Positions 1 through 64,000 of a stretch of DNA of 64,000 nucleotides are shown here, piece by piece. The DNA lies in NCBI RefSeq assembly GCF_947500605.1, contig NZ_CANMSJ010000012.1, forward strand, positions 1 to 64,000, in the 5' to 3' direction. The notes under the pieces were generated by a model that saw only the letters and a list, made by a program, of their open reading frames with translations, made no database searches and was not told the DNA's origin. Each line of letters begins with the position of its first letter. Within the stretch, counting starts at the first letter, position 1. Position numbers and translations under genes: made by a program. The stretch comes from an uncultured Lacinutrix sp. GTDB taxonomy: Bacteria; Bacteroidota; Bacteroidia; Flavobacteriales; Flavobacteriaceae.

Positions 1-2397
1 CCACAAACCATTTACATTCGTTTAGTAAGCGTTGCTAATGGTTGTGTAACAACAGGAAGTTTTGTTATTCGTGTAGAGTTTCCACCAGTAATCGATGCTA
101 ACTACGATAACATCTTAACACAATGCGACGATTTAGATGCCAATTACATGGAAGCTAACGATGGTTTTACATTCTTCGATTTAACAGTTGAAGACATTGA
201 AATCACAGGTGTAACTAACGTAAGTTGGATTGTTACTTATTACGAAACATTCGCCGATGCTCAAGCAGATACTAATGCAATACCAGATCCAACAGCGTAT
301 GAAAATACAATGACAGGTCCACAAACACTTTTTATAAGAGTAACGGATAGCGATACAGGTTGCTTTAGCTTTACAACAGTAACAATTAGAGTGATACCAA
401 ATCCATCACCAAGTCCAGATCCAGTAGATTTAGAATTGTGTGACGATATAGACATTGTAGGACCAAACGATTTATTAGAAACCTTCGATTTAACACAAAA
501 CGAAACTTTCATTATCAATGGAGAAGTTGGCGTAACAGCAAGTTATTACATTACACAAGACGATGCTATTATGGGTAACAATGCTATTGTAGATCCAACA
601 ATGCATGTTAACGAAGATCCAGCAACACCAGGCGTAGCAGTAACACCACAAACTATTTTTGTACGTCTTACCAATGGTAGCGATGCTACAGGATTAAATG
701 GAACAGGATGTTACAGTTTAGTAAGTTTCGATGTTATTGTAAACCCATTACCAGTAGTTACACCAGTAAACGATTATGTTATTTGTGAGCTGAATACAGA
801 CAACGTTGCAGACTTCGATTTAACAACAATGACTGCAGGAATATTAAACGGACAAGATCCAGCAATATTCACAGTAACTTACCATGAAACGCAAGCAGAA
901 GCAGATGCTTCAATGAACGACTTAGCAGCAAGTGGCGATTACACCAATACTAGTGACCCACAGACTATTTACGTAAACATTACAAACACAATAACAGGAT
1001 GTGATACTACTGCATTAACCTTCAACTTAGTTGTAGACGAAGCAGCACAAGCAAATCCAGATGGTGTAGCAATCGTTTACGAAGTATGTGACGATACTAT
1101 GGAGTTTGATAACGATACCACAAACGATATGGTTGAGTTTGATTTAGCAACACAAAATCCAGATGTATTAGATGGTCAAGATCCATTAAATTACACGGTA
1201 ACGTATTACGATAATCAAGCCGATGCAGATGCAGGTACAAACCCGTTACCATTTATTTACACAAACACTGTAAACCCACAAGTAATTATAGTAAGAGTAG
1301 ATAATGATATTCCAGGGACATTAAATTTAGATCTTACTACATTAACTGCCGGATTAGATGTTAATGGCGATGGTACAATAGATACTATCGACACAACAGT
1401 ACCAGCAGATGGCATCTTTGATATTGTAGATATCAATGGTGATGGTGTAGCAGAAGGATTTGATACCGATGCAGATGGTATTATCGATTATATCGACTTA
1501 GATGGCGATGGAAATGGAGATTTAGTAGATTTAAATAATGATGGAGAGGTTGATAATGATACTTCAGCATGTTATGAAACAACAACAATCACATTACAAG
1601 TAAACCCAATGCCATCATTTACATTAGAAGCAGAGTATTTATTATGTATCAATACTAATGGAAGTGAAATTGTTAACTCACCAGTTGTAAACACAGGATT
1701 AGATCCTGCATTATATACTTTTGAATGGAACTTAAACGGTACCGTTCTTCCAGGAGAAACAGCAGAGTTTATAGAACCAACCGAAGGTGGTACTTATGGT
1801 GTTGTAGCAACAGATATTGCAACAGGATGTTCAAGTATTGAAGTGAATACTTTAGTAACAGTAAGTGAGCCACCAGTAATAACATCAGAAATAACAACAT
1901 TAGCCTTTGCAGACCAACACGATGTGGTAATTACAGCAACAGGAACAACAAGTACTTCAATAGCAGTATACGAGTTTAGTATTGACGGCGGAAGCTGGGA
2001 ACTAGGAACGTTAAATGCAGCAGGAGAATACACGTATACCTTTACAGATATTGCAGCAGGCGAACATATTGTAACAGTAAGAGACACGGTAGGTTGTGGA
2101 GAAACAACACTTCCAGTAATGATTATGGATTACCCATTATACTTTACACCAAATGGAGATGGTTACCACGACACTTGGAATGTTTACGATATTGGAACAC
2201 AGCCAGACGCAGTGATTTACATCTTCGATCGTTACGGTAAATTATTAAAACAATTAAGTCCATCAGGTGCAGGATGGGATGGTACTTACAACGGTAACCC
2301 AATGCCAACAAGTGACTATTGGTTTACTGTAGAATACAGAGAGCCAAGTACGGACGAAAAGAAATCGATACGTGCGCACTTTACTCTTAAGAGATAG
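1..2397 (+). CDS. Type IX-secreted, repeat-rich surface protein (3' part)
   Basis: The reading frame is open from the first base, so the N-terminus lies outside the window. It ends at a TAG/TAA-type stop at 2397. The visible part holds at least four repeat units of about 90 residues. Each starts with an acidic C(D/E)DD-like segment and FDLT, then a VTYYxTxxDA strand, and ends in NPQTIYVRV...TGCY...VNP. One unit is interrupted by a calcium-binding-like DxDGDG-rich insert (about 1318-1566). Near the C-terminus are an Ig-like segment and a type B sorting domain (motifs FTPNGDG, IFDRYGKLL, GWDGTYNG, DYWF), which sends proteins through the type IX secretion system. It is probably an adhesin or other cell-surface protein; the exact role is unknown. 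Three related genes follow on the same strand. Confidence 0.9.
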   Translation, partial: PQTIYIRLVSVANGCVTTGSFVIRVEFPPVIDANYDNILTQCDDLDANYMEANDGFTFFDLTVEDIEITGVTNVSWIVTYYETFADAQADTNAIPDPTAYENTMTGPQTLFIRVTDSDTGCFSFTTVTIRVIPNPSPSPDPVDLELCDDIDIVGPNDLLETFDLTQNETFIINGEVGVTASYYITQDDAIMGNNAIVDPTMHVNEDPATPGVAVTPQTIFVRLTNGSDATGLNGTGCYSLVSFDVIVNPLPVVTPVNDYVICELNTDNVADFDLTTMTAGILNGQDPAIFTVTYHETQAEADASMNDLAASGDYTNTSDPQTIYVNITNTITGCDTTALTFNLVVDEAAQANPDGVAIVYEVCDDTMEFDNDTTNDMVEFDLATQNPDVLDGQDPLNYTVTYYDNQADADAGTNPLPFIYTNTVNPQVIIVRVDNDIPGTLNLDLTTLTAGLDVNGDGTIDTIDTTVPADGIFDIVDINGDGVAEGFDTDADGIIDYIDLDGDGNGDLVDLNNDGEVDNDTSACYETTTITLQVNPMPSFTLEAEYLLCINTNGSEIVNSPVVNTGLDPALYTFEWNLNGTVLPGETAEFIEPTEGGTYGVVATDIATGCSSIEVNTLVTVSEPPVITSEITTLAFADQHDVVITATGTTSTSIAVYEFSIDGGSWELGTLNAAGEYTYTFTDIAAGEHIVTVRDTVGCGETTLPVMIMDYPLYFTPNGDGYHDTWNVYDIGTQPDAVIYIFDRYGKLLKQLSPSGAGWDGTYNGNPMPTSDYWFTVEYREPSTDEKKSIRAHFTLKR

Positions 2398-2422
2398 ATA
2401 AAGAGTAATACTTATTAAATAG

Positions 2423-2452
2423 AAAAAGCCTGAACGAAAGTTCAGGCTTTTT
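2423..2452 (+). terminator. Rho-independent terminator after the first adhesin gene
   Basis: A 13-bp perfect stem, AAAAAGCCTGAAC paired with its complement, has a GAAA tetraloop and ends in a T run. It starts 26 bases after the stop codon and separates this gene from the next one. Confidence 0.9.
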
Positions 2453-2506
2453 GTTTACTCATTATAAGTTAAAATATTCGTAAGTTTATGTCATTATAAA
2501 ACTAAA

Positions 2507-4351
2507 ATGTTAAATAGAAGTTTAATCTTATTATTTGTTGTGTTTTGTCTTCATATTGAAGCAAAAGCACAAGATATTTCAATCTTTCAACAGTTTAATG
2601 GTCGTTATGATTATTTAGCAATAGGTAACACATTAAATCAAGCAGAAAATAACTTAGTACAAAGTTTTTGCGAAACACTTCCTTCCTCTCAAGCAAATCT
2701 TAACGTAGACAATACCTCAACAGTAATAGCTGCATATTTATACTGGGCAGGCTCTGGCTTGGGAGACACAGAGGTTACTTTTAATGGCACACAAATTATT
2801 GCCCAAAACACTTACATTATTCCTTATACCGATTCTGGATTTGGCGAATTAAATTACTTCTCATGTTATGCAGATGTAACAAATCAAATTCTAACTGAAG
2901 GCAATACAACATATACGCTTTCAGATTTGGACATTTCTGAAACCTTAGCGAATAATCCTGGTTATTGCGGTAATCGAACAAATTTTGCAGGTTGGAGCTT
3001 ATATGTCATATTCGAAAATAACACACTACCATTAAACCAAGTAAATCTATTTCAAGGTTTAGAGATTATCAATAGAAACATTACCGAAAAAACTATTTTA
3101 CTTGAAAATGTAAACGTACTCGACAATGATAATGCGAAAATTGGTTTCTTGACTTGGGAAGGAGATAACGCCCTAAACTTTGGAGAAAGCTTATCTATAA
3201 ACGGAAACATTATTTCTAATCCTCCATTAAATTTAGCAGACAATGCTTTTAATGGTACAAATTCCTTTACTAATTCTACAACATTTTACAACGCAGATTT
3301 AGATGTATATAGCATTGAAAATAATATTGATGTTGGAGATACTCAAGTAGAAATTAAATTAACAACAGGAGCCGTAAATCCAACTACAGGAGTTTTTAGC
3401 GCCGATTTAATTATAATAAACAATATTATAACTGTTTTAAATAGCCAATTACCAGATGCTACAATCACTATAGATTCCACAAGTATTAGTTGTGCCTCAA
3501 GAGCGGTTACGTTAAATTATACGGTTTACAATACTAACAGTACAGATCCTCTACCTGCTAATACTCCTATTGCCATCTATGCTGAAGGACAATTAATAGC
3601 ACAAACAGAAACAGAAAACAGTATTCCTATTAATAGTAGTGAAAATGGAGTAATTTCAATTGAAATTCCAACATCAATTCCTGATGATTTCTTACTAAAT
3701 ATTGTAGTTGATGATGATGGTAATGGAAATAGCTCCGTTGTAGAAATTATAGAGACAAATAATATAGACGAAACAGTAATTACGTTATTCCCGGAACCGA
3801 CAGTTACTAACTTATCTCATTTAGAGTTATGCGATGTTGGTTTTAATACTGCAACCTTCAATTTATTTGATGCACTATTAGAAATCGATGAGACTAATTA
3901 TATAAGCTTTAGCTTTTTTGAAACACTTCAAGATTTAGAACAGGATATAAATAATATTATTAATCCAGAAAACTACCAATCGTTAACAACGCCACAAGAC
4001 ATATATATACGCGCAGAAAAAAATAATTGTTACGATATCTTCACATTTCAATTAAATACAAAAAATTGCCCTCCATATATTCCTGAAGGTTTTTCACCAA
4101 ACAATGATGGATATAATGATTATTTTAATATCCAAGGTTTATATACCATTTTCGAGAAACACGAGTTGTTAATTTATAGCAGATATGGTAATCTTATTTT
4201 TATAGGTAACGACAAATTAAAATGGTATGGTATTTCTAACCAAGGTTTTAACAAAGGTAAATTAGTCCCAACCGGAACTTATTTTTACTTATTAAGAACA
4301 AATGACCCTAATTATGGGAATTATACAGGTTGGATTTACTTAAATCGTTAA
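2507..4351 (+). CDS. Secreted protein with DUF3344-like head and type B sorting domain
   Basis: A protein of 614 residues. Residues 1-21 form a signal peptide ending in AKA/Q. About residues 40-290 resemble secreted DUF3344-type domains (AAYLYWAGSG, then a conserved C-N-R-T-N-F-A-GWSLYV region). About 320-425 look like a CARDB-type beta domain (SCASRAVTLNYTVYN, SVVEIIETNN). One acidic Cys repeat of the type seen in the neighbours follows (LELCDVGFNTATFNL). The last 85 residues are a type B sorting domain (FSPNNDGYND, IYSRYGNLIF, GTYFYLL). Export by the type IX system is expected. The protein is an adhesin candidate with no assigned ligand. Confidence 0.85.
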   Translation: MLNRSLILLFVVFCLHIEAKAQDISIFQQFNGRYDYLAIGNTLNQAENNLVQSFCETLPSSQANLNVDNTSTVIAAYLYWAGSGLGDTEVTFNGTQIIAQNTYIIPYTDSGFGELNYFSCYADVTNQILTEGNTTYTLSDLDISETLANNPGYCGNRTNFAGWSLYVIFENNTLPLNQVNLFQGLEIINRNITEKTILLENVNVLDNDNAKIGFLTWEGDNALNFGESLSINGNIISNPPLNLADNAFNGTNSFTNSTTFYNADLDVYSIENNIDVGDTQVEIKLTTGAVNPTTGVFSADLIIINNIITVLNSQLPDATITIDSTSISCASRAVTLNYTVYNTNSTDPLPANTPIAIYAEGQLIAQTETENSIPINSSENGVISIEIPTSIPDDFLLNIVVDDDGNGNSSVVEIIETNNIDETVITLFPEPTVTNLSHLELCDVGFNTATFNLFDALLEIDETNYISFSFFETLQDLEQDINNIINPENYQSLTTPQDIYIRAEKNNCYDIFTFQLNTKNCPPYIPEGFSPNNDGYNDYFNIQGLYTIFEKHELLIYSRYGNLIFIGNDKLKWYGISNQGFNKGKLVPTGTYFYLLRTNDPNYGNYTGWIYLNR

Positions 4352-4374
4352 AAAAAGTGTATTTCATCGATAAA

Positions 4375-4406
4375 TTTTGCTTTTAAACTAATAAACGTTA
4401 TTTTTA
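4375..4406 (+). promoter_or_regulatory. Possible promoter of the 1599-residue adhesin gene
   Basis: TTTTG at 4375-4379 is followed, after 19 bases, by TATTTTTA at 4399-4406. This is one base off the Bacteroidota -7 consensus TANNTTTG. It lies 63 bases upstream of the start codon. Confidence 0.35.
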
Positions 4407-4469
4407 CACCGTTAAACCGACGCAGTGAATTAGCGACAGATTATATTTAAAAGCTAGAATGCCCCAAAG

Positions 4470-7400
4470 ATGAAATACTACCTACCTACATTATTACTTT
4501 TAGTTTTTTTTGCGCAAATAACTCAAGCACAACAAATAACAATAGACGACACTCAAACTCCAGAGCAATTAATAAATACTTTAATTGATGGCTGCGTAGA
4601 AGTCTCTAACATATCAAGTCCAATTAATGGTAATGATAACGGATTTGCTAGTTATGGTTTTTTTGAAAAAGGAAATTCTAATTTTCCTTTCGAAAATGGA
4701 ATTGTATTATCTTCTGGTAACATAAACTCGGCAGGAAATGCACAAAACACCAATGCACTTAACGAAGGTGATTCTTCATGGCAAACAGATCCAGATTTAG
4801 AAATTGCCTTAGGAATTAACAATACATTAAATGCGACTTCAATAGAATTCAATTTTATTTCTGCTACAAGCAGTATTAATTTTAATTACATATTAGCATC
4901 CGAAGAATATTTTGCCGACTACCCATGTAACTATTCAGATGGTTTTGCTTTTTTAATCAAAGAAACAGGCACAACGCAACCCTATCAAAATTTAGCTATT
5001 ATACCCGGAACAACAACTCCCGTGAATACAAGCACTATTCATCAAGAGATTGTTGGCTTTTGTGATGCTGAAAATGAAAGTTATTTTGAAGGTTATAATA
5101 TGGGTGACACCAATTTTAATGGAAGAACTCAAATAATGTCTGCTTCTGCAAATATTACTCCTAATGTAGAATACACTATTAAGTTAATAATTGCAGACCA
5201 AACCGATAGAAACTTCGATTCTGCAGTATTTATAGAAGCCAATAGTTTTACAAATAGTGTAGATTTAGGTGCAGACCTTACTACATGTAATGACTCAACA
5301 CTATTAAATGCGGAAACTAACAATCCACAAGCAAGTTACGAATGGTATTTAAATGCAGCTATAATTCCTGGAGAAACTACTAGCTCTCTAACTGCTACAA
5401 CATCTGGAACTTATTCTGTAATAATTACTGTACCATTAAATGGAACAAACTGCACCTTTGAAGATGAAATAGATGTTGTATTAAACTCGGTACAAACTTT
5501 TCCTCAGCTAGCAGATTTCACACTATGTGATGATACTAGTAACGATGGTGTCGAAAATTTTGATTTAACAACTTTAAATACTGAAGTTGAAACAAACATA
5601 CCTGCTTCAAATTACGCAATAACCTACCATAGTTCTAATCAAGAAGCAATAGACGGAACAAACAGTTTTAACGCCATCAATAACGTTACAAACCCACATA
5701 CTGTTTATGTTCGTGCCATAGATACTAATTCTGGTTGCGTACATGTTTCATCTGTGGAATTAGTTGTAAATCCGTCACCAACAATAATATCTCCTAGCAC
5801 TATAGAAGTTTGTGATAACGGAAGTGGAGATGCAATGCTAACAGATAGTGATTCAGAAATAACAAATAACAATGTAAATTATAATGTAACCTACCACTAT
5901 TCTCAAGTAGATGCAGATGGTAATACAAATGCTATTCCTTCACCTTACACACCAACCAATACAACAGAACAATTATTTATTAGAGTTGAAGATGTTACAA
6001 CTGGATGTGTTGCTTTTACTAATGTTACTATTGAAACATTGGAAAGTCCAGATATTGACAATACACTTCAACAGTTAGATGCATGCGAACAAGACGATGA
6101 TGGCTTAGAGATATTCGATTTAACAAGTGTTATTGTAGATGTGCTTCAAGGTGCAACAAATGTTACTGTTAGCTACCATGTAACACAAGAAGATGCTAAT
6201 AACGATGTAAACCAAATTACCGACCCTACACAATTTCAAAATACGACTCCAGATTTTCAACTTGTTTATATTAGAATTGAAAACGATAACAATTCGTGCT
6301 ACGAAATAGTTCCCATAGAGTTACACACAAATATTTTAGAAACGGGAACAAACATTAGAAACTTTGGTGCTTGTGACGAATCTCCAGATGATGGTGAAGC
6401 TACTTTCGATTTAACTGCAGTTACAGACGTTATTGCTAATGGCTTGCCAGATATTACAATTACTTATTACGAAACCGAATTAGACTTAGACAATAACACC
6501 AATCCTATTGATGATAGTGTACTTTATGAAGTACAAAACAGCTTTCAGCAATTATACCTTTTAATAGAAAACCTAGACTGTACAAATACTACAGAAATAC
6601 AATTAAATGTAAACGACTCTGTAACTATTTTAAATAATGGTCCTTCTACTTATTGCGATACAGACGACGATACTTTAACATCTGTAGAACTTTCTACTTT
6701 TAATTCTATTGTTACCGTTGGTATTGACAGCCCTATCGTTACTTATTTTGAAACTGAAATGGATGCCGAATCGAGCTCTAATATATTACCTCCTTTTTAT
6801 AATAATACCGTAAATCCATTTACTTTATATGTAAGAGTTGCAGATGGCACAACTGGATGTTACGATGTAAAACCTTTTCAAATAGAAGTATTACCAGCGC
6901 CTTCTGTTAATACTGCTTCAGATTTTGTTATTTGTGATGATGATCAAGATGGTTTTTCTATAATAGATTTAACTTCAAGAAACAGTCAAATTAATACAGA
7001 TACAACAACAGTAATTACATATTACTTAACGCAAGCAGATGCAAATAATTCTAGTAACGAAATTACAGACAGCACAAATTACAATGCCGAAACTTCAACC
7101 ATTTATGCTAAAGTTGAAAACAATACTACTGGATGCTACGGTTTAGTTCCTGTTAATATTCTTGTAAATACATTACCAAATTTTCCAGTAATATCAAACT
7201 TTAGAAATTGTGAGACCGATGGTAACCAAACTTCAGATTTTATTCTTGCAGATAAAGATGCCGAAATTCTAAACGGACAAACAGGAAAAGAAGTTTCTTA
7301 TTTTGAAGACTCAGCATTAACTATTAACATCGATAAAAATAGTATATACAATAACACTTCGCAATTACAAACCATTTATGTTCTTGTAGAAAACATAACA

Positions 7401-9269
7401 GACACTAGTTGTTTTGGAGTATCTTCATTTGTTTTAGAAGTTGGTTCAGAGCCTATTTACAATGCACCAAGCGATGTTAATGCCTGCGATGATAATTCTA
7501 ACGATGGTTTTGAAACCTTCAGTTTAAATGATAAAACACAAGAAATTATTGCTAATAGCACCGATGCTTTAACAGTTACATATTACCTAACTTTAGAAGA
7601 TGCTGAAAACGAAACCAATGCAATAGTTGGTGATACGTTTACAAATACCGTAAACCCTCAACAACTTTTTGCAAGCGTAGATAATGGCACCTTTTGTAAG
7701 GGTATTGCATCTTACGAGTACAATGTTATACAAGTACCTATTATTGGAACTGCTCTAAATTTAACAGATTGTGATACAGATTATGATGGCAATGTTGTTT
7801 TTGATTTAACACAAGTTGAAATAGATGTACTTGCTATTAGACAAGACAATACTGTTGTTAATTATTATACTAACCAAACAGATTTACTATCTGGCACAAA
7901 CCAAATTTCTAATCCAGAAACTTATACCAATACCTCTAATCCGCAAACCGTTTATATAGAGGTTTACAATACTGTTTCTAATTGTGGAGCTTCAGTTTCT
8001 TTCGATCTTATTGTTAATTTACCACCAGAAATAGAACCAATTACAAACTATAATATTTGCGAAACAACAGACGCTACTTTTAATCTAACAGAAACAACAG
8101 AAGCTTTAATTGGTACGCAAGAAAATGTAATACTTACCTTCTACTCCAACTTAGTAGATGCGCAAACCTCTCAAAATGCATTAGATCCAAATTATAATTA
8201 CACCTCTAATAACGATACTATTTTTGTTAGAGCAGAGTTTAGTACTACAGGTTGCTTTAGTACAAGTTCTTTTTCTTTAGTAGTAAATACATTACCAACT
8301 TTAAATTTACAAGATTTAGAAGCTTGCGATGATGATTTCGATAACTTCCTAGTATTTAACTTAGAGCAACAAACACCAATTATTATTGGCAATCAAAACC
8401 CTAATAATTTTACTGTTAATTATTTTGAAACTGAAAACGATGCCTTAAATAATACTAATACAATTGATGATTTAAACTATAATGCTGAAAACGAGCAAGT
8501 ATTATATGTACGTTTAGAAAATAGTAACACAAATTGTTTTTCTACAGGACATTTTAATGTTTATATAAATAGAAAACCACAAGTAGACATTACCAATCAA
8601 GTTGTTTGTATCGATAATTTACCATTAGTAGTTACTGCAGAAACTAATGAACCTTCTGATGTTTACTTATGGTCTACTGGAGCTACAACCGCAATTATAG
8701 ATATTACAACAATAGGAAACTACTGGGTTACTGTAACTACTACTTTTGGTTGCACAACAACTTCTAACTTTAGTGTTACAGCATCTCAACAAGCTTTAGT
8801 AGATTTCGATGTCTCACCTGCTTTTCAAGACCCACATACTATAGTGGTTGAAACTGCCGGAATTGGAAATTACGTTTATCAGTTAAACGATAACGAACCA
8901 CAAGCCTCTAACATATTTAACAATGTACCAATTGGAGTACATTATATTACTGTAATAGATCTTAATGGTTGTGAACCAACACCTCCAAAAAAAGTATTTG
9001 TAATAGATGCACCACAATTTGTAACCCCTAATGGTGATGGTTTTTTTGATACTTGGCACATTACGGGTGTTAGCCAATTAGAAGGTACTGTTGTTACTGT
9101 TTTCGATCGTTTTGGAAAAATTTTAAAAGTATTAAAACATAATGATTATGGTTGGAATGGACGTTACAATGGAAACCTAATGCCTGCAAGCGATTATTGG
9201 TTTGTAGCAGATGTTGTTAATGGTAACGAGAAGTTTCAAGTTAAAGGGCACTTTGCATTAGTATTATAA
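4470..9269 (+). CDS. Giant type IX-secreted protein with choice-of-anchor L domain and 11 repeats
   Basis: A protein of 1599 residues with a signal peptide (cut after about residue 20, TQAQ). Residues 22-265 form a choice-of-anchor L domain (GIVLSSG, ILASEEY, FAFLIKE, IADQTDRNFDSAVFIEA). An Ig-like segment follows, then 11 acidic Cys repeats of about 90 residues. Each opens with C-acidic and FDLT, has YYxTxxDAxxxTN in the middle, and ends VYVRVEN...TGCY...VN. After two more beta domains comes a type B sorting domain (FVTPNGDGFFDTW, VFDRFGKIL, GWNGRYNG, DYWFVA). The repeats suggest an extended stalk carrying the anchor-L head away from the cell. Its ligand is unknown, and a role in gliding or adhesion is inference from family names. 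Confidence 0.9.
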   Translation: MKYYLPTLLLLVFFAQITQAQQITIDDTQTPEQLINTLIDGCVEVSNISSPINGNDNGFASYGFFEKGNSNFPFENGIVLSSGNINSAGNAQNTNALNEGDSSWQTDPDLEIALGINNTLNATSIEFNFISATSSINFNYILASEEYFADYPCNYSDGFAFLIKETGTTQPYQNLAIIPGTTTPVNTSTIHQEIVGFCDAENESYFEGYNMGDTNFNGRTQIMSASANITPNVEYTIKLIIADQTDRNFDSAVFIEANSFTNSVDLGADLTTCNDSTLLNAETNNPQASYEWYLNAAIIPGETTSSLTATTSGTYSVIITVPLNGTNCTFEDEIDVVLNSVQTFPQLADFTLCDDTSNDGVENFDLTTLNTEVETNIPASNYAITYHSSNQEAIDGTNSFNAINNVTNPHTVYVRAIDTNSGCVHVSSVELVVNPSPTIISPSTIEVCDNGSGDAMLTDSDSEITNNNVNYNVTYHYSQVDADGNTNAIPSPYTPTNTTEQLFIRVEDVTTGCVAFTNVTIETLESPDIDNTLQQLDACEQDDDGLEIFDLTSVIVDVLQGATNVTVSYHVTQEDANNDVNQITDPTQFQNTTPDFQLVYIRIENDNNSCYEIVPIELHTNILETGTNIRNFGACDESPDDGEATFDLTAVTDVIANGLPDITITYYETELDLDNNTNPIDDSVLYEVQNSFQQLYLLIENLDCTNTTEIQLNVNDSVTILNNGPSTYCDTDDDTLTSVELSTFNSIVTVGIDSPIVTYFETEMDAESSSNILPPFYNNTVNPFTLYVRVADGTTGCYDVKPFQIEVLPAPSVNTASDFVICDDDQDGFSIIDLTSRNSQINTDTTTVITYYLTQADANNSSNEITDSTNYNAETSTIYAKVENNTTGCYGLVPVNILVNTLPNFPVISNFRNCETDGNQTSDFILADKDAEILNGQTGKEVSYFEDSALTINIDKNSIYNNTSQLQTIYVLVENITDTSCFGVSSFVLEVGSEPIYNAPSDVNACDDNSNDGFETFSLNDKTQEIIANSTDALTVTYYLTLEDAENETNAIVGDTFTNTVNPQQLFASVDNGTFCKGIASYEYNVIQVPIIGTALNLTDCDTDYDGNVVFDLTQVEIDVLAIRQDNTVVNYYTNQTDLLSGTNQISNPETYTNTSNPQTVYIEVYNTVSNCGASVSFDLIVNLPPEIEPITNYNICETTDATFNLTETTEALIGTQENVILTFYSNLVDAQTSQNALDPNYNYTSNNDTIFVRAEFSTTGCFSTSSFSLVVNTLPTLNLQDLEACDDDFDNFLVFNLEQQTPIIIGNQNPNNFTVNYFETENDALNNTNTIDDLNYNAENEQVLYVRLENSNTNCFSTGHFNVYINRKPQVDITNQVVCIDNLPLVVTAETNEPSDVYLWSTGATTAIIDITTIGNYWVTVTTTFGCTTTSNFSVTASQQALVDFDVSPAFQDPHTIVVETAGIGNYVYQLNDNEPQASNIFNNVPIGVHYITVIDLNGCEPTPPKKVFVIDAPQFVTPNGDGFFDTWHITGVSQLEGTVVTVFDRFGKILKVLKHNDYGWNGRYNGNLMPASDYWFVADVVNGNEKFQVKGHFALVL

Positions 9270-9314
9270 TAATCCTTTAACATTTTAAATACATTATATA
9301 TTTAAGTTCTTCTT

Positions 9315-9322
9315 TATCTTTG
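9315..9322 (+). promoter_or_regulatory. -7 promoter element before the 778-residue adhesin gene
   Basis: TATCTTTG matches the Bacteroidota -7 consensus TANNTTTG exactly. It ends 12 bases before the ATG at 9335, which would give a 5' leader of only a few bases. No clear TTG -33 box is present. The element overlaps the TTG that would open a longer reading frame at 9320, which argues that translation starts at 9335. Confidence 0.5.
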
Positions 9323-9334
9323 CATGCTCTTGTT

Positions 9335-11671
9335 ATGAAAAAAAGAATCTTAATAGTATTTATTCTACTCGGTGTAGTATCTGTGAATGCACAGAATATT
9401 ACAGTAGACAGTCAAACCTATACACCACAACAATTAATAGAAAACATTCTAGTAGATAGTAATTGTATCTCTAATGTACAAGTAACTAATAGTATTGGAG
9501 GCAACTTTGGATCAGCAGACCAAAGTTATGGTTTCTTTGATGCTACTGGCACAACATTTCCTTTTCAAAGTGGTATTGTATTAAGCACAGGAAGACTAAG
9601 CAATGTTCCTGGTCCTAATAATAACTTAAGTGATGATAATGCTACAAATTGGAGTGGAGATAACGACTTAGAGGTTGCTTTGCAAGAATCTAATACTACT
9701 AACGCTACAATAATAGAATTCGATTTTACCACGTTAGCAAATCAAATTAGCTTTCGTTATATTTTTGCTTCAGAAGAATATCAAGAAGGTGATTCTAACA
9801 CTTGTCAGTTTTCAGATTTATTTGGCTTTTTAATAAGACCAGCATCCGAAACACAATACCAAAACATTGCATTAGTACCTGGTACCCAAACACCAGTAAA
9901 AGTAACAACTGTTCACCCACAAATACCAGGTGGCTGCGATGCAGAAAACGAAACTTATTTCGATACTTTTAACAATACAGTTGCACCAATAAACTTTAAT
10001 GGCCAGACTACTATTTTAACAGCTACTGCCACTACAATACCTAATGTTACTTATCATGTAAAATTAGTAATTGCAGATGAACAAAATTACCGTTTCGATT
10101 CTGCTGTTTTTTTAGAAGCTGGAAGTTTTGAATTAGTTACAGATTTGGGCTCTGATAGATTATTAGCAACCAATAATGCTGTTTGTAATAACGAAACGAT
10201 AACACTAGACGCTACTCAAGCAGGAACTCCTAATTACAAATGGTTTCTAGATACTGTTGAGCAAACTAGTGAAACATCTAGCACATTTAATGTTACTGGG
10301 ACAGGAACTTATAATGTTGAAGTAACCTTCAATAATGGATGTATTTCCTATGGTGAAGTTACCATAGAATATGCTCCAATACCAAACGTTACTAATACAA
10401 CTCTTTTCGAGTGTGATGCTAATCAAGACGGATTAACTACTTATAATTTATCCGATGCCTGGCAAGCTGTAACAAATAACGACTCTGCATTAGCGATTTT
10501 TAATTTCTATAGTTCTTTTACTGATGCAGAAATGGAAATTAATCCAATTTCTAATACTAATAATTTTGACAACACTTCTCCAATGCAAATTGTATATGCT
10601 GGGATAGTTAACCAAACAACCGGCTGTAAAGCTATAGCTGAAGTTACTTTAGACATTTCTACAAATACAATTACACTACAAGATGTAGATGTTTGTGATG
10701 ACGAAATAGTCGATGGTTTTTCTACTTTTAATCTGGATGACATTAGAACAACAATAATCCCTTTAGTTCCTGCAAATGCAACAATAACATTTTATACGAC
10801 TAGCCAAAATGCTTTTGTTGAATCAAATAGTATAACTGGAAATTTTAACAATACAATTCAAGATTCACAAACCATTTTTGTAAAAGTAGTTACAGATACA
10901 AACCAGTGTTATGCCATTTCAGAGTTAACTCTTAATGTATTATTTACACCACAATTATTGGAAGACGAATCGTTTTTATATTGCTTAAATAGTTTTCCAG
11001 ATACTATTACTCTAGCTGGAGGTGTTACAAACGATAATCCTAACAATCATTATTACCAATGGTTTTATAATGGAACAGATACAGGAATCACTACTCCATT
11101 CTTAGAAGCTAACCAAATTGGAACTTACACAGTAATTGTTACAGGTCCTAATGGCTGCTCAAACACTAGAGATTTAACACTTGTACCTTCAAACGAACCA
11201 ACAATAGAAAATTTAGACTTTACCGAATTAACAACAAATAACACGGCAACCATTACAGTTTCTGGAGATGGTGATTATGAATTTTCTATTGATAACGAAT
11301 TTAGTTTTTATCAAGATTCAAATACCTTTTCTAATTTATCACCTGGCTTTCACACCATTTATGTTCGCGACAAAAATGGTTGTGGAGACACTTTTGTTGA
11401 ATTTTCAATTTTAGGTTTTCCTCAATATTTTACACCTAATGGAGATACAGTAAATGAGGTATGGAAACCAATTGGTACTTCTAGAAGTTTTAATGCTAAT
11501 CTAGAACTTCTAATTTTTAATCGTTACGGAAAACTATTAAGCAAAACCAATTCTCTTAAAGGTTGGGATGGTACAATAAATGGTTATAATTTACCTAGTG
11601 AAGATTATTGGTATGTTATTAATCATCCAAATGGAAAACAATATAAAGGGCATTTTGCTTTGGTGAGATAA
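9335..11671 (+). CDS. Type IX-secreted protein with choice-of-anchor L domain, short repeat array
   Basis: A protein of 778 residues from ATG 9335; the in-frame TTG at 9320 lies inside the -7 promoter element and is unlikely to be used. It has a signal peptide (MKKRILIVFILLG...NAQ). A choice-of-anchor L domain follows over about residues 20-255 (GIVLSTG, IFASEEY, LFGFLIRP, VIADEQNYRFDSAVFLEAG). Next come an Ig-like domain with the motif YKWFLD, two acidic Cys repeats (FECDANQDGLTTYNL, VCDDEIVDGFSTFNL), another Ig-like domain and a type B sorting domain (FTPNGDTVNE, IFNRYGKLL, GWDGTINGY). It is a shorter version of the 1599-residue neighbour with the same head and tail, so the two genes are probably duplicates that changed repeat number. 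Confidence 0.9.
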   Translation: MKKRILIVFILLGVVSVNAQNITVDSQTYTPQQLIENILVDSNCISNVQVTNSIGGNFGSADQSYGFFDATGTTFPFQSGIVLSTGRLSNVPGPNNNLSDDNATNWSGDNDLEVALQESNTTNATIIEFDFTTLANQISFRYIFASEEYQEGDSNTCQFSDLFGFLIRPASETQYQNIALVPGTQTPVKVTTVHPQIPGGCDAENETYFDTFNNTVAPINFNGQTTILTATATTIPNVTYHVKLVIADEQNYRFDSAVFLEAGSFELVTDLGSDRLLATNNAVCNNETITLDATQAGTPNYKWFLDTVEQTSETSSTFNVTGTGTYNVEVTFNNGCISYGEVTIEYAPIPNVTNTTLFECDANQDGLTTYNLSDAWQAVTNNDSALAIFNFYSSFTDAEMEINPISNTNNFDNTSPMQIVYAGIVNQTTGCKAIAEVTLDISTNTITLQDVDVCDDEIVDGFSTFNLDDIRTTIIPLVPANATITFYTTSQNAFVESNSITGNFNNTIQDSQTIFVKVVTDTNQCYAISELTLNVLFTPQLLEDESFLYCLNSFPDTITLAGGVTNDNPNNHYYQWFYNGTDTGITTPFLEANQIGTYTVIVTGPNGCSNTRDLTLVPSNEPTIENLDFTELTTNNTATITVSGDGDYEFSIDNEFSFYQDSNTFSNLSPGFHTIYVRDKNGCGDTFVEFSILGFPQYFTPNGDTVNEVWKPIGTSRSFNANLELLIFNRYGKLLSKTNSLKGWDGTINGYNLPSEDYWYVINHPNGKQYKGHFALVR

Positions 11672-11747
11672 ATTGAGTTTTGTATTTTAGTACAAGCTTC
11701 CATTACACAAAAACATTGTGTACTATAAGTAAACAAATTAAAACCGA

Positions 11748-12497
11748 GTGTTTAGACATCAAGGTAAAAGCAGAACTTTAAAACATAACTTAAGAATAGC
11801 TGTTGTTTTATCTTTTGTAGCAGGTATAGTAAATGTAACTGGATTTTTAGCATTCAAGCAATTAACAACAAATGTAACCGGACATTTTGCATTATTTATT
11901 AATGATGTTGCCGATTTTGACTTTTGGAAAGGCACAATCTATTTTCTTTACATTTTCTCGTTTCTTTTTGGTTCATTTTCGTCCAGCTTTTTAATCGAAA
12001 ATTATCGTGAAAGTAAACAACTTAATGTATTCTTATTACCCACAATAATAGAATGCGTAATTTTAATTGCAATAGGTCTTTTAAGTAATTTCATTGAAAT
12101 TAAATTTCCTAACTTAATCATTTGCCTTTTATTGTTTGCAATGGGACTTCAAAACTCATTTGTAACTAAAATCTCTAATGCAATAGTTAGAACAACACAT
12201 CTTACTGGACTTTTTACTGATTTAGGTATAGATATTTCTCAATTATTTTTTCTAAAAAACAATCTAGAAAGAGAAAAAATAAAAGCGAATATAAAATTAA
12301 GAATTTATATTATTTCATTCTTTTTTGCTGGTGGTTTAATCGGTGGGCTTTTTTACTCCAAATTTAATTTTAAATTAAACACTTTAATTCTTGGAGCACT
12401 TATTTTAATTATAAGCTTATTTTATGATGATTTAAGGTACCAATTAATAAAAACGAAAAGGAAATATAATCAAAGAAAAATAAAACAACCTCACTAA
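11748..12497 (+). CDS. DUF1275 (YoaK-like) membrane protein
   Basis: A protein of 249 residues with about six hydrophobic segments. The N-terminal region AGIVNVTGFLAF...NVTGHFALF matches the DUF1275/YoaK pattern, in which an early membrane segment carries a conserved AGxxNxxG and a TGHF-type motif. Translation must begin at the GTG at 11748, because an in-frame TAA stands at 11739-11741 and no ATG lies near the conserved N-terminus. It is an inner-membrane protein whose substrate is not established for the family. The C-terminus is short and Lys/Arg-rich, as expected for a cytoplasmic tail. Confidence 0.75.
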   Translation: MFRHQGKSRTLKHNLRIAVVLSFVAGIVNVTGFLAFKQLTTNVTGHFALFINDVADFDFWKGTIYFLYIFSFLFGSFSSSFLIENYRESKQLNVFLLPTIIECVILIAIGLLSNFIEIKFPNLIICLLLFAMGLQNSFVTKISNAIVRTTHLTGLFTDLGIDISQLFFLKNNLEREKIKANIKLRIYIISFFFAGGLIGGLFYSKFNFKLNTLILGALILIISLFYDDLRYQLIKTKRKYNQRKIKQPH

Positions 12498-12595
12498 AAG
12501 CTTTTTCTGTATTTAGTTATGCTTAAAAACACTAGTTTTATAAACCTTATTTGTTTTTGATATCCTTAACTTTACTTAAATCTAACAATTAAAAA

Positions 12596-12895
12596 ATGAC
12601 TCTAATAGATTTTATTATAGGTGCTTTATTAGCTAACGCAATGCCGCATCTTATTTTCGGACTTACCAAAACTCATTTCTTGGGTTTATTTGGCTTTAGT
12701 CCAAAAGGCAATATTGCTTATGCTATTCTTCAGTTTATTATATGTATGATACTATTCGGTATAAATTATGGTTTTAAAAGTATAATGGAAAATGGATATT
12801 TAGTTGGAGGAATTACTGTGGTTGTACTCTATTTTATTTTCGGAAAAATTTTAGTAACATTTTATGGTAAACAAGAAAACACCACAAAAAACTAA
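12596..12895 (+). CDS. Small three-pass membrane protein, unknown function
   Basis: A protein of 99 residues with three predicted membrane segments (about residues 5-25, 40-58 and 68-90) and a polar C-terminus (GKQENTTKN). The short region with MPHLIFGLTK and FGFSPKGN is well formed, but I do not recognise it as a named family. It stands alone between the DUF1275 gene and uvrB on the same strand, 98 bases after the former. Confidence 0.6.
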   Translation: MTLIDFIIGALLANAMPHLIFGLTKTHFLGLFGFSPKGNIAYAILQFIICMILFGINYGFKSIMENGYLVGGITVVVLYFIFGKILVTFYGKQENTTKN

Positions 12896-12967
12896 AGTAA
12901 AAAGCACTCTAATTCTCCATACAAAAACCTTAACGCTTCATTAAAATAAAGCTACCATTTTATTCCG

Positions 12968-12975
12968 TAATTTTG
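12968..12975 (+). promoter_or_regulatory. -7 promoter element of uvrB, implying a near-leaderless mRNA
   Basis: TAATTTTG matches TANNTTTG exactly and ends only four bases before the uvrB ATG at 12980. With a start point a few bases downstream, the transcript would begin at or next to the start codon. No good TTG box lies 17-19 bases upstream. Confidence 0.45.
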
Positions 12976-12979
12976 CTTT

Positions 12980-14983
12980 ATGCGATTCAAAATACAATCA
13001 GAATTTAGTCCTACAGGAGATCAACCTTCAGCAATAAAAAAATTGGTACATGGTTTAAACTCCAACGAGAGATACCAAACTTTACTTGGTGTTACTGGTT
13101 CTGGTAAAACATTTACAGTTGCCAATGTTATAGAAGAAACGCAAAGACCTACATTGGTTCTTGCACATAATAAAACTTTGGCCGCTCAATTATATAGTGA
13201 GTTTAAGCAGTTTTTCCCGGACAATGCTGTAGAGTATTTTGTGTCTTACTACGATTATTACCAACCAGAGGCTTACATACCTACATCTGGTGTTTACATA
13301 GAAAAAGATTTATCTATTAACGAGGAAATTGAGAAAATGCGTTTAAGCACAACTTCTTCTCTACTCTCTGGCCGCAGAGATGTTATTGTAATTGCATCGG
13401 TATCATGCTTGTATGGTATTGGAAATCCAGTAGAATTTCAAAAAAATGTTATTTCTATAGAGCGCGATCAACAGATTTCGCGAACAAAATTACTACATCA
13501 ACTTGTGCAAAGTTTGTATTCGCGTACCGAAGCAGATTTTAAACACGGTAACTTTAGAATAAAAGGAGATACTGTAGATATATTTCCGAGTTATGCAGAC
13601 AATGCATTCAGGATTCACTTTTTTGGAGATGAAATTGAATTAATAGAACAATTCGATATACAAACTAATGAAGTTATTGAAGAATACGATAGATTAAACA
13701 TCTATCCAGCAAACATGTTTGTTACCTCTCCAGATATTCTACAAGGTGCCATTAAAGGTATACAAGACGACTTAGTGAAGCAATACGATTACTTTAAAGA
13801 AATAGGGAAACATTTAGAAGCCAAAAGACTTAAAGAGCGTACAGAATTTGACCTAGAAATGATTCGAGAATTAGGCTATTGTTCTGGTATAGAAAACTAT
13901 TCGCGTTATCTTGATGGTAGATTGCCTGGTACAAGACCTTTCTGTTTATTAGATTATTTTCCAGACGATTATTTAATGGTAGTAGACGAAAGTCACGTAA
14001 CCATCTCACAAGTACATGCAATGTATGGAGGAGATAGAAGTCGTAAAGAAAATTTAGTAGAATATGGTTTTAGATTACCTGCAGCAATGGACAACAGACC
14101 ACTTAAGTTTGAAGAGTTCGAAGCGTTACAAAATCAAGTTTTATATGTAAGTGCAACTCCTGCAGATTACGAATTACAAAAAACCGACGGTGTTTACGTA
14201 GAACAAGTTATTAGACCTACTGGTTTACTAGATCCAATTATAGAAGTACGCCCAAGTTTAAACCAAATAGATGATTTAATTGAAGAAATACAACAACGCA
14301 TCGAGAAAGACGAACGTACTTTAGTAACAACGCTAACCAAGCGTATGGCTGAAGAATTAACCAAATATTTAAGTCGAATTTCTATTCGCGTAAACTACAT
14401 CCATAGTGATGTAGATACTTTAGAACGTGTGCAAATTATGCAAGATTTACGTAAAGGTATTTACGATGTTTTGGTTGGTGTTAACTTACTTCGTGAAGGT
14501 TTAGATTTACCAGAAGTTTCTTTAGTTGCTATTTTAGATGCAGATAAAGAAGGTTTTTTACGTTCGGCAAGATCATTAACACAAACCGTTGGTAGAGCTG
14601 CAAGAAACTTAAATGGTAAAGCCATTATGTATGCAGATAAGATTACCAAAAGTATGCAGAAAACTATTGATGAAACCGAATATAGACGCGAAAAACAAAT
14701 AGCTTACAATACAGAAAATAACATGGTACCAAAAGCTTTAAATAAAAGTTTAGATAGTGCTTTAGGTAAAAATTCTGTAAGTACCTATAGCTACGAATTG
14801 GAAGCTGCTCGTGCTGCAGAACCAGAAAGTGAATACTTAACTAAAGACGAAATAGAAAAGAAAATACGCGAAAAACGAAAAACAATGGAGCAAGCTGCAA
14901 AGGCTTTAGACTTTATTATTGCTGCACAATTAAGAGATGAAATTAAGAGTTATCAAGGTAAACTTGAAGCACTAAAAGCTTAA
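12980..14983 (+). CDS. uvrB: UvrABC excision nuclease subunit B
   Basis: A protein of 667 residues, the usual UvrB length. It is the helicase-like damage-verification subunit of nucleotide excision repair. It is loaded by UvrA, opens the DNA at the lesion and recruits UvrC for incision. Visible signatures are Walker A GVTGSGKT near residue 38, the beta-hairpin YYDYYQPEAYIP near residue 92 that clamps the strand, the DExH-type box VDESH near residue 338, helicase motif VI QTVGRAARN near residue 535, and a C-terminal UVR motif (about 625-660) that contacts UvrC. The gene stands alone, with its own promoter element close to the start. Confidence 0.98.
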   Translation: MRFKIQSEFSPTGDQPSAIKKLVHGLNSNERYQTLLGVTGSGKTFTVANVIEETQRPTLVLAHNKTLAAQLYSEFKQFFPDNAVEYFVSYYDYYQPEAYIPTSGVYIEKDLSINEEIEKMRLSTTSSLLSGRRDVIVIASVSCLYGIGNPVEFQKNVISIERDQQISRTKLLHQLVQSLYSRTEADFKHGNFRIKGDTVDIFPSYADNAFRIHFFGDEIELIEQFDIQTNEVIEEYDRLNIYPANMFVTSPDILQGAIKGIQDDLVKQYDYFKEIGKHLEAKRLKERTEFDLEMIRELGYCSGIENYSRYLDGRLPGTRPFCLLDYFPDDYLMVVDESHVTISQVHAMYGGDRSRKENLVEYGFRLPAAMDNRPLKFEEFEALQNQVLYVSATPADYELQKTDGVYVEQVIRPTGLLDPIIEVRPSLNQIDDLIEEIQQRIEKDERTLVTTLTKRMAEELTKYLSRISIRVNYIHSDVDTLERVQIMQDLRKGIYDVLVGVNLLREGLDLPEVSLVAILDADKEGFLRSARSLTQTVGRAARNLNGKAIMYADKITKSMQKTIDETEYRREKQIAYNTENNMVPKALNKSLDSALGKNSVSTYSYELEAARAAEPESEYLTKDEIEKKIREKRKTMEQAAKALDFIIAAQLRDEIKSYQGKLEALKA

Positions 14984-15051
14984 TGAATAGTGAAAATTAA
15001 TCAAAACTTAGAATAGAATAAAATAACTATTTACTGCTAACTGTATACTAC

Positions 15052-15453
15052 CTAATTATACTGTACCTTAAAAATATCGATTAGTACTTCTGCAGGAACC
15101 ATCATATTTGGAAAGCCATCCATTAAATATAAAACTCTGCTAATAGACTCATGACTTAAACCCATTCTAAGTCCGTAGTTATGAATTTTACCAATCTCTT
15201 CGTCAGTACGTTCTTCATCAATATGCATTAATAATACCAAGCGATGAAATTGCACAATACGTTCACTATGAGATTTTAAATTCACATAATTTATAGGATG
15301 TTCTATTAAGTAATCAAAATCTGCTCTAGAGACATCTAATTGTTTAGCAATACTTAAAAGAAAGTTGTATTCTATTCTCTTTAAATTTTTATCTGCTTTA
15401 GCAAATGCTATCATTTCAGATAATAAACTTAGTTTTTCTACTCTTTTAGGCAT
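15052..15453 (-). CDS. TerB-like small cytoplasmic protein
   Basis: A protein of 133 residues, all helical in appearance, without a signal peptide. The pattern LSLLSEMIAFAKADKNLKRIEYNFLL followed by an acidic second helical half (HIDEERTDEEIGKIHNYGLRMGL) fits the TerB-like fold, which in tellurite-resistance proteins binds metal. Here the acidic residues are only partly conserved, so metal binding is not certain. It is transcribed away from the DUF1456 gene. The 190 bases between them should hold both promoters, though no perfect -7 element was seen. Confidence 0.55.
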   Translation of the reverse strand: MPKRVEKLSLLSEMIAFAKADKNLKRIEYNFLLSIAKQLDVSRADFDYLIEHPINYVNLKSHSERIVQFHRLVLLMHIDEERTDEEIGKIHNYGLRMGLSHESISRVLYLMDGFPNMMVPAEVLIDIFKVQYN

Positions 15454-15643
15454 AATGAGGGATTGACAGATTGTTTTTCTTTTTATAAAATTACGGAATA
15501 ATGATAATTTATAATCGTATAAATTACGTCGCTTATCGAAAAATGAGTAGTTTTACACCGAATTTAATAGCTGTTTATCACTTTTTCGAAATTTATCACT
15601 TCAAAAATAGAACATAAACAACTCAATTACAACACATTAAACT

Positions 15644-15976
15644 ATGACAAATAACGATATCTTTAAGAAACTAAGAGTAGCACATAAGCTACGTGATGAT
15701 GATATTATTAAAATATTAATGCTTGTAGATTTAAGAGTTACTAAAAGTGAATTAAGTGCTTTTTTTAGAAAAGAAGATCATCCTAATTATGTAGAATGTG
15801 GCGATCAAATTTTAAGAAACTTTTTAAATGGATTAATTATTCATCTTCGTGGACCAATGCCTAAAAAAGGAGAAGAGCCAAAAAAAGAAGCTTCAAGAAA
15901 AGTAAAGCCAAATCCATACGGTAACAATAAAAAGAACATTAATAAACCTAGAAATACAAAAAAGAGCAACGATTAA
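15644..15976 (+). CDS. DUF1456 (YehS-like) protein with one domain and a basic tail
   Basis: A protein of 110 residues. Residues 3-72 match one DUF1456 unit (NNDIFKKLRVAHKLRDDDI, LRVTKSELSAFFRKEDHPNY, LRNFLNGLI). YehS proteins normally contain two such units over about 150 residues. Here the second is replaced by a Lys/Asn/Pro-rich tail (about residues 76-110) that is probably disordered and could bind nucleic acid. The family's biochemical role is unknown. The terminator stem overlaps the last codons. Confidence 0.75.
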   Translation: MTNNDIFKKLRVAHKLRDDDIIKILMLVDLRVTKSELSAFFRKEDHPNYVECGDQILRNFLNGLIIHLRGPMPKKGEEPKKEASRKVKPNPYGNNKKNINKPRNTKKSND

Positions 15977-15991
15977 GTTGCTCTTTTTTTT
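15962..15991. terminator. Bidirectional terminator between DUF1456 and a small secreted-protein gene
   Basis: The stem AAGAGCAAC (15962-15970) pairs with GTTGCTCTT (15977-15985), with a six-base loop containing the stop codon of the DUF1456 gene. A T run follows on the plus strand and an A/T run flanks the other side, so it may serve both convergent genes. Confidence 0.8.
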
Positions 15992-16008
15992 GCTTAAAAT
16001 AAATAGTA

Positions 16009-16344
16009 CTAAACAATAGTAATCCTTACTGGAATTTTATAAGTTTTTGTTGTAGTCACTAGTCCTTCTTTTAATTTAGAATAGTTTAGTCTGGTTTTAA
16101 TATAACTTTCAAGCTGTTCACTTTCTGTATCTACACTTATTACAACTATCTCATTCTTTTTATTAAGCATAAAAGTTACATTTGCTTTTAAATCTTCGGC
16201 AATTCTAAATTCAGGATTTTTTAATAATGCTGTAATTTCATTTGCTAATACATTTGGCTCTAAACCATCTGGGTTTGTTGTTGCGCTTAAAGCACCAGTA
16301 AAAGCAATAGCTAATACTAGTAATACCATTTTAATTGATTTCAT
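16009..16344 (-). CDS. Small exported protein, unknown function
   Basis: A protein of 111 residues with a clear signal peptide (MKSIKMVLLVLAIAFTGALSA). The mature part has a beta-alpha-beta look (VTFMLNKKNEIVVISVDTE, then LESYIKTRLNYSKLKEG, then YKIPVRITIV). This order recalls the C-terminal domain of TonB-type proteins, but the key motifs are too weak to assign it. It is probably periplasmic. The gene is convergent with the DUF1456 gene and 195 bases downstream of sucC on the same strand, separated from it by a terminator. Confidence 0.6.
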   Translation of the reverse strand: MKSIKMVLLVLAIAFTGALSATTNPDGLEPNVLANEITALLKNPEFRIAEDLKANVTFMLNKKNEIVVISVDTESEQLESYIKTRLNYSKLKEGLVTTTKTYKIPVRITIV

Positions 16345-16486
16345 AATTTTTGTTTTAATTGTTTTATAGCTTATAGACTCAAGTAATCAAGAAAAGTAAC
16401 ATTGAAAAACTTGGTTTAACTAATGCTTAACACAACTTTTAGCTCCTGTTAAGAAACTAATCTCTAGTCTGTTAAAATATTAAGAC

Positions 16487-16517
16487 AAAAAAAAGAGCAA
16501 CCATATTGGTTGCTCTT
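16487..16517 (-). terminator. sucC terminator
   Basis: AAGAGCAACC (16493-16502) pairs with GGTTGCTCTT (16508-16517). On the minus strand the stem is followed by a run of eight T residues. It lies 23 bases downstream of the sucC stop codon. Confidence 0.85.
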
Positions 16518-16539
16518 AATAAATATATTTAAAAAAGTA

Positions 16540-17730
16540 CTATGCTAATACAGCTTGTACTTTATCTGCTGCTTCTTGAAATTCAGTTGCACTCATTACA
16601 TCTAATCCAGAATCGTCAATTAATTTTTTAGCGATATCTGCATTAGTACCTTGTAAACGTACAATAATTGGCACGCTAATGTTACCCATGTTTTTGTAAG
16701 CATCAATTACACCTTGAGCAACACGATCGCAACGAACGATACCACCAAAAATGTTAATTAAAATAGCTTTAACAGCTGGATCTCTTAAAATAAGTTCGAA
16801 AGCAATTTCTACTCTTGCAGCATCTGCAGTACCACCAACATCTAAAAAGTTAGCTGGCTCACCACCTGCTTGCTTAATTAAATCCATAGTTGCCATTGCT
16901 AAACCAGCACCATTTACCATACAACCAACGTTTCCGTCAAGGTCTACATAGTTAAGCCCTTGTTCTCCTGCTTCAACTTCAATTGCGTTTTCTTCACGTA
17001 AATCGCGCATTGCTGCTAAATCTTTATGTCTGTATAATGCACTAGCATCTAAAGTTACCTTAGCATCTACAGCCATTATTTTATCATCACTTGTTTTTAA
17101 AACAGGATTGATTTCAAATAATGCAGAATCAGATTTTACGTAAGCTGTATATAAAGACGTTACAAATTTTGTCATGTCTTTAAAAGCTGCTCCAGATAAA
17201 CCTAAGTTAAAAGCAATTTTACGTGCTTGAAAAGGTAAAATTCCTGTTGCAGGATCGATTTCTTCATTAAAAATTAAATGTGGAGTTTCTTCTGCAACTG
17301 TTTCAATATCCATTCCACCTTCTGTAGAATACATAATCATGTTACGTCCAGTTCCTCTGTTTAATAAAACAGACATGTAATATTCTTCTGGCTCAGAATC
17401 TCCAGGATAATATACATCTTCACATACTAAAACTTGGTGCACACGCTTTCCTTCAGCAGAAGTTTGAGGTGTTACCAAATCCATTCCTATAATATCTCCA
17501 GCGATAGATTTAACTTCGTCTAAGTTTTTAGCCAACTTAACACCACCACCTTTACCACGACCACCTGCGTGAACCTGTGCTTTAATAACGTGCCAACCTG
17601 TTCCAGTATCTTCCGTTAATTGTTTTGCTGCTGCTACTGCTTCGTCAGCATTTTGGGCAACAATACCACGTTGAATACGTACGCCAAAGCTGCTTAATAA
17701 TTCTTTTCCTTGATATTCGTGTAAATTCAT
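16540..17730 (-). CDS. sucC: Succinyl-CoA synthetase (ADP-forming) beta subunit
   Basis: A protein of 396 residues, close to the family length. With the alpha subunit SucD it interconverts succinyl-CoA and succinate with formation of ATP or GTP in the citric acid cycle. The N-terminal ATP-grasp part starts MNLHEYQGKELL and includes KAQVHAGGRGKGGGVKLA, the nucleotide-binding region. The C-terminal CoA-ligase part contains GCMVNGAGLAMATMD, the succinate-loop GGTAD and LINIFGGIVRCD. sucD is not adjacent; the gene stands alone with its own promoter element and terminator, as is common in this group. Confidence 0.97.
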   Translation of the reverse strand: MNLHEYQGKELLSSFGVRIQRGIVAQNADEAVAAAKQLTEDTGTGWHVIKAQVHAGGRGKGGGVKLAKNLDEVKSIAGDIIGMDLVTPQTSAEGKRVHQVLVCEDVYYPGDSEPEEYYMSVLLNRGTGRNMIMYSTEGGMDIETVAEETPHLIFNEEIDPATGILPFQARKIAFNLGLSGAAFKDMTKFVTSLYTAYVKSDSALFEINPVLKTSDDKIMAVDAKVTLDASALYRHKDLAAMRDLREENAIEVEAGEQGLNYVDLDGNVGCMVNGAGLAMATMDLIKQAGGEPANFLDVGGTADAARVEIAFELILRDPAVKAILINIFGGIVRCDRVAQGVIDAYKNMGNISVPIIVRLQGTNADIAKKLIDDSGLDVMSATEFQEAADKVQAVLA

Positions 17731-17791
17731 CTTTATTAATGGATTTATTTTAATTTCCGCGTATGCGAAAGTCTATAAAATTTTAGAGTTA

Positions 17792-17799
17792 CAAAAGTA
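17792..17799 (-). promoter_or_regulatory. -7 promoter element of sucC
   Basis: On the minus strand this reads TACTTTTG, an exact TANNTTTG match. The leader to the start codon would be about 55 bases and contains a small TTTCGC/GCGGAAA hairpin (17755-17771). Confidence 0.5.
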
Positions 17800-17966
17800 A
17801 ATAATCACAATTACTTACCCTAATATTTAATTATGAAAATACGATATCAAGGAGTATTACTGTTTTAAAATTGTTAAATAATTAACAAACTGTTTAAATA
17901 TGTAATATTTTGACGTAAATATTTATTAATTTGAGCAAACAAATATCTTTGATAAAAAAACAATTC

Positions 17967-19193
17967 ATGACCAATACGCAATTACTTAAAATAGCAAAAG
18001 ACTTTGAAAGTCCTGTTTATGTATATAATTCTGAAATTATTACACAACAATATAAACGTTTAACGTCTGCTTTTAGTAAAGTAGAAAAGGTGAAAGTTAA
18101 TTATGCTGTAAAAGCACTTTCTAATATTTCTATTTTAAAGTTAATGAAAACTCTTGGTGCAGGATTAGATACAGTCTCAATTCAAGAGGTGCAATTGGGC
18201 ATCGCTGCTGGTTATAAAGCCGAGCAAATTATCTTTACTCCTAATGGTGTATCGCTAGAAGAAATAGAAAATGCAGCAAAATTAGGTTGTCAAATTAATA
18301 TTGATAACCTTTCTATATTAGAACAATTTGGAACAAAGCATCCTAATATTCCTGTGTGTATTCGTATAAATCCGCATGTTATGGCAGGTGGTAATACCAA
18401 CATTTCTGTAGGACATATAGATAGTAAGTTTGGTATTTCAATACATCAAATTCCACATATTCTACGTATTGTAGAAAATACAAATATGAATATTAACGGA
18501 ATACACATGCATACAGGAAGTGATATTTTAGATATTGATGTTTTTCTTTATGCCAGTGAAATATTATTTGAAACTGCAAAAAACTTTAAAAATTTAGATT
18601 TTATAGATTTTGGATCTGGATTTAAAGTACCGTATAAGCCCGGAGATATAGAAACTAATATTGAAGAGTTTGGAGAAAAATTATCTGTTCGCTTTAATGA
18701 GTTCTGTAAAGATTATGGCAAAGAATTAATCTTAGCTTTCGAACCTGGTAAATTTTTAGTGAGTGAGGCAGGACAGTTTTTAGCCAAAGTTAATGTTGTA
18801 AAACAAACCACTTCTACCGTTTTTGCACAAATAGATTCAGGGTTTAACCATTTAATTAGACCGATGCTTTATGGATCTCAGCATGAAATTGAAAATATTT
18901 CGAACCCAAAAGGAAGAGAACGTTTTTATAGTGTAGTGGGTTACATATGCGAGACCGATACATTCGCAAATAACAGGCGAATTTCGGAAATTAATGAAGG
19001 TGATATTTTAACCTTTAAAAATGCAGGTGCATATTGCTACTCTATGGCTAGTAACTACAACTCTAGATATCGTCCGGCAGAGGTACTTTGGCACAACGGC
19101 GAAGCACACTTAATTAGAAAAAGAGAAACTTTTGACGATATACTGAATAATCAAATTCAAATAGATTTAGAACCTAAAAAAGTAAAAGCTTAG
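17967..19193 (+). CDS. lysA: Diaminopimelate decarboxylase
   Basis: A protein of 408 residues. It catalyses the last step of lysine synthesis, decarboxylating meso-diaminopimelate with pyridoxal phosphate. The PLP lysine is in NYAVKALSN, the cofactor-phosphate region includes INGIHMHTGS, and active-site motifs EPGKFLV and GAYCYSMASNYNSR are present. The fold-type III barrel and C-terminal beta domain are complete. I chose ATG 17967 because homologues begin close to QLLKIAKDFESPVYVYN; an upstream in-frame TTG at 17931 would add 12 unlikely residues. It is single, divergent from sucC, with a terminator downstream. Confidence 0.95.
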   Translation: MTNTQLLKIAKDFESPVYVYNSEIITQQYKRLTSAFSKVEKVKVNYAVKALSNISILKLMKTLGAGLDTVSIQEVQLGIAAGYKAEQIIFTPNGVSLEEIENAAKLGCQINIDNLSILEQFGTKHPNIPVCIRINPHVMAGGNTNISVGHIDSKFGISIHQIPHILRIVENTNMNINGIHMHTGSDILDIDVFLYASEILFETAKNFKNLDFIDFGSGFKVPYKPGDIETNIEEFGEKLSVRFNEFCKDYGKELILAFEPGKFLVSEAGQFLAKVNVVKQTTSTVFAQIDSGFNHLIRPMLYGSQHEIENISNPKGRERFYSVVGYICETDTFANNRRISEINEGDILTFKNAGAYCYSMASNYNSRYRPAEVLWHNGEAHLIRKRETFDDILNNQIQIDLEPKKVKA

Positions 19194-19250
19194 CTTATTT
19201 ATAAAAGAAAAGCACTAATAGAGATTTATTAAAATTATCTTAAAAAACAA

Positions 19251-19282
19251 AAAAGCCACTTCTATTTAAAGTGGTTTTTTTT
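19251..19282 (+). terminator. lysA terminator; the rest of 19194-19497 holds only this and a promoter
   Basis: The stem AAAGCCACTT pairs with AAGTGGTTT (one G-T pair) and is followed by a T tract. It lies about 60 bases after the lysA stop. The 304-base gap to the kinase gene otherwise shows only the promoter at 19400-19428. Confidence 0.75.
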
Positions 19283-19399
19283 GATATGTATATTATAGGT
19301 GGAGTTTTTAAAAGCCCAAAAAGCAGATTAAAAACATGTTTTAATGTAGGACAAAACGCTCTTTGAAACATTAAAATTACATTTTAACGTGTTTTTTTG

Positions 19400-19428
19400 T
19401 TGTTTAATCGTTATTTTATGTAAATTTG
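19400..19428 (+). promoter_or_regulatory. Full Bacteroidota promoter of the PAS histidine kinase gene
   Basis: TTG at 19400-19402, an 18-base spacer and TAAATTTG at 19421-19428 match both halves of the consensus with correct spacing. The 5' leader would be about 65 bases. Confidence 0.7.
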
Positions 19429-19497
19429 ACGGCATATAAGTATATGTTTTTTTTGTTAACTATTTTTAGTTGCAGAAATCCCTAAATCTTTCCTTTT

Positions 19498-20997
19498 ATG
19501 TTTAATAGTATATCTAACACAATTCTTTCCGAAGAAATCCATGACAAAGTTTTTTTAAGCACGATAGAAAATTCTCTAGCCATAGGATCCTGGGAACTAG
19601 ACATTAAGTCTAACGTTTTAAAATGGAGTTCTGTTACTAAAAAAATTCACGAAGTAGAAGATAGTTATATTCCAGATATAGATACTGCTATTAATTTTTA
19701 TAAAGCAGGATCCAACAGAGATTTAATTAATAAACATTTTACAGAATGTTTAACCAATGGAAAAAGTTTTGATAATGAATTCCAATTAATCACAGCAAAA
19801 GGAAATGAAAAATGGGTAAGATCTATTGGTCACCCAAAACTAGAAGAAGGAATATGCGTTGCCATAAGAGGTGTATTTCAAGATATTACAAAAAAAACAA
19901 TAGAAGCTAAAAACACTGCACTTAAGGAAAAGCAATTTAGATCTATCTTTGAATCATCTTTAATAGGAATGGCAATTGTTAGTTTAACCGGTAAGTGGTT
20001 AAATGTTAATGATAGTACTTGCAATATGTTAGGCTATACTCAAAAGGAGTTTTTAAAACTAGAGTTTGAAAGCTTTACACATCCTAAGGATAAGCATATT
20101 GGAAAAAAAGAAATTAAACTTATGCTGTCCGGAAAAATAGATAACTTCCGTACAGAGAAAAGGTATATTCATAAAAATGGCTCTTGTGTTTATTGCATTT
20201 TGTCTTCTACCATAGTAAGAGATAGCAATGGAATACCGCAACATTTTGTCGCTTGTATAAGTGATGTTACCGAAATAAAACTTGCAAAAAATGAAATAAC
20301 AAACTTACTAACAGTAAGCTCTAAACAAAATGATAGATTATTAAATTTTGCGCATATTGTTTCTCATAATTTAAGATCTCATGGTGGGAATTTAGAAATG
20401 CTTTTAAAATTAAATAAAGATGAAAATCCTGAAATTGCTGAAGATGAATATTTTCCATTATATGAAAAGGCAGTAGATAATTTAAATGAGACTATTCTTA
20501 ACTTAAACGAAATTGCTATTCATAACTCTTTAGATAATGAAAATTTAGAATCATTAAATCTTTTACAGTATACAAATAATGCAATTAGTAATATTTATGG
20601 TTTAACATTATCTAATACTGTCGATATAGAAGTTTTAATTGAAAAGCAAATTACCATTAAAGGTGTACCTGCTTATATTGATAGTATAATTATTAACTTT
20701 TTAACCAATGCTATTAAATATAAAAGGTCAGATGTTAAAACAAAAATTATACTTGAAGCTAAACAAAATAGTGATAATGTTATCCTTTCTATTTCTGATA
20801 ATGGTCTTGGAATAGATTTAGAAAAACATGGAGACAAATTATTTGGTATGTATAATGTTTTTCACAAAAATAAAGACGCGAGAGGTCTTGGGCTATTTAT
20901 TGTAAAAAACCAAATAGACGCTATTGGTGCAAAAATAGAAGTTGAGAGTACAGTTGGTAAAGGCACTAATTTTAAGATTTATTTTGATTACAAATAA
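19498..20997 (+). CDS. Soluble PAS-domain sensor histidine kinase
   Basis: A protein of 499 residues without membrane segments, so the signal is probably sensed in the cytoplasm. The order is PAS domain 1 (about residues 20-125, ending GVFQDITKKTIEAK), PAS domain 2 (about 148-265, LIGMAIVSLTGKWLNVNDSTCNMLGYT to DVTEIKLAKNEI), an H-box helix pair with HIVSHNLRSHGGNL (phospho-His near residue 288), then a HATPase domain. The ATPase motifs are NFLTNAIKYK (N box), DNGLGID (G1) and GLGLFIV (G2). No response regulator is adjacent; the nearest is the NtrC-type protein at 24560-25723, and pairing with it is only speculation. Confidence 0.9.
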   Translation: MFNSISNTILSEEIHDKVFLSTIENSLAIGSWELDIKSNVLKWSSVTKKIHEVEDSYIPDIDTAINFYKAGSNRDLINKHFTECLTNGKSFDNEFQLITAKGNEKWVRSIGHPKLEEGICVAIRGVFQDITKKTIEAKNTALKEKQFRSIFESSLIGMAIVSLTGKWLNVNDSTCNMLGYTQKEFLKLEFESFTHPKDKHIGKKEIKLMLSGKIDNFRTEKRYIHKNGSCVYCILSSTIVRDSNGIPQHFVACISDVTEIKLAKNEITNLLTVSSKQNDRLLNFAHIVSHNLRSHGGNLEMLLKLNKDENPEIAEDEYFPLYEKAVDNLNETILNLNEIAIHNSLDNENLESLNLLQYTNNAISNIYGLTLSNTVDIEVLIEKQITIKGVPAYIDSIIINFLTNAIKYKRSDVKTKIILEAKQNSDNVILSISDNGLGIDLEKHGDKLFGMYNVFHKNKDARGLGLFIVKNQIDAIGAKIEVESTVGKGTNFKIYFDYK

Positions 20998-21026
20998 TAA
21001 TTAACTGAAGGATTCTATATTTAAAT

Positions 21027-21623
21027 CTACCTATAAAACAATTTATTTAATTTCTTACCTCCTACTTTTCCAGAAAAATGATTAATCTTCGAGTTTATTG
21101 GATTTCCCGTAATACGCCTGTATGTTGCTAACTGCCCACAATGCCAAATAGAATCACTAATTGGTCCGTTTATATTATTCCAATACGGTATTTCTTTTGT
21201 ACCAAAAATAATTTTGTATTGAGAAATATCATTACTTGCTCTTAAAATATCTGCTGCTTGTTTTAAGTTTAATAATGTTTGTGCTCTTAATTTAGCATAA
21301 GACATTTCTTCTTTCTCGTTTATATTTTCCTTTTTTAAAGTTGAGTTTAAAACAATTAAAGATAAACTGTAAATATGCTCTATTGTTTCTAAAGACGTCC
21401 TTACAGAGTCACTTGGCTTATAAGCTAAATCTTTCTCTGTTAAACTCTCACTTGCCCAATAAAATCTAAAACCCAAAGCATCTACTTGTCTTGCTGCCAC
21501 AGTACCTGCGGTATATTTATTTGATGTTTCTGGAAGTTCGTAATATGGAAGTTCTATTTCGTTTTCTTGAGCAGAAAGTATTGTTGTCATTAATAATATA
21601 AAAGTTAGGATTGCGCTTTTCAT
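21027..21623 (-). CDS. Exported DinB-like protein
   Basis: A protein of 198 residues with a signal peptide (to about residue 18, ILSAQ). The mature part is helical, with histidines placed as in the DinB/YfiT four-helix fold: one in the ETIEHIYSLS helix and one in DSIWHCGQLATYRRITGNPIN, a typical DinB-family ending. That fold often binds a metal ion. Here only two of the expected histidines are evident. It is the last gene of a minus-strand operon and overlaps the previous gene by four bases (ATGA type), implying coupled translation. Confidence 0.7.
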   Translation of the reverse strand: MKSAILTFILLMTTILSAQENEIELPYYELPETSNKYTAGTVAARQVDALGFRFYWASESLTEKDLAYKPSDSVRTSLETIEHIYSLSLIVLNSTLKKENINEKEEMSYAKLRAQTLLNLKQAADILRASNDISQYKIIFGTKEIPYWNNINGPISDSIWHCGQLATYRRITGNPINSKINHFSGKVGGKKLNKLFYR

Positions 21624-22087
21624 TTATTTGTAATTTTAATATCGTCTTCGGTATTAAGAATACCATCTTTTCCTTTTGATATTAAGGAATAGCTTAATCC
21701 TTTATTAAAGGTTTTATATAGGAAATTATTTTTCCAATAGTCTACTGTTATATTTTTAAGAGTTGGGTTGTTTCTAATAATATCAGAAAGAGAGTCTGGA
21801 TACCTATTAAAAGCCTTTTTTTCGTCTTCTAATAGCGATTCAATTTTAGATATTTTATTTACTGTTTCCTTTTGCGCTCTATTTGGGAAAAATAAATAAT
21901 TAAAAAGTATGAATAGCGGTATTATCAATAATATCAAAATCACGTATCTTTTATTAGAAGGGTTTACCATTTCTTGTTTTGGTAGTCCGTTCTCTTTTTC
22001 AAACTTTCTTCTTGTTTTCTTCTTTTTCCAAAATTTTAAATCATCGAAAAGCATTAGTAGTTCTGCAAGAAGCTCTGCAAAATGCAT
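21620..22087 (-). CDS. Single-pass membrane protein with pseudopilin-G-like C-terminal domain
   Basis: A protein of 155 residues. A basic cytoplasmic N-terminus (WKKKKTRRKFEKENG) precedes one membrane helix at about residues 49-66. The outside part has a helix with the motif FNRYPDSLSDI, then DYWKNNFLYKTFNKGLSYSLISKGKDG and NTEDDI. This is the pattern of the C-terminal half of type II secretion pseudopilin GspG (DPWGNPY, YSLGADG, calcium-binding DDI). It lacks a prepilin peptidase N-terminus. Its start is one base after the stop of the M28 peptidase gene, so it is cotranscribed. The function is unknown; a structural partner of the peptidase is an inference. Confidence 0.65.
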   Translation of the reverse strand: MHFAELLAELLMLFDDLKFWKKKKTRRKFEKENGLPKQEMVNPSNKRYVILILLIIPLFILFNYLFFPNRAQKETVNKISKIESLLEDEKKAFNRYPDSLSDIIRNNPTLKNITVDYWKNNFLYKTFNKGLSYSLISKGKDGILNTEDDIKITNK

Positions 22088-22088
22088 A

Positions 22089-23486
22089 TTAGTTCTTTAT
22101 CTCTTTTACATCGCTGATAGTAACTGTTCCATATTTATCGAAAAGATAAATTAAGCTAGTCATAGTTGCAGCACCAAGTTCTAATTCTCTTTTATTAACT
22201 GCATCAAACGTATCGTTAGCGGCATGATGATGATCGAAATAACGCTGAGAATCTGGACGTAATCCGGCTAAAACGATATTATCGTTTTTTAATGGTCCAA
22301 TGTCTGCTCCACTATATCCTTTTTCGAAATAATGAATTAAATAAGGCTTAAATAGTGGCTCCCAGCTTAATACTTTATTAAGGTTAGCATCGCTACAATC
22401 GAAACTAAAACCTCTAGGTGTAAATCCGCCAGAGTCACTTTCTAACGCAAACACATGGTTTTCGTTTTTACGCTGCGCTTCTTCTGCGTATTTTTTTCCG
22501 CCTCTTAATCCGTTTTCTTCATTCATAAAAAGAACAACGCGAATAGTTCTTTTGGGTTTAATACCGCTTTCTTTTAACAATCTTACAACCTCCATAGATT
22601 GTACTACTCCTGCACCATCATCGTGAGAACCATCTCCAAGATCCCAAGAATCTAAATGCCCACCAACTACCATATACTCCTCTGGAAATTCGCTTCCTGT
22701 TATTTCTCCTATAACATTATAAGATAATACATCTTCGAATTGTTTACAGCTTTGCTTGAAATAGAACTCTAAGTTTTTATCTTTTTTTAAAGCTTCTGAA
22801 AGTGCATTAGAATCATTAGTACTTATTGCTGCAGATGGTATGCGTTGGTTGTTAGGTAAATCTAAATAACCCATACTCCCTGTGTGTGGCAAATTATCCT
22901 GACGTAAATTTAAAGAACGTACAATTACACCAACTGCACCAAGTTTACCTGCCTCGTATGCACCTGCGTAACGTTGTTTTGAGCAACCGCCATAAGCTTC
23001 GAATGTGTGTATTAATTCTGGATTTAAAGCGCCATTAAAAAACACTATTTTCCCTTTTACTTTTGTACCAAGTGCTTCTAATTCTTCGAAACTTTTAACC
23101 TCAACAACTTGAGCTTTTAATCCTGCCGCTGGTGTTGCTATAGAACCGCCAAGTGCACAGATATTTACATTTAATTTTTCTCCCGAAGTTTCAAAATAAC
23201 CAACTTCTTTTTCGCCTCGTTCCCATTTTGGAACCATTACTTCTTGCAACCACACTTTATCTAAACCTAGTTTTTCTAATTCTAATTTTGTGTATTGCAC
23301 TGCTTTTTCTGCGCTTACAGAACCCGATAATCTACCTCCTATTTGGTTTGATAAATAATCTAGCCATTGGTAAGATTGCCCATTGGTTAACGATTGACTG
23401 TAAATGGTTTTTACGGTTTCTTTATCGTTTTGTGCAAATACATTTGCTGATAATAGAAGCGCTGCAATTAAGATTTTTAGTTTCAT
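22089..23486 (-). CDS. Exported M28 family zinc aminopeptidase with PA domain
   Basis: A protein of 465 residues with a signal peptide (to about residue 18, NVFAQ). It is a di-zinc exopeptidase of family M28 that removes N-terminal residues from peptides outside the cytoplasm. A PA domain is inserted at about 120-235. Catalytic motifs are GGHLDSWDLGDGSHDDGAG (first ligands), MNEENGLRG (general base Glu), ESDSGGF and a late HHHAANDTFD. It heads an operon with the GspG-like and DinB-like genes. A structured repeat element ends seven bases upstream of its start codon and may affect its expression. Confidence 0.9.
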   Translation of the reverse strand: MKLKILIAALLLSANVFAQNDKETVKTIYSQSLTNGQSYQWLDYLSNQIGGRLSGSVSAEKAVQYTKLELEKLGLDKVWLQEVMVPKWERGEKEVGYFETSGEKLNVNICALGGSIATPAAGLKAQVVEVKSFEELEALGTKVKGKIVFFNGALNPELIHTFEAYGGCSKQRYAGAYEAGKLGAVGVIVRSLNLRQDNLPHTGSMGYLDLPNNQRIPSAAISTNDSNALSEALKKDKNLEFYFKQSCKQFEDVLSYNVIGEITGSEFPEEYMVVGGHLDSWDLGDGSHDDGAGVVQSMEVVRLLKESGIKPKRTIRVVLFMNEENGLRGGKKYAEEAQRKNENHVFALESDSGGFTPRGFSFDCSDANLNKVLSWEPLFKPYLIHYFEKGYSGADIGPLKNDNIVLAGLRPDSQRYFDHHHAANDTFDAVNKRELELGAATMTSLIYLFDKYGTVTISDVKEIKN

Positions 23487-23493
23487 GGTTGGT

Positions 23494-23580
23494 GCGTTAG
23501 CGATTGATATGGCATCCTTTTTTTGCTGCCATATATGGCAAAAAAAGATATAATGGAAAGCGCGACCCTTGTGGTAACGC
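23494..23580. repeat. Structured palindromic element, copy 1
   Basis: Outer arms GCGTTA (23494-23499) and TAACGC (23575-23580) pair, as do GCG at 23500-23502 and CGC at 23561-23563. Inside, ATC-C-T7-GC and GC-A7-GAT flank the perfect palindrome TGCCATATATGGCA (23527-23540). A near-identical core occurs at 50868-50967 with different, but complementary, outer arms. Seen from the minus strand it is the leader of the M28 peptidase gene. It is probably a dispersed genomic element or structured RNA; I cannot match it to a named family. Confidence 0.75.
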
Positions 23581-23626
23581 CCTAATTATTTATTAATTTC
23601 GAGATTCCTACCTAAGCATATATTGG

Positions 23627-24505
23627 TTATTCGTTATTTAATTGCTCTTTATACAAATGCAGATTAGCTTTTGTTTTATCGTCTAATTCTGGTTCTTTAA
23701 TGTCTTGATAGTTTTTTAAAGTATTGTACAAAATTGTTGCTACTGCTAATCGTGCCGCTGGTTTATTATCGGCTGGAATATTAAACCATGGTGCGTGCTC
23801 TTTACTGGTTCTATTTATGGCATCTTGGTAACAATCCATATAATTATCCCAAAGTTTGCGCTCTTTTAAATCGCCTGCAGAGAATTTCCAGTTTTTATGT
23901 TTTAAGTCTAATCTACGCAATAACCTACGTTTTTGCTCGTCTTTAGAAAGATTCATGAAGAACTTAAAAATTATTGTTCCATTATCGGCTAGATGTTGTT
24001 CGAAATTATTAATCTGATCGAAACGCTTATCCCAAAAAGCTTCGTTTACATCTTCTACGGTATTTACATTTGGTAGTTTTTCTCCTAAAATATAATTAGG
24101 ATGCACGCGTGTTACCAATACGTTTTCGTAGTGTGTTCTATTGTGAACGCCAAACTTACCTCTTGCTGGTAAGGCTAAATAATGTCTCCATAAATAGTCG
24201 TGCTTTAGCTCTAAATCGGTTGGCACTTTAAAGCTCATAACCTCAACACCACGTGCGTTAAAGTCTTTAAAGACTTCGCGTATTAAACTATCTTTTCCAG
24301 AGGTATCCATACCTTGTAAACAGACTAAAACTGAATATTTACCATGCGCATAAAGCCTGTCTTGAAGTTTACCTAACTTCTTTCTTACCTTTTTTAACTC
24401 GTTTTTTACTTCGTCTTCGGTTTCACCTAAATCTAAATGAGATGGTAAATTAGACAACTTAATTTGTGATGTTATTTTATGGTCTTTTATGCTTATGTTT
24501 TTCAT
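23627..24505 (-). CDS. Polyphosphate kinase 2 family protein
   Basis: A protein of 292 residues. PPK2 enzymes transfer phosphate between polyphosphate and nucleotides in the cytoplasm. The P-loop is CLQGMDTSGKDS (about residues 62-73). The lid-module pattern RHYLALPARGKFGVHNRTHYENVLVTRVHP and IIFKFFMNLSKDEQKRR is typical. The single-domain length points to the class I/III type that phosphorylates ADP/GDP or AMP/ADP; the subclass cannot be fixed here. It lies 54 bases downstream of the response-regulator gene on the same strand and may be the last gene of that operon. Confidence 0.92.
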   Translation of the reverse strand: MKNISIKDHKITSQIKLSNLPSHLDLGETEDEVKNELKKVRKKLGKLQDRLYAHGKYSVLVCLQGMDTSGKDSLIREVFKDFNARGVEVMSFKVPTDLELKHDYLWRHYLALPARGKFGVHNRTHYENVLVTRVHPNYILGEKLPNVNTVEDVNEAFWDKRFDQINNFEQHLADNGTIIFKFFMNLSKDEQKRRLLRRLDLKHKNWKFSAGDLKERKLWDNYMDCYQDAINRTSKEHAPWFNIPADNKPAARLAVATILYNTLKNYQDIKEPELDDKTKANLHLYKEQLNNE

Positions 24506-24559
24506 AAATAAAGGCTTATTTATCGTTTTATATGAGATTTCTACCTGCGTAGAAATTTA

Positions 24560-25723
24560 TTATTTACTGGCGAATAATTTAACGTCTTGCTCGCTTACTT
24601 CTACTCCACCTAAAATTATTAATCTTTCTATTACGTTACGTAGTTCTCTAATATTTCCTGTCCAGTCGTACTCTTGTAATAACTTTATGGCTTTAACCGA
24701 AAAGTTTTTTTCTGCTGTGCCTTGCTCGTTAGAAATTTTCTTTGCAAAATGTTTTATTAGTAAAGGAATATCTTCTCTTCTATCGTTAAGCGCTGGCACT
24801 TTAACAAGAATTACTGCTAACCTATGGTATAAATCTTCTCTAAATCTACCTTCTGCAATTTCCTTTTTTAAGTTTTTATTTGTTGCAGCTACAACACGAA
24901 CATCTACTTTAATATCCTTATCGCTACCTACACGTTGAATACGACTTTCTTGTAAAGCACGTAGTACTTTTGCTTGCGCAGATAGGCTCATGTCTCCAAT
25001 TTCGTCTAGAAAAATGGTTCCACCATTGGCTGCTTCAAACTTTCCTGCTCTGTCTTTTGCTGCACTTGTAAAGGCTCCTTTTACGTGACCAAATAATTCA
25101 CTTTCAATAAGCTCGCTTGGTATTGCCGCACAGTTTACCTCTATCATTGCGCCTTTTGCACGTGCGCTTTTTTCGTGTAACCAATGTGCTACTAACTCTT
25201 TTCCTGTTCCGTTTGGTCCTGTAATTAATACACGAGCATCTGTTGGAGCTACTTTATCTATTATATCTTTAATTTGAGAAATAGCGTCGCTTTCTCCAAT
25301 CATTTCGTACTTTTTGCTAACCTTTCTTTTAAGAATTTTGTTTTCGATAACCAATTCTTTTCGGTCTAATGCATTACGTACTGTATTTAATAAACGATTT
25401 AAATCTGGCGGCTTAGAGATATAATCGAAAGCACCTAAACGCATTGTATTTACTGCTGTATCTAAATCTCCATGTCCAGAGATCATGACCATTGGTATTT
25501 CTGGTTTTATTTTTTTTGCAGCCTCAAGTACTTCTACACCATCCATTTTTGGCATTTTAATATCGCAAAGCACAAGGTCGAAATCTTCTTTTTTAATTCT
25601 TTCTATTCCTGCCAAACCATCTTCGGCTTCGAAGACTTCATATTTATCATTTTCCTCAGAAAGAATTTTTATTAAAACTCTTCTAATTGCTGCTTCGTCT
25701 TCTATTACTAATATTTTTGGCAT
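24560..25723 (-). CDS. NtrC-type sigma-54 response regulator without DNA-binding domain
   Basis: A protein of 387 residues. A receiver domain (1-120) has phospho-acceptor Asp54, Ser82 and Lys104. An AAA+ activator domain (about 140-370) has Walker A GPNGTGKE, the sigma-54 contact loop as GAFTSA (residues 216-221, instead of GAFTGA), GGTIFLDEIGD and WTGNIRELRN. The protein stops soon after the AAA+ domain (SEQDVKLFASK), so the usual Fis-type helix-turn-helix is missing. It must act from solution or through a partner. Its start overlaps the stop of the DUF6268 gene as TAATG. A cognate kinase is not in this operon. Confidence 0.93.
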   Translation of the reverse strand: MPKILVIEDEAAIRRVLIKILSEENDKYEVFEAEDGLAGIERIKKEDFDLVLCDIKMPKMDGVEVLEAAKKIKPEIPMVMISGHGDLDTAVNTMRLGAFDYISKPPDLNRLLNTVRNALDRKELVIENKILKRKVSKKYEMIGESDAISQIKDIIDKVAPTDARVLITGPNGTGKELVAHWLHEKSARAKGAMIEVNCAAIPSELIESELFGHVKGAFTSAAKDRAGKFEAANGGTIFLDEIGDMSLSAQAKVLRALQESRIQRVGSDKDIKVDVRVVAATNKNLKKEIAEGRFREDLYHRLAVILVKVPALNDRREDIPLLIKHFAKKISNEQGTAEKNFSVKAIKLLQEYDWTGNIRELRNVIERLIILGGVEVSEQDVKLFASK

Positions 25724-26607
25724 TATATTTTAAATTTAAATCCTGTTCTTAAATAAAATGTATTTACGTTGTCTAATTTATAGACTTCATCTCTATTTTC
25801 ATCGCGTAATCTATTACTCATACTTATGGTGTAGCCTGAATATGCGTACCATACTAAATGGTCTGTAAAACAATACTCGTAACCCAAACCTGCAAGAATA
25901 ACCGATAAGGAAATATTATCTACTTCTTTTCCTCCAATAGCAATAGGATCTTGAACGTTGGCAGAATAACCATCGATACCTACAAATGTTTGTATAATAC
26001 TTTGTTCGTTAAAAAAATATTTAACATTTGTTTTTGGTACTCCCAAATTAAAAGACCACTTCTCGTTTACACGTCTATAATAACTTACAAATGGCAATGG
26101 CAATGGTATACCTGTAGTACTATTATAGGTTAGCCCTAAAATTAAACGGTATGGTTTATTTTTAGACTCGTCTTTTGTTCTATCGTTTATTGCATAAACA
26201 CCTCCATTTAAAAAGAAGTCGTCTCCCGATAACTTGTGTGTTAATGTAGATGCGATTCTAGGCGAAATTTTAGCTCCTAAACGCCAACCACTTTTTATCT
26301 TAAAAGTGTACGCTACATTAAAGTCCATTACATGTAATCGCCTTAAATTAGATGTGCTAAACGGATAATTATCTTCTATATTAAGTGCTATTCTACTATA
26401 CTCTCCTCCAATTACTAAATAGCAATCTTCTTTAGTTTTTATAGGATAATTAACTAAGCCTCTAAATCTACTAAAGCTATCTTCTGAATTGCCTTTAGGA
26501 ATGTAGGAATACTCCAAACGTGCTAAATCTGTGAGCTGAGCAAACGTATTTTGAAACGCCATAATAAAAAAAGCGGCTACAATAAATTTAGCGGTTTGGT
26601 TTTTCAT
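25723..26607 (-). CDS. DUF6268 outer-membrane beta-barrel protein
   Basis: A protein of 294 residues with a signal peptide (to about residue 23, NTFAQ). It has alternating hydrophobic and polar strands and ends in YLRTGFKFKI, a typical aromatic barrel end. The RLEYSYIPKGNSEDSFSRFR start and the late GLGYEYCFTDHLVWYAYSGY fit DUF6268. It is predicted to sit in the outer membrane; the substrate is unknown. It lies 14 bases downstream of the mscS-like gene and is translationally coupled to the response regulator, so it may be part of an envelope-stress module. Confidence 0.75.
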   Translation of the reverse strand: MKNQTAKFIVAAFFIMAFQNTFAQLTDLARLEYSYIPKGNSEDSFSRFRGLVNYPIKTKEDCYLVIGGEYSRIALNIEDNYPFSTSNLRRLHVMDFNVAYTFKIKSGWRLGAKISPRIASTLTHKLSGDDFFLNGGVYAINDRTKDESKNKPYRLILGLTYNSTTGIPLPLPFVSYYRRVNEKWSFNLGVPKTNVKYFFNEQSIIQTFVGIDGYSANVQDPIAIGGKEVDNISLSVILAGLGYEYCFTDHLVWYAYSGYTISMSNRLRDENRDEVYKLDNVNTFYLRTGFKFKI

Positions 26608-26621
26608 AAATGTTATTAATA

Positions 26622-27578
26622 TTATTTTTTTGAGTTCATTTTTAATTGAATATTTTCTTCGCCATTTTGAATAACATGAACATCGCGTTGCGGAAAAGGA
26701 ATGCTAATATTATGTTCTTTAAATAATTTATAAATTGCAAAGCGCACCTCACTTTTTGGTATCCTAGCATTAAAACTATCTTCTATTGTAAAAGCGATTC
26801 TAAAGTCTAAAGAGCTTTCTCCAAAGTCTATAAAAGTAACACCTGGCGGAGGATTTTTAAAAACTAATTTTGAAGATTTAGCTGCCTCTAGCAACAACTT
26901 TTTAACCAATTCCACATCACTACCATAAGCAACTCCAACGTCTACAGATTCCCTTGTGGAAGATCCATTTTGTGTCCAGTTGTACAAACTATTAGTTAAG
27001 TATAAGTGATTGGGTATTATTAACACCTTATTATCTATAGTAACTGCTCTTGTAGTACGAAGTTTAATCTCTTCAACTCGACCTACTTTACCTTCAATTT
27101 CTATAATATCTCCAACATGAACAGATTGATCAATCAATATAAAAACACCAGAAATTATATCCTGGAATAAGGTTTGTAAAGCTAAACCAATACCAATAAG
27201 TAATGCTGCCGATGCTGCAAAAACAGCAGTAATATCAATACCTAAAGAGCTTATTGACACCAAAAAGACAATCATATAAATGATCCATCTACCAAAAGAA
27301 AACACTGTTACAAATTTAGCTTTATCAGCTTCCGGCATATGCTGTGTTAACAACACTCTAACCCAACGTAAAACATAAGTAGTTAAAAATAATACGGCTA
27401 TTAAAATTAAGACATATTTTACTTTTAATACTCCTGTACTAGCTCCAGCAGCATCTGTAAATGTATATATTTTAATATTTAAAAAGTTAATAAAACTTTC
27501 CCAAATAGAACTTTCGGTTATAGCATCGCTTACCTCTTCTACAGTACCTTCTATTTTATCTGAAACTTTTTCTTGCAT
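26622..27578 (-). CDS. MscS family mechanosensitive channel
   Basis: A protein of 318 residues with an N-terminal amphipathic region, membrane helices at about 50-70, 90-110 and 120-150, and the pore-lining helix AALLIGIGLALQTLFQDIISGVFILID. The beta domain follows with VHVGDIIEIEGKVGRVEEIKLRTT and IPNHLYLTN, the MscS signature. It probably releases solutes on hypo-osmotic shock at the inner membrane. It lies two bases after the ABC permease gene, in the same operon. Confidence 0.92.
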   Translation of the reverse strand: MQEKVSDKIEGTVEEVSDAITESSIWESFINFLNIKIYTFTDAAGASTGVLKVKYVLILIAVLFLTTYVLRWVRVLLTQHMPEADKAKFVTVFSFGRWIIYMIVFLVSISSLGIDITAVFAASAALLIGIGLALQTLFQDIISGVFILIDQSVHVGDIIEIEGKVGRVEEIKLRTTRAVTIDNKVLIIPNHLYLTNSLYNWTQNGSSTRESVDVGVAYGSDVELVKKLLLEAAKSSKLVFKNPPPGVTFIDFGESSLDFRIAFTIEDSFNARIPKSEVRFAIYKLFKEHNISIPFPQRDVHVIQNGEENIQLKMNSKK

Positions 27579-27580
27579 CT

Positions 27581-28915
27581 TTAATATTTAATCCATTTTA
27601 AAAGTTCTTTGTACGTTGGCTTTTTACCATACATTAATATACCTACTCTATATATTTTTGAAGCCATCCAAATGGTAAATATAAATGTACCAATTAATAT
27701 TAACAAAGAGAGAACTTGTTGCCAAATTGGTACTCCAAAAGGAATACGCATAAGCATAACAACAGGAGATGTAAATGGTATAAAAGAAAACACTGTTGCA
27801 ACGGTTCCATGAGGATCTTCTATAACTGTAAATCCACCAACGTATACCGCCAAAATTAAAGGCATAATTATAGGCAACATAAATTGTTGCGTATCTGTCT
27901 CATTATCTACAGCTGCACCAATAGCAGCATAAAGCGAACTGTATAATAGATAACCACTAACAAAAAATAAAATAAAGGCTATTATTAAATTTGCTAATGG
28001 CATATTAAAAAAGGCGTTTATAAATATTTGGATATCAGCATTTGCATCTGGATTTTGCATTGCCTGAGCCATGAGATCTTGTTGTGGTGTATTGACTTGC
28101 GAAAAATCAATATCGAAAATTAAAGACGCAACCACCATTAAAACACTTCCTAAAATTAACCAAATTCCAAACTGTGTAATCCCAGCAAGTGTAGTACCAA
28201 TAATTTTACCTAACATTAATTGTATTGGTTTAACCGAAGAGATAATTACCTCAATTATTCTACTCGTTTTTTCCTCGATTACCGAACGCATAATCATGTT
28301 TCCATAAATTATTATAAACATAAAAAGCAAGTAACCTGCAGCACCTCCAAAAATAAGTTTTACAACACTACCTTCTTTAGATGTTTTCTCACCTGTAAAA
28401 TTTTCTTGGTTTATATTTATATCTACTTCTGCATTTTTTATTGTAATTTGGTTAACTCCTTTGTCTTGAAGATTCATCTCCTTAAGGCGGTCTTCTACCT
28501 TAGTTTCTAATCCAGAAATAATACTTAGTGAAGGTGTTTCAGAAGAATAAAACTTTACATCTACATTTCTTTTTTTAACCTCATCTGTTGTGCCAACCCT
28601 ATTTTTAAAGCCTGAAATATAAAGCAATCCATAACTTTCTTGCTCCTCTACAATAGCCTTGGCGTTCTCTAAAGTTACACCTTTTAATATAGTGTATTTT
28701 ACTGTTTCTTTATCTGTAAAAATAGATTCAATTTGTCCTGACTCGTCTAAAACAGTAATACTTTTTTGTTTTGTATTATTTAATTGAGATAAATACGCGA
28801 CTAAAGAAAAGAGAGCAATCATAATTAACGGACTCATAAAAGTCATAATTATAAAAGCTTTATTTCTCACTTTAGTAATGTACTCTCGCTTTATTATAAG
28901 TGGTAAATGGTTCAT
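27581..28915 (-). CDS. ABC-2 type exporter permease (NatB-like)
   Basis: A protein of 444 residues. A first membrane helix near residues 20-40 is followed by a large extracytoplasmic domain (about 45-190) and then five or six helices, the layout of NatB-like ABC-2 permeases. Motifs include IIEVIISSVKPIQLMLGKIIG and the late TSPVVMLMRIPFGVP. It forms the membrane half of an exporter with the ATPase encoded five bases upstream. The transported substrate (for instance sodium in NatAB) cannot be read from the sequence. Confidence 0.9.
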   Translation of the reverse strand: MNHLPLIIKREYITKVRNKAFIIMTFMSPLIMIALFSLVAYLSQLNNTKQKSITVLDESGQIESIFTDKETVKYTILKGVTLENAKAIVEEQESYGLLYISGFKNRVGTTDEVKKRNVDVKFYSSETPSLSIISGLETKVEDRLKEMNLQDKGVNQITIKNAEVDININQENFTGEKTSKEGSVVKLIFGGAAGYLLFMFIIIYGNMIMRSVIEEKTSRIIEVIISSVKPIQLMLGKIIGTTLAGITQFGIWLILGSVLMVVASLIFDIDFSQVNTPQQDLMAQAMQNPDANADIQIFINAFFNMPLANLIIAFILFFVSGYLLYSSLYAAIGAAVDNETDTQQFMLPIIMPLILAVYVGGFTVIEDPHGTVATVFSFIPFTSPVVMLMRIPFGVPIWQQVLSLLILIGTFIFTIWMASKIYRVGILMYGKKPTYKELLKWIKY

Positions 28916-28920
28916 AGTTT

Positions 28921-29847
28921 TTAATTATTCTTTACTGCTTGAATAAAAATATCGCTTGCACTTGGTATTACTTCTAAAAAATGAGAGACCTCTCCTTTTG
29001 TAGTTAAATAATTTAATAATTGATTTGCAGATTCTTTTTCTGAAAGCTTTACATTAAGTTTTAACTCGTTATTTAACGTCTTAAACTCTGCTGGAGATAC
29101 TATAAATTTTTCTGAAAGCGAACGTTGTAATTCTGAAGCATTGTCGGTAGTAATACCAACCTCAAAAGTATTAGATTTATATTGTCTTTTTATAGCATTA
29201 AGATTACCATCTAAAATCTTATTAGATTTATGTATTAATGCAATATGATCACACAATTCTTCTACAGATTCCATTCTATGCGTAGAAAAAATAACCGTAG
29301 CGCCATCCTCTCTAAGTCTTAGTATTTCGTTTTTAATAATATCTGCATTAATAGGATCGAAACCTGAAAAAGGCTCGTCGAAAATTAATAATTTTGGCTG
29401 ATGTAATACCGTAACTACAAATTGAATTTTTTGGGCCATCCCTTTAGACAACTCTTGAATTTTTTTATTCCACCAATCTCCAATTTCTAATCTTTCGAAC
29501 CATTCGTGCAAACGTTTTTTAGCTTCAGCTTTATCTAAGCCTTTAAGTTGCGCTAAATACAACGCTTGCTCACCAACTTTCATTGTTTTATACAAACCAC
29601 GCTCTTCTGGCAAATAGCCGATGTTTTGTATGTGATGCCTTTGTAAAGGTTCTCCATCTAAAAGCACTTGCCCTTTGTCTGGCATTGTGATTTGATTGAT
29701 AATACGAATTAAAGTGGTTTTTCCTGCTCCGTTTGGACCAAGTAATCCAAATATACTTCCTTTTTCTACCGAGATAGAAACATTGTTTAATGCTGTAAAG
29801 TCACCAAATTTTTTAGAAACCGATTGTGCTTCTAATAAGTTGTTCAT
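28921..29847 (-). CDS. ABC exporter ATP-binding protein (NatA-like)
   Basis: A protein of 308 residues. Walker A GLLGPNGAGKTT (about 33-44), the ABC signature SKGMAQK (the usual LSGGQ replaced by LSKGMAQ), Walker B LLIFDEPFSG and the H-loop STHRM are present. A C-terminal DUF4162-like domain (about 225-300) is typical of NatA-type exporters. It is the first gene of the operon with the permease, MscS, DUF6268 and response-regulator genes. TATCTTTA lies directly before its ATG, a near-match to the -7 consensus. Confidence 0.92.
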   Translation of the reverse strand: MNNLLEAQSVSKKFGDFTALNNVSISVEKGSIFGLLGPNGAGKTTLIRIINQITMPDKGQVLLDGEPLQRHHIQNIGYLPEERGLYKTMKVGEQALYLAQLKGLDKAEAKKRLHEWFERLEIGDWWNKKIQELSKGMAQKIQFVVTVLHQPKLLIFDEPFSGFDPINADIIKNEILRLREDGATVIFSTHRMESVEELCDHIALIHKSNKILDGNLNAIKRQYKSNTFEVGITTDNASELQRSLSEKFIVSPAEFKTLNNELKLNVKLSEKESANQLLNYLTTKGEVSHFLEVIPSASDIFIQAVKNN

Positions 29848-30004
29848 AAAGATAAAGTTGTTAGTTGTGTAAATATAAAAAATGTAAGTTGGTATGCTTT
29901 ATTGTTTAAAATTATTTTTAACGCTGTAAGGAATAAAATAAATTGCAGACTACATCTTTATTACATTTTGTTTTAAGATAAGAAATATTTAAAAGATAAA
30001 CTTA

Positions 30005-30094
30005 CTAAAAAACAAAACCCACCCTCTACGCAAATAAAGGATGGGAAAAAATTGCTATGAAAAAGAAAAATTACCATTGGCGCAAACCAATGAT
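30005..30094 (-). ncRNA. Candidate small RNA downstream of dnaJ
   Basis: In the 365-base gap 29848-30212, the minus strand has a -7 element (30099-30106). A hairpin CATTGG/CCAATG (30075-30092) stands near the predicted start. Then comes a terminator-like stem CCCATCC/GGGTGGG (30018-30045) followed by TTTTGTTTTTT. The second stem pairs fully only as minus-strand RNA (the G-T pair becomes a mismatch on the other strand), which supports this direction. No convincing reading frame lies in it. Expression is not shown. Confidence 0.35.
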
Positions 30095-30098
30095 AAAC

Positions 30099-30106
30099 CA
30101 AATATA
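30099..30106 (-). promoter_or_regulatory. -7 element for the candidate small RNA
   Basis: The minus strand reads TATATTTG, an exact TANNTTTG match. A TTG lies upstream at a 15-base spacing, shorter than the usual 17-19. Confidence 0.35.
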
Positions 30107-30160
30107 CTATTTTTTGTTTAACAATCCCTTTTAAGATTAAATAAGTTCGTTAATTAACAA

Positions 30161-30193
30161 AAAAAATCTGCAATAGTATTGCAGATTTTTTTT
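30161..30193 (-). terminator. dnaJ terminator
   Basis: AAAAAATCTGCAA (30161-30173) pairs with TTGCAGATTTTTT (30179-30191), with T/A runs on both sides. It starts 20 bases after the dnaJ stop codon on the minus strand. Confidence 0.85.
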
Positions 30194-30212
30194 AATATAT
30201 ATGTTTTTATTT

Positions 30213-31343
30213 CTATGAAAACATGTCTTTTACCTTTTCAAAAAACGATTTATCGCTTCCTTCTGGCTTAGGTGTAAAGTGTTCATCATCCTTCATTTTC
30301 TCGAAAAAGGCTGACTGTTCTTTATTTAACGTTTTTGGCGTCCATACATTTACATGTACTAACAAGTCTCCTTTACCATAACCGTTAATGCTTGGAATAC
30401 CTTTTCCGCGTAAGCGTAAAATTTTCCCAGACTGTAAACCTGCTTCTACTTTAATACGTACTTTTCCAGTAACAGTATCAATTTCTTTAGAAGCGCCTAG
30501 AATTGCATCTGGTAAACTAACATATAAATCGTAATGTAAATTATCACCTTCACGTTGTAAAGTTTCGTGATCTTGCTCCTCTATCGCTACTAATAAATCT
30601 CCTGCAATACCATTTCCTGGCGCATCGTTTCCTTTACCAGATACTTTAAGTTGCATACCGTCTACAACTCCTGCTGGAATTTTAACAGAGATTGTTTCTT
30701 CTTTTACAATTAAACCTTGAGCATCTGCTCCAGCTGGTTTTTTGTCTATAGTTTGTCCTGCTCCTCCACATGTAGGGCAAGGACTTGCAGTTTGCATACG
30801 ACCTAAAATGGTATTTGTAACTCTAGTAACTTGACCAGCTCCATTACAAGTTCCACAGGTTTGGTATGTAGTACCTTCTGCTTGAATTTTACGTTTTACT
30901 TTTATTTTTTTCTCAACACCATTAGCAATTTCTTCTAGTGTTAATTTTACGCGAATACGTAGGTTGCTTCCTTTTACACGACGCTGTTGACCTCCGCCAA
31001 AACCACCTCCAAAGCCAGAGAAGCCTCCGCCACCTCCACCAAAGATGTCTCCAAATTGGCTAAATATGTCGTCCATATTCATGCCGCCTCTTCCACCGCC
31101 ACCAAAACCACCGCCACCTTCAAAGGCTTGGTGACCATATTGGTCGTAACGTGCTTTTTTATTCTCGTCGCTTAAAACCTCGTATGCTTCTGCTGCTTCT
31201 TTAAATTTAGCTTCGGCTGTTGCATCATCTGGATTTTTATCTGGATGAAATTCTATAGCTTTTTTTCTATAGCCTTTTTTTATTTCGGCAGCTGTAGCAC
31301 CTTTACTAATGCCTAATGTTTCGTAATAATCTTTCTTTGCCAT
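30213..31343 (-). CDS. dnaJ: Chaperone DnaJ
   Basis: A protein of 376 residues. It is the Hsp40 co-chaperone that delivers unfolded proteins to DnaK and stimulates its ATPase. The J domain (1-70) has the HPDKNPDD motif. A Gly/Phe-rich stretch follows (about 75-120). The zinc domain has reduced cysteine repeats: CGTCNGAG and CPTCGGAG are clear, but the other two of the usual four CxxCxGxG repeats are absent. The C-terminal substrate domain follows. It lies 55 bases downstream of grpE on the same strand. The reduced zinc centre appears to be common in this phylum, though that is from memory. Confidence 0.95.
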   Translation of the reverse strand: MAKKDYYETLGISKGATAAEIKKGYRKKAIEFHPDKNPDDATAEAKFKEAAEAYEVLSDENKKARYDQYGHQAFEGGGGFGGGGRGGMNMDDIFSQFGDIFGGGGGGFSGFGGGFGGGQQRRVKGSNLRIRVKLTLEEIANGVEKKIKVKRKIQAEGTTYQTCGTCNGAGQVTRVTNTILGRMQTASPCPTCGGAGQTIDKKPAGADAQGLIVKEETISVKIPAGVVDGMQLKVSGKGNDAPGNGIAGDLLVAIEEQDHETLQREGDNLHYDLYVSLPDAILGASKEIDTVTGKVRIKVEAGLQSGKILRLRGKGIPSINGYGKGDLLVHVNVWTPKTLNKEQSAFFEKMKDDEHFTPKPEGSDKSFFEKVKDMFS

Positions 31344-31398
31344 ATCTTTATTTGACTTATAGCTATTTGCTGTTGCCTTTTAGTTAAAAATTATTTTA

Positions 31399-31956
31399 TT
31401 ATTGTCCGATAACTACTTTTGGAAAACGAATTACTGTTTCTCCAAGTGTATATCCTTTTTCAACAACATCTATAATTTTTCCTTTTAAGTTCTTACTTGG
31501 TGCTGGTACCTGTGTAATAGCTTGGTGAATTTCAGAATCGAAAACATCTCCTTTTTTCACTTCCATTGCTGCTAAACCTTTTTGACTTAGAGTCGTTAAC
31601 AGTTTTTGGTATATTAACACCACACCTTTTCTTAATTCTTCGGCTTCTTTATCGTCTTCTATATGCAATAAAGCACGTTCGAAATCGTCTAAAACTGGTA
31701 ACATTGAAACCATGACATCTTTACTTGCTGTTTTAAATAACTCAACACGTTCTTTAGATGTTCTTTTTTTGTAATTTTCGAATTCAGCAAACAATCTTAA
31801 AAACTTGTCTTTTTCTTGACCTAATTCTTTATTAAGCCTGTCTTCTGTAGATAATTCTTCAACCTCAACAGTTTCCTCGTTTGTTGTAGATTCTACTGTT
31901 GTAGCTTCTACTTGCTCTTCGATTATATCTTCTTTAATATCTTTTGCTTTGCTCAT
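31399..31956 (-). CDS. grpE: Nucleotide exchange factor GrpE
   Basis: A protein of 185 residues from ATG 31956; an upstream in-frame start at 32004 would add 16 hydrophobic residues lying across the promoter, so I reject it. GrpE exchanges ADP for ATP on DnaK. An acidic N-terminus precedes a long coiled coil (EKDKFLRLFAEFENYKKRTSKERVEL) and the C-terminal beta domain (HQAITQVPAPS, ..EKGYTLGETVIRFPKVVIGQ). It is cotranscribed with dnaJ as a heat-shock pair; dnaK is not in the window. Confidence 0.95.
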   Translation of the reverse strand: MSKAKDIKEDIIEEQVEATTVESTTNEETVEVEELSTEDRLNKELGQEKDKFLRLFAEFENYKKRTSKERVELFKTASKDVMVSMLPVLDDFERALLHIEDDKEAEELRKGVVLIYQKLLTTLSQKGLAAMEVKKGDVFDSEIHQAITQVPAPSKNLKGKIIDVVEKGYTLGETVIRFPKVVIGQ

Positions 31957-31989
31957 TTCTGTATTTATTTTAATACCAATTAAGATTGG

Positions 31990-31997
31990 CAAAAGTA
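31990..31997 (-). promoter_or_regulatory. -7 element of the grpE-dnaJ operon
   Basis: The minus strand reads TACTTTTG, an exact TANNTTTG match. A TTG lies 21 bases further upstream, slightly wide of the preferred spacing. The leader would be about 28 bases. Confidence 0.5.
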
Positions 31998-32167
31998 CTG
32001 CCATTATTATAAAAATGCCAAAATGTCATTATCTTTTTTTTATACTGCATAAAAGCCTTAAAATTGCCTATATGTCTGTTAATTATAATCTATTTAAAAC
32101 ATATTTTGACACTATACCAACCTTCAATATTTATGAAAAATTTAAGTATTTTCCATGGAATGTTTTT

Positions 32168-32175
32168 TATTTTTG
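32168..32175 (+). promoter_or_regulatory. -7 element of the YceI lipoprotein gene
   Basis: TATTTTTG matches TANNTTTG and lies 26 bases before the ATG. No clear -33 TTG was found. Confidence 0.4.
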
Positions 32176-32201
32176 TTACTTAACCAATAATAACATTTAA
32201 A

Positions 32202-32867
32202 ATGAAAAAACAAGTATTAAATATTTTTACAGTTTTAGCTTTAGGTCTTGCAGTTGTAGGATGTAAAAAAGGAGCTGAGGCAGATACAAGTGAAGTAAAA
32301 GAAGCAGCAACAAGCGAAAGTAGTTCTTCAAAATATGCAGTAAACACTTCTGAATCTACTATTGAGTGGAAAGGTTTTAAGCCAACAGGATCTCACAATG
32401 GTACTATAAATTTAGATAGTGGTACTTTTTCTGTAACAGATAACACATTAGAAAGTGGAACATTTATTATAGACATGACTTCTATTAATTCTACAGATTT
32501 AGAAGGTGACCAAAAAGCAAATCTTGATGCTCACTTAAAAGGTACTGTTGAAGGTAAAGAAGGTGACTTTTTTAACGTTGCAAAATTTCCAAATGCTGCT
32601 TTTGAAATTACAGGAACTACTGTTGAGAACGGAAAAACTATGATTTCTGGTAATTTAGCTTTAAAAGGTATTAAGAATAATATTACTTTTCCTGCTACTA
32701 TTACTAATACAGGTGATGTAATGACAATTATTAGTGAAGCATTTACTATAGACAGAACAAAATGGTCTATAAACTATGGCTCTAAAAGTATTTTTGATAA
32801 CCTTGGAGACAAGTTTATTAATGATGATATGGAATTAAAAATTTCTATTACAGCTAAAAAATCTTAA
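32202..32867 (+). CDS. YceI family lipoprotein
   Basis: A protein of 221 residues. A lipobox (LAVVGC, Cys at about residue 21) indicates lipid anchoring. After a Ser/Glu-rich linker, residues 45-221 form a YceI domain: YAVNTSESTIEWKGFKPTGSHNGTI, the strand SGTFIIDMTSIN, FPNAAFEITG and ALKGIKNNITFPATI. YceI proteins are lipocalin-like barrels that bind isoprenoid-type lipids. It stands alone, with its own promoter element and terminator. Confidence 0.92.
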   Translation: MKKQVLNIFTVLALGLAVVGCKKGAEADTSEVKEAATSESSSSKYAVNTSESTIEWKGFKPTGSHNGTINLDSGTFSVTDNTLESGTFIIDMTSINSTDLEGDQKANLDAHLKGTVEGKEGDFFNVAKFPNAAFEITGTTVENGKTMISGNLALKGIKNNITFPATITNTGDVMTIISEAFTIDRTKWSINYGSKSIFDNLGDKFINDDMELKISITAKKS

Positions 32868-32888
32868 TTAGATTTTTATAAATTATTA

Positions 32889-32920
32889 AAAAGCTACATC
32901 GAAAGATGTAGCTTTTTTTT
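32889..32920 (+). terminator. Terminator after the YceI gene
   Basis: AAAAGCTACATC pairs with GATGTAGCTTTT around a GAAA tetraloop, followed by a long T run. It starts 22 bases after the stop. Confidence 0.9.
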
Positions 32921-32987
32921 TATTCAATAGCAATTTGGATTTGTAAATTAGCAGCATAAAACGATTAAGTTCTAAAGAAGTGCTTTA

Positions 32988-33548
32988 ATGAGAAGACACA
33001 AGGTTATTAGGTTTTTTTTGATTAAAATAGTATTGATAATTCAAATTGTACTACTAGTTATAACTGTAAAAGAAAAATATGAAACAGATAGTTTTGCTAC
33101 AATAGTTTCACTAATTATAATCTCCTTAATCATGTTTTACGGTTACAAATATCTTGATCTACATCATGAAGAGTATGCCTACGAAAAAGTATCTGTAGCC
33201 TTATGGGTACCTTTAGGCACTTTAATTTGTTATTCCTTAAATGCTTATTGCGGCTTAGGAAGTATTTTAGCTGCAGGAATCACTGGAACTGTTGCGTCGT
33301 TTTTACCATTAATAAATAAACAATCTGACTATTTAAAAAAGTTACCAGCAGCTATTTATTGTGGTGCATTTGTAGGCATGTCTAGCACAGAAATATCTCC
33401 ATCAATAACGTTTGCTATTGCAGCAGGATCTATAACAGGTATACTTTATATGCTATCTAAAAACTTGTTTCTAGGCTTAGGAGGAAAATTAGGAACCATA
33501 GCATTTATTGGTGTTGCAGTTGTTTACTTAATAAACTCTTTCTATTAA
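32988..33548 (+). CDS. Polytopic membrane protein, first of a paralogous pair
   Basis: A protein of 186 residues with about six membrane segments and no recognised family. The C-terminal half (AIYCGAFVGMSS, then a helix, then FLGLGGKLGTIAFIGV) matches the C-terminal half of the next gene product (FIGSSFIGMVS, FNGYGGLLGALAFISL). The two are therefore related and may form a heteromeric complex. The stop overlaps the next start as TAATG, so translation is coupled. Conserved Gly-rich turns inside helices suggest a channel or transporter, but no function can be assigned. Confidence 0.7.
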   Translation: MRRHKVIRFFLIKIVLIIQIVLLVITVKEKYETDSFATIVSLIIISLIMFYGYKYLDLHHEEYAYEKVSVALWVPLGTLICYSLNAYCGLGSILAAGITGTVASFLPLINKQSDYLKKLPAAIYCGAFVGMSSTEISPSITFAIAAGSITGILYMLSKNLFLGLGGKLGTIAFIGVAVVYLINSFY

Positions 33549-33988
33549 TGGACTTACTAATTATTGTAATAACAAGTATTTTAGGCACAACATTAACCTT
33601 TTATGTAAGCCATGAACTAAAGCAAGGTGCAGTAAGAGCATCGGCTATATTATCGTTAGGTGTCGGTTTGTTTTTTTACTTTTTTCCTGAAGTATTTAAT
33701 GCTTACTTAACAAAAAACATTCAAATAGTATTTATAGGATCTTCCTTTATAGGAATGGTTTCTCCTAAAGTAAAAAGCAGTTACATTCGCTTATCTATAG
33801 CTTCCATCCTATTTAGTATTATCTATATTAACAAAGGAGATTTTTTTAATGGTTACGGAGGATTACTAGGTGCTTTAGCTTTTATATCTCTACTCACAAC
33901 TTTGGCTTTTTATGATGCAATTGCTAGAAACTCGAAAACAAAAAAGATGCTATTAGCTGTAAAGAAGCTATTTAATCACAAAAAGTAG
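33548..33988 (+). CDS. Polytopic membrane protein, second of a paralogous pair
   Basis: A protein of 146 residues with four to five membrane helices and a basic C-terminus (KTKKMLLAVKKLFNHKK). It shares the GxSFxGM-S and GYGGLLGALAFI motifs with the preceding protein but lacks most of that protein's N-terminal part. The start codon overlaps the upstream stop by one base. Unknown function. Confidence 0.7.
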   Translation: MDLLIIVITSILGTTLTFYVSHELKQGAVRASAILSLGVGLFFYFFPEVFNAYLTKNIQIVFIGSSFIGMVSPKVKSSYIRLSIASILFSIIYINKGDFFNGYGGLLGALAFISLLTTLAFYDAIARNSKTKKMLLAVKKLFNHKK

Positions 33989-34010
33989 AGCAGTCTTTCC
34001 CTAAACGATA

Positions 34011-34913
34011 TTAAATCAATTCTTTTAAAGCCGAGTTTAAATTAAGATATTCAAACTTAAAACCTGTATTCTCAATCTTTTTGGCACTTACACGTTGACT
34101 TTCAAATAAAAGTATATGCATCTCGCCAAGTATTAATTTCATTACAAACTTTGGTATGTTTGGCAAAAACAAAGGCATCTTTAATTCCTTTGCAATCGCT
34201 TTTGTAATGGCTTTATTTGTTGCTGGATTTGGAGCAACGCCATTATAAACACCTTCCAACTTGTGTTCTAGAACGTGTAGAAATATGTTTATTAAATCGT
34301 CTAAATGAATCCAAGACATCCATTGCTTTCCATTTCCCATTGCAGCACCGGCTCCATACCTAATTGGCATAGCTAATTGTGGAAAAGCGCCACCTTTCTC
34401 TGAAAACACAATACCAATTCTTATTTTAGAAACAGTAATATTTAAGGTGTTAAAAGTGCCTACTACTTGTTCCCATTCTTGCACCACTTTTCCTAGAAAA
34501 GAATCGTTGATTTGTTTTTCTTCTTCAGAATAATAATTAGTTAAAGAATCTGGATAATACCCAATGGCACTTGCAGAGATAATTTGTTTTATGTTATTAG
34601 GATTGTTTTTAACCGTTTCGTGCAATAAAGCTGTAGTTTCTAACCTACTACTTAGCATAACTTGCTTGTTAGCCTCTGTCCAGCGTTTAGAAATACTAGA
34701 TCCTACTAAATGAATAATAACATCTACATCCTTTACACAATTAACATCAATTTCAGCTTTACTAGGATTCCAATAAAAACCTTGATAATTAGAAGTGTTT
34801 TCTATTTTAGATTTGCTTGTTGTTAAGTAATTAACTGAAATGCCATTATTATGACATTTTTTTACAATTTCAGTTCCAATTAAACCTGTTGCTCCTGTTA
34901 TAAGTACGCGCAT
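34011..34913 (-). CDS. TIGR01777 family NAD-dependent epimerase-like protein
   Basis: A protein of 300 residues. A Rossmann fold starts at once with MRVLITGATGLIGTEI, which is why I prefer ATG 34913 over an in-frame ATG 21 bases upstream. Motifs typical of the TIGR01777/YfcH group are FYWNPSKAEID, VIIHLVGSSISKRW, SASAIGYYP, KIRIGIVFSEKGGAFPQL, WMSWIHLDDL and YNGVAPNPATN. The group belongs to the extended short-chain dehydrogenases; its substrate is unknown. A C-terminal DUF1731-like segment completes it. The gene is convergent with the membrane-protein pair. Confidence 0.9.
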   Translation of the reverse strand: MRVLITGATGLIGTEIVKKCHNNGISVNYLTTSKSKIENTSNYQGFYWNPSKAEIDVNCVKDVDVIIHLVGSSISKRWTEANKQVMLSSRLETTALLHETVKNNPNNIKQIISASAIGYYPDSLTNYYSEEEKQINDSFLGKVVQEWEQVVGTFNTLNITVSKIRIGIVFSEKGGAFPQLAMPIRYGAGAAMGNGKQWMSWIHLDDLINIFLHVLEHKLEGVYNGVAPNPATNKAITKAIAKELKMPLFLPNIPKFVMKLILGEMHILLFESQRVSAKKIENTGFKFEYLNLNSALKELI

Positions 34914-35044
34914 CTCTTTTTTATAAAAATACAATTTTAGTTTGTAGTGATAAACACCTAAAGCACTAATATTTCGTTAAATATTAAGGTGTAAAAAATT
35001 ATGTTTTCGATTGAAAGTACTCTTAAAAACAACCAAAATAGCAA

Positions 35045-35719
35045 CTATAATTTAACGGCTCTTAACATGTGTCGTTTTCCTGGAGGCCCTTTTACTTTTT
35101 CTACAGTAAAACCAACCGAAATCATAGCACGTCTAGCATGACCTTGAGCGCAATAAGTAACCAATACACCATTTGGTTTCATGGCTTCATACATGCTTTT
35201 AAAAATAGCTTCTGTCCATAATTCTGGTTGTACTCTTGGCCCAAAAGCGTCGAAATATATAACATCGAACTTATTTTTATCTGTAATTTCAGAAAATTGC
35301 TTCTGTTCTTTTTTAAGACTGAAGTTTTTAGAAACCATACAATCTTTTTCCCAATCACATTCATGAATAGCATCAAAAACAACATCGTCTTTTAGTGCTT
35401 CAGAATAGTTTAAAGCTTTTAATTCTTCTTTAGAAATAGGAAAACCTTCTACTCCAACATAATTACAATTTAGGTTTAATGCTTCGGCTTTAATTGCTGT
35501 TAAAAAAGCATTTAATCCGGTACCAAAGCCTATTTCTAAAATGGAAATTTCAGAATCTTTTGCATAGCCTTCAGAAGTACAAAAAAAGGCTAAGCCATGT
35601 TCTAAATAAACATGCTCAGCCTCTTGTATTGCGCCGTGTGTAGAATGATATTGCTCGTTCCACTCTGGTATGTGGATGGTTGTAGAACCATCGTCTGTTA
35701 TTATTATTTTGCGTTCCAA
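35045..35719 (-). CDS. mnmD: tRNA mnm5s2U34 methyltransferase, stand-alone MnmD type
   Basis: A protein of 224 residues. It corresponds to the N-terminal methyltransferase half of MnmC, which uses S-adenosylmethionine to finish mnm5s2U at the tRNA wobble position. The SAM motif is ILEIGFGTGLNAF, followed by YFDAFGPRVQPELW and the end PPGKRHMLRA. The oxidoreductase half of MnmC is absent, as in other MnmD proteins. The start is a TTG at 35719: the conserved N-terminus (IIITDDGSTTIH, WNEQYHS) begins there and no ATG is available. It lies five bases after the c-type haem lipoprotein gene, in an operon with it. Confidence 0.9.
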   Translation of the reverse strand: MERKIIITDDGSTTIHIPEWNEQYHSTHGAIQEAEHVYLEHGLAFFCTSEGYAKDSEISILEIGFGTGLNAFLTAIKAEALNLNCNYVGVEGFPISKEELKALNYSEALKDDVVFDAIHECDWEKDCMVSKNFSLKKEQKQFSEITDKNKFDVIYFDAFGPRVQPELWTEAIFKSMYEAMKPNGVLVTYCAQGHARRAMISVGFTVEKVKGPPGKRHMLRAVKL

Positions 35720-35724
35720 ATAAA

Positions 35725-36168
35725 CTATTTAATTAGTAGTTTTTTAATTCTTGGTATTGGTCCTGTACATTCTGTTTGGTGACAAGAAATACAAACACCA
35801 ACGGCATTATTAAATCGTTCTTCTACCGACAAACTAGACTCGGTATTAAAAACTTCTTTTTCTGCTTGAATGTATATATTTGAAAAAGCTTCAAACTTTG
35901 CATTCCTTTTTTTAAAATCTGAAAGCTCAGCTGTATGAATTTCTAAAAACGCCGAAGGAAACTCTTCTAGAGTATTTCCTGCAAGAATGTCTGCCTTAAT
36001 TTTTGCATTAATAGCATACATTTCGTTCATGAGATTCGCCATTTCAGACGGCTCATACATATCGTAAACTTTCTTTTCAGATTTTTCTTCTTGTTTAGCG
36101 CCTTCTTTAACGTTAGAATTACAACTTAAAACAAAGGCTAAACTTATAAAGCAAAGTAAATATTTCAT
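35725..36168 (-). CDS. Lipoprotein with a single c-type haem motif
   Basis: A protein of 147 residues from ATG 36168 (an in-frame TTG at 36180 would add four residues). The lipobox FVLSCN directs lipidation. The body is helical (MANLMNEMYAINAKIKADILAG, AELSDFKKRNAKFEAFSNIY). Near the C-terminus CISCHQTEC gives a CxxCH haem site, then GPIPRIKKLLI. The four-helix look with a C-terminal CxxCH resembles cytochrome c prime-like proteins, but this is unproven. It lies between the DUF4920 lipoprotein gene and mnmD, with gaps of four and five bases. Confidence 0.75.
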   Translation of the reverse strand: MKYLLCFISLAFVLSCNSNVKEGAKQEEKSEKKVYDMYEPSEMANLMNEMYAINAKIKADILAGNTLEEFPSAFLEIHTAELSDFKKRNAKFEAFSNIYIQAEKEVFNTESSLSVEERFNNAVGVCISCHQTECTGPIPRIKKLLIK

Positions 36169-36172
36169 TTTT

Positions 36173-36676
36173 TTATTCAACTAATAAAACACCATCAGCC
36201 TCAAAAGAATATGTTTTTTTAGACTCTGTAATTAATGCAATTTCTTCGGTAGATTTACCTGCATCTTCAGCATAATGACGTAATTCTTCAACTGACACTT
36301 CATTTACATAAGCTTTACCATTTACAATTACTTCTTGTCCTGCAATGTTTTTAGGCATAAAGAATCCGTAGTCTTTAAACTTAACCATAACTTGTTCTCC
36401 ATTGTCTAAATCTAACTTCATCCAACATCCTTTAGATTGGCAAACCGCATCTACTTTTGCAATCATTTTACTGTTTATACTATCACCAACATTCATTGCT
36501 TTGTAATGTTCTGCCATAGATTTTGCATCAATAGCATCATCCGCAATAATTTCTTCTCCAAACGACTTGTAATTAACAGCCATTTCTTTAGCCACCTCAA
36601 CAGCTTCTTCATTTTTAGCTTCTTTACATGCTACAATACTGAAAACAACAGCTAGTGCCAATACTACTTTTCTCAT
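36173..36676 (-). CDS. DUF4920 lipoprotein
   Basis: A protein of 167 residues with a lipobox (FSIVAC, Cys17). The DUF4920 region includes AVCQSKGCWMKL, followed by VMVKFKDYGFFMPKNIAGQEVIVNGKAY and EELRHYAEDAGKS. The two cysteines and the conserved GCWM suggest a redox or metal role, but none is established. It is the first gene of an operon with the haem lipoprotein and mnmD, and has an exact -7 element upstream. Confidence 0.85.
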   Translation of the reverse strand: MRKVVLALAVVFSIVACKEAKNEEAVEVAKEMAVNYKSFGEEIIADDAIDAKSMAEHYKAMNVGDSINSKMIAKVDAVCQSKGCWMKLDLDNGEQVMVKFKDYGFFMPKNIAGQEVIVNGKAYVNEVSVEELRHYAEDAGKSTEEIALITESKKTYSFEADGVLLVE

Positions 36677-36711
36677 ATTACTCTATTTTATTAAATTAAT
36701 TTTTACTCCTT

Positions 36712-36719
36712 CAAAGATA
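36712..36719 (-). promoter_or_regulatory. -7 element of the DUF4920 operon
   Basis: The minus strand reads TATCTTTG, an exact consensus match, 35 bases before the start codon. There is no clear -33 TTG. Confidence 0.45.
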
Positions 36720-36762
36720 GTATTTTAAGATGAAAAACCCGATTTCTTAATTCTTAATTCTG

Positions 36763-36770
36763 TACTTTTG
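36763..36770 (+). promoter_or_regulatory. -7 element of the branched-chain aminotransferase gene
   Basis: TACTTTTG matches TANNTTTG, 25 bases before the ATG at 36796. It is divergent from the DUF4920 promoter 44 bases away. Confidence 0.45.
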
Positions 36771-36795
36771 CAATAGAAAGACATACAATATTTTC

Positions 36796-37863
36796 ATGGA
36801 AAACATAACTAAAGATCAAGTAGAAATTACAAAAGCTAAAAACTCTAAAATTGATAGTATCGATTTTAATAATCTTGCTTTTGGTCAAGTATTTTCAGAT
36901 CACATGCTAACATGCGATTATAAGGATGGCAAATGGCAACAACCAAAAATTGAGCCTTTTGCACCTATTACATTAATGCCTTCTGCAAAGATTTTTCATT
37001 ACGGACAATCTATTTTCGAAGGCATGAAAGCCTATAAAGATGCTAATGACGATGTACTTTTATTTCGCCCAACAGATAACGTAAAGCGTTTAAATATTTC
37101 GGCAAAACGTTTATGTATTCCAGAAATTCCTGAAAACTATTTTATGGAAGGTTTAAAAGCGCTTTTAGACTTAGAAAAAGATTGGATTCCTACAAAAGAA
37201 GGAAGCTCTTTATATCTTAGACCTTTTATTTTTGCAACTGGAGAAGGTTTTCACGCGTCTCCTGCAGACGAGTATAAATTTATTATTGCTTGTGCGCCTT
37301 CTGGACCTTATTTTTCTGGAAAAGTAAAAGTTTTAATCGAAGAAACATATTCACGTTCTGCAAATGGTGGTGTTGGTTTTGCTAAAGCTGGTGGTAATTA
37401 CGCTGGACAGTTTTATCCAACGCAATTAGCTAAAGATAAAGGTTACCAACAAGTAATCTGGACAGACGATACATCTCACGAATATATTGAAGAAGCTGGT
37501 GCAATGAATGTTTTTGTACGTATTAACGATACATTAATTACCTCTCCTGTAAGTGATAGAATTCTTGATGGAATTACTAGAAAAAGTATTTTAGATATCG
37601 CTAAAGCGGAAGGCATAAACACCGAAGTAAGAAAAATAAAAGTTAGCGAGCTTGTTGAAGCGGCTAAAGACGGAAGTTTAAAAGAAATTTTTGGTGCTGG
37701 AACAGCAGCTGTAATTTCTCCTATTTCTGGTTTTGGTTTTAGAGATTCAGATTTCGATTTACCAGAATTAGAAGATACTTACGCTAGTAAATTAAAAGCA
37801 CGTATTGTCGCAATACAAACTAATAAAACTGAAGATCCTTTTGGATGGAGAGTTAAAATCTAG
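36796..37863 (+). CDS. ilvE: Branched-chain amino acid aminotransferase
   Basis: A protein of 355 residues of fold-type IV PLP enzymes. It moves the amino group between glutamate and the keto acids of leucine, isoleucine and valine. The PLP lysine is in VGFAKAGGNYAGQ; substrate and cofactor motifs are FHYGQSIFEGMKAY, YLRPFIFATGEGFHASP, EYIEEAGAMNVFV and FGAGTAAVISP. The length fits the long (class II, eukaryote-like) branch. Single gene, with a strong bidirectional terminator. Confidence 0.96.
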   Translation: MENITKDQVEITKAKNSKIDSIDFNNLAFGQVFSDHMLTCDYKDGKWQQPKIEPFAPITLMPSAKIFHYGQSIFEGMKAYKDANDDVLLFRPTDNVKRLNISAKRLCIPEIPENYFMEGLKALLDLEKDWIPTKEGSSLYLRPFIFATGEGFHASPADEYKFIIACAPSGPYFSGKVKVLIEETYSRSANGGVGFAKAGGNYAGQFYPTQLAKDKGYQQVIWTDDTSHEYIEEAGAMNVFVRINDTLITSPVSDRILDGITRKSILDIAKAEGINTEVRKIKVSELVEAAKDGSLKEIFGAGTAAVISPISGFGFRDSDFDLPELEDTYASKLKARIVAIQTNKTEDPFGWRVKI

Positions 37864-37898
37864 TTAGTAAGCAACACTTACCAGAATATAAATAACAA

Positions 37899-37927
37899 AA
37901 AAAAGCAGCCAATTGGCTGCTTTTTTT
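37899..37927. terminator. Bidirectional terminator between ilvE and a MazG-like gene
   Basis: The perfect palindrome AAAAGCAGCC-AATT-GGCTGCTTTT is flanked by A and T runs, so it can act on both convergent genes. Confidence 0.9.
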
Positions 37928-37939
37928 AATAGTACTAAA

Positions 37940-38326
37940 TTACTTTTCTAAAATAGCCTTAATGTTTGGCTTAAAATAGTTTGGGCCTTTTAAAACCTTA
38001 CCATCTTCTCTGTAAATAGGCTCACCGTCTTCACCTAGTTTACTCATATTACTACGTTGTATCTCGTTAAAGACTTCTTCAATTTTATGTTGCATACCAT
38101 GCTCTATAATAGTACCACATAAAATGTAAAGCATATCTCCTAAAGCATCTGCAACCTCAACTAAATCATTATTATTTGCTGCTTCTAAATACTCTTCGTT
38201 TTCTTCTTTCATTAAATCAAAACGCAACTTATTTTTAGCGTTTCCTAAGTCGGCTTTTGGAGCTTCTAAATGACCAATTTTAAATGCGGTATGAAATGCC
38301 TTTACAGCTTCTATTTTATTTTTCAT
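37940..38326 (-). CDS. MazG-like nucleotide pyrophosphohydrolase
   Basis: A protein of 128 residues. The all-alpha NTP-PPase pattern is visible: KEENEEYLEA (EExxE) and VEVADALGDMLYILCG (ExxD), which bind magnesium. A C-terminal extension (MSKLGEDGEPIYREDGKVLKGPNYFKPNI) matches a subgroup often called phosphoribosyl-ATP-pyrophosphohydrolase-like. It probably hydrolyses a nucleoside triphosphate or dinucleotide; the substrate is not known. Monocistronic. Confidence 0.85.
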   Translation of the reverse strand: MKNKIEAVKAFHTAFKIGHLEAPKADLGNAKNKLRFDLMKEENEEYLEAANNNDLVEVADALGDMLYILCGTIIEHGMQHKIEEVFNEIQRSNMSKLGEDGEPIYREDGKVLKGPNYFKPNIKAILEK

Positions 38327-38355
38327 TGAAATGATTTTTTACTACTTCTATTCGT

Positions 38356-38363
38356 TATTTTTG
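38356..38363 (+). promoter_or_regulatory. -7 element before a 61-residue membrane protein gene
   Basis: TATTTTTG matches TANNTTTG and ends 15 bases before ATG 38379. It lies inside the longer reading frame that starts at 38331, which favours the shorter protein. Confidence 0.4.
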
Positions 38364-38378
38364 CATAAAAATAACGAT

Positions 38379-38564
38379 ATGTTTAGTACAGGACAATTAA
38401 TCTTTGCCATTTGTTTTGCTGTTGTATTTATTGCAGCCTTAGTTTATACCTACAGAAAGGACTTAAAATTACATAAACAACACTACAAAGGTACTATTTG
38501 GGTATTGGTTGCCTTTATCTCTTTTATTGGACTTATTGCAGCTATAAAGTTTGTTTTTAAGTAG
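38379..38564 (+). CDS. Small two-helix membrane protein
   Basis: A protein of 61 residues from ATG 38379. Two membrane helices (about 5-23 and 38-57) flank a short basic loop (YTYRKDLKLHKQHYKGT), so both ends face the same side. An in-frame start 48 bases upstream would place the promoter element inside the gene. Unknown function; small proteins of this shape are common in Flavobacteriaceae. Confidence 0.65.
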   Translation: MFSTGQLIFAICFAVVFIAALVYTYRKDLKLHKQHYKGTIWVLVAFISFIGLIAAIKFVFK

Positions 38565-38650
38565 TTTTTGGTTACATTCTTCTATAAACCACTAATTATT
38601 CTACAAATTTTGTAAATTTAATTTTTTACTAAAAGCCACAAAAACCATTT

Positions 38651-39673
38651 ATGAAAGCCATAAAATACATTTTCTTTCTTGTCCTTATTGCTATTATTGC
38701 TTTAGCCATATATATTGCTGTACAACCAAACGAGTATTCTGTAACAAGAACACGTACAATTAATGCACCTGCAGCTGTGATTTACAAGAATGTTAATGAT
38801 TTTAAAAATTGGAAATCATGGTCTTCTTGGGTCGAAAAAAATCCAGATATAAAAATTACTTTATCAGAAACAACTCTAGGAGAAAGCGCTGTTTATACTT
38901 GGGAAGATAAAGATGGTATTGGCACCATGAAAACCATAGAAACCAATACTAATAAATCTATTAGTCAAGTTATGCAATATGGAGATTTTCCATCGTCTAA
39001 CGTATCTTGGAAATTTAAACCAAACGCAGATGGTTCTACAGATGTAACATGGAAAATAGAAGGTAAAGATTTGCCTTTTGCCTTTAAAGCTTTTTCTACT
39101 TTTATGGGAGGTATGGAAAAACAGATAGGTCCAGAATACGAGCGTAGTCTTGAAAAACTAGACAATCTTATTCTTATAGACATGAAAAAATACAGTATTG
39201 TTGTCGATAAAGAAACGACACAACATAGTGGAGGCTATTATATTTATAATACCGCAGCTACAACTTTAGAGGATTTTAAAAGCAAAATGGCTACAATGTT
39301 ACCTGCCGTAATAACGTATGCACAGAAAAACAATATTACAATGGCTGGAGCTCCTTATATATTATATCATAAATATGACGAAGAGAATAACGCTGTTATG
39401 TTTTCATGCTGTGTACCAACAACTGCTCGTGTAATTACTACTGGAGGCGAAATACTAACAGGTCAATTAGCTCCTTTTAAAGCTGTAAGAACAACACTAA
39501 ATGGTGATTATAGCAACCTTGAAGACGCTTGGAAAAAAGCCATGGCTGCCATTACAAAAAGCGGATTAGAAAAAGAAGAGAATGGACCAAATTTAGAAGC
39601 TTATCTAAACAATCCATCTAACACACCAAATCCAGCAGATTTAAAAACTGAAATTTATATAGCAGTAAAATAA
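38651..39673 (+). CDS. Membrane-anchored SRPBCC - GyrI-like fusion protein
   Basis: A protein of 340 residues. An N-terminal membrane helix (about 5-23) is followed by an SRPBCC/polyketide-cyclase-like domain (about 30-170: ITRT-type start, VNDFKNWKSWSSWVEKNPDI, WEDKDGIGTM). A GyrI-like small-molecule binding domain covers about 180-340 (SGGYYIYNTAA, YHKYDEENNAVMFSCCVPTT, LAPFKAVRTTLNGDYSNLEDAWKK). Both are hydrophobic-ligand folds. There is no DNA-binding part, so it is not a transcription factor like Rob. Its stop is two bases before the fluC start. Confidence 0.85.
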   Translation: MKAIKYIFFLVLIAIIALAIYIAVQPNEYSVTRTRTINAPAAVIYKNVNDFKNWKSWSSWVEKNPDIKITLSETTLGESAVYTWEDKDGIGTMKTIETNTNKSISQVMQYGDFPSSNVSWKFKPNADGSTDVTWKIEGKDLPFAFKAFSTFMGGMEKQIGPEYERSLEKLDNLILIDMKKYSIVVDKETTQHSGGYYIYNTAATTLEDFKSKMATMLPAVITYAQKNNITMAGAPYILYHKYDEENNAVMFSCCVPTTARVITTGGEILTGQLAPFKAVRTTLNGDYSNLEDAWKKAMAAITKSGLEKEENGPNLEAYLNNPSNTPNPADLKTEIYIAVK

Positions 39674-39675
39674 CA

Positions 39676-40047
39676 ATGAAAAATATTTTACTCGTATTTG
39701 TTGGTGGTGGTTTGGGTAGTGTTTTACGCTACCTACTAGGAAAGTATTTAAACAATGCCGAAAACGGAATTCCTTACGGTACGTTTGCTGCAAATATTTT
39801 AGGAAGTTTACTTATTGGTATTATATTAGGCTTAGCGCTTAAAAACAATACACTTTCACAAAATCACACACTATTATTAGCAACAGGATTTTGTGGTGGT
39901 TTTACCACATTTTCAAGCTTTGCTTACGAAAACCATGTGTTTTTAAAAGCCGGAGATTTTACAAGTTTTGCTATCTATACTATTGCAAGTTTTGTTATTG
40001 GTTTTTTAGCCGTTTTTGGCGGCATCTATTTGGCTAAAAGCTTTTAG
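39676..40047 (+). CDS. crcB: Fluoride-specific ion channel
   Basis: A protein of 123 residues with four membrane helices. It exports fluoride as a dual-topology dimer in the inner membrane. Signature motifs are GGGLGSVLRYLLGK, GTFAANILGSLLIG and GFCGGFTTFSSFAYE. The start is two bases after the SRPBCC gene stop. The last four bases overlap the end of the convergent DUF1684 gene. I see no fluoride riboswitch upstream. Confidence 0.95.
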   Translation: MKNILLVFVGGGLGSVLRYLLGKYLNNAENGIPYGTFAANILGSLLIGIILGLALKNNTLSQNHTLLLATGFCGGFTTFSSFAYENHVFLKAGDFTSFAIYTIASFVIGFLAVFGGIYLAKSF

Positions 40048-40649
40048 TGTTTTGCATAAGCTTTAACTCCTGCTTTAATCTCTTCATCTATATAATTTAC
40101 TCTTGGTACAATTGGGCAAGAATACTTTGCGTTGTAAGCACAAAACGGATTGTAAGCTTTATTAAAATCTATAATTATTTCATCACCTTCAGGTATACGT
40201 AGTTCGATATAACGTCCGCCGCCATAACTAGTTTCGCCATTGGTGTTATCTAAAAAAGGAAGGAATAAATAATCCTCAAAACCTTCTTTCTTCATTAAAT
40301 CTTCACCTTGATAAACATTTAATTGATACTCTTTTTCATTCAGTTTAAATGATAAAACCCCAAAAACACGTTCTTTAGACATGCGGTTAGTAGTCGTTTT
40401 CATTTTAAACCATTTAGAATCTGGTGTTCTTTTTAAAGTCGCTACAACAGTGTAAGTCGAATCAAATTCAAAAAAATCTAGAGCCCTAAATGTCTTTCTG
40501 TCTTTATCTTTTAATGGTGATTCTGAAGCGTCTTTAAAATCTGAATTCATTTTACGCTGCCATTCCGTATCCCCTAAAAGTGGTTCTTTTTTTTGTGCAC
40601 AACTTAAAGCTGAAACGAATAAAATAAAAAGTAAAATATTTTTTGTCAT
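40044..40649 (-). CDS. DUF1684 lipoprotein
   Basis: A protein of 201 residues with a lipobox (ALSCAQ, Cys17). Characteristic DUF1684 motifs are DTEWQRKMNSDFKDASESPLKDKDRKTF, LFLPFLDNTNGETSYGGGRYIEL and DFNKAYNPFCAYNAKYSCPIVPRVN with paired cysteines. The function of the family is not established. It is 22 bases downstream of the DUF4252 lipoprotein gene, so they are probably cotranscribed. Confidence 0.9.
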   Translation of the reverse strand: MTKNILLFILFVSALSCAQKKEPLLGDTEWQRKMNSDFKDASESPLKDKDRKTFRALDFFEFDSTYTVVATLKRTPDSKWFKMKTTTNRMSKERVFGVLSFKLNEKEYQLNVYQGEDLMKKEGFEDYLFLPFLDNTNGETSYGGGRYIELRIPEGDEIIIDFNKAYNPFCAYNAKYSCPIVPRVNYIDEEIKAGVKAYAKH

Positions 40650-40671
40650 GAGTACTTATATTATAATCCTA

Positions 40672-41214
40672 TTAATTATTTGGATTGAAAGATGGGTTTA
40701 AACTTGGTCTCATATTAGATTTATAAGACTGTAACAAATCTAATGATAGAGCATTAAAAGTAGATGCTTCAGATAATGTTTTAATCTTATCCGGATCAAA
40801 AATGCCTTTTAAATAGAAAGCAGTAACTTCTTTTTCATCACAATTAAAAAGAATAACATCTGTTAATACATTGCCATTTTCTTTAACCGAAATAATGCGT
40901 GTGTTATTAACTTCATTCTGTCTAAACATATCTAAATACCCTGCATTTGTAACTGCATTCATTTCTGTAATTATTTGCTGTCTTCTAAATGATGAAACAC
41001 TATTTAATTTAATATATTTTACATCTTGAAGATTACCAATAATGCTTTTTGTTTCTAGTGACACCGAACTTAAAAGTGCTTTCATAACATTTGGCACTTG
41101 AAAGGAGGTTGCGCCTAAATCTGTTTTATGAGCATTATAAAACCCTTGAAACGAAGCGCTTCCGCAGGAAAAAAGCATTAAAACTACAGCGATTAAAACA
41201 ATATATTTTTTCAT
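40672..41214 (-). CDS. DUF4252 lipoprotein
   Basis: A protein of 180 residues with a lipobox (MLFSCGS, Cys17). The body has the alpha-beta order of DUF4252 (LQDVKYIKLNSV, MNAVTNAGYLDMFRQNEVNNTRIISVKENGNVLTDVILFN, VTAFYLKGIFDPDKI). Function unknown. First of two lipoprotein genes, with an exact -7 element upstream. Confidence 0.75.
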   Translation of the reverse strand: MKKYIVLIAVVLMLFSCGSASFQGFYNAHKTDLGATSFQVPNVMKALLSSVSLETKSIIGNLQDVKYIKLNSVSSFRRQQIITEMNAVTNAGYLDMFRQNEVNNTRIISVKENGNVLTDVILFNCDEKEVTAFYLKGIFDPDKIKTLSEASTFNALSLDLLQSYKSNMRPSLNPSFNPNN

Positions 41215-41235
41215 CTTTAATTATATTTATCTTTT

Positions 41236-41243
41236 CAAAAATA
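41236..41243 (-). promoter_or_regulatory. -7 element of the DUF4252-DUF1684 pair
   Basis: The minus strand reads TATTTTTG, an exact match, 21 bases before the start codon at 41214. It is divergent from another -7 element at 41264-41271. Confidence 0.45.
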
Positions 41244-41263
41244 CGACATATAAAAAATTTGCG

Positions 41264-41271
41264 TAGCTTTG
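41264..41271 (+). promoter_or_regulatory. -7 element of a short orphan transcription unit
   Basis: TAGCTTTG matches TANNTTTG. It opens a unit of about 150 bases that ends at the terminator 41394-41425 and contains no recognised gene. Confidence 0.35.
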
Positions 41272-41290
41272 AAGCATCAAAATATAGAAA

Positions 41291-41365
41291 ATGAATTTAG
41301 TCATTACATATTATATAAAACAAACCTCTTGTAGAGATACAGATTGGGCTTGCTATATTTTGTAA
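41291..41365 (+). CDS. Possible 24-residue microprotein (or part of a small RNA)
   Basis: An ATG at 41291, 19 bases after the -7 element, opens a frame of 24 codons (MNLVITYYIKQTSC..., ending in CYIL) that stops at 41365, 28 bases before a strong terminator. The composition is plausible for a small hydrophobic peptide, but the frame is too short to judge. The unit might equally be a non-coding RNA. Confidence 0.25.
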   Translation: MNLVITYYIKQTSCRDTDWACYIL

Positions 41366-41393
41366 TGATATAAATATCAATTAATACAATATT

Positions 41394-41425
41394 AAAAGTC
41401 CAACTTCATAGTTGGACTTTTTTAT
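41394..41425 (+). terminator. Strong terminator with no annotated upstream gene on its strand
   Basis: AAAAGTCCAACT (41394-41405) pairs with AGTTGGACTTTT (41410-41421) around a four-base loop, then a T run. The DUF4252 gene points away from it and the MFS gene starts after it, so it must end a short transcript in the gap 41215-41486. Confidence 0.85.
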
Positions 41426-41486
41426 TTTAGGTCCATTACGAATTAAACTTTTAGTAAATGAAATAAACCAAAAACTAACCTAACCA

Positions 41487-42689
41487 ATGAAAAAACTTTA
41501 CGCAAATTACATCGACTCTTTTAGTGGTCTCTCTAAAGAAATCTGGTGGCTCGCACTTATTACTTTAATAAATCGCGCTGGCACAATGGTAATTCCTTTT
41601 CTGTCGATTTATTTAACCGAAGATTTAGAAATTTCTATTGGAAATGTAGGTTGGATAATGACCTGTTTTGGACTTGGTTCGCTAATAGGCACTTGGGTTG
41701 GTGGCAAGCTTACAGATATTATTGGTTATTACAAAATAATGGTATTTAGCCTTCTCGCTACTGGTTTTCTATTTATTGGACTGCAATATTTAACAACGTT
41801 TAAAACACTTTGCTTAGGCATCTTTTTAACCATGTGCGTGGCAGATATGTTTAGACCTGCATCTTTTGTTGCCATGAGCGCATATAGTAAACCTGAAAAC
41901 AAAACAAGAAGCGTAACACTTATTCGTTTAGCAATAAACTTAGGTTTTTCGGCTGGACCAGCAATTGGCGGACTAATAATTACACACGTTAATTACTCCG
42001 GATTATTTTGGGTAGATGGTATTACTTGTATTCTTGCAACTCTTGTTTTATTTATTGTTTTAAATCCGAAAAAAGCCAAAATACAAGACGAAATTAAAAT
42101 CGAAAATCCGCAATCTGTTTATAAGGACAAACCATTTTTAATCTTTTTTATGGCTATGGTATTATTTGCCATTGTATTTTTTCAGTACTTCTCTGCAATG
42201 CCAATTTACTATAGAGAAACACATCATTTAAGCGAATTACAGGTTGGTTTAATTTTAGGTGCTAATGGTTTATTTATATTTCTTTTTGAAATGCCATTAA
42301 TAAAATGGTTAGAAAAAACACAAAACACCAAAATTGGGCTAATATTATTCGGATGCTTTTTAACAGGATTAAGCTTAATCGTTTTAAATATTACTAGTTG
42401 GTCTGGTATTTTAATTGTTGGTATGTTTTTAATGACGGTTGGAGAAATGATAGCATTTCCTTTCGCCAATGGTTTTGCATTAGATCGTGCAAAAAAAGGA
42501 AATCAAGGAGAATATATGGCAATGTATGCCATGGCTTTTTCTGTGGGAAGCATATTTGGTCACAATACAGGTTTACATCTTATAGAAGGCTTAGGCTTTA
42601 ATAACACTTGGTATATTATGACGGCGCTTGCTATGCTAGGCGTTCTATTATTATTTATTTTAAAAATGAAAATGAAAAAAAATAATTAA
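41487..42689 (+). CDS. MFS transporter
   Basis: A protein of 400 residues with about 12 membrane helices. The MFS motif A is seen as GGKLTDIIGYYKIM between helices 2 and 3. The pattern NRAGTMVIPFLSIYLTEDLE and SAGPAIGGLIIT in helix 5 fits drug:proton antiporter-like exporters. A Lys-rich C-terminus (KMKMKKNN) ends in a run of eight A residues. The substrate is unknown. It is first of an operon with a VOC protein and a DJ-1-like lipoprotein. Confidence 0.9.
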   Translation: MKKLYANYIDSFSGLSKEIWWLALITLINRAGTMVIPFLSIYLTEDLEISIGNVGWIMTCFGLGSLIGTWVGGKLTDIIGYYKIMVFSLLATGFLFIGLQYLTTFKTLCLGIFLTMCVADMFRPASFVAMSAYSKPENKTRSVTLIRLAINLGFSAGPAIGGLIITHVNYSGLFWVDGITCILATLVLFIVLNPKKAKIQDEIKIENPQSVYKDKPFLIFFMAMVLFAIVFFQYFSAMPIYYRETHHLSELQVGLILGANGLFIFLFEMPLIKWLEKTQNTKIGLILFGCFLTGLSLIVLNITSWSGILIVGMFLMTVGEMIAFPFANGFALDRAKKGNQGEYMAMYAMAFSVGSIFGHNTGLHLIEGLGFNNTWYIMTALAMLGVLLLFILKMKMKKNN

Positions 42690-43068
42690 AATAAACTTAA
42701 ACCTAGTCACAATAGCCTCTAACAAGACTAATACCTTAGTCTCTTTTTACAAAAAACTAGGTCTTAAGTTAATAGTAGATGCGTTGCCACGTTATGCGCG
42801 TTTGGAGTGTCCAGATGGCGAGGCGACGTTATCTATTCATTTTACAGAAACTATCTCAACAGGAAACAACATAACTTTATACTTTGAAGATGAAAATTTA
42901 GATGTTTTAGTTGAAAAACTTCAAGTAAAAGGAATAACTTTAAATCAATTACCAAAAGATGAAGCTTGGCTTTGGAAAGAAGCAAAATTACAAGATCCCG
43001 ATGGTAATAATATTATACTATTTAAAGCTGGTGAGGATAGAAAAAATCCACCTTGGCGCATTAATTAA
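42685..43068 (+). CDS. VOC (glyoxalase/bleomycin-resistance fold) protein with an unusual start
   Basis: A protein of about 127 residues. The first half (NLNLVTIASNKTNTLVSFYKKLGLKLI) is the usual first VOC module and the second has LYFEDENLDVLVEKLQVKG, LQDPDGNNIILFK. The module is complete only if translation begins upstream of TTG 42784. In that frame no ATG, GTG or TTG is found before it. The best start is ATT at 42685, overlapping the MFS stop as ATTAA. A slip at the A run (42675-42682) could also join it to an MFS-frame ATG. Possible role: metal-dependent small-molecule or antibiotic binding. Confidence 0.7.
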   Translation: MKINLNLVTIASNKTNTLVSFYKKLGLKLIVDALPRYARLECPDGEATLSIHFTETISTGNNITLYFEDENLDVLVEKLQVKGITLNQLPKDEAWLWKEAKLQDPDGNNIILFKAGEDRKNPPWRIN

Positions 43069-43071
43069 ACT

Positions 43072-43815
43072 ATGAAACAGATACTATACATACTTACCGT
43101 TTTTATACTTTTAGGCTGTAATACTTCCGAAGAAAAGAAAGAAAAAAATAAAACTGTAGAAAGCAAGAAAGTCTTCCCTGAACTTAAAGCTAATAGATAT
43201 AATGTTGCTTGCTTAATAATGGACGGCACTTTCAACACAGAGCTTACTGCACCTTTCGATATATTTCAACACACTATTTACAGAAACAATATTAAAGCAA
43301 TGAATGTGTTTACGGTTGCAAATACCGATAATGCTATCACTACTTTTGAAGGCATAAGAATGCTTCCTGATTTTAATTATTTAAAAGATGAATTACCTAA
43401 AATAGATATTCTTGTAATACCTAGTGCAGAGCATCATTTAGATAAAGATCTTGAAGATGAAGCCTTAATTAATTTTGTTAAAGAAATCGACAAAGAAGCT
43501 TTATATGTAACATCACATTGCGATGGTGCTTTTATTTTAGCAAAAGCAGGATTGCTTGATAATAAGGTTTCGACCACCTTTCCAAGCGATATCGATTTTA
43601 TGCGCGAGATGTTTCCTGATTTAGATATTAGAAAAGAGGTACTATTTGTACATGACAACAAATACATAACCTCAGCTGGAGGTGCAAAAAGCTTTGAAGC
43701 CTCTTTATATTTATGCGAAGTACTTTACGGAAAAGAAATAGCACAACAACTTGCTACAGGATTGGTAATTGATTGGGATTTAGAGAAACTCTCTTATATC
43801 ACTATTGATAATTAA
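43072..43815 (+). CDS. DJ-1/PfpI family lipoprotein
   Basis: A protein of 247 residues. Lipobox ILLGCN (Cys16) and a Lys/Glu-rich linker precede a class I glutamine-amidotransferase-like fold (about 42-235). The fold includes YNVACLIMDGTFNTELTAPFDIF, IDILVIPSAEHHLD and the nucleophile elbow TSHCDGAFILAKAGLLD. Such proteins include chaperone/glyoxalase III-like DJ-1 and PfpI members; an exported lipid-anchored version is less usual. It lies three bases after the VOC gene, with which it may share a carbonyl-detoxification role (inference). Confidence 0.85.
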   Translation: MKQILYILTVFILLGCNTSEEKKEKNKTVESKKVFPELKANRYNVACLIMDGTFNTELTAPFDIFQHTIYRNNIKAMNVFTVANTDNAITTFEGIRMLPDFNYLKDELPKIDILVIPSAEHHLDKDLEDEALINFVKEIDKEALYVTSHCDGAFILAKAGLLDNKVSTTFPSDIDFMREMFPDLDIRKEVLFVHDNKYITSAGGAKSFEASLYLCEVLYGKEIAQQLATGLVIDWDLEKLSYITIDN

Positions 43816-44283
43816 TTATTTAGTATCAACAATCAAGCGACTATCAATATCTAAATCTGCTACCTTAATTACTTTTAGTTTCGTAAAATCTTTATGCTTC
43901 GGATTTATTAAAATATTACTTGCCATTGGCAAAATAGCACAAGGTACTTTTAATGCTAATTTTTTATTAGCCTTTAAAAATGCAGTTCCAAGATTTGTAG
44001 TGATACTTTTTGGTGGATTGTCTCTCCAATTATCATCTAAATCTTTCAACTTTAATTTAGTATCTATTAAGTTGTCGGGAATATCAATTTCAATATAGCC
44101 AAAATCTTTAGTAAGATGTTTAAAATCTAAATGCACTAAAACTTCAAGTAAGCTGGTAGATAAGCTATCCGAAAAATAAAGCATCGGCATTCCTTTTTTA
44201 TTCCATCGCCCACCAAATAAACGAGAACCTTCTCCAGATAAATCTTCTAAATATTGCTTTTTAGCAATCCTAAATACACGCAT
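43816..44283 (-). CDS. RES-domain toxin
   Basis: A protein of 155 residues. RES toxins degrade cellular NAD+. The motif order is SRLFGGRWNKKGMPMLYFSDS (Arg26, Tyr36), SLLEVLVHL (Glu47) and ALKVPCAILP with NILINPKH. These Arg, Tyr and Glu positions agree with the known active-site pattern. Where the family name expects Ser (VPSA), this protein has Cys115. The start is three bases after the antitoxin stop; its stop adjoins the convergent lipoprotein gene without a gap. Confidence 0.92.
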   Translation of the reverse strand: MRVFRIAKKQYLEDLSGEGSRLFGGRWNKKGMPMLYFSDSLSTSLLEVLVHLDFKHLTKDFGYIEIDIPDNLIDTKLKLKDLDDNWRDNPPKSITTNLGTAFLKANKKLALKVPCAILPMASNILINPKHKDFTKLKVIKVADLDIDSRLIVDTK

Positions 44284-44286
44284 ATT

Positions 44287-44790
44287 TTAAGAATATACGC
44301 CAAATTCTATACGACCTAAAACATCTAGAATTAACCCAGTACCAAAACTAGTATCTAGTAAACTTATAGGCTTATTATAGTTTAACACCCTAATATCGCT
44401 ATGCAACCAAGAAGTGAAATTATCTAACGTACCCAAAACTTCGATACCACGAGAAACCACTTGTGCAATTTCTAAAATTTGTTCGGTACTGTATACATTT
44501 AATAAATCGCTATCGCTTTTACGTTGTATTGTACGATGTGAAATATGAATTAAATCGCTCATGCGTTCCATAGAGATACCTAACAATTTACTAAGCGTTA
44601 AAACTGCCGATTTTGGCAAACCATTTCTTGTAATTTGAATAAGATCGAAATCGCTACTTATAGAATGAGAAATATTTGTACTACCTCCTAAAACACTTAC
44701 AATTCTATCGTACTTATTATCTAAGCCGTAGAATGCTTCTGGCTCGTTTGCTAAGTTTTGAATACTATGGTCTTGCTTATACTGCTTCAT
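44287..44790 (-). CDS. Xre/ParS-like (DUF2384) antitoxin
   Basis: A protein of 167 residues. The N-terminal helix-turn-helix part (LPKSAVLTLSKLLGISMERMSDLIHISHRTIQRK) precedes a C-terminal MbcA/ParS/Xre (DUF2384) toxin-binding domain. That domain contains EQILEIAQVVSRGIEVLG, FTSWLHSDIRVLNYNKPISLLDTSFGTGLILDVLGRIEFGVYS. It neutralises the downstream RES toxin and probably represses its own operon. The operon begins here, with inverted repeats just upstream. Confidence 0.93.
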   Translation of the reverse strand: MKQYKQDHSIQNLANEPEAFYGLDNKYDRIVSVLGGSTNISHSISSDFDLIQITRNGLPKSAVLTLSKLLGISMERMSDLIHISHRTIQRKSDSDLLNVYSTEQILEIAQVVSRGIEVLGTLDNFTSWLHSDIRVLNYNKPISLLDTSFGTGLILDVLGRIEFGVYS

Positions 44791-44795
44791 GATTG

Positions 44796-44830
44796 CGACA
44801 ATTTACACGAATATACAACTTTTTGTCGTG
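44796..44830 (-). promoter_or_regulatory. Inverted repeats upstream of the antitoxin gene, possible operator
   Basis: CGACAA (44796-44801) is repeated inverted as TTGTCG (44823-44828), and CACGA (44807-44811) as TCGTG (44826-44830), both within 40 bases of the start codon. Xre-type antitoxins usually bind such repeats to autoregulate; binding here is inference. Confidence 0.35.
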
Positions 44831-44850
44831 CTTTAAAAGCATTTAGCACA

Positions 44851-45390
44851 TTAATAATTACAAACTTTGCAATCTTTTTTCTCTTGTAGTTCACCAACCA
44901 AAACGCCTTTATCGTTCTCAACAAAGCCACAACAGTCTTTAAAACCTTGTGCTACCATTTTTCTAGCACGTTGTATTTGAGATTTTGCGGTTGATAATTC
45001 TATTTTTAATTGTTTAGCAATCTCAGCTTGTTTTAAGCCTTTTATATCCGACAGAAATAATGGATCTCTATATTTTTTAGGCAAGCTTTTTATAATACCA
45101 TGTAAGCAATCAATTTCTGTATGCTCTTGTTTTTGCTCTTCAACAAAATCATCATCGGTGGTTTCATAAACTATATTTTGTTTTTTAAAATAATCAAAAA
45201 CAGTATATCTTGCTATAGAAAACAACCAGGGCTTTATCTTAGCATCATCCTTTAAAGTCCCCAACTTAGTATGTACTTTAATAAATGTTTCTTGTAATAA
45301 ATCGTCTGTTACTGTTGCATCCTTTACCATACTTAAAATAAAGTATTTAATATCTTCTGCATGCAACTTCCAAACCTCTTGAGTTTTCAT
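44851..45390 (-). CDS. sigZ: ECF-type RNA polymerase sigma factor, SigZ group
   Basis: A protein of 179 residues. Region 2 (about 8-75, TVTDDLLQETFIKVHTKL, KIKPWLFSIARYTVFDYFKK) and region 4 (about 95-155, SLPKKYRDPLFLSDIKGLKQAEIAKQLKIELSTAKSQIQRARKM) are typical of ECF sigma factors. The C-terminus adds CCGFVENDKGVLVGE and CKVC, giving four cysteines that could bind zinc or sense redox state. There is no anti-sigma gene nearby. Upstream on the same strand are a hairpin with a T run and a gene for an 11-Cys microprotein, which may control or be controlled by it. Confidence 0.88.
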   Translation of the reverse strand: MKTQEVWKLHAEDIKYFILSMVKDATVTDDLLQETFIKVHTKLGTLKDDAKIKPWLFSIARYTVFDYFKKQNIVYETTDDDFVEEQKQEHTEIDCLHGIIKSLPKKYRDPLFLSDIKGLKQAEIAKQLKIELSTAKSQIQRARKMVAQGFKDCCGFVENDKGVLVGELQEKKDCKVCNY

Positions 45391-45407
45391 AATGATAGGT
45401 TATAAAA

Positions 45408-45445
45408 AACGCTAATTCTAGTATAAATTTACTGAAATTAGCGTT
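45408..45445 (-). terminator. Terminator or attenuator between the Cys-rich microgene and sigZ
   Basis: On the minus strand AACGCTAATT pairs with AATTAGCGTT (10 bp, 45436-45445 with 45408-45417). An inner AGTA/TACT pair extends the stem, and six T residues follow. It lies 17 bases before the sigZ start. A second hairpin (45452-45477, CTGT/ACAG plus AGGT/ACCT) spans the stop codon of the microgene. Partial termination here would set sigZ expression. Confidence 0.65.
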
Positions 45446-45470
45446 ATAATACTGTAGGTTTAATTATACC

Positions 45471-45572
45471 TTAACAGTTACAGTTAGTACATGTACAATT
45501 ATCGCAAGTACAATTAGTACAGTTTCCTTTAGAGCAACCTTCGCAGTTGCAAGTACATTCTATATTTTTCAT
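45471..45572 (-). CDS. Cysteine-rich microprotein (11 Cys in 33 residues)
   Basis: A protein of 33 residues starting MKNIEC. Cysteines are at positions 6, 8, 10, 13, 18, 21, 23, 26, 28, 31 and 33, in CxC and CxxC pairs separated by Thr, Asn and Asp. There are no aromatic residues and only two hydrophobic ones. This is the composition of a metallothionein-like metal binder. It could alternatively be a leader peptide whose Cys codons sense cysteine supply, because a terminator-like hairpin and sigZ follow. ATG and stop are well placed; 95 bases upstream is the OsmC gene on the same strand. I do not recognise it as a known family. Confidence 0.6.
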   Translation of the reverse strand: MKNIECTCNCEGCSKGNCTNCTCDNCTCTNCNC

Positions 45573-45667
45573 GGTATCTAATTTTAAAGTTCATATAATA
45601 GACGCAGCATGTTTTAAAAAGATGCATTTATATCTGCTTTTATTTTAAAATGGCTTAAAATAAAATA

Positions 45668-46141
45668 TTAACTCACCAAAACTATGGCTTCATGAGAGAT
45701 TGGAAAATTACAGGAGTTCGCTATAAAACATAAACTATTTGCTTTTTCATGCAAGCTAAGTGCTAACGTTTTTTGTTTAGCGTCTTTTATAGTTACTACA
45801 GGTTTTAATCTTACCATTTTAAAACTACCACTTCCTGTAGCTTCAACTTCTAAATCGCCTTCTGCAGTATCTGTATAACTTAAAACCTCTATGTTATTTT
45901 GAGTACAAACGTATAAGTAAGACATCATGTGGCAAGATGCTAAAGCAGACAATAATAAATCTTCAGGATTGTATAATGTATCGTCTCCTCTAAATACTTT
46001 TGCTGCAGACACTTGTAATGGAGTTACTTTATTAGCAATTGTAACGCTATGGTTTCTGCTAAAAGTTCTTGGATTCTGAGTGCTTTCTCCTTCGTTTATT
46101 GTCCAGTTTACTTTTGCTTTAAAGGTGTGATTTATAGACAT
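45668..46141 (-). CDS. OsmC family peroxiredoxin
   Basis: A protein of 157 residues. OsmC/Ohr proteins reduce organic hydroperoxides with a cysteine pair in the cytoplasm. The first Cys is in DLLLSALASCHMMSYLYVC, the second in LCFIANSCNFPISHE. The fold order (N-terminal beta, long central helix, C-terminal beta) is complete. The length and sequence fit the broad OsmC group rather than Ohr. It is 95 bases upstream of the Cys-rich microgene on the same strand; a shared oxidative or thiol-stress role is inference. Confidence 0.9.
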   Translation of the reverse strand: MSINHTFKAKVNWTINEGESTQNPRTFSRNHSVTIANKVTPLQVSAAKVFRGDDTLYNPEDLLLSALASCHMMSYLYVCTQNNIEVLSYTDTAEGDLEVEATGSGSFKMVRLKPVVTIKDAKQKTLALSLHEKANSLCFIANSCNFPISHEAIVLVS

Positions 46142-46164
46142 ATTATTTTAGTTTTTTGATGTAA

Positions 46165-46194
46165 AAAAAGCGTTTCAAAATAGAAACGCTTTTT
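46165..46194 (-). terminator. Terminator downstream of icmF, just upstream of the OsmC gene
   Basis: AAAAAGCGTTTC pairs with GAAACGCTTTTT (12 bp) and is followed by T residues on the minus strand. Confidence 0.85.
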
Positions 46195-46250
46195 GTTTAA
46201 TTTATTGAGATTCTTTTTTAAGATTCTTTAAACTATGTTTAGGTATTTTC

Positions 46251-46380
46251 AATCAAAATATATTTTGATTTCAATAATGCTCTGAATGACACAAACGACT
46301 CTCTTAAAAGTTAATCGTTTTATGAGATCCCAAAATAAATTTGGGATAAGCCATCCTCTCACTTTTCGTAAAAACGAAAA
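46251..46380 (-). repeat. Three small palindromes downstream of icmF
   Basis: Between the icmF stop and its terminator lie TTTTCGT/ACGAAAA (46363-46380), ATCCCAAA/TTTGGGAT (46327-46347) and the perfect 20-bp palindrome AATCAAAATATATTTTGATT (46251-46270). They may be 3' UTR structure or remnants of small dispersed repeats. No gene is seen in this 251-base gap. Confidence 0.5.
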
Positions 46381-46392
46381 ATGGTTCTCTGC

Positions 46393-49300
46393 TTACATGT
46401 TACGTCTATACTGTCCTCCAACTTCAAATAACGAAGCTGTAATTTCACCTAAACTACACACTTTACAAACTTCCATTAATGCTTCAAATATATTTTCGTT
46501 GTTAATTGCCTTTACTTGAAGGTCTTTTAACATCGCTTTTGTATCGTTAGCTTTATGTAAGTTTTCTAGTGTTTTAATCTGGAATTGCTTTTCCTCTTCT
46601 GTAGCTCTAATAACTTCTTTTGGCACAACTGTTGGTGAACCTTTAGAACTTAAAAAAGTATTTACACCAATAATAGGAAACTCTCCATTATGTTTTAAAG
46701 TCTCGTAATACAGGCTTTCTTCTTGTATTTTAGAACGTTGGTACATAGTTTCCATTGCACCTAAAACGCCACCTCTTTCGGTAATACGATCGAATTCTTT
46801 TAATACAGCATCCTCTACTAAATCGGTTAACTCTTCAATAATAAAAGAACCTTGTATTGGGTTTTCGTTTTTAGCTAATCCTAACTCCTTGTTTATAATT
46901 AACTGAATTGCCATTGCACGACGTACAGACTCTTCCGTAGGTGTAGTAATAGCTTCATCGTAAGCATTTGTATGTAACGAGTTACAGTTATCGTAAATAG
47001 CGTATAATGCTTGAAGCGTTGTACGTATATCGTTAAAATCAATTTCCTGAGCATGTAAACTTCTACCAGAGGTTTGGATGTGGTATTTCAACATTTGTGC
47101 TCTTGAGTTTGCTCCATATTTATGCTTTAATGCTTTAGACCAAATCTTTCTAGCCACACGACCAATTACAGAATATTCTGGATCGATACCATTAGAGAAA
47201 AAGAACGATAAATTTGGACCAAATTTATTGATGTCCATGCCACGACTTAAATAATATTCCACGTAAGTGAAACCATTAGATAACGTTAATGCTAACTGTG
47301 TAATTGGGTTTGCTCCTGCTTCGGCAATATGATATCCAGAAATAGATACCGAGTAAAAGTTACGCACATTGTTGTCGATAAAATACTCTTGCACATCTCC
47401 CATTAAACGCAATGCAAATTCTGTAGAGAAAATACATGTGTTTTGCGCTTGATCTTCTTTTAAAATATCGGCTTGTACAGTTCCTCTAACTTGAGCAATT
47501 GTATTTGTTTTTATTTCTGCATAAACGTCTGTTGGTAATACTTGATCTCCAGTAACACCTAATAACATTAAACCTAAACCATTGTTTCCTTCTGGCAATT
47601 CTCCGTTATAAGATGGACGTTCTTTGTCTTTATATAGTTTAGCAATTTTTGCTTCTACTTCTTTTTCTAAACCATTTTCTTTAATGTAAAACTCACATTG
47701 TTGGTCTATGGCAGCATTCATAAAGAAACCTAATAACATAGGAGCAGGACCATTAATTGTCATACTTACAGATGTCATTGCACTTGCTAAATCGAAACCA
47801 GAATACAGTTTTTTAGCATCGTCTAAACAACAAATACTAACACCTGCATTACCAATTTTACCGTAAATATCCGGACGTAAATCTGGATCGTTACCATATA
47901 GCGTTACACTATCGAAAGCTGTAGATAAACGTTTTGCTGGTAAACCTGCACTTACATAGTGAAAACGTCTGTTAGTACGTTCTGGTCCACCTTCTCCTGC
48001 AAACATACGTGCTGGATCTTCTCCTGTACGTTTAAAAGGATATAATCCTGATGTGTATGGAAATTCGCCAGGTACATTTTCTTGTAAACACCATTTTAAA
48101 ATATCTCCCCAAGCTTTGTACTTTGGTAAAGCTACCTTAGGAATATCACTTTGTGATAATGACTTTGTATGCGTTTCTATTTTTATTTCCTTATCTCTTA
48201 CTTTAAAAGTGTAGATAGGATTTTTATATTTATTTACTTTCTCGTCCCAACCTGTAATAACTTCCCAATTGTAAGGATCTAAGTTTAATTTTACACGATC
48301 GAATTCTGAAACCAATAATCTAACAAAATCTTTGTTGTCTTCTGTTGCTGTAACAGATTCTGAAGCTATACCAGCTTTATCTAATTCTGGTTTTGCATCT
48401 AAAACAGATTCTAATGTTTTATAAATACCGTATAATTTCTGTGCAACCTCAACTTGAGTTGAAGCCGTTTTATCGTAAGCACGATTACTCTCTGCTATTT
48501 CAGATAAGTAACGTGTTCTACTTGGTGGGATAACAAAAATCTTTTCGCTCATTTCTTCTGAAATCTCGAAAGTAGATTTTAAAACACTATCGGTTTTCTC
48601 AACCAATTTATCCATTATCGCTTTGTAAAGCGTATTCATTCCAGGATCGTTAAATTGAGACGCTATCGTTCCAAAAACAGGCAAATCATCTTGATGAACA
48701 TCCCAAAGATGATTATTACGCATGTATTGTTTTTTAACATCGCGTAAAGCATCTAAAGAACCACGTTTATCGAATTTATTAATGGCAACTAAATCTGCAA
48801 AATCAAGCATGTCGATTTTCTCAAGTTGTGTTGCTGCACCAAATTCTGGAGTCATAACGTATAAAGCAACATCACTGTGCTCCATAATCTCAGTATCGGA
48901 TTGCCCAATACCAGAAGTTTCAAGTATAATTAAATCGTATTCTGCAGCTTTTAAAACCTGTACTGCTTCGTTTACATACTTAGATAATGCTAAATTACTT
49001 TGACGTGTAGCCAAACTACGCATATAGACTCTTGGAGAGTTAATAGCGTTCATTCTAATTCTATCTCCTAAAAGTGCTCCTCCTGTTTTACGTTTAGATG
49101 GATCTACAGATACTAAACCAACCGTTTTTTCTGGAAAATCTATAAGAAAACGTCTTACTAATTCATCTACTAATGACGATTTACCTGAACCTCCTGTTCC
49201 TGTAATACCTAAAACAGGTGTTTTAGATTTTTTATTTTTAGCATGAATTTTATCTAAAGCATCTTTGGCAACTTCTGGAAAGTTTTCTGCCGAAGAAATA

Positions 49301-49806
49301 ACTCTAGCTATTGCTTTTGGGTTTTTAGTATGAAGCATTTCTACTTCGTTACTTAATTTGTCTCCAATTGCAAAATCTGATTGTTTAACCAAATCGTTAA
49401 TCATACCCTGTAATCCCATTTCACGACCATCGTCTGGTGAGTAAATACGAGAAATACCGTAATCCATTAATTCTTTAATTTCTGAAGGTAAAATTACACC
49501 TCCTCCTCCTCCGAAGATTTTAATATGTTCTGCACCTCTTTCTTTTAAAAGATCGTACATGTATTTAAAATACTCATTATGTCCACCTTGATAAGACGTT
49601 AAGCAAATAGCATTTGCATCTTCTTGAATGGCAGTGTTTACTACTTCGTCAACACTTCTATCGTGTCCTAAGTGAATAACCTCAACTCCAGTAGATTGGA
49701 TAATACGTCGCATAATATTTATGGAGGCATCGTGCCCATCGAATAAGGCTGCTGCTGTTACAATTCTAACTTTATATTTTGGTTTGTATGGTGTTGCTTG
49801 TATCAT
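46393..49806 (-). CDS. icmF: Fused isobutyryl-CoA mutase (IcmF)
   Basis: A protein of 1137 residues in one chain. The order is a B12-binding domain (1-140, with [12 protein letters not shown] and the histidine cobalt ligand His25), a MeaI-type G-protein chaperone (about 190-420, Walker [33 protein letters not shown]) and the substrate-binding mutase barrel (about 560-1137, [25 protein letters not shown]). This architecture defines IcmF, which isomerises isobutyryl-CoA and butyryl-CoA with adenosylcobalamin and can act on related acyl-CoAs. A dedicated methylmalonyl-CoA mutase has a different layout. Monocistronic. Confidence 0.95.
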
Positions 49807-49952
49807 TCGGAAAAAATAATCTGATTTAAGCGTGCAATTTACGGAATAATCAAAAAATTTGCTCTAAAAACTACAATTATCTAAAAGTTTTAGTGAATAA
49901 AATTACTCAGCCCAATTTATAGTACTTTAGTAATGCTATTAACACTCAGTTT

Positions 49953-50004
49953 TTCGCTTTAGCGGAATTATATACAGGTGAAAAATTAACGCTTTCGCGG
50001 AAAC
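49953..50004 (+). repeat. Two small CGC-N4-GCGGAA hairpins before purU
   Basis: TTCGCTTTAGCGGAA (49953-49967) and CGCTTTCGCGGAAAC (49990-50004) both form a short stem with a four-base loop followed by GGAA. The second ends five bases before the purU start. A third, TTTCGCATACGCGGAAA on the minus strand, is in the sucC leader (17755-17771). The rest of the gap 49807-50008 shows nothing clear. Confidence 0.45.
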
Positions 50005-50008
50005 AAAA

Positions 50009-50857
50009 ATGAAAAAAATCACATTACAAATACATTGCAAAGACCAATCTGGAATTATTGCTACAGTTACTAATTTTATCGCCAACAATAATGGAAACAT
50101 TGTTTACATAGACCAACATGTAGATAGAGAACAAGATATTTTCTTTATGCGTCTAGAAAGTGAATTTACTTCTTTTTCTATGGAAGCCTTTAAACTTAGC
50201 TTTAAAACGGAGTTAGCCGAAAGATTTAACATGAAGTGGCGTATTTATAATGATGAGGAAAAACCTAAAATGGCACTATTTGTTTCTAAATACGACCATT
50301 GTTTGTACGACCTTTTAGGTCGCTATAACTCTGGTGAACTTAATTTAGAAATTCCGTTTATTATTAGTAATCACAATACATTAAAACCTATTGCAGATAG
50401 TTTTAATATTCCGTTTTATCATATTCCTGTAACAAAAGACACTAAAGCTGAAGCCGAAGCACAGCAATTAAAATTATGCGATGCTCATGGTATCGATTTT
50501 ATTGTTTTAGCACGTTACATGCAAATTGTGTCTAGCAAAATTATTAATAAGTTTCCTAATAAGGTTATCAATATTCACCATTCGTTTTTACCTGCTTTTG
50601 TTGGAGCAAAGCCTTACCACTCGGCTTATAAACGTGGTGTAAAAATTATTGGAGCAACTAGCCATTATGTAACCGAGGAATTGGATGCAGGACCAATTAT
50701 AGAACAAGATGTAGAGCGTATTTCTCACACTTATACTATTGAAGATTTAATAGCAAAAGGTCGAGACTTAGAGCGTGTTGTTTTAGCTAATGCTATTAAA
50801 TTACACATAAAACGTAAGGTAATGGTGTTTAATAATAAAACCGTTATTTTCTCATAA
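50009..50857 (+). CDS. purU: Formyltetrahydrofolate deformylase
   Basis: A protein of 282 residues. It hydrolyses 10-formyl-tetrahydrofolate to formate and tetrahydrofolate, balancing one-carbon units. An N-terminal ACT domain (about 4-80, KITLQIHCKDQSGIIATVTNFI) is joined to a formyltransferase-like domain. That domain carries IVLARYMQIVS, NIHHSFLPAFVGAKPYHSAYKRGVKIIGATSHYVTEELDAGPIIEQD and the catalytic His and Asp. The length is normal. A copy of the structured repeat element follows directly. Confidence 0.95.
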   Translation: MKKITLQIHCKDQSGIIATVTNFIANNNGNIVYIDQHVDREQDIFFMRLESEFTSFSMEAFKLSFKTELAERFNMKWRIYNDEEKPKMALFVSKYDHCLYDLLGRYNSGELNLEIPFIISNHNTLKPIADSFNIPFYHIPVTKDTKAEAEAQQLKLCDAHGIDFIVLARYMQIVSSKIINKFPNKVINIHHSFLPAFVGAKPYHSAYKRGVKIIGATSHYVTEELDAGPIIEQDVERISHTYTIEDLIAKGRDLERVVLANAIKLHIKRKVMVFNNKTVIFS

Positions 50858-50867
50858 CAGTGATTTT

Positions 50868-50967
50868 GCAAAAGCGGTTGCAGTGGCATCCTTTTTTTTG
50901 CTGCCATATATGGCAAAAAAAAGATATAACGGAAAACGCGATGTTTTTTTAAAGCTGTGGAGCTTGC
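50868..50967. repeat. Structured palindromic element, copy 2
   Basis: The core (TGGCATCC-T8-GC, palindrome TGCCATATATGGCA at 50902-50915, A8-GATATAACGGAAAACGCG) is nearly identical to 23494-23580. The outer arms differ but still pair: GCAA (50868-50871) plus GC (50874-50875) with GC (50962-50963) plus TTGC (50964-50967). It lies between purU and the DUF4197 gene. Confidence 0.75.
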
Positions 50968-51031
50968 GGAATAGTTTTAACAAAATATTTGCTCTAATAA
51001 TTATTACCTTTACCACTTAAAATAACAAAAG

Positions 51032-51736
51032 ATGAAAAAATTTATTGCCCTTTTATTAGTATTAAATTTATCTGCTTGTGCAGAATTACAACAAGTTGTA
51101 AGTCAATTACCTCAAGGTACTGGTGCTATTTCTCAATTAGATATTGGTAACGGATTACGCGAAGCTCTTGATCTTGGAATAGATAAACAAGTAAGTAAAT
51201 TAACGTCTACGGATGGTTTTTTTAAGAACGATTTGGTAAAAATATTATTACCTGCAGAGTTACAAAAAGTAGATAAAGCATTACGTGATATTGGACTTAG
51301 CAGCTTGGCAGACGAAGGTTTAAAAGTATTAAACCGTGCAGCAGAAGATGCTGTTGGAGAGGCAACACCTATATTTGTTGATGCAGTTAAAGACATCACT
51401 TTTAACGATGCTAAAAACATTTTATTAGGAGATAAAGATGCAGCAACACAGTACTTAAACGGAAAAACACAAACAGCTTTATATGCTAAATTTAATCCTG
51501 TAATTAAAAATAGTTTTGCTAAGGTTGGTGCAGATCAAATTTGGTCTAACTTAATAAATAAGTATAACACAATACCTTTTACTAGTGATGTAAATCCTGA
51601 TTTAACAGATTACGTTACTACTGAAGCTTTAAAAGGTGTTTATAAAATGATTGCTGTTGAAGAACTAGAAATTAGAGAAAAAGCATCGTCTAGAACAACT
51701 GCATTATTACAGAAAGTTTTTGCTCTACAGGATTAA
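51032..51736 (+). CDS. DUF4197 lipoprotein
   Basis: A protein of 234 residues with a lipobox (LNLSACAE, Cys16). The helical body fits DUF4197: AISQLDIGNGLREALDLGIDKQVSKL, FFKNDLVKILLPAELQKVDKALRDIG, FVDAVKDITFNDAKNILLGDKDAATQYL. The function is unknown; such proteins are periplasmic or outer-membrane-anchored. Monocistronic. Confidence 0.9.
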   Translation: MKKFIALLLVLNLSACAELQQVVSQLPQGTGAISQLDIGNGLREALDLGIDKQVSKLTSTDGFFKNDLVKILLPAELQKVDKALRDIGLSSLADEGLKVLNRAAEDAVGEATPIFVDAVKDITFNDAKNILLGDKDAATQYLNGKTQTALYAKFNPVIKNSFAKVGADQIWSNLINKYNTIPFTSDVNPDLTDYVTTEALKGVYKMIAVEELEIREKASSRTTALLQKVFALQD

Positions 51737-51806
51737 TTTAATAAAAATATACAAATTAATAATACTAAGCTAAAGTTTTGGTAACATAAGCTCAAAGGGA
51801 TTTCTA

Positions 51807-51814
51807 TACTTTTG
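51807..51814 (+). promoter_or_regulatory. -7 element of a possible small transcript
   Basis: TACTTTTG matches TANNTTTG, between the DUF4197 gene and a terminator at 51874-51907. No -33 TTG at correct spacing. Confidence 0.3.
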
Positions 51815-51819
51815 TACTT

Positions 51820-51907
51820 CAAGTTTTATTCTCCATAATTTACTTGAGTTAGTTAGTTTAGTAAAAAATATTTAAAGCCAATCTAAAAATTTAGATTGGC
51901 TTTTTTT
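51820..51907 (+). ncRNA. Candidate small RNA downstream of the DUF4197 gene
   Basis: Starting a few bases after the -7 element, a hairpin (TCAAGT/ACTTGA, 51818-51848) is followed by the terminator. There is no reading frame of note. It may instead be only the 3' UTR of the DUF4197 mRNA, as the terminator serves that gene too. Confidence 0.25.
51874..51907 (+). terminator. Terminator after the DUF4197 gene
   Basis: AAAGCCAATCTAA pairs with TTAGATTGGCTTT (13 bp) around AAAT, then a T run. It lies 138 bases after the stop codon. Confidence 0.85.
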
Positions 51908-51989
51908 ATAATGCAATCAGCCTACAAACAACATAAGTTGCTTATTATCAATATTTAACGTATTTTTATAAGACTAAGCTCTAATTATT

Positions 51990-52187
51990 ATGAAAAAAGT
52001 AAATCTATTAGAATCTCATCATCAAAAACTGAACAGCCGGTACCTGCAGCTAATAGAACAAGCTTATAATTTAAGAGAAACAGACCATGCGCTTAGTGAC
52101 GACTCTGAGTTTAAGGCGTTAAAATTACTACACAAATTAAACAAGATTAAGTTTCTATTTCGTGACAACCCACAGACTACACTATAA
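51990..52187 (+). CDS. Small helical cytoplasmic protein, unknown
   Basis: A protein of 65 residues, charged and helical (LNSRYLQLIEQAYNLRETD, DDSEFKALKLLHKLNKIKFLFRD), with no signal peptide or membrane segment. I do not recognise the family. A long helix pair of this kind suggests an oligomer or protein-binding role. Followed by another small frame at 52257. Confidence 0.5.
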   Translation: MKKVNLLESHHQKLNSRYLQLIEQAYNLRETDHALSDDSEFKALKLLHKLNKIKFLFRDNPQTTL

Positions 52188-52256
52188 ATTTTTATATTTT
52201 TTATTTAATCGAGATCTAAGTAAGAAAACTACTCGTATTTATATAAAAAGAAAGAT

Positions 52257-52409
52257 ATGAATACACATTTTTGTAAAGTTGGAAAAATAAGGCCTAATTT
52301 AAATAAGTCCTATAAAATAAATGTATTAAAAGAAAAGGCTATGCAACAGTCTTTTAAAACTGTGCTGGATAATAAAAAGCAACCTAAAGGTTTTGACGTA
52401 GCGTCTTAA
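52257..52409 (+). CDS. Possible 50-residue basic protein
   Basis: ATG 52257 opens 50 codons rich in Lys and Asn (MNTHFCKVGKIRPNLNK..., ending PKGFDVAS). Its last 26 bases overlap the end of the convergent substrate-binding-protein gene. No family is recognised. It fills an otherwise empty gap after the 65-residue gene and may be real, but coding evidence is weak. Confidence 0.35.
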   Translation: MNTHFCKVGKIRPNLNKSYKINVLKEKAMQQSFKTVLDNKKQPKGFDVAS

Positions 52410-53175
52410 AATAATTAAATGCTTTTATAAGTCTAGAACCATACCAGGAAAACATTTCTCCATCTACAAGAACTGTTATTGTGTGAGGAGATGCGTTGTT
52501 TATTTCTATGGCATGTTCGTTTTTAAATGGGTAAGGTTCGCTAGACAGTAATACAATTTCGGGATCACCGTTTGAGCTTAAGTTTTCTAATTCTATTTCG
52601 GGATAGCGTTCTAAGTTATTATAAACATTTTCGAATTTATTTAATTCTAATAAATGATTTATAAATGTATTATTACCTGCTACCATCCATGGTTTTCTCC
52701 ATATAAAATAAGCTACTTTTAGAGTTGGCTTATCTTTTACAAAGGCTTTAAAATTGGTTAAATTAGCATTAATTTGATTTGAGATTTTTGTCGCGCTTAC
52801 TTTCTTATTAAAAATTTTCCCATATTGAGTTATAAGCTCTAAACTGTCTTCTATTGTAAAAATATCTGACACGTGAGTTGTGCAGATACTTTCGCAAGCT
52901 TCTACTATCTCTTTTGTGTTTTCTTCTTTATTACAAAGAATAATATCTGGCTTAAGTGTCTTTATTTTCTCGAGATTAATTTGCTTTGTGCCTCCAACTA
53001 CTTTTTCTGTAGTTTTTAATTGAATGGGATGTATGCAAAATTTTGTTAGACCAACTATAGCATCTTCAAGACCTAAATCGTAAAGCAGCTCGGTTTGCGA
53101 TGGCACTAAGGAGACAATACGTTTTGGAGTAGTATTTACTTCTATTAGATTTCCTATTTGGTCTTTTAGTTTCAT
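52384..53175 (-). CDS. BtuF-like helical-backbone metal/cofactor-binding protein without signal peptide
   Basis: A protein of 263 residues with the periplasmic-binding fold of BtuF/FepB proteins (TPKRIVSLVPSQTELLYDLGLEDAIVGLTKFCIHP, LEKIKTLKPDIILCNKEEN, KVAYFIWRKPWMVAGNNTFINHLLELNKFENVY). BtuF binds vitamin B12 for uptake. There is no signal peptide or lipobox, and no upstream start that would add one. The protein therefore seems cytoplasmic, and no ABC permease or ATPase is adjacent. Confidence 0.8.
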   Translation of the reverse strand: MKLKDQIGNLIEVNTTPKRIVSLVPSQTELLYDLGLEDAIVGLTKFCIHPIQLKTTEKVVGGTKQINLEKIKTLKPDIILCNKEENTKEIVEACESICTTHVSDIFTIEDSLELITQYGKIFNKKVSATKISNQINANLTNFKAFVKDKPTLKVAYFIWRKPWMVAGNNTFINHLLELNKFENVYNNLERYPEIELENLSSNGDPEIVLLSSEPYPFKNEHAIEINNASPHTITVLVDGEMFSWYGSRLIKAFNYFKTLRQNL

Positions 53176-53210
53176 TACAATAGATTTAGCTTCTACCTTA
53201 AAAAGATTGG

Positions 53211-54026
53211 TTAGCTATTTAAGACAACTTCCATTTGTTGTTGCAAGTCTGCTGCCTTTGTAGCCGCTGCTTGTGCAAAGTCTTTATTGTTTGAAGCATA
53301 AATAATGCCTCTAGAAGAATTAATAAGCAAACCAACATTATCACTCATTCCATATTTACAAACGTCTTGAAGGTTTCCACCTTGAGCGCCAACACCTGGA
53401 ACTAAAAGAAAACTATTTGGAATAATTTTTCTAATCTCTGCAAAGTATTCTGCTTTTGTTGCACCAACAACATACATTAAATTTTCTGAGTTCTCCCAAT
53501 TTTTAGACGTTTCTAAAACTTGTTTGTAAAGCTCTTTACCATCTACTTGCTTTGTTTGAAAATCGAAAGCACCTTGGTTAGACGTTAATGCTAACATTAT
53601 AGTATGCTTATCTTTAAAAGCTAAGAAAGGCTCTACTGAGTCTTTTCCCATATATGGTGCTACAGTAACACTGTCGAACGCTAAGTCTTCGAAAAAGGCT
53701 TTTGCATACATAGTACTTGTATTACCAATGTCTCCACGTTTTGCATCTGCAATTGTAAAAATTTCAGGATGGTTTTTATTTAAGTATTTTATTGTTTTTT
53801 CTAAAGCTTGCCAACCTTTAATTCCATAAGCTTCGTAAAAGGCAGTGTTTGGTTTATAAGCTACACACAAATGATGTGTTGCATCTATAATTGCTTTGTT
53901 GAATTCGAAAATAGGATCTTCTAATTCTAATAAATGCTTTGGAATTTTATTTAAATCAACGTCTAACCCTATACATAAGAAAGAGTTCTTTTTTTTAATT
54001 TGTGTTGTTAGTTGCTGTGTTGTCAT
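53211..54026 (-). CDS. pyrF: Orotidine 5'-phosphate decarboxylase, type 2
   Basis: A protein of 271 residues. It makes UMP, the last step of de novo pyrimidine synthesis. [14 protein letters not shown] at the start, the catalytic [27 protein letters not shown] and [10 protein letters not shown] fit the type 2 (long) family. It lies 117 bases downstream of prfA, beyond a terminator. It is close upstream of the BtuF-like gene (35 bases) and may be cotranscribed with it. Confidence 0.94.
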
Positions 54027-54115
54027 GCCTTAAAAATGTGAGTTCCACATCATACTGCAACAAATGTTGCTCTTATGTGTGGTGTAACAAAATAGTTTAA
54101 TTTTTATATAATAAA

Positions 54116-54138
54116 AAAGCCTCTAAAAAAGAGGCTTT
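54116..54138 (-). terminator. prfA terminator
   Basis: AAAGCCTCT (54116-54124) pairs with AGAGGCTTT (54130-54138), with a T run on the minus-strand side. It starts four bases after the prfA stop. Confidence 0.8.
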
Positions 54139-54142
54139 AAAT

Positions 54143-55219
54143 TTAAAGTAAATCATTGTTAGCCTTTAACTTCTCAGTATTATCGGCTAGCATTAATTCG
54201 TCTAATATTTTTTGAATGTCACCATTTACAATGTTTTGTAAATCGTAAAGTGTTAACCCAATTCTGTGATCTGTTACACGTCCTTGAGAATAGTTATAAG
54301 TTCTAATTTTAGCACTTCTATCTCCAGAAGTTACCATAGTACCTCTTAAAGCAGCATCTTCTTCGTTCTTTTTAGCTAATTCTAAATCGTATAAACGCGA
54401 ACGTAAAACCTTAAAGGCTTTCTCTTTATTCTTATGCTGCGATTTTTGATCTTGACATTGCGCCACTAATCCTGTTGGAATGTGCGTTAAACGTACTGCT
54501 GAATACGTTGTGTTTACCGATTGACCTCCTGGACCTGAAGAACAAAAGAAATCTACTCTTACGTCTTTTGCTTCAACAACGACATCAAACTCTTCGGCTT
54601 CTGGAAATACCATTACTGTAGCTGCACTTGTATGCACACGACCTTGAGTTTCTGTTTGTGGTACACGTTGTACACGGTGTACTCCTGCTTCAAACTTTAA
54701 AGTTCCATAAACATCGTCTCCAGAAACTTCAAACTGAATTTCTTTAAAACCTCCGTTTGTTCCTTCACTATAATCTACAGTATCTACTTTCCAACCTCTG
54801 TTTTCACAGTACTTACTATACATTCTAAACAAGTCTCCAGCAAAAATACTTGCTTCGTCTCCACCTGCTCCTGCTCTTAATTCTACAACAGCATTTTTAG
54901 CATCTTGAGGATCCTTAGGGATTAGTAATAATTTTATTTCTTCCTCTAATAATGGAATTTGAGCTTTAGCATCATCGTATTGCATTTTAGCCATGTCTAC
55001 CATTTCGGCATCACTACCGTCTGATATTATTTCTTCAGCTTCAGCTAAATTATTAGTCTGCTCTATATATAATTCACGTTTATCCATTAATAAACGTAAA
55101 CTTTTGTATTCTCTAGTTAGCTCAACATAAGTTTTTTGATCTGAAATAATATCAGGTTGAATGATTAAATCACTAACCTCATCAAAACGTTGTTTTACTA
55201 TTTGTAATTTATCTAACAT
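54143..55219 (-). CDS. prfA: Peptide chain release factor 1
   Basis: A protein of 358 residues. RF1 recognises UAA and UAG and triggers peptide release. The GGQ motif (GPGGQSVN, near residue 230) contacts the peptidyl-transferase centre, and [16 protein letters not shown] marks the N-terminal region. Chain length and the C-terminal domain are normal. It has its own -7 element and terminator. Confidence 0.96.
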
Positions 55220-55239
55220 AAATATTTTGCGTTATTGAG

Positions 55240-55247
55240 CAAAAATA
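55240..55247 (-). promoter_or_regulatory. -7 element of prfA
   Basis: The minus strand reads TATTTTTG, an exact match, 20 bases before the start codon. Confidence 0.45.
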
Positions 55248-55257
55248 CGATAAATAA

Positions 55258-55971
55258 TCAATAATAATAAGTGGTTTTCTCTACTGAATTTTGCGCTCTT
55301 TTTTTGTTCTCTAACATAACGTAGTTTACAAAAGTTAAAAATGCCGATACTGTGAAAAAACGCTCTAAATAAAACATGTATTTAAACTCTAAGAAATAGC
55401 CGCAAAACATAGAAACATCAGCAAATGCTACGCAAAACGTTGCTAACAAAAAGAGTGTTGAACGCAAATGAAATCTATTAAAATTATAATTTGCAGAAAA
55501 GACGCACATTACAATCATTATAATACTTGGAATTATAAAAAAGGCTCTATCTACAAAACCAAATTTTTGAATATCTACCGAAGAAATTAATAAATAAACT
55601 AAGTATCCATTTAACATTGCTATTGAAGAAAAAATTAAAATCATAGAATAGCTTCTTTCCTTAATGCTAATTTTCTTTATTATTAAACTAGATAATAATA
55701 AAAATATAACTGCCCGAACTATTATAGACAACTTAGTTATTACTGGTGTTTGCACAAAAAAAGTAAGTATATCGAAAAGAACAAACAGAAACATTATAAC
55801 TGTAGCCGTTTTATGTTTATAACAACCTATATAAAAATATACAGCTGTAAATACTAAAGATGTAATCATGGTTTGAACGACATAAGCATCGAATGACAGC
55901 TTTGCGACAGTATAAATACCAGTTGAAAATAAAGTAACTGCTATAGAATATAATAGCTTTTGATAATACAA
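55258..55971 (-). CDS. Polytopic membrane protein, YhhN-like (paralogue 1)
   Basis: A protein of 237 residues with about eight membrane helices. The pattern FVLFDILTFFVQTPVITKLSIIVRAVIFLLL and the late YFLEFKYMFYLERFF is shared with the protein at 56392-57087, so the two are paralogues. The general layout resembles YhhN/lysoplasmalogenase membrane proteins, but identity is weak and the assignment open. The start is TTG at 55971; an in-frame TAA upstream and no ATG before residue 35 leave few choices. Confidence 0.65.
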   Translation of the reverse strand: MYYQKLLYSIAVTLFSTGIYTVAKLSFDAYVVQTMITSLVFTAVYFYIGCYKHKTATVIMFLFVLFDILTFFVQTPVITKLSIIVRAVIFLLLSSLIIKKISIKERSYSMILIFSSIAMLNGYLVYLLISSVDIQKFGFVDRAFFIIPSIIMIVMCVFSANYNFNRFHLRSTLFLLATFCVAFADVSMFCGYFLEFKYMFYLERFFTVSAFLTFVNYVMLENKKRAQNSVEKTTYYY

Positions 55972-56104
55972 AGTAAATAAATAGGTTATAATTTGGTCTT
56001 ACGAAGATAGTAATTATTGTTATGCCTAAGAAACAATATTTTATACTTAAAACTGATGATTATAGTTTAAAATATTTTTCTAGAACTTTCGTTATAAATG
56101 AGCT

Positions 56105-56395
56105 ATGCTTAACCAATTTAGAGCCATACTATTTTATTACAGACCAATTGCCGTGTGGTCTTTTGTTGTTACTGTATTAGTAACGATCTATAATCCTGGA
56201 ATAGTTTGCGCGCTATTAACCAAATTATTTTTAATGCTCTTATTTTGGCTAATGATTAATGATAGAAACATGCGAAGAAAATTAAAATTCTATAAAATGG
56301 TAGGCGTTTCTAATTTTAAATTAGTTGCTACTCTTTATGCTATTGACTCTTTAATAACTTGTAGTTTCTTGTTATTGATAAAAGGTTTTATTTAA
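56105..56395 (+). CDS. Small membrane protein, unknown
   Basis: A protein of 96 residues with about three membrane segments (15-30, 33-50 and 75-92) and a basic loop (NDRNMRRKLKFYKMVGVSN). No family recognised. It lies on the plus strand between the two paralogous minus-strand membrane genes, overlapping the end of the second by four bases. No clear promoter element. Confidence 0.5.
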   Translation: MLNQFRAILFYYRPIAVWSFVVTVLVTIYNPGIVCALLTKLFLMLLFWLMINDRNMRRKLKFYKMVGVSNFKLVATLYAIDSLITCSFLLLIKGFI

Positions 56396-57087
56396 AACAA
56401 CTCTAATACATCATCCTTATTTTCTTCAGTAAAACACAAATAAAAGGATAAATACATGTAAGCTAAAAAGTATAAAATACGTTCTAAATACAGAAATAAA
56501 TGCATTCCAAAAGAATTAGATATAAAGCCACATAAATCTGTAAATATAAATAGGAAAGTAAAGCACATAAAATAAAAAGCCTTTTTCGATTCGGAATCAA
56601 AATAGTATTTAGCTGCTACAGCAGCTACAGAAATGCTAACAATCCAATTTGCAAACATAGCTATTCTTTCTATGTTATTATACAATAAATTAGATGTCTC
56701 ACTAACTAATTTATATGCTATTAATAAATTAATCCCAACAACAACTGAAAATAATATAACTACTTTATATTCTAATTTTTGAATTTTTATTTTTTTCAAA
56801 ACACTAAACGCTAATAAAGAAAATGCAATCATTTTTATTAGAGAATAAATCTCGGTTATATACGGTTTAGTATAATATAAATCTACTATATCTGCAATAA
56901 CCATAAACACCAAAAAGACTAAATATAATTTATTTCTAGTTTTAAGAAATAAAAAAAGTATAAGAAACAAAGCACTTAAAGCCAACCTAACAAGTTGGCT
57001 AATAAAAAAATCTAAAAACAAAACTGAAGCTATATTTATTATAACTATAACTAGCGTTACTATTTTTACTATTAGTTTATTTTTCAA
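56392..57087 (-). CDS. Polytopic membrane protein, YhhN-like (paralogue 2)
   Basis: A protein of 231 residues with about eight membrane helices. Shared patterns with 55258-55971 include FMVIADIVDLYYTKPYITEIYSLIKM and FSNSFGMHLFLYLERILYFLAYMY-like C-terminal helices. The TTG start at 57087 follows an in-frame TAA directly. It lies ten bases after the DUF3078 gene and is probably cotranscribed from the purM promoter. Confidence 0.65.
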   Translation of the reverse strand: MKNKLIVKIVTLVIVIINIASVLFLDFFISQLVRLALSALFLILFLFLKTRNKLYLVFLVFMVIADIVDLYYTKPYITEIYSLIKMIAFSLLAFSVLKKIKIQKLEYKVVILFSVVVGINLLIAYKLVSETSNLLYNNIERIAMFANWIVSISVAAVAAKYYFDSESKKAFYFMCFTFLFIFTDLCGFISNSFGMHLFLYLERILYFLAYMYLSFYLCFTEENKDDVLELF

Positions 57088-57097
57088 TTATAATGCT

Positions 57098-58060
57098 TTA
57101 TAAATCCATAGTAACACCAACTCCTAGAATTTGTTTCCATTGTAGTTTAGCTCCTCTTTCTATAAATACATCTGCAACAGCAGTTTCTTGTTGCGTTTTA
57201 ATATCATTATCATATTTAATATGCGAACCTAAAGTTGCTTTCACATAATCGTTAACCTTAAAATCGAAAACAACTTCCCAATCGACATCAACATTACCAA
57301 AACTATTAAGATAATCTGTATAAAGGCTTAATTGATTTCTAACATAGATGTTTTCAAAAACTTCGGTTTCATAGGAATTTGTAATTAGAACACCCATTTC
57401 TGTTCTCGCATTTTCTCCTTTTTTAATTCTATTTCCTAAAGCATCATATACAGCTGCATCAACACCAAAAGAACCGGCATCTGCTAATTCTTGGTCTAAA
57501 ACGAAAGTGCCTTTAAAAGTTAAAGGAGAGAAATAGAAAGATAATTTTTCGAGATTTTTACCATATTCAACACCTCCACCTATAAATAAATATCCTGGAG
57601 CCATGAAACGAGAAATAGGGTTTTCTCTATTAGGATAATTATAACCATTAGAGTACTGTGTTTTAAAATTAAAACGTCCAGAATAATACCAGTTAGTTAA
57701 AGTATCTTTTCTGTAACCTATAGTCGAAATTAACTCTAATTCGTCTTCCGTTTTTCTTAATTTCTGATTTTCCTGTTTATTAACTCCATAACGTGTTCTT
57801 ACTGAGCTTTTCCAAATAAGGTTTTCTTTTTTATAACTTAAACTAGAAACAATATTAAAAAGTGCAGAAACTGAATTACTTCCACCTGCATTCCAATTCA
57901 CAAAAGTAACTTCATTAATATCTAAACCTGCTCTGTTTGTTTGAACCCACGCTAATGTATCTAAAACTTTTACAACTGAATCTTGCGTTTTTACAATCGA
58001 ATCTTGTGCTTTAGATATTTGAAAAGAAAGTATAGTAAGGATTATAAGACAAAATCTCAT
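57098..58060 (-). CDS. DUF3078 outer-membrane protein
   Basis: A protein of 320 residues with a signal peptide (to about residue 18, ISKAQ). DUF3078 marks: NRAGLDINEVTFVNWNAGGSNSVSALFNIVSSLSYKKENLIWKSSV, RFNFKTQYSNGYNYPN, SFYFSPLTFKGTFVLDQELADAGSFGV. Alternating strands indicate a beta-barrel. The function of the family is not established. It is 35 bases downstream of purM on the same strand. Confidence 0.9.
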   Translation of the reverse strand: MRFCLIILTILSFQISKAQDSIVKTQDSVVKVLDTLAWVQTNRAGLDINEVTFVNWNAGGSNSVSALFNIVSSLSYKKENLIWKSSVRTRYGVNKQENQKLRKTEDELELISTIGYRKDTLTNWYYSGRFNFKTQYSNGYNYPNRENPISRFMAPGYLFIGGGVEYGKNLEKLSFYFSPLTFKGTFVLDQELADAGSFGVDAAVYDALGNRIKKGENARTEMGVLITNSYETEVFENIYVRNQLSLYTDYLNSFGNVDVDWEVVFDFKVNDYVKATLGSHIKYDNDIKTQQETAVADVFIERGAKLQWKQILGVGVTMDL

Positions 58061-58095
58061 ATTATTTTAATTTAAAACTTAGAATTAGAAAATGA

Positions 58096-59274
58096 TTAAT
58101 AATTAAACGTTCCGAAAGGGCTATTTATTGTCAATTTTTTAGCGTCAGAATCCTCTACCTTACCAACTATCTGAGCATTAACATTGTAAGATTTAGAAAT
58201 AGAAATAATATCTTCTGCTATTTCTGGAGAGACATATAATTCCATTCTATGTCCACAATTAAATACTTGATACATTTCTTTCCAATCTGTTTTAGATTGT
58301 TCTTGTATTAATTTAAATAAAGGTGGCACTGGAAATAAGTTATCTTTTATAATATGCAAATTATCTATAAAATGAAGGATTTTAGTTTGTGCACCACCAG
58401 AGCAATGTACCATACCGTGTAAAGTTTCAGAAGTAAACTTAGATAAAATCTCTTTTATAATTGGAGCATAAGTTCTTGTTGGAGACAATACTAATTTCCC
58501 TGCATCTATAGGGCTATCTTCAACCTCATCTGTTAACTTTACTTGTCCAGAATACACTAAATCCTCCGGTACAGCTGCATCAAAACTTTCTGGGTATTTT
58601 TTTGCTAAATAGTTATTAAAAACATCATGTCTTGCAGATGTTAAACCATTACTACCCATACCTCCATTGTACTCTTTCTCGTATGTAGCTTGGCCAAAAC
58701 TTTCTAATCCAACAATTACATCTCCTGCTTTAATGTTAGCATTATCTATAACATCGCTTCTTTTCATTCTAGCAGTAACTGTAGAGTCTACAATTATTGT
58801 TCTTACTAAATCTCCAACATCTGCAGTTTCTCCTCCAGTAGAATGGATGGTTACTCCAAATGTTTTTAAATCTTGAATAAGCTCTTCAGTTCCATTAATA
58901 ATTGCAGAAAGTACTTCTCCTGTAATTAAATTTTTATTTCTACCAATAGTAGACGACAGCATAATATTGTCTGTAGCACCAACACAAAGTAGATCGTCGA
59001 TATTCATTATTAAAGCATCTTGAGCGATGCCTTTCCAAACTGAAACATCTCCGGTTTCTTTCCAATACATATATGCTAAAGCACTTTTTGTACCTGCTCC
59101 ATCAGCATGCATGATTAAGCAGTAATCATCATCATTTGTTAGATAATCTGGTACAATTTTGCAAAACGCTTTAGGAAACAAGCCTTTGTCTATGTTTTTT
59201 ATAGCATTATGCACATCTTCTTTTGATGCTGAAACACCTCTTTGACTGTAACGTTTACTTATTTCTGAGCTCAT
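58096..59274 (-). CDS. purM: Phosphoribosylformylglycinamidine cyclo-ligase
   Basis: A protein of 392 residues, somewhat longer than the E. coli enzyme. It closes the imidazole ring of the purine skeleton, using ATP. AIR-synthase signatures are LIMHADGAGTKS (N-terminal ATP-side motif), MNIDDLLCVGA, HSTGGETADVGDLVRT, DVIVGLESFGQATYEKEYNGG and MVHCSGGAQTKI. It has a full consensus promoter. Downstream are DUF3078 and a membrane-protein gene, likely in the same transcript. Confidence 0.94.
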   Translation of the reverse strand: MSSEISKRYSQRGVSASKEDVHNAIKNIDKGLFPKAFCKIVPDYLTNDDDYCLIMHADGAGTKSALAYMYWKETGDVSVWKGIAQDALIMNIDDLLCVGATDNIMLSSTIGRNKNLITGEVLSAIINGTEELIQDLKTFGVTIHSTGGETADVGDLVRTIIVDSTVTARMKRSDVIDNANIKAGDVIVGLESFGQATYEKEYNGGMGSNGLTSARHDVFNNYLAKKYPESFDAAVPEDLVYSGQVKLTDEVEDSPIDAGKLVLSPTRTYAPIIKEILSKFTSETLHGMVHCSGGAQTKILHFIDNLHIIKDNLFPVPPLFKLIQEQSKTDWKEMYQVFNCGHRMELYVSPEIAEDIISISKSYNVNAQIVGKVEDSDAKKLTINSPFGTFNY

Positions 59275-59291
59275 AATATTGTATTAAAACA

Positions 59292-59322
59292 CAAAGATAG
59301 TTTTATTAGTAGTTATACCAAA
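59292..59322 (-). promoter_or_regulatory. Full Bacteroidota promoter of purM
   Basis: On the minus strand TTTG (59322-59319), a 19-base spacer and TATCTTTG (59299-59292) match both halves of the consensus exactly. The element ends 17 bases before the start codon. Confidence 0.75.
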
Positions 59323-59360
59323 TGAAGATTAAAATAACATATTAAATAAATTGAAATAAA

Positions 59361-59390
59361 AAAAGCACACAAACGAATTTATGTGCTTTT
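59361..59390. terminator. Terminator at the end of the curli operon
   Basis: AAAAGCACA (59361-59369) pairs with TGTGCTTTT (59382-59390), with T/A runs on both sides. It ends the minus-strand transcript that includes the lipoprotein gene at 59436. Confidence 0.75.
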
Positions 59391-59435
59391 AATATATTTA
59401 AGTATTTTGATATTGAGTATTGTTTTTCTAGATAA

Positions 59436-60968
59436 TTAGTCCCAATCTGGCATTGAGGCTTCTGTAAATAATTCAGTTTCATTAGTTGCAGCTCCAAATT
59501 GATATTTAAACACACGTGGTATTGCTTCTAAATTACTGTCTACTCTTGTAAATATAAAACCACCTTCATTTGGCGCAAATTTGACATCTAAATCGTTCTG
59601 TCCAATTAAAGCATCTGTAATAATTTGTGTATTTGTAGAAGTATTAATATCATAAACAAACACTCTACTTTGAAATTGTCTATAACTTAAATTTTCGTTT
59701 CCAGACAAATCGCGTGTATAAATAACTTGGTTTCCATTTGCAGTGACATCTATCCCTCCTAATGCGCCTGCCAATCCTTCTACAATAACATCCTCTTCCA
59801 TTGCTGTAGATAACCTTACTGTAAAAATTCTAGCATTATAACCATTTGCTGTGTTTGTTTTTAATACAACCAAATCATTATCGAAAGCAACACTTTCTAC
59901 TTCAGAAATAAACGAACCATCTGCTGTTGTAAAAATGGGAGGACTACTAAGGCCACTTCCATCTGTGTTAATTGAATATAATTTATCAAAATTTGGATAA
60001 TAAAGTTTACTTCCATTTTGCGCCCAACAAAAATCTATATGTTCTAATCTAAAACCTGCCACTGGAATAGTATTGGTTACTTGTACTTTACTGGACCCAT
60101 CGGTATTCATTGTAAAAATTTGTGCATTACCTCCTACTGTCCTTAAATATGCTATTTTATTTAGAGCGATATTTGTTCTTGGCCTAAAACTGTTATTTGT
60201 TTCACTTGTTAACTTTAATAAATTAAAATCTAGTTCTGAATCTGAACCTCCTTCTGGATCTTCATCTCCAGAATAAATAACACTATTACCATTTTCTTCT
60301 TTTACAAAAACATACGGATTATTAGGTGTTGTTATTGTAGAAAACTGACTAATTGCAGAACTAACATCGTCATTAGTACCATCGCTTACAGTAACCTGCC
60401 AAAAATAGGTTGTAGATAATTGTAGATTACTAGCAATATAAAAAGTATCCTGAGCTGTCTCAAACAATTCAATCTCATTTGTATTACCATTTCTCAACTC
60501 TAAAGTATAGGATAATTCGTCATTTGCATCTGAATCACTTGACTCCCAAGTAAACTGCACATCCAAATCTACTGCTTCTGCCAAGTCCTCAGGAAAAGCC
60601 AAATTAGGTACGGCAGGAGGTTGGTTGTTTGCATTAGATGTTATCAACTCAAAAGCTACAACTGTTGCTGTATTTTCTAATACAGTAACAGACTCAAAAG
60701 CAGTAACAAAACCATCTAACTCTGCTTGAACGGCATAAGTTTCGACTAAAGCATTCTCAATTACAAAATTACCATCTGCATCTGAAAACACAGTACTCGT
60801 AACAGGATTTGTAGACACCTTAACGTTTTGCAAAGGAGAATTAGTACCTTCTGCTACTACTTTACCATTAATGGTTCCTATTCTCACTCCGTCTATTTGA
60901 TCCTCGCTACACGTAGTCATGAATAACATCACTACGATTAGACTTGTTATATAATTTAACGTTTTCAT
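59436..60968 (-). CDS. Beta-propeller lipoprotein encoded in the curli operon
   Basis: A protein of 510 residues from ATG 60968 (an in-frame ATG at 60998 would overlap csgG and spoil the signal peptide). The lipobox FMTTCS anchors it. A carboxypeptidase-like regulatory domain (about 28-100) and a fibronectin III-like domain (about 115-210) are followed by a TolB/PD40-type propeller (about 225-510, with IFTMNTDGSSKVQVT, LYSINTDGSG). It lies 13 bases after the csgG stop, so it may help curli assembly or anchor the fibre. It is not one of the classical Csg proteins. Confidence 0.75.
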   Translation of the reverse strand: MKTLNYITSLIVVMLFMTTCSEDQIDGVRIGTINGKVVAEGTNSPLQNVKVSTNPVTSTVFSDADGNFVIENALVETYAVQAELDGFVTAFESVTVLENTATVVAFELITSNANNQPPAVPNLAFPEDLAEAVDLDVQFTWESSDSDANDELSYTLELRNGNTNEIELFETAQDTFYIASNLQLSTTYFWQVTVSDGTNDDVSSAISQFSTITTPNNPYVFVKEENGNSVIYSGDEDPEGGSDSELDFNLLKLTSETNNSFRPRTNIALNKIAYLRTVGGNAQIFTMNTDGSSKVQVTNTIPVAGFRLEHIDFCWAQNGSKLYYPNFDKLYSINTDGSGLSSPPIFTTADGSFISEVESVAFDNDLVVLKTNTANGYNARIFTVRLSTAMEEDVIVEGLAGALGGIDVTANGNQVIYTRDLSGNENLSYRQFQSRVFVYDINTSTNTQIITDALIGQNDLDVKFAPNEGGFIFTRVDSNLEAIPRVFKYQFGAATNETELFTEASMPDWD

Positions 60969-60981
60969 TATAGTAGTTTTA

Positions 60982-62502
60982 TTAATTCCCTTCTTCATTT
61001 TGATCCTCTTCTTTTTTATTTTTCTCAGCCTCTTTAAGAGTTCTTTTTTGCAATAATTCTTTATTGATATTTTCTTTCCTGATCTCTTTTAACTCCTTAT
61101 TCCTTGCTTTCTTAATCTCCCTTTCTTTATCTTTTTTAGTATTATAATTACCGATATAAAAATTTAAACCAACTCCTAATCTTAAATACATATCATCTTT
61201 AGAGCCATTAGCAATATCATCTACAAGATCACTAAAAACAAAACTGTTTTCTAGATAACCAACAATACCTATTCTTTCTGTAACTAAATACTCTACTCCT
61301 CCTCCAACTTGAAGTTTTGGATTAATATTATTAAAATCGTTAGAAATATTTGTACCTCCTCCTGCATATACAAATGGTGTAAACTTATCTGATGGCAACA
61401 CTGTATACTCTACATTTGCATCTATTGAAACAAAGCTTTTTTCAAAAATATCTTCGTTTGCTAAACTAAATTTATTTGCATTTAGATTTAAATTAAAGTG
61501 AGAATTAAGATGCCTTTTATAACCAACTCTAGAGTTCAATTTATATTTAGGATTAATGTAATCGCCATTTATTTTGGCTGCACCAATTGATGCGTGTAAC
61601 ACATTATCTGTTCTTCTTTTAAAAGTAAACCTATTAAATAACTCGGTTACATTTGCTGCTTCCTTTTCTTCATTATATTCCTTAACCAACTCTTTATCGA
61701 CATCTACTCCTGCCTTAGTTGACCAATATCCATCTGCAATTCCTTCTAGAATTAAATCGTGAACAGCTTTCTCGATCGCATCTTTTACAGCTAGCTGCAC
61801 AGGCTCATTTTGAGTAAAACCTGTTTCAGCTTCAAGTAATTTCTGAAATTTCACAAATCGAAACAAACTAACATCTACAGCTTGAGACAAAATGGTTTTT
61901 GAAACATATATGTTATTAATTATTTCACCAGTTTTAGTAGACACAGCTCTTAAATAAATAGTAATGCGATCTTGCCTATATCTTGCTGATCCTCCAACAC
62001 CAAAATAACGCGCTCCTGCTCCACCTGTTACTATATTAGTATCATAAGAAATAATACCTCCTTCTAGAATTAATCCAGCATATAATAACGGATCTATTTG
62101 CGGCTCATTAGGGTTTAATCCTTTAATATACTGCTGTTTAGTGTTACTTATAATATTCCTTTCTGTAGATAAATTAACAAAGTTTTCTCTTTCAAGCGGA
62201 ACAAAATATCCAGAATCACTTAATGCTTTTATTAACATTGATGTTGCACCTTGGGTAACTGCTGTACTAAAAGTACTTCCGTTCTCAACTGCCTTATACT
62301 GACCTGTTTGATCACTAAAATTATAAACAGCGACTTCCATTGGTACTTTAGAAGGCGGAAGATCTAATAGTTTGTTTGTAGATTTCGAAAATTCACCTAT
62401 TCTTGCAGGCTCCTGAGAGAAAGGCTGGTTAAAATAAGTTCCACAGGAACTTAAACACAAATAAATAGCCAAAATGGCTATTAGCTTTTTAAAATTCATC
62501 AT
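60982..62502 (-). CDS. csgG: Curli secretion channel CsgG with C-terminal barrel and charged tail
   Basis: A protein of 506 residues from ATG 62502. A lipobox (CLSSCGTYF) is followed by the CsgG channel core at about 25-270 (AVYNFSDQTGQYK, LVPLEREN-type FVPLEREN, GLILEGGIISYDTN, ARYRQDRITIYLRAVSTKTGEIIN, VQLAVKDAIEKAVHDLI). E. coli CsgG ends there at 277 residues. This one continues with an OmpA-like or porin-like barrel (about 300-440, ending LRLGVGLNFYIGNY) and a Lys/Glu-rich coiled tail. CsgG is the outer-membrane pore for curli subunits. It lies 15 bases after csgF. Confidence 0.93.
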   Translation of the reverse strand: MMNFKKLIAILAIYLCLSSCGTYFNQPFSQEPARIGEFSKSTNKLLDLPPSKVPMEVAVYNFSDQTGQYKAVENGSTFSTAVTQGATSMLIKALSDSGYFVPLERENFVNLSTERNIISNTKQQYIKGLNPNEPQIDPLLYAGLILEGGIISYDTNIVTGGAGARYFGVGGSARYRQDRITIYLRAVSTKTGEIINNIYVSKTILSQAVDVSLFRFVKFQKLLEAETGFTQNEPVQLAVKDAIEKAVHDLILEGIADGYWSTKAGVDVDKELVKEYNEEKEAANVTELFNRFTFKRRTDNVLHASIGAAKINGDYINPKYKLNSRVGYKRHLNSHFNLNLNANKFSLANEDIFEKSFVSIDANVEYTVLPSDKFTPFVYAGGGTNISNDFNNINPKLQVGGGVEYLVTERIGIVGYLENSFVFSDLVDDIANGSKDDMYLRLGVGLNFYIGNYNTKKDKEREIKKARNKELKEIRKENINKELLQKRTLKEAEKNKKEEDQNEEGN

Positions 62503-62517
62503 AAGAGGCAAAAAAAT

Positions 62518-62928
62518 TTACGGATTTGGAACTATAACTTGGGTTTGCTCACCATTTAAGGTATCTAATATATTTATCACCAAGCCTTCATCAGACTCAA
62601 AAACCTCAACATTTAAGGATCCAAAAGTAAAAGTCCCTTCTTGATTAAAATCACCCACAGCATCTACTTGTTGAGCCAATAAGGTTCTTGAAATTTGACT
62701 AAGCACTTGTTGATTTAATTGATCTCCAAATCTTTCCAATTCTGATTGCTCCTCGGTTACAGTTCTTTCTGCCGTAAGTCCATTTTGAGCCGTAGCAGAA
62801 CTTAATAACCAGCTATAATTAAATGTATCTCCACCAAAAGCTGGATTTAATGGTTTATAACTAAATTGTTGTGCAAAAGTGTAAGATAGTAATCCAAAGA
62901 ACATTACTATAAAAAGTTTATATTTCAT
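62518..62928 (-). CDS. csgF: Curli assembly factor CsgF
   Basis: A protein of 136 residues from ATG 62928, just after the csgE stop. It has a signal peptide (FGLLSYTFAQ). The mature protein starts QFSYKPLNPAFGGDTFNYSWLLSSATAQN, which is the CsgF signature (F-x-Y-x-P-x-NPAFGG ... N ... LL ... AQN). CsgF caps the CsgG pore and links secretion to nucleation on the cell surface. Confidence 0.93.
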   Translation of the reverse strand: MKYKLFIVMFFGLLSYTFAQQFSYKPLNPAFGGDTFNYSWLLSSATAQNGLTAERTVTEEQSELERFGDQLNQQVLSQISRTLLAQQVDAVGDFNQEGTFTFGSLNVEVFESDEGLVINILDTLNGEQTQVIVPNP

Positions 62929-62930
62929 AA

Positions 62931-63713
62931 TCAATAGCGTGTTAGGGTTTGTTTTTGTTTTTGTAATTGTTGTAAATATCTAATACTCCTATCCAAAGCA
63001 GTATTTGCCATTTTAGTTAAATAATCTTTTTTTGGTTGCGAAAAAAATTGCCAAACTAACTGCCCATCTACTTTTACAGATATTCTAGTACTACGTCGCT
63101 GTCCTGGAACCTCCTCTATAACAATATGTTTTTCAGTTTTTATTTGTTTATTAAAGTATTCAGCATAAAAATATTTATAAAAATCTCTACCCGACTTAGT
63201 TAATACTTTCTTAACAACTAAACCTTGTAAAAAAATACCATCCTGTGCTTCTTCTCTTAATAATTCTTTTCTATTAGGGTCTAGTTTTAATTGTAATTGA
63301 CCATTTTTATTACTTGTTACTTCTATTCGATCTTTACTAATTGCTCCAGTATTTTCTTCTCCATCAAGAACAGGATATACAAGTAATAATAAGGTTACTT
63401 TCCCTGCTATTACATTATTTAATGTAATGGAAGATAATATTTTTTTTTCATTTGCCTCTAAAAAGAAGCGATTTCCTTGTAAAGACTTAGCTGTATTATC
63501 AGCAGAGTCTTTTTTAAACACCATAAATTCATATCTTAAACTAAGATCTGAATAAGTTAGATTTTCTGCTGTCGCACTAAAAATTGTAAACTCACTTGTT
63601 TTATCGAATTTAATAAGCGCATTAACATCTTTATTGTAAAATTTCTGAGCACAGACAAACATGCTTGTTAGCACATAAACCAAAGTTAAAACTAATCTTT
63701 TTTTTGGGAGCAT
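62931..63713 (-). CDS. csgE: CsgH-CsgE fusion-like curli secretion protein
   Basis: A protein of 260 residues with a signal peptide (to about residue 22, MFVCAQ). Residues 155-250 form a CsgE domain: GIFLQGLVVKKVLTKSGRDFYKYFYAEYF, VIEEVPGQRRSTRISVKVDGQLVWQFFSQPKKDYLTK, matching the periplasmic gate of CsgG. Residues 25-140 look like CsgH, an immunoglobulin-like protein: FTIFSATAENLTYSDLSLRYEFMVFKKD, FLEANEKKILSSITLN, VTLLLLVYPVLDGEE. E. coli CsgE has about 129 residues and no such half. Four bases separate its start from the curlin-like gene. Confidence 0.85.
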   Translation of the reverse strand: MLPKKRLVLTLVYVLTSMFVCAQKFYNKDVNALIKFDKTSEFTIFSATAENLTYSDLSLRYEFMVFKKDSADNTAKSLQGNRFFLEANEKKILSSITLNNVIAGKVTLLLLVYPVLDGEENTGAISKDRIEVTSNKNGQLQLKLDPNRKELLREEAQDGIFLQGLVVKKVLTKSGRDFYKYFYAEYFNKQIKTEKHIVIEEVPGQRRSTRISVKVDGQLVWQFFSQPKKDYLTKMANTALDRSIRYLQQLQKQKQTLTRY

Positions 63714-63717
63714 AATA

Positions 63718-64000
63718 TTAATTAAAGCTTCTTATAATTATAGTAGGAGAAGCTTCTGTTTGGTTAAATTTAATGTTTTTAGTAATATTATTTGTCCCAA
63801 ATTTATCGAAGGTTAAGTTGTTTCCATTTTGCTGTAATTCTAGAGACACTTTTGCTGTAGGATCTATAACATAATCAAGAATAGTATTTTCGTTTCCATT
63901 CTGTTCTAGTGTTGCAACTACTGCATCTACCTTATAAGTTAAACCAATATTATTATTTAATCCATTTTGATAAACATTAATATCACTAGCTCTTGTAGCT
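63718..64000 (-). CDS. Curlin-like amyloid subunit (C-terminal part)
   Basis: The last 93 residues of a gene that continues past the window. Repeats with the curlin spacing of Gln-Asn-Gly are seen (VYQNGLNNNI, LEQNGNENTI, LQQNGNNLNF), then a tail ending TIIIRSFN. It is probably a CsgA- or CsgB-type subunit of the curli fibre, secreted through CsgG. Its place just before the csgE-like gene supports this. The type (major or minor subunit) cannot be decided from this fragment. Confidence 0.7.
   Translation of the reverse strand, partial: ATRASDINVYQNGLNNNIGLTYKVDAVVATLEQNGNENTILDYVIDPTAKVSLELQQNGNNLTFDKFGTNNITKNIKFNQTEASPTIIIRSFN

Follow-up and report, generated by a model that had tools for sequence, protein, structure and literature searches.

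A cysteine-rich micro-ORF conserved upstream of a SigZ-like ECF sigma factor in Flavobacteriaceae, and the metal-defence operon that the two genes probably form

The window analysed here, a whole stretch of 64,000 nucleotides from an uncultured Lacinutrix sp., contains a metallothionein-like micro-ORF that is a real, conserved gene and whose link to one clade of sigma factors (clade A) is near-obligate in the genomes compared. As judged from sequence, the micro-ORF probably leads a metal-defence operon of two genes that regulates itself and consists of a promoter, the peptide, a hairpin and a SigZ-like ECF sigma factor (Table 1).

Table 1. Features of the proposed operon in the window, with coordinates and strand
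Feature	Position	Strand	Description
Promoter-like motif, GCATCTTTTT-N12-GTCTA (-35 GCATC, -10 CGTCTA)	45599..45625	-	Likely SigZ-dependent promoter
Metallothionein-like micro-ORF, 33 aa, 11 Cys	45471..45572 (stop included)	-	Conserved family under purifying selection
Terminator-like hairpin, AACGCTAATTTCAGTA(6)TACTAGAATTAGCGTT then TTTTATAA	45408..45445	-	Between micro-ORF and sigZ
SigZ-like ECF sigma factor, 179 aa	44851..45390 (stop included)	-	Sigma70_r2 and r4_2; SigZ the best NCBIfam match, below cut-off
Sigma Cys tail, C153 C154 ... C174-x2-C177	44860..44934	-	Proposed metal-sensing element; invariant in alignments A1 and A3
H90 and C95, in the linker that joins sigma domains 2 and 4	45106..45123	-	Possible further ligands; invariant in A3

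Translation of the micro-ORF gives MKNIECTCNCEGCSKGNCTNCTCDNCTCTNCNC, a chain of 33 residues with 11 Cys, as the initial annotation had read it, and with zero aromatic residues. It possesses the traits of metallothioneins as a functional class: it is very small, about one third of it is Cys, the Cys form CxC and CxxC pairs, and aromatics are absent. That such a frame should rarely arise by chance is borne out by the counts: it is the sole frame with at least 20% Cys among the 159 ATG frames of 25-60 amino acids in the window, and dinucleotide shuffling of the window, repeated 40 times, produced two weak cases in total, the richest reaching 20% after rounding. The Cys spacing C-x-C-x-C-x2-C-x4-C-x2-C-x-C-x2-C-x-C-x2-C-x-C is exact in 58 of the 61 loci read. 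In the suggested comparison of synonymous and non-synonymous change, made over 252 close pairs, Cys codons have a pN of 0 and a pS of 0.90, TGT and TGC being exchanged freely and the amino acid never altered, and the non-Cys codons have a pN/pS of 0.44, which indicates purifying selection. The peptides give zero matches in Pfam, NCBIfam and PDB, where HMMER filters can miss such short low-complexity chains. The product would very likely bind metal.

A peptide profile built from nine relatives was searched in 397 genomes of the family and matches 59 of them, in 42 of 237 genera. A clade-A sigma factor (E 1.9e-54 or better) is present in 52 genomes of this set, and the profile detects the peptide in 50 of the 52; overall, 50 genomes possess both, two the sigma only, nine the peptide only and 336 neither. 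As genomes are related, these counts are not independent. One sigma-only genome (G114) has a peptide recognisable by eye, bringing the number to 51 of 52, and in the other (G222) both genes are decayed, with stops in the sigma gene and a frame-shifted peptide gene. Among the peptide-only genomes, the peptide of G123 (locus L127) has lost Cys and its motif is decayed. The short Cys frames that the initial annotation proposed to look for upstream of sigZ in relatives thus exist and are conserved, because 50 of the 52 clade-A genomes have one. The 61 loci read comprise 56 of the 59 profile matches, the window and four same-genus loci, with G010 and G012 read as L004 and L005. The sigma gene lies directly downstream of the micro-ORF in 52 of these loci, including L089 (a short sigma piece), L107 (cut by a contig end) and L116 (sigma recognised via the family search), and is absent from the other nine. 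A second genome collection, in which 30 of 80 loci were read, shows peptide and motif in all 11 close loci that have the upstream side on the contig; these include Oceanihabitans, Winogradskyella psychrotolerans, Tenacibaculum, Polaribacter, Gelidibacter salicanalis and Lutibacter, and several are uncultured.

The promoter-like motif begins 53 nt ahead of the micro-ORF start codon in the window. The motif or a close variant precedes the micro-ORF in 52 of 52 sigma-linked loci and in none of the nine sigma-less loci; 47 of the 61 loci match GCATC-N(15-19)-GTCT, and five (L086, L088, L089, L100 and L113) have one-base variants of the -35 box. Within its own genome, the exact motif with the given spacing is found at one place only, the operon of the window, besides a second match with a different spacing. 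Among 13 same-genus genomes the exact motif occurs once in each of eight, all with the locus, one of them (G002) having a broken sigma gene; the other five possess neither the exact motif nor a close sigma. Relaxed searches stay at the level of the reversed control, with 19 matches against 18 in the own genome (up to two mismatches) and 15 against 15 in the 13 same-genus genomes (up to one mismatch). No wider regulon is therefore claimed for this genome, and none backs the metal reading here. Over the 397 genomes the exact motif is encountered at 69 places in 63 genomes, against 14 for the reversed control, and 43 of the 69 precede the micro-ORF. Of the remaining 26 places, 23 were read (G330, G389 and G394 being left out): 18 fall within coding sequence and are regarded as chance matches, one (L166) lies 175 nt ahead of a gene, and four lie 19-32 nt ahead of a CDF gene, an rpiB-CDF pair, a DUF3703 gene and a small ORF preceding ArsM. 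Transcription from the motif of the window would, with high probability, depend on SigZ.

The best evidence for this assignment comes from a wider comparison of 140 SigZ-type loci, of which 98 show a single motif type, two show two types and 40 show none by the pattern used. The -35 box of the 98 single-type loci is GCATC in 55, GTATC in 19, GCGTC in 18, GAATC in five and GTGTC in one. Placed on a tree of the 140 sigmas, made by a quick method and containing some long branches, the -35 dinucleotide of these 98 loci requires 7 changes, compared with 39 on average and never fewer than 35 over 100 shuffles. Since the -35 box tracks the sigma clade, the motif is taken as the sigma's own promoter, and the motifs are very probably SigZ promoters. 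All 60 loci of the tree set with a 33-residue peptide carry a motif (55 GCATC, 3 GCGTC and 2 GAATC), and a branch with an SH-aLRT of 94 separates them from all other loci. Conversely, 55 of 55 GCATC loci have the 33-residue peptide and 19 of 19 GTATC loci a second type of 37 residues, found in 21 loci. GCGTC loci are mixed; 12 of 18 have no Cys peptide at all, and the motif often precedes a gene on the downstream side, ArsM or ArsI for instance. In L344 and L347 the SigZ-type sigma is flanked by the motif on both sides, with a SelD-like gene upstream (by eye) and, in L344, a PAP2 phosphatase downstream, and in L182 (G159) the sigma is followed by a 46-residue frame and an ArsM gene, each with its own motif copy before it.

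The sigma gene starts 80 nt after the micro-ORF stop. The two NCBIfam SigZ models (TIGR02959 and NF007215) are the best-matching ones over nearly the whole length of the protein, with scores of 144.5 against a cut-off of 168.65 bits and 163.5 against 212; because these fall below the curated cut-offs, 'SigZ-like' is the exact label. The Cys-rich tail attributed earlier to sigZ is indeed present (DCC...DCKVC), and its four Cys are invariant in alignments A1 (9 rows) and A3 (29 rows). No CxC is found among the invariant columns of A3 in the linker between domains 2 and 4, where H90 and C95 are the only candidates. An AlphaFold2 model of the protein (pLDDT 88.8, pTM 0.48), in which the placement of the tail is unreliable, resembles an ordinary ECF sigma factor in a Foldseek search against PDB. 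It is fairly likely that the tail senses metal directly.

The sigma profile identifies 44 SigZ-type places in 395 phylum genomes, the window included, followed by a score gap and then by ordinary ECFs. Within about 600-700 nt, 18 of the 44 loci have a short Cys-rich frame, compared with none of 20 control ECF loci, which were hand-picked from lower-scoring places without matching by lineage. The 18 exclude L348, where the match is the sigma's own tail, and five of them, one being the window, are of the window type. Among 40 further places in the family (G222 and 39 of 65 lower-scoring SigZ places), 17 have a Cys-rich frame. The commonest type besides that of the window is a peptide of 37 residues that includes 14 Cys, as in MNNCKCTNCDCTKCNCKNCLESNCPCTKCECDKCTCC. 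Other Cys-rich peptides are also encountered beside SigZ-type sigmas: peptides of 52 and 55 residues with 14 Cys each in L247 (Pontibacter sp. BT731) and L248 (a Bacteroidetes MAG), and, in L012 from another family of the order, a 26-residue frame with 6 Cys (1258-1338, plus strand; MKTKEIIVKGRNNCCDSGCCGGSGCC) shortly before a SigZ-like sigma, which is of CC type and unlike the other peptides.

No Cys-rich ORF is found near 26 of the 44 phylum loci, and the neighbours of 23 of these were read. Metal or metalloid genes are located beside or near the sigma in seven by profile and in four by eye (L335, L336, L341 and L346): ArsI/CadI in L326, L330 and L332, ACR3 also in L330, ArsM in L328 and L331, MerTP in L337, and ArsP_1 in L334. 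The remaining loci among the 23 show no clear metal gene near the sigma. A separate group (L338, L342, L405 and L410-L414) contains SigZ-type sigmas with few tail Cys directly before a PhzF-family gene, called by profile in L338 and by eye in the others. Of 40 CDF loci found in the family, 30 were scanned; in three of these the motif is found 24-27 nt ahead of the CDF gene (PF01545) or of an operon rpiB-CDF, strongly in G118 and G398 and with a weak score in G234; in the other 27 no motif precedes the CDF gene. A SigZ-type motif stands before CDF or rpiB-CDF in three genomes (L174, L175 and L207), as if the efflux gene had been recruited into the regulon more than once. These CDF proteins match Pfam Cation_efflux and ZT_dimer and are presumably of the zinc type. 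The motif of one genome also precedes a DUF3703 gene adjoining the operon. The motif before CDF and DUF3703 genes favours zinc or cadmium for the clade of the window, whose effector would most likely be one of these two, As(III) or copper being possible; the wider SigZ-type family, by its neighbours, points to arsenic, cadmium and mercury.

The gene on the other side of the micro-ORF, described initially as an OsmC thiol peroxidase, is present in the window and is OsmC-like (PF02566). OsmC adjoins the micro-ORF in only 6 of 61 loci and lies about 2 kb away in one more, IcmF is within reach in 28, and since such neighbours vary, only the peptide and the sigma form a unit. OsmC was therefore rejected as a partner on the count of adjacent loci, and its neighbourhood is incidental. 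Other genes of the surroundings can be described separately. A RES/Xre toxin-antitoxin pair (43816-44790, minus strand; NCBIfam NF049844 and NF049845, above cut-off) lies directly after sigZ; its two genes have relatives close to the operon in no more than 5 and 4 of the 61 loci. On the plus strand (42784-43068), a 94-residue frame with a TTG start resembles the C-terminal part of a 125-residue frame of L092 that is glyoxalase/VOC-like by eye. Alternatively, peptide and sigma could respond to thiol oxidants, to reactive sulfur or to electrophiles and not to metals, the peptide being a thiol buffer. In favour of this, the window has OsmC beside the micro-ORF, redox roles are possible for Cys clusters, and some SigZ-type loci, such as those with the PhzF-like gene, have no metal gene in view. 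The alternative is improbable: OsmC is seldom adjacent, the secondary target of the motif is a CDF gene, and the occurrence of SigZ-type sigmas near ArsI/CadI, ArsM, ACR3, ArsP_1 and MerTP argues for metals or metalloids rather than plain thiol oxidants. Of the metal- or thiol-sensing module guessed at first, a metal-related pairing of peptide and sigZ is thus well supported by the 50 of 52 genomes and by metal-gene neighbours elsewhere, sensing itself being inferred, and the part played by OsmC is not.

Between the end of the hairpin and the start of sigZ are 17 nt. The 75 nt that follow the micro-ORF stop fold with z<-2 relative to shuffles in 48 of 49 sigma-linked loci (median z -4.6; L089, L107 and L116 omitted), compared with 1 of 49 for 75 nt inside the frame and 0 of 9 for the 75 nt after the stop in sigma-less loci. 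Its stem sequences vary between genomes. The hairpin appears somewhat more probably than otherwise to be a partial terminator that holds the sigma low relative to the peptide; since the T-run that follows is modest (32 of 49 loci have at least 4 T of 8), it may instead be a processing or stability element. Polycysteine attenuators are known in mycobacteria, and eleven Cys codons with a terminator-like hairpin just ahead of sigZ would fit a leader peptide at which scarce Cys-tRNA stalls the ribosome and allows read-through into sigZ. Pairing of the leader with the first arm of the hairpin is, however, no better than in shuffled sequences (z has a median of +0.36 and is below -2 in 1 locus of 49), so that such attenuation is unsupported. 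In addition, the Cys are spaced as CxC and CxxC with the exact spacing described above and are not in tandem, selection acts on non-Cys residues too, and the peptide is kept in nine genomes without sigma, motif or hairpin (although decaying in L127), all of which makes a leader function highly improbable.

The nine genomes with the peptide alone could also suggest that peptide and sigma are separate genes, sharing a transcript by chance, and that the sigma controls something else. This view deserves very little credence, as the peptide accompanies the clade-A sigma in almost all genomes by profile, stands directly upstream of it in all 52 sigma-linked loci, and is replaced by different Cys peptides at the same place in other SigZ clades, and motif and hairpin are gained or lost together with the sigma. 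That the micro-ORF, being short, is a chance frame and no gene can be dismissed, as it is contradicted by codon selection, the shuffle counts, the profile family across relatives and the conserved spacing.

For the metal-defence operon, the following mechanism is proposed. A thiophilic metal or metalloid would bind the Cys tail of the sigma, perhaps together with H90 and C95, and the metal-loaded sigma would recognise GCATC-N17-GTCTA, whereupon RNA polymerase would produce many copies of the peptide message. Most transcripts would be stopped or destabilised by the hairpin, so that little additional sigma is made. The peptide would chelate the metal with its 11 thiolates, free metal would fall, and the sigma would be switched off too. 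In a few lineages the same promoter may have been placed before a zinc-type CDF efflux gene as well. Feedback of the peptide on the sigma is put forward tentatively, as rather less probable than the other steps. More speculative, and on balance doubtful, is a Bacteroidota-wide switch of SigZ-type sigma and short Cys peptide, in which the peptide would strip metal from the sigma tail and thereby act as a dissolved, metal-exchanging 'anti-sigma'. It is equally conjectural that dissimilar peptides (33 residues with 11 Cys, 37 residues with 14 Cys and others of 26-55 residues) occupy one position next to different SigZ clades, several with a -35 box of their own, and that a single cell might thereby operate a number of separate metal circuits.

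CorE and CorE2 of Myxococcus xanthus are CRD-type ECF sigma factors, formerly ECF44 and now ECF238. They are described as possessing a short Cys-rich C-terminal extension and as controlling metal-defence genes and partly themselves (PMC3107203, PMC8999054). The sigma of the window shares with them ECF regions 2 and 4 and a Cys-rich C-terminal extension; it differs in that CorE has a CxC in the linker, whereas here the linker has only H90 and C95 and the tail is CC-x19-CxxC. The first target of CorE is a multicopper oxidase or copper ATPase, whereas here a metallothionein-like peptide comes first under the likely promoter. CorE has no linked anti-sigma, and in the operon of the window the peptide is the only conserved neighbour. 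Among the 21 CRD sigmas named in PMC3107203, which come from four phyla, Bacteroidota are not represented. Short Cys-rich metal-binding peptides accompany a metal-responsive regulator in the cyanobacterial pairs smtA-smtB (PMC7387436) and AzuR-NmtA (PMC8790569). The regulator in both is an ArsR/SmtB-family repressor, whereas here it would be an activating sigma whose gene follows that of the peptide. Mycobacterial MymT, as described in PMC10141476, is a short metallothionein regulated by RicR; the latter is a CsoR homolog for copper, in contrast to the sigma factor found here. CorE is the nearest known sensor and SmtA-SmtB the nearest peptide-regulator pair. The descriptions of the NCBIfam SigZ models contain no mention of a Cys peptide partner. 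In the open-licence literature searched, no metallothionein-like peptide is described as being encoded together with a sigma factor, in agreement with the initial statement that no description of the pairing was known, and no metallothionein-like system of Bacteroidota was found there either. To our knowledge, no such system is known for this phylum.

If the proposed operon is correct, it would provide Bacteroidota with a metallothionein-like system and would assign a function to a large set of Cys-tailed, SigZ-like sigma factors. The promoter code, in which the -35 dinucleotide tracks the sigma clade, would aid the prediction of targets from sequence. The operon would represent a compact, one-input and self-limiting circuit that might be used as a metal sensor.
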